DNA from: an uncultured Pelagibacteraceae bacterium
GTDB taxonomy: Bacteria; Pseudomonadota; Alphaproteobacteria; Pelagibacterales; Pelagibacteraceae
Assembly (NCBI GenBank): GCA_902573705.1
Contig: CACGKR010000007.1
Location: 1 to 37,234 of the forward strand
Direction of reading: 5' to 3'
DNA length: 37,234 bases
The notes beneath the pieces are model-generated. The model saw only the letters and a program-made list of their open reading frames with translations. It was not told the origin of the DNA and ran no database searches. Positions 1-37,234 of the stretch are shown one piece after another. Every line of letters starts with the position of its first letter. Positions within the stretch are counted from its first letter, which is position 1. The position numbers and the translations under genes are program-made.

Positions 1-836
1 TCATAAAGTCTTGCTCTTAAAATTTTCATTCCTTTTGATTTGTTTTTATGTTGAGACTTTTCATCTTGTTGGGAAACTGAAAGGCCAGTTGGAGTATGAG
101 TTATCCTAACGGCACTATCAGTCGTGTTAACAGACTGACCTCCAGGCCCTCCAGCCCTAAATACATCTATTCGTAAGTCAGACTCATTAATTTTTAAATC
201 AACTTCTTCTGCCTCTGGTAAAACTGCAACTGTAGCTGCAGAAGTATGGACTCTACCTTGTGTCTCAGTATCTGGAACTCTTTGTACTCTATGAACTCCA
301 CTTTCATATTTCAAAGTAGAATAAATATTTTTTCCTTTTATTAAAGCTATTACTTCTTTCAAACCTCCTGCATCGCTACTTGAGATTGAAATGAGTTCTA
401 ATGACCATTTTTTTTTGTTACTTACTTTTTCATACATTTTGAATAAATCCGCTGCAAATAAACTTGCCTCCAATCCTCCTGTTCCAGCTCTTATCTCTAT
501 AATTGCATTTTTTTTATCTGCCTCATCTTTTGGTAATAAGAAGAGTTTTAATTTTTTTTCATTTTCTTTATGTTGTAATTTTAAATCATTCAATTCATTT
601 TCTGCCATTTTAATAAGTTCTTTGTCAGTTTTTTTATCTTCTAAAATTTTTTTCAACTCAGTTCTATCTTTTTCAAAAGATATATATTTTTTTGCATTTT
701 CAATAATTTCATTTAAATCAGAGTACTCCTTCGATTTTTCTGCAAATATATCTTTGTCAACATTTCCAGATGATAAATCCTTCTCTATAGATGAATGTTT
801 TTTTATTAATTCTTCAACTGTTTTTTGGGGTATCAT
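1..836 (-). CDS. prfA: Peptide chain release factor 1, C-terminus truncated by window edge
   Basis: Manual minus-strand translation from ATG at 836: [21 protein letters not shown]...[25 protein letters not shown]...[29 protein letters not shown] motif present. Missing from the ORF track because it runs off the edge. Confidence 0.95.
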
Positions 837-839
837 TAT

Positions 840-1937
840 TTAATTATTGTCTAATTCAGTGGCTTTTTTTTCAACTTCACTTACAACTCTTGATATCATT
901 TCTTCAGTCAAAACTTTTTCTTTCTGAATGCCAGATAAGTAAAGCATATTATTCCCTTTTCTTCCTCCAGTTATTCCGATATCAGTTAGTGCAGCCTCTC
1001 CAGGGCCGTTTACAACACACCCAATAATTGACAATGTGATAGGTGTTTTAATATGAGAAAGTTTTTTTTCTAATATCTTAACTGTATCTATTACATCAAA
1101 ACCTTGCCTTGCACATGATGGGCAAGAAATGATTCTAACTCCCCTATTTCTTAAATTAAGAGATTTAAGGATTTCATTTCCAATTTTAACTTCTTTGACT
1201 GGATCGTCTGATAATGAAATTCTAATCGTATCTCCAATACCACTTAAAAGCAATGACCCAATTCCAATTGATGATTTTATACTTCCTGCTACAAAACTTC
1301 CAGCCTCTGTTATGCCAAGATGGAGAGGATAGTCTGTCGCTTTTGAAAGTTGTCTATAAGCCTCGATTGATAAAAAAACATCTGAAGATTTAACGCTTAT
1401 TTTTAAATTAAAAAAATCTTCATCTTCAAGAATTTTTATATTTCTCAAAGCACTCTCTACCAATGCCTCTGGACATGGCTCCTTAAATTTCTCAAGTATA
1501 TCTTTTTCCAAAGAGCCAGCATTAACTCCTACTCTTATAGAGCAGTTATTGTTCTTTGCAGCTCTTATGATCTCTTTTATTTTTTTTTTATCTCCAATAT
1601 TTCCTGGGTTAATTCTTAAACAGCTCGCGCCACTTTCAGCAGCTTCGATTGCTCGTTTGTAATGAAAATGAATGTCAGCAATAACAGGTATGTCGACATG
1701 TTTTATGATTTCTTTTAGAGCTTTTGTGGAGGACTCATCTGGACATGAAACTCTAACTAAGTCTGCACCTTCACCTTGAATTTCATTAATTTGTTCAATA
1801 GTAGCTTTAATATTAGTTGTTAAAGTATTAGTCATGGACTGCACTGTTATTGGATTTTCACCTCCAATTTTTATGTTACCAACATTAATGACTTTTGTTT
1901 TTCTTCTGTTTATATCTCTGAATGGTCTTATGCTCAT
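840..1937 (-). CDS. ispG: 4-hydroxy-3-methylbut-2-enyl diphosphate synthase (GcpE/IspG)
   Basis: 365 aa; [31 protein letters not shown] and [10 protein letters not shown] motifs. Confidence 0.97.
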
Positions 1938-1940
1938 TTT

Positions 1941-3155
1941 TTATTTATCTAGTTTAAATTCCTTATGTAATGCCATTAAAGCTTTTTTAGTATTTTTTTT
2001 ATTGATTAATACTGAAATTTTAATTTCTGATGTTGATATCACCATTATATTTATATTCCTGTTTGCTAAAGCTTGAAACATTCTAAAAGTTACACCTGGC
2101 GTTGAAATCATTCCTACCCCAATAACAGAAATTTTACAAACATCTTTTTCAAATAATAATTTTCTAAAATTAATATTTTGATTATTTCTTATAATCTTTT
2201 TTGTCTTCAATAAATCATCAGTTTTAATTGTAAATGTTAAATCTGTTTCCTTTCCATTAGCAGAGATATTTTGAACAACCATATCAACATTTACTAAATT
2301 TTTAGATAATGGCTTGAAAATTGATGCTGCTACACCTGGCTTATCCTTAACGCCAACTAAAGTCACTTTGGAATCATTATGAGTGAAAGAAATTCCAGTG
2401 ATAATTTTATTATTTGTAATATTTGATTTTTTTGTAATTAACGTTCCTGATTTTTTAATAAATGAGGATTTCACTTCAATATCGACTCTATTTAATCGAG
2501 CATCTTGAATTGAAACTGGTTGCATAACTTTAGCTCCTAAGGATGCCATCTCCAACATTTCTTCATATGAGATAACTTTAATTTTTTTAGCTTTATTTAA
2601 TTTATTTGGATCTGTTGTGTACACTCCTTCAACATCAGTATAAATTACACATCGTTCAGCTTTAAAAAATTTTGCAAGCATTATCGCGCTCGCATCTGAT
2701 CCACCTCTTCCAATTGTGGTAATTCTTTCTTCATTATTTATTCCCTGAAAACCAGTTATAATTGGTATGCCACCAATTTTGAGATATCTTAAAACTTTAT
2801 TTTTATTGATATGACTAATTCTTGAGTTTTTATTTAAACCCTTTGTAATTATTGGTATTTGCCAAGCTAGCCAAGATCTTGATTCATAACCTTCGTGTAT
2901 TAATCTTCCTGCAATTAGTGAACAAGCTATTTGCTCTCCAGTTGAGACTAATACATCATACTCTGTGTCTGCAAAATTTTCACTCAACTCTTTAGATTTT
3001 TTAATCAACTCATTTGTCACACCGCTCATTGCAGATGAGACAACAATTACTCTGTAATTTTTTTTTCTATAATCACCTATTATCTTGACTATTTTTTTAA
3101 TTTTTTTAATTGTTCCGACTGATGTTCCACCAAATTTTAAAACTACAATTTTCAT
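1941..3155 (-). CDS. lysC: Aspartate kinase
   Basis: 404 aa; KFGGTSVG start, GRGGSDASA, two C-terminal ACT-like domains. Confidence 0.97.
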   Translation of the reverse strand: MKIVVLKFGGTSVGTIKKIKKIVKIIGDYRKKNYRVIVVSSAMSGVTNELIKKSKELSENFADTEYDVLVSTGEQIACSLIAGRLIHEGYESRSWLAWQIPIITKGLNKNSRISHINKNKVLRYLKIGGIPIITGFQGINNEERITTIGRGGSDASAIMLAKFFKAERCVIYTDVEGVYTTDPNKLNKAKKIKVISYEEMLEMASLGAKVMQPVSIQDARLNRVDIEVKSSFIKKSGTLITKKSNITNNKIITGISFTHNDSKVTLVGVKDKPGVAASIFKPLSKNLVNVDMVVQNISANGKETDLTFTIKTDDLLKTKKIIRNNQNINFRKLLFEKDVCKISVIGVGMISTPGVTFRMFQALANRNINIMVISTSEIKISVLINKKNTKKALMALHKEFKLDK

Positions 3156-3221
3156 GCTAAATTAATCTCTAAATTAAAATATATTGATAAAATTCATGTT
3201 GAATATAAAATCAACTAATTA

Positions 3222-3953
3222 ATGAAAACTAACACAATAAATAAAAAAGAAATAGAAAAATTTTCTAAAATGGCTGAAGAATGGTGGGATCCTACAGGAA
3301 AATTCAAGCCACTTCATAAATTTAACCCAATTAGAATTTCCTATATCAAAAATAATATAATTAGCTCATTTAAACTTGATACATCAGGTAATAAACCACT
3401 AAAAAAAGTAAAAATCTTGGATATTGGTTGCGGTGGTGGACTTTTGTCAGAACCGATGAGTAGATTGGGTGCCGAAGTTATTGGAATAGACGCATCAAAT
3501 AAAAACATTAATGTTGCAAAATTACACGCCAAAAAAAATAATTTAGATATTAAGTATATTTGTTCCTCTCCAGAAAATCTAAATACTAAAATTAAATTTG
3601 ATGTAATACTTAATATGGAAATCATTGAACATGTTGAAGATGTAAAAATTTTTTTAGAGTCTTGTTCAAAACTTTTAAAGAAAAACGGCATAATGTTTGT
3701 TGCCACTTTAAATAAAACTTTAAAATCATATTTATTTGCAATTATAGGTGCTGAGTATGTTTTACGTTGGCTTCCTATTGGCACTCACGAGTGGGAAAAA
3801 TTTGTAAAACCTGAAGATCTAATTAAATTATTAAAAAAATATAATTTTAGTTTAGATTCTTTGGATGGTATGAAGTTTAATATTATTAAAGATGAGTGGA
3901 AATTAAGTTCAGATAAATCAATTAATTACATAGGAAAATTTATAAAAAACTAA
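3222..3953 (+). CDS. ubiG: Ubiquinone biosynthesis O-methyltransferase
   Basis: 243 aa; EEWWDPTGKFKPLHKFNPIRISYI and SAM motif ILDIGCGGGLLSEPMSRLGAEVIGID. Confidence 0.95.
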   Translation: MKTNTINKKEIEKFSKMAEEWWDPTGKFKPLHKFNPIRISYIKNNIISSFKLDTSGNKPLKKVKILDIGCGGGLLSEPMSRLGAEVIGIDASNKNINVAKLHAKKNNLDIKYICSSPENLNTKIKFDVILNMEIIEHVEDVKIFLESCSKLLKKNGIMFVATLNKTLKSYLFAIIGAEYVLRWLPIGTHEWEKFVKPEDLIKLLKKYNFSLDSLDGMKFNIIKDEWKLSSDKSINYIGKFIKN

Positions 3954-4378
3954 TTATTTTTATCTTCTATCCAAGGAATAGTTTCTGCATTTATACCTTC
4001 ATCCTTTAGTTCTTTAATCTCATCATTTGTTGCTGTACCAAAAATTCCTTTATCTTTTTTCTTATTGCTGTAATGAATAGATCTTGCTTCATAAGCAAAA
4101 TTTTTACCTACATATTCAAAATTTTTTTTTATGAATTTTTGATACTCTTTAATTTTTTTGTTAATTTCTTCTACTTTAATATCTTTTTTCTCAAAATTTT
4201 CCTCATTTACATTACTAATTAGCTTTGGTGCCATTAATGTTTTTTCAATTTTTTTAGAATTGCATAAGTGACAGTTCAAAAAATTTTTTTTCTTTAATCT
4301 TTCAAATTCTTTTGATGAAGCAAACCAGCTATCAAATTTTGAGCTACAATCTTTACAAATTAATCTATACTTTATCAT
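3950..4378 (-). CDS. DUF1178 family protein
   Basis: 142 aa; MIKYRLICKDCSSKFDSWFASSKEFERLKKKNFLNCHLC N-terminus typical of the family. Confidence 0.85.
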   Translation of the reverse strand: MIKYRLICKDCSSKFDSWFASSKEFERLKKKNFLNCHLCNSKKIEKTLMAPKLISNVNEENFEKKDIKVEEINKKIKEYQKFIKKNFEYVGKNFAYEARSIHYSNKKKDKGIFGTATNDEIKELKDEGINAETIPWIEDKNN

Positions 4379-4418
4379 GCTGAATATTTAATAATTATTT
4401 CTTAAAATTCAATATTTG

Positions 4419-5720
4419 TTAGCTCCTATAGTCTGCATTTATTTCTACATATTTTTTTGTAAGATCCATTGTATAAGCAGTAAAATTTTTTGAACCTTTT
4501 GAAATATTCACTGTTATATCTATATTATCCCTTTTCATATAATTTGAAGTAACTTCTTCATCATAATTAATACTTAGTTTTCCATTTTGAATAATAGTTA
4601 TTTCTCCAAATTTAATTGATAATTTTTCTATATTAATTGGAACATTGGCTTTACCTATTGCCATTATTATTCTTCCCCAATTCGGATCTTCCCCAGCAAT
4701 AGCAGTTTTAATTAATGGAGAGTTTGCTATTGAAAAAGCAATTTTTTTTGCGTCATTTTCATTTTTGCAATTATGTAAGTTAATTGTAATAAATTTAGAT
4801 GCACCTTCGCCATCAGCTACAACTCTTTTTGCTAAATTAAGTAATACTTTATTCAATGCACTATCAAAATCTCTAATTTTTACATCATTAATATTATTAA
4901 TTTTTGAGTGTTTGGCTTTACCAGTGGAAAATATTGAGACCATATCATTTGTACTTGTATCGCTATCACAACTAATCGCATTAAATGTTGATGCTATATT
5001 CTTTTTTAGCAATTTTTTCAAAATAATATTTGTAATATCGGCGTCAGTAAATAGATAGCAAAGGGTAGTGGCCATATTAGGCTGAATCATACCCGACCCT
5101 TTAGCAACACCAAATATTTTAATTTTACTATTGCCAATTGAGCATTCTTCCATTGCCATTTTGGGCTGAGTATCTGTGGTCATAATTCCAAGCGCTGCCT
5201 TCATCCAAATATATTTATTCTGTGTATACTTAATTTTACCTATTAAATCTGGAATTTTTATCTTGATTTTTTCTTCAGGAAAAGTTTCACCTATCGTGCC
5301 TGTACATCCAAAAATAATTTCTTTTGATTTAATTTTTTTAGGTTTATCCTCATCTTGTTTTTGTTTGGTTGAGAGTTGATCAGAGATTAATTCTGCAATT
5401 TTCTCTAAACTTTTCAATCCTTGCTTTCCTGTAAAACAATTTGCATTTCTCGTATTTACCAAGAGTGAAAATACTTTTTTTACTTTAGTACTTAGATTCC
5501 ATTTAATATTTTCGGAAATAATTTTTGACTGTGTATATACTGAGGCATAATTAGCACCCTCTCTAAAATAAAACATAACCAAATCGTCTCTTGGATCTTT
5601 ATATAAATTTGCACTAACAGTTGAAATCGACACTCCATTTATATGATCTAAATCTTGAAATTCCTTCATTCTCTTATTTTTTGATTTAGAAGATAAAAAA
5701 TTGCTTAAATTAATACCCAT
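4419..5720 (-). CDS. argJ: Glutamate N-acetyltransferase / amino-acid N-acetyltransferase
   Basis: 433 aa; TTDTQPKMA nucleophile region, DGEGASKF, AGEDPNWGRI. Confidence 0.95.
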   Translation of the reverse strand: MGINLSNFLSSKSKNKRMKEFQDLDHINGVSISTVSANLYKDPRDDLVMFYFREGANYASVYTQSKIISENIKWNLSTKVKKVFSLLVNTRNANCFTGKQGLKSLEKIAELISDQLSTKQKQDEDKPKKIKSKEIIFGCTGTIGETFPEEKIKIKIPDLIGKIKYTQNKYIWMKAALGIMTTDTQPKMAMEECSIGNSKIKIFGVAKGSGMIQPNMATTLCYLFTDADITNIILKKLLKKNIASTFNAISCDSDTSTNDMVSIFSTGKAKHSKINNINDVKIRDFDSALNKVLLNLAKRVVADGEGASKFITINLHNCKNENDAKKIAFSIANSPLIKTAIAGEDPNWGRIIMAIGKANVPINIEKLSIKFGEITIIQNGKLSINYDEEVTSNYMKRDNIDITVNISKGSKNFTAYTMDLTKKYVEINADYRS

Positions 5721-5785
5721 AGTATTTAAAATATTTATTTAATAATTATATTAAAGGATATAAGTAAATAATAAATTAAAAATTA

Positions 5786-8350
5786 ATGCTAAATCCTTTA
5801 AGCTTTTTCTCAAAAATCATAAAATCTAGTAATCAAAGAGAACTTGATAAAATATCTAAAATTGTTACAAAAATTAACTCTTTAGAAGAGACTGTTAAAG
5901 ATTTAAAAGACGAAGATTTTCCAGAAAAGACGGACCAATTTAAAAAAAGAATTAAAAATGGAGAAACTTTAGATGAAATACTGCCTGAAGCCTTTGCACT
6001 TGTCAGGGAAGCTTCTAGAAGAAAGCGAAATGAAAGACACTTTGATGTGCAAATAATTGGGGGGATAGTTCTTCATCAGGCGAAAATTGCTGAAATGAAA
6101 ACAGGTGAGGGAAAAACATTAACGATTACACTTGCAGCTTATCTTAATGCACTCAACGAAAAAGGAGTTCATATTGTAACAGTCAACGACTATTTAGCAA
6201 AAAGGGATTCTCAAGAAATGGGAGAAATTTATAATTTTTTGGGTCTTAGTTCGGGTTTCATTAATAATGAACAAAATGATATTGAAAGAAGGAATAACTA
6301 TAATTGTGATGTTACATACGCAACAAATAGTGAACTTGGATTTGATTATCTAAGAGATAATATGAAATTTTCTCAAAATGAAATGGTTCAAAGAGAACAT
6401 TTTTTTTCAATCGTTGATGAAATAGATTCATGTTTAATAGATGAAGCAAGAACACCTTTAGTAATATCAGGTGCTGCTGAAGACAAAACAAATCAATATT
6501 TATCTATCGATAAATTAGTCAAAAAATTAGATAAAAAAGATTATGAGATTGACGAAAAAGATAAAAATATTCTCTTAACAAATGAAGGTATAAATAACAT
6601 TGAAAGAATTTTTTCTACTGCAGGGATTTTAAAAAATAACAATTTTTATGATCCAGAAAATTTAAATTTAGTTCATCATGTAAATCAAGCTTTGCGAGCC
6701 AATCATTTATTTGTAAAAGGTAAGGATTACATTGTTCAAAATAATTCTTTAAAAATAATTGACGAATTAACAGGTAGAATTCTTGAAGGCAGACGGTTCG
6801 GTGATGGATTACATCAAGCGCTGGAAGCTAAAGAAAAAATTGACATTCAAGCTGAAAATCAGACATTAGCATCAATTACTTATCAAAATTATTTTAAATT
6901 ATACAAAAAAATCTCTGGATGTACTGGTACTGCAATTACAGAAGCAGCAGAATTTTTTGAAATTTATAATTTACCAGTAATTGTAATCCCAACTAATAAA
7001 AAAATGATAAGAAAAGATTTAAATGATCAGATATTTCGAACTGAAAAAGAAAAAAATGATGCCATTATAAAAAAAATAAGTGAAAGCCATAAAACTGGAC
7101 AGCCTCTTTTAATTTTTACTTCTAGTATTAACAAATCAGAAGTCTATTCTGCTCTATTAAAAAAAGAGAATATTAAACATGTTGTCTTAAACGCCAAAAA
7201 TCATAAAAATGAGGCCGAAATTATTGCCAATGCTGGAACAGAGGGATCTGTAATAATCACTACTAGTATTTCTGGAAGAGGTGTTGATATACAGCTTGGT
7301 GGTAAAAAAGGTTCTATAGAAGATGACAAACTTAGAGAAAATAAAGAAAAAATTAAGACTATTGGTGGATTATTTGTCATTGGAACAGAAAGAATGGAGT
7401 CAAGAAGAGTCGATAATCAAGCAAGAGGAAGATCTGGTCGTCAAGGTGATGAAGGTCATTCGGTTTTTTATGTAAGTCTTGAAGATGATTTAATGAGAAT
7501 TTTTGGATCAGAGTCGATGAATAACATATTAGAAAAATTAGGTCTAAAAGATGGAGAAAGTATTGACCACCCATGGATTAATAAAGCTTTAGAGAGAGCT
7601 CAACAAAAAGTTGAAGCAAGAAACTTCGATATTAGAAAAACTTTGATTAAATTTGACAATGTTCTTAATGATCAAAGACATGTGATTTTTTCACAGAGAA
7701 AAGATGCAATGAATAGTAATCAAATTTTTGAGTATTCTGAACAATTTTTAGAAGAGATTTTACAAAATTTAATTCATCTTAAAACTCAGAAGCTATCAAG
7801 TCCAAAGAGTAGTGAATTTGACAATAAACTAAGATCTATCTTGGGAAAAAATTTTAATGAAGACGAATTTAAGAATTTTATTTCAGCTAATGATCATGAT
7901 TTTAAAGAAAATATAACAAAAAAATTCAAAGAGTCTCGCGAGGAAAGAATTAAATTTATAGGAGAAGAGCAGTCCAAAGAAATTGAAAAAAGAGTGTTTT
8001 TACAATCAATTGATATTAATTGGAAATCACATATTCAATATTTAGAACAACTAAGACAAGTTATAGGTTTAAGATCATATGGACAAAGAGACCCTTTAAT
8101 TGAATATAAGAAGGAAGCTTTTAATTTATTTGAAAATTTATTAGATAAATTGAAACTTGATTTTATAACGATTCTAATGAATCTTAAAGTTATTGAAAAA
8201 ATTCAAGATGAAAGTTTTAAAGAAAAAAATTCAAAAATTATGAATAACCCTAAATGTCTTTTATTATTAAAAAAAGATCAGAAGATTTCTCGAAACGATA
8301 GATGTGAGGCGACTGGAAAGAAATTTAAAAATTGTTGCGGTGCGTTATAA
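5786..8350 (+). CDS. secA: Preprotein translocase ATPase SecA
   Basis: 854 aa; EMKTGEGKTL Walker A, VDEIDSCLIDEARTPL, GRSGRQGDEG; degenerate C-terminal SEC-C motif. Confidence 0.97.
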   Translation: MLNPLSFFSKIIKSSNQRELDKISKIVTKINSLEETVKDLKDEDFPEKTDQFKKRIKNGETLDEILPEAFALVREASRRKRNERHFDVQIIGGIVLHQAKIAEMKTGEGKTLTITLAAYLNALNEKGVHIVTVNDYLAKRDSQEMGEIYNFLGLSSGFINNEQNDIERRNNYNCDVTYATNSELGFDYLRDNMKFSQNEMVQREHFFSIVDEIDSCLIDEARTPLVISGAAEDKTNQYLSIDKLVKKLDKKDYEIDEKDKNILLTNEGINNIERIFSTAGILKNNNFYDPENLNLVHHVNQALRANHLFVKGKDYIVQNNSLKIIDELTGRILEGRRFGDGLHQALEAKEKIDIQAENQTLASITYQNYFKLYKKISGCTGTAITEAAEFFEIYNLPVIVIPTNKKMIRKDLNDQIFRTEKEKNDAIIKKISESHKTGQPLLIFTSSINKSEVYSALLKKENIKHVVLNAKNHKNEAEIIANAGTEGSVIITTSISGRGVDIQLGGKKGSIEDDKLRENKEKIKTIGGLFVIGTERMESRRVDNQARGRSGRQGDEGHSVFYVSLEDDLMRIFGSESMNNILEKLGLKDGESIDHPWINKALERAQQKVEARNFDIRKTLIKFDNVLNDQRHVIFSQRKDAMNSNQIFEYSEQFLEEILQNLIHLKTQKLSSPKSSEFDNKLRSILGKNFNEDEFKNFISANDHDFKENITKKFKESREERIKFIGEEQSKEIEKRVFLQSIDINWKSHIQYLEQLRQVIGLRSYGQRDPLIEYKKEAFNLFENLLDKLKLDFITILMNLKVIEKIQDESFKEKNSKIMNNPKCLLLLKKDQKISRNDRCEATGKKFKNCCGAL

Positions 8351-9442
8351 AAAAATAAATAAAGATATCAAAATAACTGTTATAAAAGATATGCCAAAAA
8401 TTAATATTTTTTTAGATTTTGGAATTTGATTAAAATTATTTGTTTGAGGTTGTAATGAACTTATTTGATCTAAATTACTTATAAAGCCTTTATTTCGTCC
8501 AATTCTTAAAAATTTATTCTTTCTATTTTCAAAAACTTCTTGAGGTGTCATTTGATTATAGATGTCCAAATTTTTAGATATGGAAGCCCTAACATTCTGA
8601 AGCATTAATTCTTTATCTCTGTGAGCCCCACCGGCTGGTTCCGAAATTATTTCATCAATTATTTCAAGTTCTAACAAATCTTTTGAAGTAAGTTTCATAG
8701 CTTTAGCAGCATCAAGCATTTTTTTTGGATCCCTCCATAAAATAGTTGCACACCCCTCTGGTGATATCACTGAATAAATTGCATTTTCCAACATAACAAC
8801 TTTGTTTGATGAGGCTAGAGCAATCGCTCCTCCTGATCCGCCCTCACCTATAATAATTGATATTGTAGGAACTTTTAATTTCATACAACATTCAATAGAT
8901 TTTGCAATCGCCTCTGCTTGACCTCTTTCTTCGGCACCAACACCCGGGTAGGCTCCAGGTGTGTCTATAAAAGATATAACTGGTATTTTAAATTTATCAG
9001 CTAACTTCATAAGGCGTATTGTTTTTCTATATCCTTCTGGTCTCATCATTCCAAAATTTCTTTCAATCCGCGAATCCAGATCTTCACCCTTTTCCTGGCC
9101 AATTATTAAAACTGATTGTCCTTTAAATTTGCCAAACCCAGTTAAAACTGACTTATCTTCTCCATAATTTCTGTCTCCTGAGAGTAAAATAAAATCCTCA
9201 AATAAATTATCTATAAAAAACTTTGATTTAGGTCTGTCCTCATGTCTAGCAACCATAGTTGTTTGCCAAGGATCTAGATTTAAGTAAATTGAATTTAATT
9301 TTTCATCTAGCTCCTTTTGTGCTTTAGAAATTCTTTGTGTATCTACTTCTGAAAGTCCACTTTGATTATATGGATCTTTTAACTTTTCAATTTCATTTTC
9401 TAAATCTTTGATATCTGTTTCAAAATTAAGATAGTTTTTCAT
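8345..9442 (-). CDS. accA: Acetyl-CoA carboxylase carboxyltransferase alpha subunit with C-terminal hydrophobic tail
   Basis: 365 aa; FIDTPGAYPGVGAEERGQ, GEGGSGGAIA, ISPEGCATILW; extra C-terminus ending KKILIFGISFITVILISLFIFL. Confidence 0.95.
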   Translation of the reverse strand: MKNYLNFETDIKDLENEIEKLKDPYNQSGLSEVDTQRISKAQKELDEKLNSIYLNLDPWQTTMVARHEDRPKSKFFIDNLFEDFILLSGDRNYGEDKSVLTGFGKFKGQSVLIIGQEKGEDLDSRIERNFGMMRPEGYRKTIRLMKLADKFKIPVISFIDTPGAYPGVGAEERGQAEAIAKSIECCMKLKVPTISIIIGEGGSGGAIALASSNKVVMLENAIYSVISPEGCATILWRDPKKMLDAAKAMKLTSKDLLELEIIDEIISEPAGGAHRDKELMLQNVRASISKNLDIYNQMTPQEVFENRKNKFLRIGRNKGFISNLDQISSLQPQTNNFNQIPKSKKILIFGISFITVILISLFIFL

Positions 9443-9474
9443 ATTAGATCTAATTATTACATATGTATGAAAAA

Positions 9475-9490
9475 TGACAACAAAATGTCA
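9475..9490. promoter_or_regulatory. Candidate operator dyad TGACA-N6-TGTCA in the accA/glcB divergent intergenic region
   Basis: Perfect 5-bp inverted repeat read directly; a second palindrome TACATATGTA lies at 9458-9467. Function is inferred only. Confidence 0.3.
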
Positions 9491-9543
9491 ATGTTTACAT
9501 AAATTATTTGACTTAATTTTATTAGGGTTTTAAAAATATACTA

Positions 9544-11703
9544 ATGCCAACTAATTATCAAAGCGTTAATAACTTAAAAGTTTCTGAAGAATTATTATTA
9601 TTTGTAAATAATGAATTACTAAAAGATATTGAGATAGAATCCAAAGAATTCTGGATTAAATTTGATAAAATAGTTCACGAATTAGCACCCATTAATAAAA
9701 ATTTAATTAAAGTGAGAGAAAGTTTACAAAAAAAGATTGATGATTGGCATATTACAAATAAGGGGAATGAAATTAATTTAAAAGATTATAAAAAATTTTT
9801 AAAAGAAATTGGTTATTTAAAGGATGAAGGTTCAGACTTTAAAATAGAAACTAATAATGTAGACGATGAAATTAGTCAAATTGCTGGACCACAATTAGTT
9901 GTCCCGATAATGAACGCAAGATATACTCTAAATGCCGCCAATGCAAGATGGGTAAGCTTGTATGACAGTTTATACGGAACTAATATAATTGAGTCAGATG
10001 AAGGTGGTAGTGAAAGATATGATCCTCTTAGGGGACAAGAAGTAATAAAATTTGTAAGAGAATTTTTTGATAAATTTATTCCCATTGACGGAACCAGTTG
10101 GAAGAATATTGCTGGTTTAAAAATTGAGAATAAAGATTTAATTATTCTTAAAGATGACTACCAATATAACTTAAAATATAAAGATAAGTTTATAGGTTAC
10201 CGTGGAGATGCAAGTAAACCTAATGCTATAATTCTTAAGAATAATAATCTTCATTTCGAAATTATTATTAACCCCAGAGCTTTTAGTGCTGCTCATGATA
10301 TTGCAGGGATAAGCGACGTAATAGCTGAATCTGCTGTATCAACTATTTGTGATAATGAGGATAGTGTTGCTGCGGTTGATGCTGAAGATAAAGTCGTATG
10401 CTATAGAAACTGGCTTGGATTAATGAAGGGTAATTTAAAAGTTCAGTTTGAAAAAAATGGTAAAAACTTAGAAAGAAAATTGAACCCTGATAGAAGTTAC
10501 ATTTCAAGAGAGGGAGAAAAATTGAAACTTCATGGTAGAAGTTTGCTCCTTATTAGAAATGTAGGTCATCTAATGACAAATCCCTCTATAATTTTAAAAG
10601 ATGGTAGTGAAATTCCTGAGGGTATAATGGATGCATTCATAACAACAACTGCTGCAATGCATGACTTAAAAAAAAATAGAAATTCTAGAAAAGGTTCAAT
10701 TTATATCGTTAAGCCAAAAATGCATGGACCTGAGGAGACAGATTTTACAAATTTGATTTTTTCTAAAGTTGAGGATTCGTTGGGATTAAAAAGATTTACT
10801 TGTAAAATTGGAATTATGGATGAAGAAAGAAGAACTTCAGCAAACCTCAAAGAATGTATAAGGACATTAAAGAATAGAGTTTTTTTTATTAATACAGGTT
10901 TTTTAGACAGAACCGGCGATGAAATGCATACATCGATGGAAGCAGGGCCTATGATTAAAAAAGGAGACATGAAATCATCAAAATGGATTACTGCATATGA
11001 GAATAATAATGTGGATATAGGATTAAGATGTGGTTTTTCTGGTAAAGCGCAAATAGGAAAAGGGATGTGGGCCATGCCAGATAAAATGAAAGAAATGATG
11101 GAAGAAAAAGTTAATCATTTAAAAGCTGGAGCTAATTGTGCTTGGGTACCATCTCCTACAGCAGCTTCATTACATGCTTTACACTATCATCAAATAAATA
11201 TTTTTGATGAACAAAAAAGTATTTTAAAACGTGATAAAGCTAAACTCGATAATCTTTTAACTATACCAATAGCAAATAGACCTAATTGGTCAGTCGATGA
11301 AATAAACTCCGAAATATCAAACTCTGCTCAAACACTTTTAGGATATGTAGTTAGATGGATTGATCAAGGGGTCGGGTGTTCAAAAGTTCCTGATATTAAT
11401 AATGTTGGCCTAATGGAAGATAGAGCAACACTAAGAATTTCCTCTCAACATATCGCCAATTGGATACATCATGGAATAACAACAAAATTACAAGTAATCG
11501 AAATTATGAAACAAATGGCAAAAGTTGTGGATCAACAAAATGAAGGTGATAAGAACTATGTTAAAATGAGTGATGACTTTGAAAGATCACAAGCATTTAA
11601 AACAGCATGTGATTTGATTTTTAAGGGGAAAGACCAACCGTCTGGGTACACTGAACCTCTTTTACATTATAATAGATTAAAAAAAAAAATTAATCAGAAT
11701 TAG
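9544..11703 (+). CDS. glcB: Malate synthase G
   Basis: 719 aa; IINPRAFSAAHDIAGISDVIAESAVSTICD, MHGPEE, GFLDRTGDEMHTSMEAGPM. Confidence 0.97.
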   Translation: MPTNYQSVNNLKVSEELLLFVNNELLKDIEIESKEFWIKFDKIVHELAPINKNLIKVRESLQKKIDDWHITNKGNEINLKDYKKFLKEIGYLKDEGSDFKIETNNVDDEISQIAGPQLVVPIMNARYTLNAANARWVSLYDSLYGTNIIESDEGGSERYDPLRGQEVIKFVREFFDKFIPIDGTSWKNIAGLKIENKDLIILKDDYQYNLKYKDKFIGYRGDASKPNAIILKNNNLHFEIIINPRAFSAAHDIAGISDVIAESAVSTICDNEDSVAAVDAEDKVVCYRNWLGLMKGNLKVQFEKNGKNLERKLNPDRSYISREGEKLKLHGRSLLLIRNVGHLMTNPSIILKDGSEIPEGIMDAFITTTAAMHDLKKNRNSRKGSIYIVKPKMHGPEETDFTNLIFSKVEDSLGLKRFTCKIGIMDEERRTSANLKECIRTLKNRVFFINTGFLDRTGDEMHTSMEAGPMIKKGDMKSSKWITAYENNNVDIGLRCGFSGKAQIGKGMWAMPDKMKEMMEEKVNHLKAGANCAWVPSPTAASLHALHYHQINIFDEQKSILKRDKAKLDNLLTIPIANRPNWSVDEINSEISNSAQTLLGYVVRWIDQGVGCSKVPDINNVGLMEDRATLRISSQHIANWIHHGITTKLQVIEIMKQMAKVVDQQNEGDKNYVKMSDDFERSQAFKTACDLIFKGKDQPSGYTEPLLHYNRLKKKINQN

Positions 11704-12307
11704 AATTTAATTTTGATCTATTTTTGAAAGCAGAAAACAAAGTGCCATCATCTAAATTTTCAATCTCGCCTCCAACTGGAAGACCTTGAGCTAACTTTGT
11801 AACTTTTACATCAAAATTTTTTAAACTATCTTTAATGTAGTAGGCTGTTGTTTGACCCTCAACAGTTGCACTTGTCGCTAAAATCACTTCTTCAATTTTT
11901 TTTTTTCTTACTCTTTCAATTAGAGAGTTTATCAATAAATCTTCTTTTTTTTGTCCATGAGATGAGATTGTTCCTCCTAATATATGAAAATATCCATTAT
12001 ATATACTTGAACTTTCAATACTCCATTGATCAGACAGATTCTCAACTACACAAATTTTATCATATTTTTTTTCAACTATTTTACAATTATCAAAATTACA
12101 CTCAATATAAGATGGCTTTAGCGTTCCACAAATTTTACATCTTGAAATATTTTTGTACACCTCTGCCAGAGCTTTAGTTAAAGGTTTAACAATTTCTTCT
12201 CTGTTATTGATTAATTTTAATACAATTCTTTTAGCTGATTTTGGACCTAATCCAGGTAATTTTGAAATAAGTTTAATTAAATCATCTATCTCAGTAATAT
12301 TGTTCAT
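11690..12307 (-). CDS. recR: Recombination mediator protein RecR
   Basis: 205 aa; LPGLGPKSAKRI helix-hairpin-helix, Toprim-like HILGGTISSHGQ, ATSATVEGQTTAYYI. Confidence 0.95.
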   Translation of the reverse strand: MNNITEIDDLIKLISKLPGLGPKSAKRIVLKLINNREEIVKPLTKALAEVYKNISRCKICGTLKPSYIECNFDNCKIVEKKYDKICVVENLSDQWSIESSSIYNGYFHILGGTISSHGQKKEDLLINSLIERVRKKKIEEVILATSATVEGQTTAYYIKDSLKNFDVKVTKLAQGLPVGGEIENLDDGTLFSAFKNRSKLNSNSD

Positions 12308-12310
12308 TTT

Positions 12311-12628
12311 TTAAAGTGGCCACTTAAATCCTGGAATTCCAAATCCACCTGTTGTTTTAGAAATTTCTTCTGAGGTTTTACTCTTAAGTTGGGCTTTTGC
12401 ATTATTGTGAGCAGCAATTATTAAATCTTCAACGATTGATTTATTTTCTTTCAAAATTTCTTCCGAAATTTCAATTTTTTGCATTTCTCCTTCCCCATCT
12501 AGAATAATCTTTATTGAATTCGAGCCAGAAATGCCCTCGGCTCTAATCCTTTTAATATTTTCTTGGCTTTCTTTCATTTTTTTTTCAAGTTCTTTTGCTT
12601 TATCTAATATTTTTTTAAAGTCTGTCAT
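12311..12628 (-). CDS. YbaB/EbfC family nucleoid-associated protein
   Basis: 105 aa; sits between dnaX and recR as usual; GFGIPGFKWPL C-terminus. Confidence 0.92.
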   Translation of the reverse strand: MTDFKKILDKAKELEKKMKESQENIKRIRAEGISGSNSIKIILDGEGEMQKIEISEEILKENKSIVEDLIIAAHNNAKAQLKSKTSEEISKTTGGFGIPGFKWPL

Positions 12629-14272
12629 TTAATCCTCAGTTTTTTCTTTTGAGATCACATCTATTAAATTTGCATCTGGAAATTTTTCTAAAACACTTTT
12701 ATATAGTTTTGTATTTTTGGCTTTTTCAATTGATGAAATTTTTTTATTCATTTCTTTTTCCTTAATTGATATTTCACCTTTTGTTTTACTAAAAGTAATT
12801 ATCCATCTTTGATCTGTCCATTCAAAAAGTTTTAAAGATAAATCTTTAACAAAATTTTTATCTAAATTGTCATTAAATGAAATTTCAATTCTATTTCTTT
12901 CAAAACTTACAAGATTTACATTTTTTTCCAGTTCATATTTTAGTTTCATTTCTTTTTTTTTTGAACAAATAAGTAAGAGATCGTCAAATGAATTAATTAC
13001 GATTTCTTTTTGGGCTTTAACATCATCTTGAATTTCTGACTTAACTTTTTTTTCTTGAGATACATTTTTAATTTGATTAATTGGCTCAATTTTCAGATCA
13101 TTAATCAAATCATTCTGATGTGACTTTGGTAGATCTTTTTTTTTTAAATTTTCTTTATTAGATTTTGACGAACTTAAATACATTAGCCTCAGTAAAAACA
13201 TTTCAATCGATAGGTTTTGATTGGAAACAATTTCTAATTCCTCAATGGTTCTTAAAGTAAACTGCCAAAATAATATCAAAACCTTACTATCTATTTTATC
13301 TGAAATTTCTTTTATTTTATTAAATTCTTCATCATTCAAAGAAAAGTTGGTGCTTTCCAAAGTTAATGAATTAATATTTTTAAAATAATAAACCATTTCT
13401 AAAAAATCATTTATAAAAACTTTTGGCTCCACTCCTTGATCATAAATCTTTCTATAAATTTTAATAACTTCATTTTCTTTACCTTCTAAAATTAATTCAA
13501 AAAGATTAATCAATTGTGATTTATCAAAATATCCAAAAATTTTTAGAGCCTCAATTAAATTAAGTTCTTTATCTTTTTCTAAAGTCAACAAACCTCTATC
13601 TAACAATGATAATGCATCTCTTACTGAACCTTCTGATATTTTTACAATTAACTTTAAAGCATCATCTGAAACATTTCCTTTTTCTTGATCTTTAATATTC
13701 TTTATAAAAGTAAATAATTCAGATGATTTTATTCTTGATAAATCAAACCTCTGACATCTAGAAACAACTGTGATTGGAATTTTTTTTATTTCAGTGGTTG
13801 CAAATATAAATTTAAGATACTCTGGTGGCTCTTCTAATGTTTTTAATAATGCATTAAATGCTTGTTTACTCAACATATGAACTTCATCAATTATAAAAAT
13901 TTTATATTTTGATGAGGTCGGCCCGTACCTTGAAAATTCAATCAAATCTCTAACGTCATCTACTCCTGTTTTACTTGCTGCATCCATCTCCAGAACATCA
14001 ATATGACTAGAGTTAGTGATGGCATCACAGTTATCACATTTTTTTTTACATTCATTCTCAATTCCATTCTGGCAATTAAGTAACTTTGCTACAATTCTGG
14101 CAATTGTCGTTTTTCCAACTCCACGAATTCCGGTAAATAAATAAGCATTGGGAACTTTGTTAGCTTTGATAGAATTTACTATTGTTTCAGCCACAACCTC
14201 TTGACCAATAAGATCGGTAAATGTCTGAGGTCTATATTTTAATGCTAATACTTTGGTATTTTTATTTGTCAT
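12629..14272 (-). CDS. dnaX: DNA polymerase III subunits gamma/tau
   Basis: 547 aa; ALKYRPQTFTDLIGQE, GIRGVGKTTIARI, IDEVHMLSKQAFNALLKTLEEPP. Confidence 0.97.
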   Translation of the reverse strand: MTNKNTKVLALKYRPQTFTDLIGQEVVAETIVNSIKANKVPNAYLFTGIRGVGKTTIARIVAKLLNCQNGIENECKKKCDNCDAITNSSHIDVLEMDAASKTGVDDVRDLIEFSRYGPTSSKYKIFIIDEVHMLSKQAFNALLKTLEEPPEYLKFIFATTEIKKIPITVVSRCQRFDLSRIKSSELFTFIKNIKDQEKGNVSDDALKLIVKISEGSVRDALSLLDRGLLTLEKDKELNLIEALKIFGYFDKSQLINLFELILEGKENEVIKIYRKIYDQGVEPKVFINDFLEMVYYFKNINSLTLESTNFSLNDEEFNKIKEISDKIDSKVLILFWQFTLRTIEELEIVSNQNLSIEMFLLRLMYLSSSKSNKENLKKKDLPKSHQNDLINDLKIEPINQIKNVSQEKKVKSEIQDDVKAQKEIVINSFDDLLLICSKKKEMKLKYELEKNVNLVSFERNRIEISFNDNLDKNFVKDLSLKLFEWTDQRWIITFSKTKGEISIKEKEMNKKISSIEKAKNTKLYKSVLEKFPDANLIDVISKEKTED

Positions 14273-14280
14273 AATTTTTA

Positions 14281-14364
14281 GGAGACTAGAACCTGAATAA
14301 CTGTCTTTACGACTGCTTCCGTTAAGATCTGGTCGGGTTCAAGCAGCACCCACCTCTAGCCTCC
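14281..14364 (-). ncRNA. ffs: Bacterial SRP RNA (4.5S)
   Basis: Minus strand GGAGGCTAG...GACCAGATCTTAACGGAAGCAGTC...CTAGTCTCC; GGAAGCAG core, 9-bp terminal helix (one G-U), adjacent to dnaX. Confidence 0.9.
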
Positions 14365-14370
14365 ATTACT

Positions 14371-14376
14371 ATTATA
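14371..14376 (-). promoter_or_regulatory. -10 element (TATAAT) for the SRP RNA
   Basis: Minus strand TATAAT followed by 6 nt and then the RNA 5' end at 14364; weak TTGTAG at about -35, 18-nt spacer. Confidence 0.6.
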
Positions 14377-14414
14377 GCAGTAATAATTTCTAATCTACAA
14401 GAAAAGATTAAAAA

Positions 14415-15245
14415 TTATTTTTCTCTTATTTTGTCGGCTTCGAAAACACCTAGAACGTGAAAATCTTGACAATGTAATCCCAATTCTTCTAAAGATTTTT
14501 GAACTCTTGTATCCTCTATGTGTCCATCCAGATCACATAAAAAAAAGTAAGAATCAAATGTATTTTTTTCTGGGTAACTTTGTAATTTTGTTAAATTTAC
14601 ACCATTGATCGCAAATCCACCTAATGATTGATATAGAGCAGCTGGTTTACTTTTCAATTTGAATAAGAAAGAAGTGATATAATTTTTTTTACCAAAATCT
14701 GGTTGAGAAATATTTTTTCCCATAACTAAAAACCTAGTGAGATTTCCCTTTTCATTTTCAATATTTTTTTTTAAAATTTCAAGACCGTAAGTTTTTGCGC
14801 TTAAAGATGAGGCAATGGCTGCTTTTTGTTTATCATTATTTTTTGAAATCATTTCTGCAGATCCAGCTGTATCAGCTCTAACATGTTCAATTAAATTATG
14901 AGACTTTATAAATTTAGAGCATTGAGATAATGCTTGACCATGTGAATAAACATCTTTTATTTCCGATATATCAGTGCCTGGAATTCCAAGTAAGTTATGC
15001 TCAATTTTTTGAAAATACTCAGAATAAATATTTAACCTATATTCGAAAATAAGATACTCAATACCTATATTACCTGTAATTCTATTTGACTCAGGAATAA
15101 TCATTTTTGAACTAGGATCCTTTGTTGCTTTCAAAAAACATTCATCAAAGGTTTTACATGGTATAATTTTAGCTTTTGGCTCAATTGATAAAGCTGCAAG
15201 ATGAGAATATGCCCCAAAGGTTCCTTGAAAATAAATTTTTTTCAT
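14415..15245 (-). CDS. pheA: Prephenate dehydratase (with ACT domain)
   Basis: 276 aa; FQGTFGAYSHLAA, PESNRITGNIG, C-terminal ACT-type LQSYPEKNTFDSYFFLCDLDGH. Confidence 0.93.
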   Translation of the reverse strand: MKKIYFQGTFGAYSHLAALSIEPKAKIIPCKTFDECFLKATKDPSSKMIIPESNRITGNIGIEYLIFEYRLNIYSEYFQKIEHNLLGIPGTDISEIKDVYSHGQALSQCSKFIKSHNLIEHVRADTAGSAEMISKNNDKQKAAIASSLSAKTYGLEILKKNIENEKGNLTRFLVMGKNISQPDFGKKNYITSFLFKLKSKPAALYQSLGGFAINGVNLTKLQSYPEKNTFDSYFFLCDLDGHIEDTRVQKSLEELGLHCQDFHVLGVFEADKIREK

Positions 15246-15979
15246 TCGGACTTATATTCCATTATTTTTTTTAAAGCCATAAAATCCTCTTCAGTATCTA
15301 CTCCTATAGGTGAAGATTTTGCAAGAGCCACATTTATCTTTATACCATTGTCTAGGGCTCTAATTTGCTCAAGACTTCTTTCTTTCTCATTATATGATTG
15401 TTTAAAAGAAACAAATTTTTTAAGTATCTGAGTTTGATAACAATAAATTCCTAAATGATGATAAATATTGCTAGCTTTTTCATTAGTATCTCTCGTAAAA
15501 TCTAAAGCCTCTGGAAATGACGTATCAAATAGTTTTTGTTTAGTTTTTACCTTTACTACGCTTTTATTTGTATGAAAATTTTTATCAGTGATAATTGATC
15601 CCAGTGTACCAAATTCAGATTTATTTTTTATCATCTGATTATTCAAATTTTTAATATCATCAATATTCATCAACGGTTCATCTCCTTGTAAATTCATAAC
15701 TAAATCTATGTCTTTTAATTTTAATTTCTCAAAAGCCTCATAAATTCTATCTGTACCAGTTTTATGTTCATCGCTGGTTAAAATCGCTTTACCACCATTA
15801 TTTTGAACATCATCAAAAATTTCTTGATCTTCTGCTGCAACAATCACTTCTCCAATATCAGCTTCTTTTGCTTTACGAACAACGTGCGATATAATTGATA
15901 AACCATTGATTTTAAGCAAAGGCTTTCCAGGGAGCCTAGTCGCCGAGAGCCTTGATGGAATTAAAATTAATGTTTTCAT
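15242..15979 (-). CDS. kdsB: 3-deoxy-manno-octulosonate cytidylyltransferase
   Basis: 245 aa; IPSRLSATRLPGKPL, VVAAEDQEIF, NLQGDEPL; 4-nt overlap with pheA. Confidence 0.95.
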   Translation of the reverse strand: MKTLILIPSRLSATRLPGKPLLKINGLSIISHVVRKAKEADIGEVIVAAEDQEIFDDVQNNGGKAILTSDEHKTGTDRIYEAFEKLKLKDIDLVMNLQGDEPLMNIDDIKNLNNQMIKNKSEFGTLGSIITDKNFHTNKSVVKVKTKQKLFDTSFPEALDFTRDTNEKASNIYHHLGIYCYQTQILKKFVSFKQSYNEKERSLEQIRALDNGIKINVALAKSSPIGVDTEEDFMALKKIMEYKSE

Positions 15980-16085
15980 TGTTTTCTAAATTATATAATG
16001 AATACAAATAGAGGCAAAATTGTACATTTAAATATAAGCAATTTTATATTTATAATGTTATACGTGCAAATTAAGTTTTTATAAA

Positions 16086-16625
16086 ATGGATTCTTTTGAA
16101 ATAAATAAAATAGTTGCTGCAATTTTGATGGTAGCTTTATTGATTATAGGAATAGGTAAGATTTCTGATATTGTTTTTCATGTAGAGAAACCAGAAACAC
16201 CAGGATATAAGGTTGAGTTAGATCAAGTTATTAGCACCTCAACTCTAACTGCTGAGGTGGTTGAAGCAAAAGTTGATATTGCTGCACTCATGAGCATGGG
16301 TGATGTGGCCAGCGGTGAAAAAATTTTTAAAAAATGTGCTGCATGTCATTCGATAAAAAAAGATGGTAAAAATAATATTGGTCCTGCGCTGTATAATGTA
16401 GTTGGAAGAAAAGTTGGAGCAATTAGTGATTACAAATATTCGAAAGCTTTTTTAAATTATGACAAGTCATGGACCTTTGAGGAGCTAAATGGTTACTTAT
16501 TAAAACCATCTAAATGGATTAAAGGAACTAAAATGGCATTTGCCGGACTTAGAAAAGAAAAAGATAGAGCATCAGTAATTAAATACTTAAATCAAAATTC
16601 AGATAGTCCAAAACAACTACCGTAA
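16086..16625 (+). CDS. Membrane-anchored class I cytochrome c (CycM-like)
   Basis: 179 aa; N-terminal TM helix, CAACHSI haem site, NIGPALYNVVGRK, TKMAFAGL axial Met. Confidence 0.92.
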   Translation: MDSFEINKIVAAILMVALLIIGIGKISDIVFHVEKPETPGYKVELDQVISTSTLTAEVVEAKVDIAALMSMGDVASGEKIFKKCAACHSIKKDGKNNIGPALYNVVGRKVGAISDYKYSKAFLNYDKSWTFEELNGYLLKPSKWIKGTKMAFAGLRKEKDRASVIKYLNQNSDSPKQLP

Positions 16626-17564
16626 CTTTCCAAAACAGTACAGCAAGATACTTTTTTGTACATGAATTCTATTAAGTGCCTGCTGCCAGACTTTAGATTT
16701 TTTGCTAAAAAAAACCATTTCATCCACTTCATTTCCTCTTGGTAAACAATGTAGAAACGAGCAGTCTTTCTTAGCATAGCTTAAAAGTTTTTGAGTAATT
16801 CTAAATTTTTTAAAATCACTCAATTTCTTTTTTTTATTAACTTTATCATTTAAAGAAATTACCTTATCTGAAAATATTACATCAGCATTAAAAACAGCTT
16901 TTTTAGTATCATGATATACATAAATCTTTTTATTAGTTTTTTCTGCCCAAGCTAATAAAGATTTATTAGGTTGGTAGTTTTTTGGACATCCAATACTTAA
17001 TTTAAAATTAAATTTTACTGATGCAGAAATCAAACTATTTAAAACATTATTTGAGTCACCAATCCAAGCTATATTAAGTTTTGAGATAGGCTTCTTCTTA
17101 ATTTCCTCTACTGTATATATATCTGATAAAATTTGAGTTGGGTGTGATAATGGACTTAATCCATTTATTATTGGTATTGTCATATATTTTTTAAAATTCT
17201 CGATTTTCAGATCACTATCAGTTCTTAACATAAATCCATCTCCGTATGTTGAAAGTATCTTAGCTGTATCTGCAATAGACTCTCCACCCTCACCAAGATG
17301 TAGCTCATTAGATCTTAATGTTAATGTCCCCCCACCGAGTTGTTTGATTGCTAGATAAAAACTCAATCTAGTTCTTAAACTAGATTTTTCAAACATTTGG
17401 ATTAATAATTTTCCTTTTAAAGGTGCTCCTTTGTCAGTTTGCAAATGATTTAAATTTTGTCTGTCGGCTTTTCTTTTTTTTGCATCGACTAAAATTTTTC
17501 TTAGATCTTTGACTGCAATATCTTTTAAATTTATAAAGTGTTTCATATTATTAATGCTCTGCAC
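16617..17564 (-). CDS. argF: Ornithine carbamoyltransferase
   Basis: 315 aa; EKSSLRTRLSF, SHPTQILSD, HCLPRGNEVDE. Confidence 0.94.
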   Translation of the reverse strand: MQSINNMKHFINLKDIAVKDLRKILVDAKKRKADRQNLNHLQTDKGAPLKGKLLIQMFEKSSLRTRLSFYLAIKQLGGGTLTLRSNELHLGEGGESIADTAKILSTYGDGFMLRTDSDLKIENFKKYMTIPIINGLSPLSHPTQILSDIYTVEEIKKKPISKLNIAWIGDSNNVLNSLISASVKFNFKLSIGCPKNYQPNKSLLAWAEKTNKKIYVYHDTKKAVFNADVIFSDKVISLNDKVNKKKKLSDFKKFRITQKLLSYAKKDCSFLHCLPRGNEVDEMVFFSKKSKVWQQALNRIHVQKSILLYCFGKLR

Positions 17565-18732
17565 AAACTTTATTTATGATCTTTAAAGCTTGATCTAACT
17601 CATTTTTTTTAACATTTAAAGGGGGTAAAAGCCGAACAACATTTTCGGCTGCACGTATAGTCAGAAATTTATTTTCCGTTAATTTTTTTATAAACTTTGA
17701 TTGATCATTATGTAATTGTAATCCTATTAATAAACCTCTTCCTCTTACTTCCTTGATGATATTTGGATATCTATTTTTAAGATTATTCAAATTTGAAAGA
17801 AAATATTTTGATAGTTTTTTTACATTATTCAAAAATTTTTTACTTGAAACTATATCCATAACTTTATTACCAACTGCCATAGCTAGAGGATTTCCTCCAA
17901 AAGTAGAGCCGTGGGTTCCAGGTATCATGCTTTTGGCAACCTTTTTGTTCATTAAAACTGCGCCAATTGGAAATCCACCACCTATTCCTTTAGCTATTGG
18001 TACAATATCAGGTTTTACTTTTGCTTTTTCATAAGCAAAAAAATCACCAGATCGAGAAATCCCACACTGTACTTCATCTAAAATTAATAAAATCTTTTTT
18101 TTATCACATAATTTTCTTAGTTCTCTTAAACACCAATCTGGTATTACTTTTATACCACCCTCACCCATTATAGGTTCTACCATAATTGCAGCAGTATTTT
18201 TACCTATTTTCTTTTTTAATGAATAGTGATCTCCGAATTTAAAATGATCGAACCCATTTATTTTTGGGCCAAACCCCTCTGTCATTTTTTTTGATCCACT
18301 CGCAAAAATTGCTGCTATCGTTCTTCCATGAAAAGAGTTTTTTATACATAAGATTCTGTTCTTTTTAGGTTTTCCAATAGAATAAAAATATCTTCTTGCA
18401 ACTTTAATTGCTGCTTCTGTTGCTTCAGCTCCACTATTTTGAAACATAACATAGTCAGCAAATGTCTTTTTAGCTAGTTTTTTTGCTAATAATTCTCCCT
18501 CAGGTATAACAAATGAATTTGAAACGTGCCAAAGTTTTTTAGTTTGATTATTAATAACCTTGATTAATTTTGGATGAGCATGACCTAATGAATTTACTGC
18601 TATCCCTTGAACAAAATCCAAATACTTTTTTCCTTTTGATGAATAGAGATAACTTCCCTTACCTTTAGTGAAAGAAATATTTCTTCTATTATAATTTTTT
18701 GCTAAAAAACTCATTTTTTTAATCATCTTCAA
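17551..18732 (-). CDS. argD: Acetylornithine/succinyldiaminopimelate aminotransferase
   Basis: 393 aa; NSGAEATEAAIKVAR, SFHGRT, ILDEVQCGISRSG, HGSTFGGNPLA. Confidence 0.94.
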   Translation of the reverse strand: MKMIKKMSFLAKNYNRRNISFTKGKGSYLYSSKGKKYLDFVQGIAVNSLGHAHPKLIKVINNQTKKLWHVSNSFVIPEGELLAKKLAKKTFADYVMFQNSGAEATEAAIKVARRYFYSIGKPKKNRILCIKNSFHGRTIAAIFASGSKKMTEGFGPKINGFDHFKFGDHYSLKKKIGKNTAAIMVEPIMGEGGIKVIPDWCLRELRKLCDKKKILLILDEVQCGISRSGDFFAYEKAKVKPDIVPIAKGIGGGFPIGAVLMNKKVAKSMIPGTHGSTFGGNPLAMAVGNKVMDIVSSKKFLNNVKKLSKYFLSNLNNLKNRYPNIIKEVRGRGLLIGLQLHNDQSKFIKKLTENKFLTIRAAENVVRLLPPLNVKKNELDQALKIINKVCAEH

Positions 18733-18895
18733 AATCTTCTATAAATTAAAATAGATAGATACAAGTGGCGATTGAATGTAAAGTTTATAAAATAGATCAA
18801 ATTATTGTTAATAAACCTCAAATTTTCCTTGTTTATTTTTATTTAATAACATTATATTGTGTATAGTAAATATTTAAACACATTATATAGAACTT

Positions 18896-19390
18896 ATGAG
18901 TTGGACTGATGAAAAAGTTAACAAACTTAAAGAGCTTTGGGGAAAAGGCAATACAGCTAGCCAAATTGCCGAAATAATAGGCGGTATAAGCAGGAATGCA
19001 GTTATAGGTAAAGCCCATAGACTTAATTTATCCGCAAAAATTAAAACAAGAACGGCAACATCCAATCAAAGTTTTGAAAATACATTTGAGAATAAGAATA
19101 AAAAATTAAAAAGAGGAAGAAGAAGCCGGTTCAAATCCTTGATCATTGAAAAAGACTTTGAACCAGAAAATCCTAAACAACTGGAAGAATTAACAGAGGA
19201 ATCGTGTAAATGGCCTATAGGTCATCCAGATGAAAAGTCATTTTATTTTTGTGGAAGATCATCATTGAAAGATTTTTCTTATTGTAAATTACATCTACTT
19301 TATGCTTATCAACCAAAAAATAAGAAAGAAGATGTTTCAAATAAAGAAGAAATTCCAGAATTTATTGAAAAGAAAACTCAAACTGCTTAA
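18896..19390 (+). CDS. gcrA: GcrA cell-cycle regulator
   Basis: 164 aa; SWTDEKVNKLKELWGKGNTASQIAEIIGGISRNAVIGKAHRL and C-terminal CKWPIGHP...FCG...YCKLH. Confidence 0.94.
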   Translation: MSWTDEKVNKLKELWGKGNTASQIAEIIGGISRNAVIGKAHRLNLSAKIKTRTATSNQSFENTFENKNKKLKRGRRSRFKSLIIEKDFEPENPKQLEELTEESCKWPIGHPDEKSFYFCGRSSLKDFSYCKLHLLYAYQPKNKKEDVSNKEEIPEFIEKKTQTA

Positions 19391-19395
19391 CAGAG

Positions 19396-20370
19396 CTAGT
19401 TTTTACTATCTTCATCTAATTTATATTTTTCTGTAGAAAATTGGCCACCCTCTTTCCACATATAGCAATATTTTTTTACTTCATCTTCAAAATTTCTAAG
19501 GCTAGGGATACCTAAATCTGAATTAGTTTTATATTTTCCAGATATGATATTATCATATTTAAGTAGCCTTAATTGATCTTGAGTAAGTAAGGGTTTTGGA
19601 AATAATTGAAAAAATTTTGCTGACAAATTTGCGATTGAGAAGGGCAACGGTAAAAGAATTCTTTTTTTATTTATTAATATCAATAAAATTTCAATAATCT
19701 CCTTAAAAGTAATTATTTTTGGACCAACACATTCCACGATTTTAGAAGAAATGTTTTTAGAAATCACATCATAAATTATGTCAGTCAAATCAGAACAATG
19801 GATGGGCATAAATTTTGTTTTACCTGAGTAATAAATCGGAAATAATGGAAGTCTGCTTAGTAGTGTCATAAAAGTAGTCGTAAAATTATCATCAACAGAA
19901 TATACCACTGATGGTCTTAATATTGTCGATAAAGGAAAATTTTTAATGATATTTACTTCACCTTTTATTTTGCTTTTCGCATAGTCAGAGTCAATTGCTT
20001 CATTAATTCCTAAAGCTGATAAATGTATAAAATGTTTTATTTTATATTCTTTACAAAGTTTAGCTAAAATAGATGGGAATAAAGCATGAATATTCTCAAA
20101 AGAACTACCTTTTTTTTCATATAAAATTCCTATTAAATTTATACAAATATCTGAATTTTCAAAAAGTTTTCTTATTTTTTTCTCATCAAAAATATTCGCC
20201 TCAACTATGTCTATATAACCAGGATTTGCTTGAGTTTTAATCATATAACTTTTTTGGTGAATATTCCTTGTTACGACAGTGACTTTGTAGTTATTTTTGG
20301 TAAGCTTTCTAATAAGATTTCTACCAATTTGACCACTCCCACCAAAAATTAGACAATTTTTTGCTTTCAT
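19396..20370 (-). CDS. NAD-dependent epimerase/dehydratase, complex I NDUFA9-like
   Basis: Start re-chosen at internal Met (MKAKNCLIFGGSGQIGRNLIRKL) because the track start at 20445 overlaps the divergent gene at 20387; GGSGQIG Rossmann motif. Confidence 0.82.
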   Translation of the reverse strand: MKAKNCLIFGGSGQIGRNLIRKLTKNNYKVTVVTRNIHQKSYMIKTQANPGYIDIVEANIFDEKKIRKLFENSDICINLIGILYEKKGSSFENIHALFPSILAKLCKEYKIKHFIHLSALGINEAIDSDYAKSKIKGEVNIIKNFPLSTILRPSVVYSVDDNFTTTFMTLLSRLPLFPIYYSGKTKFMPIHCSDLTDIIYDVISKNISSKIVECVGPKIITFKEIIEILLILINKKRILLPLPFSIANLSAKFFQLFPKPLLTQDQLRLLKYDNIISGKYKTNSDLGIPSLRNFEDEVKKYCYMWKEGGQFSTEKYKLDEDSKN

Positions 20371-20386
20371 ATATATATAATTAAAA

Positions 20387-20998
20387 ATGAATATTGATAT
20401 TAAACTCCACAAGAATGATCTACCAGAAGATTTGAACTTAGGCAATATATGTAGTTTTGATGGAGAATTTCTTGGTTTAAATGTTCGTAGAGATCCACTT
20501 TGTCTTATTCAAGTTTCTAGTGGAAATAATGATGCTCATATAGTTCAGCTTAATAGAAATACTTATGATGCTCCTAATTTAAAAAAATTACTCGGTGACA
20601 AAAGTATTAAAAAAATTTTTCATTACGCAAGAGCTGACATGGCCCATATCAGACATTATCTAAAAATAGATATTGAAAATGTTTTGGATACTAAAATTGC
20701 CTCGAAACTGGCAAGATCATATTCAGACAATCATTCTTTAAAAACACTTATAAAAGAATTTGTTAATATTGATATAAGCAAACAATCTCAAAGTTCTGAT
20801 TTTGGTGGTGACTTGACACAAGCACAACTGAAGTATTGTGCAAATGATGTTATTTTCCTTCACAAAATCCATGAGGAGCTTCACAAAATTCTCATAAGAG
20901 AAAATAGAATAAATTTATATAATGATTGTTTAAAGTTTTTAAGAACTAGGGTTGATCTTGATTTAGCTCTGTTCAGAGATGATATTTGGTCACATTAA
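20387..20998 (+). CDS. rnd: RNase D-like 3'-5' exonuclease (DEDD)
   Basis: 203 aa; SFDGEFLGL, HYARADMAHIRHYL, LTQAQLKYCANDVIFLHKIH. Confidence 0.85.
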   Translation: MNIDIKLHKNDLPEDLNLGNICSFDGEFLGLNVRRDPLCLIQVSSGNNDAHIVQLNRNTYDAPNLKKLLGDKSIKKIFHYARADMAHIRHYLKIDIENVLDTKIASKLARSYSDNHSLKTLIKEFVNIDISKQSQSSDFGGDLTQAQLKYCANDVIFLHKIHEELHKILIRENRINLYNDCLKFLRTRVDLDLALFRDDIWSH

Positions 20999-21000
20999 AA

Positions 21001-21966
21001 ATGAAAAATAAAATAAATGAAATTGGAAAAGAAGTAGTAGATTTGCAGATTAGGGCTTTAAAAAAACTTAAAAGTTCTATAAACAAGTCTTTTGATGATG
21101 CCGTCAATGCAATCTTAAAATGTAAATCTAAAGTCATTATATGTGGGGTAGGAAAAAGTGGAATAATAGCTTCGAAAATTTCAGCTACATTGTCCTCTGT
21201 GGGTACTCCTTCTTTTCCAATTTCTGCATCTGATTGTTCTCATGGAGACCTGGGAAGAATTACAAATAAAGATATACTTATATTAATAAGTTATTCTGGA
21301 AATACTGTAGAATTAAAAAATATCATCAGATATGCAAAATCAAATAAAATTCTTTTGATTGGTATTGTATCAAATAAAGACTCTAATTTATATAAGTCCT
21401 CAAATATTAAACTATTTATACCTGAAGTATTAGAGTCTGGAGATGGTATAGTTCCTACATCAAGCACTACTACTCAATTATCTTTTGGTGATGCTCTTTC
21501 AATTGCTTTAATGAAGAAAAAGAAATTTGGTAAACTAGATTTTAAAAAATTTCATCCATCAGGAAATTTAAGTGTAAAATTAAAAACTGCTGGAGATTTA
21601 ATGTTGGTTAAAAAAAAAGTACCGTTTGTTTATGAAAGTCAAGTTATGAAAGAAGTGTTAAAGACCCTCAATTCAAAAGGTCTGGGTTTTATTGTTGCTA
21701 TAAACAACCAGGGCCTTACAACTGGAGTCTTTACAGATGGAGATCTAAAAAGATTAATTCAAAAAAAACGTAAAATTGATAATTTAAAAATTAAATCTTT
21801 CATAACAAAAAACCCATTTTGTGTAGAAGAAAATATTCTTGCTACAGATGTTTTGAAGCAAATGAATAAGAAACAAATTACAAATGTTTGTGTCTTTAAA
21901 AAAGGAAATAAAAGAAAAACCGTTGGTGTAATACATATTCATGATCTTATTAAAAATTTAAAATAA
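21001..21966 (+). CDS. kdsD: Arabinose-5-phosphate isomerase (KpsF/GutQ family)
   Basis: SIS domain (CGVGKSGIIASKISATLSSVGTPS, SYSGNTVEL, PTSSTTTQLSFGDAL) plus two CBS domains; ATG at 21001 preferred over 20986. Confidence 0.94.
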   Translation: MKNKINEIGKEVVDLQIRALKKLKSSINKSFDDAVNAILKCKSKVIICGVGKSGIIASKISATLSSVGTPSFPISASDCSHGDLGRITNKDILILISYSGNTVELKNIIRYAKSNKILLIGIVSNKDSNLYKSSNIKLFIPEVLESGDGIVPTSSTTTQLSFGDALSIALMKKKKFGKLDFKKFHPSGNLSVKLKTAGDLMLVKKKVPFVYESQVMKEVLKTLNSKGLGFIVAINNQGLTTGVFTDGDLKRLIQKKRKIDNLKIKSFITKNPFCVEENILATDVLKQMNKKQITNVCVFKKGNKRKTVGVIHIHDLIKNLK

Positions 21967-21969
21967 TTG

Positions 21970-22548
21970 ATGAAAAGGTTTATTCAATTATTCATTTTTC
22001 TTATATTAATTTTAATATCTATTTTATTTTACTTTAATTTCTTAAAAACAAAAAAAACTTCAGACTTAGAAAACATCGAGTTAAAAGAGAGTTCCACTAC
22101 ATTAGAGAGTGATAACAACTTAATCAAAAATCTTGAATATGGTGTCACTTTTGATAACAACACTAAATATACTATTAATGCTGAATTAAGTGAGTTGAGA
22201 TACGAAGACGATATTGAAATTGTCGAAATGCAATTTGTAACAGCTATATTTAATGATAAAGAGGGTATTCCACTTATTATTACTTCAAAAAATGCTATTT
22301 ATAACAATTCAAATTATAACACTGAATTTTTCAATAGTGTTAAAGTAATTTATCTTAGTAATGTACTCTTGTCAGAAAAATTAGATATAAATTTTAATGA
22401 AAATATTATTAAAATATATAAAAATGTTGTATACGAAGGATTACAAGGCACGATCAATGCTGATAATGTCAAAATAAACTTAATTACAAAAAATATGGAA
22501 ATTTTCATGCAAGATAGTGATAAAAAAATTGAAGTTTTATCTAAATAA
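21970..22548 (+). CDS. lptC: LPS export periplasmic protein LptC
   Basis: N-terminal TM then OstA/LptC-like beta domain; directly upstream of lptB. Confidence 0.82.
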   Translation: MKRFIQLFIFLILILISILFYFNFLKTKKTSDLENIELKESSTTLESDNNLIKNLEYGVTFDNNTKYTINAELSELRYEDDIEIVEMQFVTAIFNDKEGIPLIITSKNAIYNNSNYNTEFFNSVKVIYLSNVLLSEKLDINFNENIIKIYKNVVYEGLQGTINADNVKINLITKNMEIFMQDSDKKIEVLSK

Positions 22549-22556
22549 AAAAAAAT

Positions 22557-23333
22557 ATGTCGAATATTAAAAAATTTAGGATTAAATCATTTAAAGAAAA
22601 TAGATCAATTTTAAAACTTGATAAGATTTCTCTTAAATTTGGAAGAAAAACAATTTTAGATAATTTAAATTTAAGATTAAATAATGGACAAATATTAGGA
22701 TTGTTAGGACCTAATGGAGTAGGTAAATCAACTATATTTAATCTGATTACCGGTTTGCTTTCACCTGATTTTGGTAAAATTTTAATTAACACTGAAATTG
22801 TGAATGATTATCCAATTTATCAAAGAACACTAAAATTCAAGATAGGTTTTGTACCACAGCATGGAGGTTTTTTTCATGACTTAACAGTCTATGAAAATTT
22901 AAAAGCTATAGCAGAAATAACTATAGAAAATCAAAGTTATAGGGGAGAAAAAATTGACTCATTAATCTCAAAATTTGAACTTGATCCTGTAAGAGATATT
23001 AAGGCAGATTTTCTATCAGGAGGCCAGAAAAAAAAATTAGTTATTGCAATTGCATTAATATCTGATCCAAAGATTCTTTTACTTGATGAACCTTTTGCTG
23101 CTCTAGATGTAATGACAATAAAAACTCTTCAAGAAATAATAGTTAATCTTCAAAGTATTAATAATATATCTGTTATTTTATGTGATCACCAGGCCAGAGA
23201 TTTATTGGCATGTGTTGATACAGCTGCAATAATTCATAATGGAAAAGTTATTGCTGATGGAACTCCAACTAATTTAATTAAAAATATAGACGCCCAAAAC
23301 GTTTATTTTGGTGAGTCTTTTAAAATTAGTTAA
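22557..23333 (+). CDS. lptB: LPS export ABC transporter ATPase LptB
   Basis: 258 aa; LGPNGVGKST Walker A, LSGGQKKKLVIAIAL signature, LLLDEPFAALD. Confidence 0.93.
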   Translation: MSNIKKFRIKSFKENRSILKLDKISLKFGRKTILDNLNLRLNNGQILGLLGPNGVGKSTIFNLITGLLSPDFGKILINTEIVNDYPIYQRTLKFKIGFVPQHGGFFHDLTVYENLKAIAEITIENQSYRGEKIDSLISKFELDPVRDIKADFLSGGQKKKLVIAIALISDPKILLLDEPFAALDVMTIKTLQEIIVNLQSINNISVILCDHQARDLLACVDTAAIIHNGKVIADGTPTNLIKNIDAQNVYFGESFKIS

Positions 23334-23346
23334 TTAAAAAAAAGTA

Positions 23347-24672
23347 ATGAAAAATTTTGTAAGAATTTCTAAAACTATTCAGCCTTTTAATAAAAGCTTA
23401 ATAATAGAAGGAGATAAAAGTTTATCAATTCGTTGGGCCTTATTAGCGTCCCAAGCGTCTGGAAAATCAAAATCTTTAAATCTTTTAAAATCTGAAGATG
23501 TGATCCATACTTTACAATGCCTCAAGAGACTAGGTATAAAAGTGAGACAATTTAAAAATTTTTGTGAAATCACAGGAAATGGTCTAAATAACTTTAAATA
23601 TAAAAAAAATTTAGTTTTGAATGCTGGAAACTCAGGAACACTTGGAAGACTTTTAATTGGACTTTTAGTTCACTCAGGTAAAAGAATAAAAATTATAGGA
23701 GACAAAAGTTTGTCTAGAAGAGATTTTCAAAGAGTCACTAAACCTTTGTCTGACTTCGGAGCAACATTTAAAACTAATTCGGGAAAACTTCCAATTTATA
23801 TCAATGGCACAAATAAACCAAGACCAATATCTTTTTACGAAAATAGAGGCTCAGCTCAATGTAAAAGTAGCATAATGCTAGCAGCATTAAATACTAAAGG
23901 CATCACAAGGATTAAGGCAAAAAAATCCCGAGATCATACTGAACTATTATTTAAACATCTAAATTTACCAATAAAAATTATAAAAAAAAAAAAACTTGAC
24001 TATATCAAAATCAGTGGAGGCAAGAAAATTAAACCAATTAATTACAAAATTCCTTCAGACATAAGTTCTAGTGCATTTTTTATTATTTTAACAGCTCTAT
24101 CCAAAAATTCAAAAATAAATATTAAAAATGTAAATATTAATCCTACTAGAACAGGTGTATTAAAAATTTTAAAATTAATGGGTATCAAAATTAAAATCAA
24201 TAATGAAAGGATTTATAAAGGAGAAAAAATAGCAGACTTACATGTTAAAAGTACAAAAAAATTTAAACCAATTAATTGTCCAATTAAATTAAATAGTGAA
24301 GCAATCGATGAGTTTTTATTGATCTTCTTGGTTGCTGCAAAAGCAAGAGGAGTTTCATATTTCAAAAGATTGTCTGAACTTAACCAAAAAGAGAGTCCTA
24401 GGCTTTTGTGGGGATCAAAAATTTTGGATAAGATAGGAATTAAAAATAAAGTAACAAAAGACAGTATTAAAATTTATGGGAATCCTAAATTAGAAATAAA
24501 AAAAAAAATTATAATAAAAAATTTTTTAAAAGATCATAGAGTTTTTATGACAAGTGTTGTAGCCGCTTTAACTTTTGGGGGTAATTGGCAAATATTCGAT
24601 AAAATATCAATAAATACATCTTTTCCCTCATTTCTAAACAAAATTAGGCAACTAGGTGCTCAGATATACTAA
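23347..24672 (+). CDS. aroA: 3-phosphoshikimate 1-carboxyvinyltransferase (EPSP synthase)
   Basis: 441 aa; GDKSLSIRWALLAS, NAGNSGTLGRLLIGLL, SRDHTE, DHRVFMTSVVAALTFGG. Confidence 0.95.
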   Translation: MKNFVRISKTIQPFNKSLIIEGDKSLSIRWALLASQASGKSKSLNLLKSEDVIHTLQCLKRLGIKVRQFKNFCEITGNGLNNFKYKKNLVLNAGNSGTLGRLLIGLLVHSGKRIKIIGDKSLSRRDFQRVTKPLSDFGATFKTNSGKLPIYINGTNKPRPISFYENRGSAQCKSSIMLAALNTKGITRIKAKKSRDHTELLFKHLNLPIKIIKKKKLDYIKISGGKKIKPINYKIPSDISSSAFFIILTALSKNSKINIKNVNINPTRTGVLKILKLMGIKIKINNERIYKGEKIADLHVKSTKKFKPINCPIKLNSEAIDEFLLIFLVAAKARGVSYFKRLSELNQKESPRLLWGSKILDKIGIKNKVTKDSIKIYGNPKLEIKKKIIIKNFLKDHRVFMTSVVAALTFGGNWQIFDKISINTSFPSFLNKIRQLGAQIY

Positions 24673-24693
24673 AAATCCAGAAAGACACACTTT

Positions 24694-24724
24694 TTGTCAA
24701 TAAAAACGCTCAAAATTATATAAT
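24694..24724 (+). promoter_or_regulatory. Putative rpsA promoter (TTGTCA ... TATATAAT)
   Basis: TTGTCA at 24694-24699, then TATATA (17-nt spacer) or TATAAT (19-nt spacer); about 100-nt leader to rpsA. Confidence 0.5.
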
Positions 24725-24833
24725 GTTTATAAATATGTTATAAAATTTGAGATTCGATGTTGATTAAAAGGCTAAATTTAATTAAAAGTTCCAAGTTTTA
24801 CTAATTTAAAACAAAAAGGATTTAACTTTATTA

Positions 24834-26561
24834 ATGGAAATATTTAAAAGTCTTTCTACACCTGCCTCTAAAGAGTTCGAAAAACTATTGAACAGTCAAC
24901 TTTCTAAAATTAACATTGAAGAGGGAAAGATTATTGAGGGAAAAATAAATAAAATAACAGAAAAGTTTGTTTTTTTATTTGTAGAAGGTCTAAAAAGCGA
25001 ACCTGTTTTGGACATAAATGAATTAAAAAGTATGGGTCTGTCCGATAAAATAAAAGTCGGGGAAACAATATCGGTATTACTTGAAAAAATTGAAGATAAA
25101 AACGGAGAAGTATTAGTCTCTGCTAGCAAAGCTATGAAAATTAAAGGTTGGGATAAGCTTGTTGAGGCATACGAGAAAAATGAACCTATCATGGGAAAGA
25201 TTACATCAAAATGTAAAGGAGGATGTATTGTGGAACATATAGATACAGGCTCATTGATGTTTCTTCCTGGATCTCAAATTGATTCTAAGCCTTTAAAAGA
25301 TATCAGTCATTTAATGAATGAGCCTCAAAAATTTGCATTAATTAAATTAGATAAAGTGAGAGGAAATGCATGCGTATCTAGAAGAGAAATAATTTCATCT
25401 TATAAAAAAGAGGATAAAGCAAAAATTATCGAAAAATACAAAGTAGGAGATATTATTAAAGGTGCTGAAGTAAAAGGTTATAGCACTTTTGGATGTTTTT
25501 TTAATGTTAATGGTGAACTTGATGTATTAGTTCATTTACAAGAAATTTCATACTCAAGAGTTCATCATCCAGATGAAGTTTTTAATATTGGTGAGAAACA
25601 TGATCTTAAAGTTATCTCAGTTGATAAAGAAAAATTACAAGTTGGCTGTTCTGTAAAACAATTATCCCCAGATCCTTTTGAACATATTGAAAATTACGAA
25701 CTAAAAAAAATTTATAAAGCAAAAGTAGTTAAGATTATGGACTTTGGAGCTTTTTGTGAATTAGAGCCAGGCTTAACTACTTTACTTCACTCCAGTGAAC
25801 TTAGCTGGCTAAAGAAAAACGTTTCTGCAAAAAAAATGTTTAAGGTTGGACAGGAAATAGATTGCGTTATTACAGAAATTGATAAAGAAAAGCGAAGAGT
25901 AGCTATTTCCCACAAATTAACTCAAGAAAATCCTTTTGAAACATTTGAAAAAAAATATCCTGTAGGAAGTATAGTTGAAGGCGAGGTAGTAAACAAAAAT
26001 GAATACTCTCTTTTTTTAAGAGTTGATGATATGGATGTTGATGCATTTTTACATTGTAACGATCTGACCTATTTAAATAATGGCGAGGAAGAATTAACGA
26101 AATATAAGAAAGGAGATAAAATTAAAGTAAAAATTTTAGAGATTAAAGTTTCTGATCAAAAAGTTAGAGTAGGTTTGAGACAAACTCTAAAAGATCCTTT
26201 CGATTGGTTTAAAGATAAAAAAATAAATCAAACCATAACTGTCAAAATTATATCAACAGATAATAAAGGGTTGATAGTAAGACCAGAGGGTTGCGAGATG
26301 GATTTCAATATTAAAAAAACTCAAATTGCAATTAATGCAGCAGATGCAAGGCCAACTAGATTTACTGGGGGTGAAAGAATTGATTGTGCGATTGCAGAGC
26401 TTGATATGAATAAGAGAAAAGTTATTTTGAGTATTAAACTTTTAGAAGAAATAGAAAAAAAAGAGGCCTTAGAGAAATATGGAGCAGAGGGATCAGGCAA
26501 AAATTTACCATTCTCATCTTTATCTGAGGATTTAAAAAAGAAAGATAAAGAAAAAGATTAA
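24834..26561 (+). CDS. rpsA: 30S ribosomal protein S1
   Basis: 575 aa with multiple S1 repeats (GAFCELEPGLTTLLHSSELSW, VGQEIDCVITEIDKEKRRVAISHK). Confidence 0.96.
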   Translation: MEIFKSLSTPASKEFEKLLNSQLSKINIEEGKIIEGKINKITEKFVFLFVEGLKSEPVLDINELKSMGLSDKIKVGETISVLLEKIEDKNGEVLVSASKAMKIKGWDKLVEAYEKNEPIMGKITSKCKGGCIVEHIDTGSLMFLPGSQIDSKPLKDISHLMNEPQKFALIKLDKVRGNACVSRREIISSYKKEDKAKIIEKYKVGDIIKGAEVKGYSTFGCFFNVNGELDVLVHLQEISYSRVHHPDEVFNIGEKHDLKVISVDKEKLQVGCSVKQLSPDPFEHIENYELKKIYKAKVVKIMDFGAFCELEPGLTTLLHSSELSWLKKNVSAKKMFKVGQEIDCVITEIDKEKRRVAISHKLTQENPFETFEKKYPVGSIVEGEVVNKNEYSLFLRVDDMDVDAFLHCNDLTYLNNGEEELTKYKKGDKIKVKILEIKVSDQKVRVGLRQTLKDPFDWFKDKKINQTITVKIISTDNKGLIVRPEGCEMDFNIKKTQIAINAADARPTRFTGGERIDCAIAELDMNKRKVILSIKLLEEIEKKEALEKYGAEGSGKNLPFSSLSEDLKKKDKEKD

Positions 26562-26565
26562 TAAA

Positions 26566-26853
26566 TTGGCTATTGTAAAATCAAAGCTTTTAAAACAACT
26601 TTCAAAAAATTATCCCAATTTTCTTAAAAAAGACTTAGACAAATTCATCAACATTATTCTTAAAGAAATTAAGCAATCCATTAAAAGGAACGAAAGAGTT
26701 GAACTAAGAGGCTTTGGGGTTTTTTCTTCTAATACCCAAAAAGCGAGAATTTCAAGAAACCCAAAAACAGGAGAAAAAGTAAATACCCCTGAAAAAAAAA
26801 CAATTCACTTCAAAATGGCTAAAGATTTGTTTAAAAAATTAAATAATGAATAA
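26566..26853 (+). CDS. ihfB: Integration host factor beta-like DNA-binding protein
   Basis: 95 aa from TTG start; RVELRGFGVFSSNTQKARISRNPKTGEKV; immediately after rpsA. Confidence 0.9.
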   Translation: MAIVKSKLLKQLSKNYPNFLKKDLDKFINIILKEIKQSIKRNERVELRGFGVFSSNTQKARISRNPKTGEKVNTPEKKTIHFKMAKDLFKKLNNE

Positions 26854-27523
26854 AAAAAGGATTTTTGTTGCTTGTGATGTATCAAGTCAAAAAGAAATAT
26901 TAAATTTACTTTCCAAAATTCACAAGGAAATTTCAGGTATTAAAATTGGGCTTCAATATATTACTAAACATTCATCAAAAGATATTAGAGAACTAGCTAA
27001 GTTTAAAAAACCAATTTTTTATGATGGAAAGTTTTTTGACATTAAAAATACTTTAATTGAGTCTATAAGATCTTTAAAAGACCTTAAAGTAAATTTTGCG
27101 ACTGTTCATTTGTTAAATGGCTTAGAGTCTTTAAAATTAGCGAATTCAGTAGCTAAAAAAATTGGAGTAAAGCTTTTAGGTGTTTCTGTCTTAACAAGTT
27201 TTGATGATAAAGATTTGAGAGATCTGGGTTTTAAAAGTCAAGTAAAGGATCAAGTAAAAAGATTAATTAAAATTGCGATTAGAGCAAAATTATATGGAAT
27301 AATTTGTAGTCCAAATGAAATAAAAATGATTAAAAAGATAGCTCCTCAGCTTAAGTGCTTTACCCCAGGAATTAGACAAAATAAAAAAAAAAATGATCAA
27401 AAAAGAACGATGAATGCTAAAGAGGCTTTAAAAGCTGGGAGTGACTTTTTGATAATTGGACGACCAATAACAAAAGGTAATCCTAAAAAAAACATAAAAA
27501 AAATTTTATCCACTTTAAATTAA
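26846..27523 (+). CDS. pyrF: Orotidine 5'-phosphate decarboxylase
   Basis: 225 aa; DGKFFDIKNT matching the D-x-K-x-x-D-I-x-N-T active site, FTPGIR, IIGRPITK. Confidence 0.92.
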   Translation: MNKKRIFVACDVSSQKEILNLLSKIHKEISGIKIGLQYITKHSSKDIRELAKFKKPIFYDGKFFDIKNTLIESIRSLKDLKVNFATVHLLNGLESLKLANSVAKKIGVKLLGVSVLTSFDDKDLRDLGFKSQVKDQVKRLIKIAIRAKLYGIICSPNEIKMIKKIAPQLKCFTPGIRQNKKKNDQKRTMNAKEALKAGSDFLIIGRPITKGNPKKNIKKILSTLN

Positions 27524-28147
27524 ATGAAATCTAAAATTTGTGGAATATCTGACATCAAAACTTTAAAATATATTACCAGTCACTCATTTCCACCAAAATT
27601 TATTGGATTTATAGTAAATTATATAAAATCAAAACGATATGTAAGTCAAAAAAATTTAAATGAATTACTCAAAATTGATAAAAAAAATTCCTTTTATGTA
27701 GCAGTCCTAGTAAAGCCAGATAAAGATGATTTAGAAAAAATAAAAGATTTACCTTTTGATTATTATCAACTTTACGACTGTAATCCCTCAGAGGCCTTAT
27801 CTATTAAAAAATTATACAAGAAAAAAATAATAATAGCACTATCTATAGAAAAAGCTGATGATGTTAAAAAATATAAGCTATTTGAGAATATTGCAGATAT
27901 CTATTTATTTGATAGCAAAGGTTACGAAAAAAGTATGTCTTTCAAGCATACTTTGTTAAAAAATATTAAATTTGATAAAGAGGTAATGCTTGCTGGAGAT
28001 ATTAAAATAAATGATAATTTTGAAAATTTTAAAAAGATAGCTAATATTATTGATATCTCTGGGGGTCTAGAAACTGCTGGACTGAAAGATATTTCCAAAA
28101 TAGAACATTTCTTAAAAAAAATAAAAATTTTAAATAATGAAACTTAA
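27524..28147 (+). CDS. trpF: Phosphoribosylanthranilate isomerase
   Basis: 207 aa; KICGI N-terminus, KSKRYVS, LAGDIKINDN, DISGGLETAGLKD; upstream of trpB. Confidence 0.9.
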   Translation: MKSKICGISDIKTLKYITSHSFPPKFIGFIVNYIKSKRYVSQKNLNELLKIDKKNSFYVAVLVKPDKDDLEKIKDLPFDYYQLYDCNPSEALSIKKLYKKKIIIALSIEKADDVKKYKLFENIADIYLFDSKGYEKSMSFKHTLLKNIKFDKEVMLAGDIKINDNFENFKKIANIIDISGGLETAGLKDISKIEHFLKKIKILNNET

Positions 28148-29366
28148 AAAAAATATTCCTTTAATAGATCAACATGATAAGCATGGTTTTTGGGGTAAAA
28201 AATTTGGTGGAAGTTTTATTCCTGAAACATTAAAAAAACCAGTAGAAGACTTAACAAGAGAATTTAAAAAATTAAGAAAAAATAAAAAATTTATCAAAAA
28301 AAGAGATTATTATTTCAAAAATTATATAGGCTCACCTACATCCTTTATCAAACTAGAGCAGTTAACTAATGAATTAGGTGGAGCACAAATCTGGGCAAAA
28401 GTAGTTTCAGAAGCTAATGGAGGTGCCCATAAGATTTATAATGCAACAGTTCATGCATTAATTTGCAAGTCTATGGGGAAAAAATATATTGTTGGTGACA
28501 CGGGTGCAGGTTATGCAGGAAAAATGTTGAGCATGGCAGCTAAAAAATTTGGCCTTAAGTGTAAAATATTTATGGGAGCTAAAGATATAAAAAGGCAAAA
28601 ACCAAATTGCGATGCGATGAGAAGAAATGGTGCTGAAATTGTACCCGTATATTCTGGAAGTCAAACTTTAGTGGATGCAGTGAGTGAATGTATGCGATAT
28701 TGGGTTTCAAATTGTGATAATACACACATGTGTGTGGGCTCCACAGTAGGACCAAATATATTTGTAAAAATTTGTGGTTGGAGTACTGCTCAAATTTCAA
28801 GAGAATTAAAATTACAATTAAAAAAAGAATTTAAAAAGATTCCTAATAAGATAAAATTAATTAATTGCGTTGGTGGTGGAAGTTCTGCATATGGTTTTTG
28901 GAGTGAATTTATAGACTTTAATAAAAAACAAATTGAACTAATTGGCGTTGAAGCTGGTGGTCCTAAAAATTCCAAATTACATGCAGCACCTTTAAGCAGA
29001 AATGCTAAGATTGGAATTTTACATGGTGCAGCTTCTTATGTTTGTCAAAATAATGAAGGGCAAATCAAAAAAACAGAATCGATTAGTGCAGGATTAGATT
29101 ATCCAGGGGTGAGTCCAATTCATTGTTATTTAAAAGATACTAAAAGAGCGAGGTATACCTATGCAACTGATGAAAGTGCACTAGAAGCTTACAAAATAGT
29201 TACGCGGCTTGAAAAAATCAATCCAAGTTTAGAACCAAGTCATGCATTCGCAGAAGCAATTAGGATCGCACCAAGATTGAGTAAAGATACAATAATAATT
29301 GTCAACTCATGTGGAGATGCAAAAAAAGATAGGGATATTTTAAAAGAAAGATTGGAGAAAAATTAA
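28137..29366 (+). CDS. trpB: Tryptophan synthase beta chain
   Basis: 409 aa; GGAHKIYNA (PLP Lys), GDTGAGYAGKMLS, CVGGGSSAYG. Confidence 0.95.
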   Translation: MKLKKNIPLIDQHDKHGFWGKKFGGSFIPETLKKPVEDLTREFKKLRKNKKFIKKRDYYFKNYIGSPTSFIKLEQLTNELGGAQIWAKVVSEANGGAHKIYNATVHALICKSMGKKYIVGDTGAGYAGKMLSMAAKKFGLKCKIFMGAKDIKRQKPNCDAMRRNGAEIVPVYSGSQTLVDAVSECMRYWVSNCDNTHMCVGSTVGPNIFVKICGWSTAQISRELKLQLKKEFKKIPNKIKLINCVGGGSSAYGFWSEFIDFNKKQIELIGVEAGGPKNSKLHAAPLSRNAKIGILHGAASYVCQNNEGQIKKTESISAGLDYPGVSPIHCYLKDTKRARYTYATDESALEAYKIVTRLEKINPSLEPSHAFAEAIRIAPRLSKDTIIIVNSCGDAKKDRDILKERLEKN

Positions 29367-30169
29367 TGGGAAATTCTTTAATTGATCAATCTTTTAAAAA
29401 TGCAAAGAAAGAGAATAGACCTGCTTTACTCACATACACTGTAGCTGGAGATAACTCAATAAAAAAATCTTTTGAAATTTTAAAATCTATTTCAGAGTAT
29501 GCAGATATATGCGAATTAGGATTTCCTCATAACACCCCGATTGCTGATGGTGGCCAAATTCAAACTAGTGCTTATCGGGCTATCAAGAACGGTATCAAAA
29601 TAAATGATGTTTTTTCAATAGTTAAAAAATTTAAAATAATTAAGAAGAATAAAGCAATTATTTTAATGGGATATTATAATATGATCTATCAATATAATGA
29701 GAATAAATTTATTAAAAAATGCAAACAATCAAAAGTTGATGGATTAATTGTTGTAGATTTACCTTATCCTGAAAATAAAAATTTTGCATTAAAATGTAAA
29801 AAATATAAAATAAATTTTATTCAACTTTTATCACCCACCACTTCTAAAAAAAGACAAAAAAAGATCATTAAAGACTCTCATGATATGATTTATTATATTA
29901 GTATGCTCTCTACCACTGGTGGAGAATTGAAAGTTTCACCAAGAAAAATAATGCGAGAATACCAAAAAATAAAAAAACAAAATAAATCAAAAAATGTTGT
30001 GATTGGTTTTGGTATTACAGAAAAGACTATCAGTTTACTAAAAAAAGCTGACGGATTAGTTGTTGGAAGTGCAATTTGCAAAGAAATAAATAATTCTATA
30101 AAAAGAGGACAAAATGCTGTCACAAATGTTACTAATGTTGTTAGGAAATTAAAAAATAAAATAAAATGA
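29366..30169 (+). CDS. trpA: Tryptophan synthase alpha chain
   Basis: 267 aa; ELGFPHNTPIADGGQIQ, GLIVVDLPYPE, GFGITEKT. Confidence 0.95.
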   Translation: MGNSLIDQSFKNAKKENRPALLTYTVAGDNSIKKSFEILKSISEYADICELGFPHNTPIADGGQIQTSAYRAIKNGIKINDVFSIVKKFKIIKKNKAIILMGYYNMIYQYNENKFIKKCKQSKVDGLIVVDLPYPENKNFALKCKKYKINFIQLLSPTTSKKRQKKIIKDSHDMIYYISMLSTTGGELKVSPRKIMREYQKIKKQNKSKNVVIGFGITEKTISLLKKADGLVVGSAICKEINNSIKRGQNAVTNVTNVVRKLKNKIK

Positions 30170-31095
30170 ACTGGATTACAAAAATAATCAAAGCCGGAGA
30201 AAAAATTAAATCTGCTATCCACAAAAGAGCAACTAAAGAAGATATAGCTAATAGTGATTGGACTTCATGCTGTAGAGGTCCAATTTTAAAAAAAAACTTA
30301 GAAGAAAATCTCTGGGTCTGTCCTGATTGTAATAAACATCATCGTATAAACCCAAGGCAAAGATTTGATACATTATTTGGAAAAAATAATTATGAAGTAT
30401 TTAAAACTCCAATTCCAAAGGATGACCCACTAAATTGGACAGACTCTAAATCATATAAAGATAGATTAAAGAGTGCTAGAAAAAAAACTGATATGGATTG
30501 TGGAATGATGGTTGTATCTGGATTAATAGATAATATTAAAATCACTGCGGTGGCATCTGATTTTGATTTTTTAGGCGCTTCAATGGCAGCAGCAGAAGGT
30601 GAAGCTTTTTTATATGGTATTCAATACGCAATAGAAAATAAGACGCCATTCTTGTGTGTAAGTGCAGGGGGAGGTATGAGAATGATGGAAAGTTTGATTT
30701 CTTTATCTCAAATGACAAGAACAACATTGGCTATAAATGAACTTAAAAATAATAATCTTCCCTATTTGGTTTGTATTACTGATCCAACTGCTGGAGGAAT
30801 AACTGCATCGTATGCAATGCTGGGGGATATTCATATAGCAGAACCGGGTGCTTTAATTGCATTTGCTGGAGCTAGAGTAATCCAAGGAACAGTTAAAGAA
30901 GAATTACCAGAGGGTTTTCAAAAAAGTGAATATGTTGAAAAAACAGGTTTCGTAGATTTAATAGTTGAAAGAAAAGAGCTTTCTAAGAAAATTGGAACCT
31001 TATTATCAATTATGTTGAAGAAAAATTCTGTTATAAGCACTGAAGAAAATGAAACTACAGAAAATACTCAGTCGCTTTCAAAAGTTGCATCCTAA
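30166..31095 (+). CDS. accD: Acetyl-CoA carboxylase carboxyltransferase beta subunit
   Basis: 309 aa; VCPDCNKHHRINPRQRF, SAGGGMRMMES, TDPTAGGITASYAMLGD. Confidence 0.95.
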   Translation: MNWITKIIKAGEKIKSAIHKRATKEDIANSDWTSCCRGPILKKNLEENLWVCPDCNKHHRINPRQRFDTLFGKNNYEVFKTPIPKDDPLNWTDSKSYKDRLKSARKKTDMDCGMMVVSGLIDNIKITAVASDFDFLGASMAAAEGEAFLYGIQYAIENKTPFLCVSAGGGMRMMESLISLSQMTRTTLAINELKNNNLPYLVCITDPTAGGITASYAMLGDIHIAEPGALIAFAGARVIQGTVKEELPEGFQKSEYVEKTGFVDLIVERKELSKKIGTLLSIMLKKNSVISTEENETTENTQSLSKVAS

Positions 31096-32314
31096 GGAAA
31101 TAGATTTAAGTTTAGATCGAATTAAAGATCTTTGTAAAAAATTAGGTAATCCACAGGATAATATAAAAGTTATATCAGTTGTTGGAACTAATGGAAAAAA
31201 CTCAACAATCCAAGCTTGTTTTTCGATTATGAAAGAGGCAGATATTAAATGCAATGTTTATACAAGCCCTCATATTCAAAAAATAAATGAAAGATTTGTT
31301 TTTAATAACAAACAATTAGAGGATGATGAATTAGCATCACTATTTGAAGAGGTTGAAAGAGTCAATGAGAGTCGGCCAATTACCTATTTTGAAATATTAA
31401 CTGCCTGCTACTTTTATAAAGCTGCTCAATACCCAGACAATATTAACCTTGTGGAAGCTGGATTATTTCACCGGTTTGATGCAACAAACATTTTTAAAAA
31501 AAACTTAGCAAGTATTACGTGCTCAATATCTATAGATCATCTTGATTGGCTCAAGAAAGGTGAACAGACAATTGAAAAAATTATTTTTGAAAAAACATCT
31601 ACACTTTTAGAATCAAATATTATTGTTGCTAAACAAAGTACAAAAGAGACAATGGACTGTATTAAAAAAACTATTTCTCAAAATCCATCAAATAAATTAT
31701 TTTTTGATGACGACTTTAGTTTCTCAGTTAATGAGAATGACTTCTTTTTTTATGAAGATAAATTTGGTGGATTGAAGCTTCCAATGCCTAATGTTCTTGG
31801 TCAATTTCAATTAGAAAATATATCAACTGCAATAGCAACCTTAAGAACATTAAATATTGGTATTAAAGATGAACATATTCAAAGAGGAATTACAAAAATA
31901 TCTAGCTTTGTAAGACTTCAAGAAATTAAATCTGGCAAATTAAAAGAACTAGTTAAAAACAACAAATTAATAATTGATGGGAGCCATAATGAAGATGGTG
32001 CTAGGGCATTAAATGAATATCTTCAAAGCTTGAATTGTAACAAGCATGTTATTATTTCAATGATGGCAAACAAGCAGCATGAAAAGTATATTGGTCACTT
32101 TAAAAATGTTTCATCAATAACTACCATAGATCTAAAAACTCAACCAAATTCTATTAGTGGTAAAGATTTAAAAGAAAAATTTAAAAATATGCCTAATGTT
32201 CAATATCAACCAAGTATCGAACAGGCTATCAAATCAATAAATTTAAAAGAAGGTGATCTTTTGTTAATTACAGGATCTTTATATGGGGCCGCTGAAGTAT
32301 TAAGTTTAAATTAA
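31049..32314 (+). CDS. folC: Dihydrofolate/folylpolyglutamate synthase
   Basis: 421 aa; LHPKEIDLSLDRI, VVGTNGKNST, DATN, IDGSHNEDGARALNEYL; overlaps accD 3' end. Confidence 0.9.
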   Translation: MKLQKILSRFQKLHPKEIDLSLDRIKDLCKKLGNPQDNIKVISVVGTNGKNSTIQACFSIMKEADIKCNVYTSPHIQKINERFVFNNKQLEDDELASLFEEVERVNESRPITYFEILTACYFYKAAQYPDNINLVEAGLFHRFDATNIFKKNLASITCSISIDHLDWLKKGEQTIEKIIFEKTSTLLESNIIVAKQSTKETMDCIKKTISQNPSNKLFFDDDFSFSVNENDFFFYEDKFGGLKLPMPNVLGQFQLENISTAIATLRTLNIGIKDEHIQRGITKISSFVRLQEIKSGKLKELVKNNKLIIDGSHNEDGARALNEYLQSLNCNKHVIISMMANKQHEKYIGHFKNVSSITTIDLKTQPNSISGKDLKEKFKNMPNVQYQPSIEQAIKSINLKEGDLLLITGSLYGAAEVLSLN

Positions 32315-32628
32315 ATATTTTTTTCTAAAAACTCTTTCATATTGCTCTCTGGAACTCCGCCAACTTTTCTATCTACCTCGACACCTTTTTTATATATAAT
32401 TACAGTTGGTACTCCTCTGATTCCTGCAGCACTACCAGTGTTAATCCCGCCATCTTCAATATCTGCATAATAAAAACAAGCTTTATCTTTATATTCTCCA
32501 GCTAACTTATCCATGACAGGCTTAAGTGCTTTGCAAGGTCCACACCATGCAGCACTGAATTGTATAACTGATACATTTTCATTTTTAATTTTATTTTCAA
32601 AATCTTCGTCTTTAAAATCTATAAGCAT
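32311..32628 (-). CDS. trxA: Thioredoxin
   Basis: 105 aa; FSAAWCGPCKALKPV, IRGVPTVIIYKKG. Confidence 0.95.
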   Translation of the reverse strand: MLIDFKDEDFENKIKNENVSVIQFSAAWCGPCKALKPVMDKLAGEYKDKACFYYADIEDGGINTGSAAGIRGVPTVIIYKKGVEVDRKVGGVPESNMKEFLEKNI

Positions 32629-32694
32629 ATTGCTGATATAATTGATTGAAATTTTTTTTCAATGGTCAAAAAAACTTTTTTTAGTTTTATAAAT

Positions 32695-34143
32695 TTATGC
32701 GTCTGAATATTTTTGCTCTAAATTCATGACATAATCGTTGATTCCATCTAAAAATTTAAGTTTTTCATCAACTGTTTTAAATGAAAACATTTTGTCATCA
32801 TTTTCTCTAATTTCATCACATTCTGAATAAAAAGCTGAAACCGTCCACCATTTTTCTTTATTGGTACTTAAAATTCTAGATGCTATTCTTCTTTTAATTT
32901 TCTTGTGAATTTCTTTTGGTAAAATTTCTGGAGCTTCATTGTATATGAGGCTATGACCAAAGGTGACTAGTCTATCATCTTTAAACTTATCTAATAAAGA
33001 TAATCTTTCTTTCCAATCTGAAGAATGAAATTTTTCAAATAATGGAACATCTTTATTGAATGTATCAAAACCTCCAGAATAGATTGTCTCCTCAGGTTCA
33101 GCATCTTCTTGCGATGCTGTTTCCATTTTATCCTCTGCTGCTTCTTTCAATATATTACATATATCTTGAGAAAATTTTTCATTAGATTTCATCAATTCCG
33201 CTCTTTTATTTAATAAATTAATTCCAATTTTTTTATAAGGATCTATTTTTAAGCCTAAACTTTTATCTAAAATTATTGGAGCTTTGTTGGATTTTATTGT
33301 TTTATAAAAACGAGGTGATTTTCTCATTTCTTTTTTTAAATCTTGGTAATTCAATTTTTGTAATTCTTCAATATTTGCCGATAAATTTACTACTTGCCCC
33401 CATTTATAAACTGGATGCATACATGAGTTTGGGTGTAATGGAGCAACTAAAAATAAATAATTTTTACCAAAAAAATTTTCATTAATAGTAAACATTTTTT
33501 CTTGTTTTATTAAATTTTCAACGACAACTTTACTTTTAGTCTTTAAATATTCGTGCCACAAATCAGGTTGTTTGTTTTTTAATAGACCTAAGACTTTAAC
33601 AGTTAATTCAGTGTCAAAAAGAGCTCCATGGGCTCCTGAAGAGTCAAAGCCATTAAGTCTTGCTAATGACTCTAATTTCATAGATTTATTTCCTTTAAGG
33701 TTGAGCTCAGTTTTTAAAACATTTTCATCAATAGCAAATGCTGCTTTAATCATGTTTAACGCATCATGTCTTGCATTGCCCTCTGTATTAATAAGATATG
33801 GTTTTCTTAATGATTTAAAAAACTCTCTCCTAAGAATTTCATCATCGAAACCGACCGAGCTGAATCCCATAAAAGTTGCGGGAGACCATTCGCGAAATTT
33901 TTTTTCTACTTGAGCAATCATTTGGTAATGACTTAAGTTGCCTTTAGTAATCAAATCAACGTTTGACTTGTTGATACATAAAGCAGTAGCAGATGGAACT
34001 CGATCTTGTGGAATTCTACATCTTGCATTAAATCTTTCTTTTTCATTAAAATTTTCATCTAATAAGATTGCTCCAATCTCAATCATAGTGGCCCAATCAA
34101 GTTGGGCCGAATCTGTCTCAATATCCCAAACTACATAATTCAA
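32695..34143 (-). CDS. sbcB: Exodeoxyribonuclease I-like DEDDh exonuclease
   Basis: 482 aa; VVWDIETDSAQLDWATMIEIGAI, GFSSVGFDDEILRREFF, GAHGALFDTELTVKVL, ExoI-type WVAPLHP-like segment (FLVAPLHPNSC). Confidence 0.85.
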   Translation of the reverse strand: MNYVVWDIETDSAQLDWATMIEIGAILLDENFNEKERFNARCRIPQDRVPSATALCINKSNVDLITKGNLSHYQMIAQVEKKFREWSPATFMGFSSVGFDDEILRREFFKSLRKPYLINTEGNARHDALNMIKAAFAIDENVLKTELNLKGNKSMKLESLARLNGFDSSGAHGALFDTELTVKVLGLLKNKQPDLWHEYLKTKSKVVVENLIKQEKMFTINENFFGKNYLFLVAPLHPNSCMHPVYKWGQVVNLSANIEELQKLNYQDLKKEMRKSPRFYKTIKSNKAPIILDKSLGLKIDPYKKIGINLLNKRAELMKSNEKFSQDICNILKEAAEDKMETASQEDAEPEETIYSGGFDTFNKDVPLFEKFHSSDWKERLSLLDKFKDDRLVTFGHSLIYNEAPEILPKEIHKKIKRRIASRILSTNKEKWWTVSAFYSECDEIRENDDKMFSFKTVDEKLKFLDGINDYVMNLEQKYSDA

Positions 34144-34895
34144 TTTGCCATCCTTTGTGAGTAAAATTGTTCAACTTTTTCTAAAAATTGGTTTTGATAA
34201 TTTATTAATCTTTCACCTCTAACCATAAATCTTTGAAAAATATTATCCTTAGTACATAAAAGGATTGCCACTTGAGTAATATTCGATCCATGAACTTTAT
34301 TGTGGGCTAATGAATATGCTGCGCACTGTAGATAATAATCCTCAATCCACTCATCTTTTTTTGGTTTGTTGCTTTGTTTAAAGTCTATGATCGTTTCTTT
34401 ATTTTCGTAAATACCAATACAATCTGCAGCACCTGCATATTTTCCCGGGTAATATAAAGTTGCTTCACATCCCCAGATTTCACTTAATTTATCTCTTAAT
34501 CCGTTTTCTATAATTTGATCTGCCATCATTTTTTCACGAGTGTTGTCTCCAAGTAAATCCATATTTAATTTTCCAAGCAAAAATTTTTCTAAATAATCAT
34601 GCATAGAACTTCCACGACTTGTTGCTTCTCTTGAAATAATTTCAGCTTGTTTATGACCAACTCTGTTTTTCCATTCAAGTAGTTTTGCTTTTTTTTCTTC
34701 AGACTCGGTTGCTTTTAAAATTGTTGTAACTGATGGAAGATTTTCCTCATTAACTGAATAATGTCTTGAACCGTGTACAATTGATCTTGTAGATTTCGGA
34801 TAAATAAATTTATTATTCCACTGCATGTGATTTCTTATAATCGGTATTTTTTGAAAAAAGAAATTAATTTTTGAACTGTTTATTTCTTTCAACAA
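34140..34895 (-). CDS. PD-(D/E)XK superfamily nuclease (RecB-nuclease/MGME1-like)
   Basis: GKYAGAADCIGIYENKETIIDFKQSNKPKKDEWIEDYYLQCAAYSLAH: D-Xn-D-X-K signature plus QxxxY. Start uncertain; internal Met at 34826 avoids rmuC overlap. Confidence 0.75.
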   Translation of the reverse strand: MLKEINSSKINFFFQKIPIIRNHMQWNNKFIYPKSTRSIVHGSRHYSVNEENLPSVTTILKATESEEKKAKLLEWKNRVGHKQAEIISREATSRGSSMHDYLEKFLLGKLNMDLLGDNTREKMMADQIIENGLRDKLSEIWGCEATLYYPGKYAGAADCIGIYENKETIIDFKQSNKPKKDEWIEDYYLQCAAYSLAHNKVHGSNITQVAILLCTKDNIFQRFMVRGERLINYQNQFLEKVEQFYSQRMAN

Positions 34896-35955
34896 ATTTT
34901 TCTACATTTTCTGTTTTAACAGCTTTCTCAACCTGTTCGGGATCTTTTATATTTTCTAAAGTTCTGTTAATTGATCTTGCATCAGTACCAAACTTATCTA
35001 CCACACTCATAGCTTCCTCTAATTTTTTTCTAAGTGTAATAATATTATCAAAATGTTTTCCAAATCTGGTAGTGATAGTTTTGAGATGATTATATATTTC
35101 TGTAGCTCCTTTTTGAACTTTAAGAGATTGAAAACCCATATGTAAGGATTGCAAATAAGCTGAAAGAGTATTTGGGCCACAAATTACTATTTTGTATTTT
35201 TTCATTAATTCTTGGGTTAATAATTCTTTAGTGCTTGGATCCTGATATTCAGTTAATTCTTTATAAAGACTTTCTGTGGGCGCATATACTATTGCAAAAT
35301 CAGTCGTCTTGGGTGGAACAATATATTTTTCCTTAACACTTTTTGCTTTAGCCTTAAATGCACTTGCTAATTTTGTTCTAGCATCATCAACAGCTTTTTT
35401 ATCATCTGCATCGTAAGCATCTGTGATTGCTTTAAATTTTTCTACTGGAAAATGAGAGTCTACTGGAACCAAAATATCTCCTTGTAGCTTGATTGCAAAT
35501 TCAACATTTTCACTAGTATCTTCTTTCATCTTTACATTTGTTATAAATTGAGATGCTGGCAATAAATCTTTGATTAGTGCATCTAAAGAATACTCAGCAA
35601 GAGTTCCATATTTTTTAACACCTGCTAGAATTTTAGTAATTCCTTCTTGGCTTTGATTCAGTAATTGTACTTGCTGATTAAAATTCCCTACTTTTTCATC
35701 CACCTTAGTTAAAGCTTCTGTCATGTCTTTAGTAACTCCAGTTGAAAGAGCATTGAATGAAGTAGACATTGAGCCTAGAGATGTATTGATTGTGGTATTT
35801 AGACTATCTTTTAGTCGAACTATTTCGCTATTTAAATTTGCTATTTCTTCAACCTCTTTGCTATCACTCCTTGGTTTTGATTTTATATTTAAATATAAAG
35901 TTGCTAGAGTTGCTACTAGCAGTAAAATTAAGATAGTTAATAAAATTGTGTCCAT
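34864..35955 (-). CDS. rmuC: DNA recombination protein RmuC
   Basis: 363 aa; N-terminal TM, coiled coil, LLPASQFITNVKMKEDTSENVEFAIKLQGDILVPVDSHFPVEKF, IVICGPNTLSAYLQSLHMGFQSL. Confidence 0.92.
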   Translation of the reverse strand: MDTILLTILILLLVATLATLYLNIKSKPRSDSKEVEEIANLNSEIVRLKDSLNTTINTSLGSMSTSFNALSTGVTKDMTEALTKVDEKVGNFNQQVQLLNQSQEGITKILAGVKKYGTLAEYSLDALIKDLLPASQFITNVKMKEDTSENVEFAIKLQGDILVPVDSHFPVEKFKAITDAYDADDKKAVDDARTKLASAFKAKAKSVKEKYIVPPKTTDFAIVYAPTESLYKELTEYQDPSTKELLTQELMKKYKIVICGPNTLSAYLQSLHMGFQSLKVQKGATEIYNHLKTITTRFGKHFDNIITLRKKLEEAMSVVDKFGTDARSINRTLENIKDPEQVEKAVKTENVEKFVERNKQFKN

Positions 35956-35985
35956 GATTCGTAAGTTGTATTATAAGGTTTTTTT

Positions 35986-36117
35986 ATGGAATTATATCTA
36001 ATTTTAAAAATTATATTTGTAATAGGAGTTTTTGTAGCTTTTTATGCAATATTAAAAAATTTAGATATTATCAAAATAATCCTCGTTTATTTTAAGGATA
36101 AATTATTTGGAAAGTAA
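35986..36117 (+). CDS. Putative 43-aa single-pass membrane protein
   Basis: ATG at 35986, TAA at 36115-36117, AAGG 7 nt upstream; MELYLILKIIFVIGVFVAFYAILKNLDIIKIILVYFKDKLFGK. Below the ORF-track length cutoff. Confidence 0.5.
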   Translation: MELYLILKIIFVIGVFVAFYAILKNLDIIKIILVYFKDKLFGK

Positions 36118-36789
36118 TTGAATTAATTTCTTTAATCCTTTTTTTTTTGAATTTTTCTTTGATGTAAAAATACATGCCTGAGATTTAAGAATTTCACCAT
36201 CTTTTAAAACTCTCAAATTATTAGCTTTTAAAGTTTCACCTGTAGAACTGATATCAGTGATTAATTCTGCTGATCCTGTAAAAGGATAAGCTTCCGTAGC
36301 CCCAAGACTTTCAACCAATCTAAATTGAGTGACACCTTTTGAAAATAAGAACTCTTTTGTTAAATTTGGATATTTAGTTGCAACTCTTAATCTTTTTTTC
36401 TTTTTATCTCTAAGTTCAAATGCAATTTCCTCAAGATCAGCTATTGTTTGGACGTCAATCCAAGGGTCAGGTATAGCGACAACTAAATCAGCTTTTCCAA
36501 AACTTAACTTTTTATTTACATTAATTTTCTTTTGAATATTAATTTCACTTTCTTTGAACAGATCAAACCCTGAAAAGCCAATATCCAAAGAATTGTCACC
36601 GAGTCTTTCTATTATTTCTCTGGCATGTAGATATAATATTTTTATATTTTTTTTACTTTTGATTGAACCAATTAAATCTCTCTCTCCTCTTTCTGAAATA
36701 AGATTTAATTTTTTCTTTTTAAAAATCTTTAAAACATCTTTTTTTAATCTACCTTTACTTGGAATTCCTATGTTTATTATATTTTCCAT
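36103..36789 (-). CDS. hisG: ATP phosphoribosyltransferase catalytic subunit (short form)
   Basis: 228 aa; IGIPSKGRLKKD, DIGFSGFDLF, LVESLGATEAYPFTGSAELITDISSTGETL. Confidence 0.95.
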   Translation of the reverse strand: MENIINIGIPSKGRLKKDVLKIFKKKKLNLISERGERDLIGSIKSKKNIKILYLHAREIIERLGDNSLDIGFSGFDLFKESEINIQKKINVNKKLSFGKADLVVAIPDPWIDVQTIADLEEIAFELRDKKKKRLRVATKYPNLTKEFLFSKGVTQFRLVESLGATEAYPFTGSAELITDISSTGETLKANNLRVLKDGEILKSQACIFTSKKNSKKKGLKKLIQLLSK

Positions 36790-36791
36790 GA

Positions 36792-37234
36792 TTAGTAATT
36801 TAAGTTTAAAGCAGCTCCTACAGCTGGGACTTGAGTTTTAGAACCTAGATCAGAGATTAATAGATCGTACCTGCCACCATTAATAATATTCTTAATCTTA
36901 TTGTTAGATTTAATATCAATTTTAAAAACCATTCCTGTATAATATTCAAGTTGCCTTCCAAAGGAAGTTGAAAAAATTACGTTTAGTTTTGATAGTTTGT
37001 TGTTTGAAATTGGAAAATATTTTTGATCTACCAACAAATTAATTTGGTATTTTTTAAAAAATTTATTTAATTCTTTTGCAGCTTTATTTATTGGACATTT
37101 AATTTTTAAAAACTCTTTAATAATTTTAGATACATTTTTCCCCTTACTTGCACGTCTTGGGTCTTTAATTTTATTATCAAACCTGCTTAAAATTTCTTCG
37201 ATAGATCTACCAGCTATGATTGATGATTTATCCT
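36792..37234 (-). CDS. hisZ: ATP phosphoribosyltransferase regulatory subunit, N-terminus beyond window edge
   Basis: Open frame continues upstream of the track Met to the edge (...GRSIEEILSRFDNKIKDPRRASKGK...); FGRQLEYYTGMVFKI and GGRYDLL. Confidence 0.9.
   Translation of the reverse strand, partial: DKSSIIAGRSIEEILSRFDNKIKDPRRASKGKNVSKIIKEFLKIKCPINKAAKELNKFFKKYQINLLVDQKYFPISNNKLSKLNVIFSTSFGRQLEYYTGMVFKIDIKSNNKIKNIINGGRYDLLISDLGSKTQVPAVGAALNLNY

Follow-up and report, generated by a model that had tools for sequence, protein, structure and literature searches.

Can a row of nuclease genes stand in for AddAB, the RecBCD-type helicase-nuclease of Alphaproteobacteria? The question is raised by a stretch of 37,234 nucleotides from an uncultured Pelagibacteraceae bacterium (hereafter the window). 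In it, rmuC, a gene for a PD-(D/E)XK nuclease (PDX) and exoI were annotated as co-directional on the minus strand beside trxA-folC-accD-trpAB; coordinates and Pfam assignments agree with this arrangement, and the 4-nt overlap between exoI and PDX is real (Table 1). The start of PDX, in turn, had to be moved. The 251-aa frame originally assigned to it begins at a TTG codon (34895) inside rmuC that is not conserved, and the alignment of every full-length relative starts at about the ATG at 34826, so that PDX is a protein of 228 aa whose gene begins 37 nt after rmuC. Because the assembly that contains the window (Pelagibacterales, 759 kb) is only 62.6% complete, gene absence was judged in relatives. 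A search of the open-access literature, narrower in scope than a full literature search, found no paper on the rmuC-PDX-exoI locus.

Table 1. Features of the nuclease locus and its flanks, in positions of the window.
Feature	Position	Strand	Description and basis
rmuC	34864..35955	(-)	363 aa, hydrophobic N-terminal helix; Pfam RmuC 2e-49; motif altered to E..D-S-H
PDX (PD-(D/E)XK nuclease, MGME1-like, viral ancestry)	34140..34826	(-)	228 aa, ATG 34826
exoI-like DEDDh 3'-5' exonuclease	32695..34143	(-)	482 aa, TTG start, 4-nt overlap with PDX
PDX-exoI swap cassette	32695..34826	(-)	DNA identity profile against G110; about 2.1 kb
trxA	32311..32628	(-)	3' neighbour; anchors the slot once held by addAB; Pfam thioredoxin 5e-22; synteny
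trpF-trpB-trpA-accD-folC	27524..32314	(+)	Convergent anchor, common to addAB-bearing Alphaproteobacteria; Pfam, synteny
hisG and hisZ/hisS-like	36103..37232	(-)	5' flank of the slot in the window's genus; Pfam, synteny

The first-pass annotation had placed addAB of many alphaproteobacteria beside trxA-folC-accD-trpAB, and this synteny is real in the genomes examined. AddAB genomes usually show the order tsaE-amgK-murU-addB-addA-trxA, and in five of them the convergent genes folC-accD-trpA-trpB, usually with trpF, follow addB-addA-trxA. In Pelagibacterales, rmuC-(PDX)-exoI lies next to trxA in the addB-addA position, with the order exoI-rmuC in the second family. Profile searches detected AddB in none of 197 Pelagibacterales genomes, and AddA never exceeded its cut-off in the same set; the weak AddA matches, none above 59 bits, lie mostly in frames of about 680-755 aa, a length typical of UvrD-type helicases. 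Across the rest of the Alphaproteobacteria, with the window's genome counted in, AddB was over the cut-off in 42 of 58 genomes. The two gene sets thus share the slot tsaE-amgK-murU-[ ]-trxA><folC-accD-trpAB and are both made up of DNA-end processing genes, but ExoI and RmuC are unrelated to AddA and AddB in domain make-up, and the standard Pelagibacterales set consists of separate single-strand exonucleases without a helicase. No intact addAB accompanies the row in these genomes. The earlier proposal that the nuclease set replaces or supplements AddAB is therefore retained in its first half; given the absence of AddAB, supplementation fits less well. The accessible part of a study of SAR11 reports loss of RecBCD and of the RecF pathway (PMC12374537), and that part mentions neither RecJ nor AddAB nor this locus.

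Comparable slot contents are seen in genomes from other orders. Among 57 class members outside Pelagibacterales, ExoI of this kind occurs in four of the eight AddB-negative genomes and in none of the 49 AddB-positive ones (Fisher 1.8e-4). Two of the four carriers have exoI exactly, and alone, in the slot: G204, with amgK-murU-exoI-trxA><folC-accD-trpA-trpB, keeps both immediate neighbours of addBA, and G245 reads tsaE-exoI-trxA><folC-accD-trp. Most G204-like genomes are single-cell genomes of marine origin that carry the label Alphaproteobacteria. In the ExoI tree, the four AddB-negative genomes occupy differing positions, although several branches are long and their placement is unsure; this distribution makes it likely that exoI was acquired more than once among AddB-negative lineages. 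Elsewhere, in AddB-negative G219, exoI directly follows recR (L282, 8136-10161).

ExoI of the window carries the RNase_T (2.3e-9) and Exonuc_X-T_C (6.5e-11) domains and the DEDDh site of Exonuclease I (SbcB), which it matches in the PDB at 1e-16; the DEDDh residues are invariant among relatives wherever the sequence is present. With 126.8 bits against a cut-off of 260 for the NCBIfam SbcB equivalog, the protein is to be called ExoI-like rather than an SbcB equivalog. Unlike E. coli SbcB, the window type lies on a separate branch, closer to the reverse transcriptase (RT)-associated SbcB model of PADLOC, which is its best fit in that collection (RTasSbcB 5.9e-69). The PADLOC DRT models with RT-associated SbcB and RmuC have both nuclease types in common with the locus, but a reverse transcriptase (PF00078) was found in none of 97 Pelagibacterales genomes, and a DRT system was rejected. 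ExoI itself is present in 144 of 149 good Pelagibacterales genomes, from all ten genera.

RmuC has the PF02646 domain (168.7 bits against a 26-bit cut-off). The lysine of its PD-(D/E)XK motif is replaced by histidine, giving E..D-S-H in 74 of 76 sequences, where the divergent RmuCs of other Pelagibacterales retain D-S-K; nuclease activity of the window-type protein appears doubtful on this ground. The first-pass annotation had neither this altered active site nor the swap cassette and the RecJ link described below. The predicted model has a pLDDT of 67, and a fold search with it yielded no match below 0.001. RmuC of the Shield system (ShdA) shares the RmuC domain and the hydrophobic N-terminus, but the window type differs in its exchanged lysine and in its repair-type locus. 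An RmuC-family gene, in very divergent forms, adjoins ExoI in every genus for which the locus was read. As judged from the phyletic profile, the three genes do stand together in most relatives, but the triad is not the conserved unit: the RmuC-ExoI pair extends across the order, to which PDX was added at the level of one genus.

PDX was annotated as having an intact D...D-x-K motif and as resembling MGME1, and both statements withstood closer analysis. The protein matches human MGME1 in the PDB by sequence (1.4e-8), and its predicted model (pLDDT 94) matches by Foldseek (1.2e-12, TM 0.75/0.86). The catalytic residues H180, E223, D238, D251 and K253 of MGME1 all have counterparts in H76, E121, D135, D148 and K150 of PDX, and these five, together with Q167, are invariant in 89 of 89 relatives. 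MGME1 degrades single-stranded DNA from both ends, and faster from the 5' end (PMC11551736). PDX is MGME1-like in modelled fold and in active site, and single-strand exonuclease activity is predicted for it.

PDX also matches the phage exonuclease family phrog_298 (1e-49), and it shares the MGME1 / phrog_298 fold and the catalytic H, E, D, D and K. Its relatives include 980 phage records, among them the Pelagibacter phages HTVC023P and HTVC027P at 44-46% identity, and at least 593 stretches of viral contigs at up to 56% identity. Unlike these phage exonucleases, PDX is chromosomal, is enclosed in the rmuC-exoI row of the host and belongs to a host-only clade: in a tree built from 25 host sequences and 66 viral ones, all host copies fall on one side of a single branch (100/99), as expected from a single capture. 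PDX is found in 104 of the 149 good genomes and is practically confined to the window's genus; the sole match outside it (G087, family f2) is probable contamination, on a 3.4-kb contig with a genus-type trxA. On phylogenetic grounds PDX thus descends from a viral exonuclease that was captured once in the genus and put between rmuC and exoI. The phage ancestry suggested by the first-pass annotation concerns PDX only. For exoI and rmuC, with just two and four weak phage records, respectively, it was rejected, and no exoI was seen near PDX in 80 viral contigs.

Within the genus, PDX and ExoI move as one, whereas rmuC, only 37 nt from PDX, follows the flanking genes and the genome-wide phylogeny. 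For 43 dereplicated loci, the partial Mantel correlation is 0.76 between PDX and ExoI, 0.03 between rmuC and PDX, and -0.10 between rmuC and ExoI. ExoI was compared in 256 genome pairs whose flanks are similar, and its identity is either 40-50% (101 pairs) or at least 70% (155 pairs), with none in between. The border is visible in the DNA: compared with G110, the window is mostly 0.89-1.00 identical across hisZ, hisG and rmuC (0.85 in one 150-base interval); at the rmuC/PDX junction identity drops to about 0.5-0.68, and in trxA it recovers to 0.80. PDX and ExoI types agree in 84 of 86 classed rows, a count in which three unclassed loci are taken as agreeing (the tree set comprises 85 loci) and whose exceptions are one mixed D/C locus and one locus without a call. 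The window's cassette is of type A; residues 86, 91, 92, 216 and 219 of PDX separate types A/C from B/D. The marker trees cover two chromosomal regions, the second being 20 kb around uvrD, remote from the locus and analysed in 20 genomes. The Spearman correlation of this region is 0.74-0.81 with rmuC, trxA and accD, against 0.10 with PDX and 0.11 with ExoI, and its tree does not allow type B to form one clade (AU p 8e-41). The cassette is accordingly the part that moves, and these comparisons indicate that PDX-ExoI is exchanged between lineages as one unit with sharp borders. As a separate observation, trxA occurs at the same site in two very different forms within the genus, about 31-37% versus 64-93% identical to that of the window (L066, L067, L069 and others).

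The presence of RecJ follows the cassette. RecJ was detected in almost every family member from other genera and in the majority of second-family genomes, but within the window's genus it was seen in only 23 genomes, including the window's own (G000:C5:3996-5594). It accompanies 20 of 22 A/C cassettes and none of 64 B/D cassettes; the corresponding Fisher p of 1e-17 takes no account of relatedness and is not to be read literally. On the PDX or ExoI tree, RecJ presence requires one change, or three when the two A/C genomes in which RecJ was not found (G122 and G028, an assembly gap or a true exception) are included, compared with 7-10 changes on the trees of hisG, rmuC, trxA, folC, accD, trpA and trpB. 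On the 20-genome uvrD-region tree, RecJ needs four changes and the cassette class itself five. Independent class switches gave four concordant cases, none against and one without difference (sign p 0.125, too few for significance), and independent pairs on the uvrD region gave three, none and one. In complete genomes RecJ lies about 500 kb from the cassette (for example, 518 kb versus 1015 kb in G005). These data suggest that RecJ presence tracks the PDX-ExoI type, not the neighbouring genes. Two genomes, G103 and G184, tell against the proposed link, as they have neither PDX nor RecJ, though G184 carries in the slot a different set of nucleases that includes a Dna2-like helicase-nuclease.

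ExoI is a 3'-5' single-strand DNA exonuclease, and RecJ, which works beside ExoI when RecBCD is absent, is a 5'-3' one. On the basis of gene content and phylogeny, we infer as the probable function that a helicase-free set of single-strand exonucleases took the place of AddAB and that one type of PDX made RecJ dispensable. Where a resecting helicase-nuclease is lacking, single-strand exonucleases would process DNA ends as well as strands that have been unwound or displaced; ExoI would act from 3' ends, and PDX would work chiefly from 5' ends, the job of RecJ. As the standard locus is devoid of a helicase, it cannot by itself process blunt ends in the way AddAB does; a helicase encoded elsewhere would open the duplex, and RecOR-type proteins would load RecA. 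PDX of the B/D type may do the 5' work well enough for RecJ to be lost, and the A/C types, the window's included, would coexist with RecJ. Window-type RmuC, with its hydrophobic N-terminus and altered active site, is probably a DNA-binding or recruiting partner that assists without cutting. A more far-reaching version, to which we give somewhat less than an even chance, treats the MGME1-type exonuclease of viral origin, which was captured a single time and joined to ExoI in the slot left by AddAB, as a transferable 'repair allele': its B/D form would have taken over the role of RecJ, and exchange of the 2.1-kb cassette between strains would decide between retention and loss of an unlinked core repair gene.

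The gene contents of the slot also bear on a rather unlikely alternative, that the locus is an anti-phage module in which PDX and ExoI, with RmuC, degrade incoming or replicating phage DNA. The cassette would then diversify and spread under phage selection, which could account for its swapping and for alleles that are bimodal between close relatives. The fit of ExoI to the RT-associated SbcB model points in the same direction, as do the RmuC effector of Shield (PMC10270631), the C5 methylase or GHKL-Z1 genes in some slots and the plasmid relatives of exoI, which have HTH-ImmA genes and, in most cases, ThiF/multiubiquitin genes as neighbours. Yet ExoI, unlike defence genes, is near-universal in the order (144 of 149 genomes) and lies in the addAB slot, exclusive with AddAB; the reverse transcriptase is missing from all 97 genomes, and the coupling to RecJ points to repair. 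That AddAB was lost by streamlining unrelated to a generic single-strand exonuclease set, the site beside trxA being permissive for insertion, we regard as quite unlikely: the slot does take unrelated genes in some genomes, but exoI occupies it in several lineages, solely in AddB-negative genomes, and in G204 both immediate neighbours of addBA are kept. The very high recombination described for SAR11 (PMC12374537) would allow PDX, ExoI and RecJ to follow the true species tree vertically while the flanking and uvrD-region genes recombined. This is very unlikely in view of the match of the unlinked uvrD region to rmuC, trxA and accD instead of PDX and ExoI, and its rejection of one type-B clade. 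Viral relatives of up to 56% identity could mark PDX as a prophage remnant, a phage gene in transit without a host role, but such a reading is barely conceivable for a gene whose host copies form one clade, which stands beside exoI in 104 of 149 good genomes with an invariant active site, and near whose viral relatives exoI was not seen in 80 viral contigs.

In a minority of genomes the slot is filled differently. Some have a divergent exoI in inverted orientation, accompanied by RmuC, a gene of S24-peptidase type and a Dna2-like protein with RNase_H_2, AAA_11 and AAA_12 domains; others have gained genes for a C5 methylase, GHKL-Z1 or DUF2130. In view of these contents, defence may be a competing or further function. 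In four loci (L083, L086, L193 and L195), exoI and RmuC share the slot with a Dna2-like nuclease-helicase of about 1,120 aa, and L195 encodes a second PD-(D/E)XK protein of 258 aa. A defence-like pair of GHKL ATPase and Z1-domain genes adjoins PDX in L096 (8889-13310). The plasmid exoI relatives of Rhizobiales/Rhodobacterales (L286-L289) are preceded by HTH and ImmA/IrrE genes, in most cases next to ThiF/multiubiquitin genes, and possibly represent an uncharacterised defence module.

The locus is a concrete candidate for DNA-end processing in SAR11, whose cells are among the most abundant and most recombining in the ocean and are reported to lack RecBCD and the RecF pathway (PMC12374537). A complex helicase-nuclease gave way to simple single-strand exonucleases, in the same slot and in more than one lineage, and a viral nuclease appears to have become part of core repair. 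Which nucleases are interchangeable is a testable prediction that follows from the link between RecJ and a two-gene cassette open to swapping.
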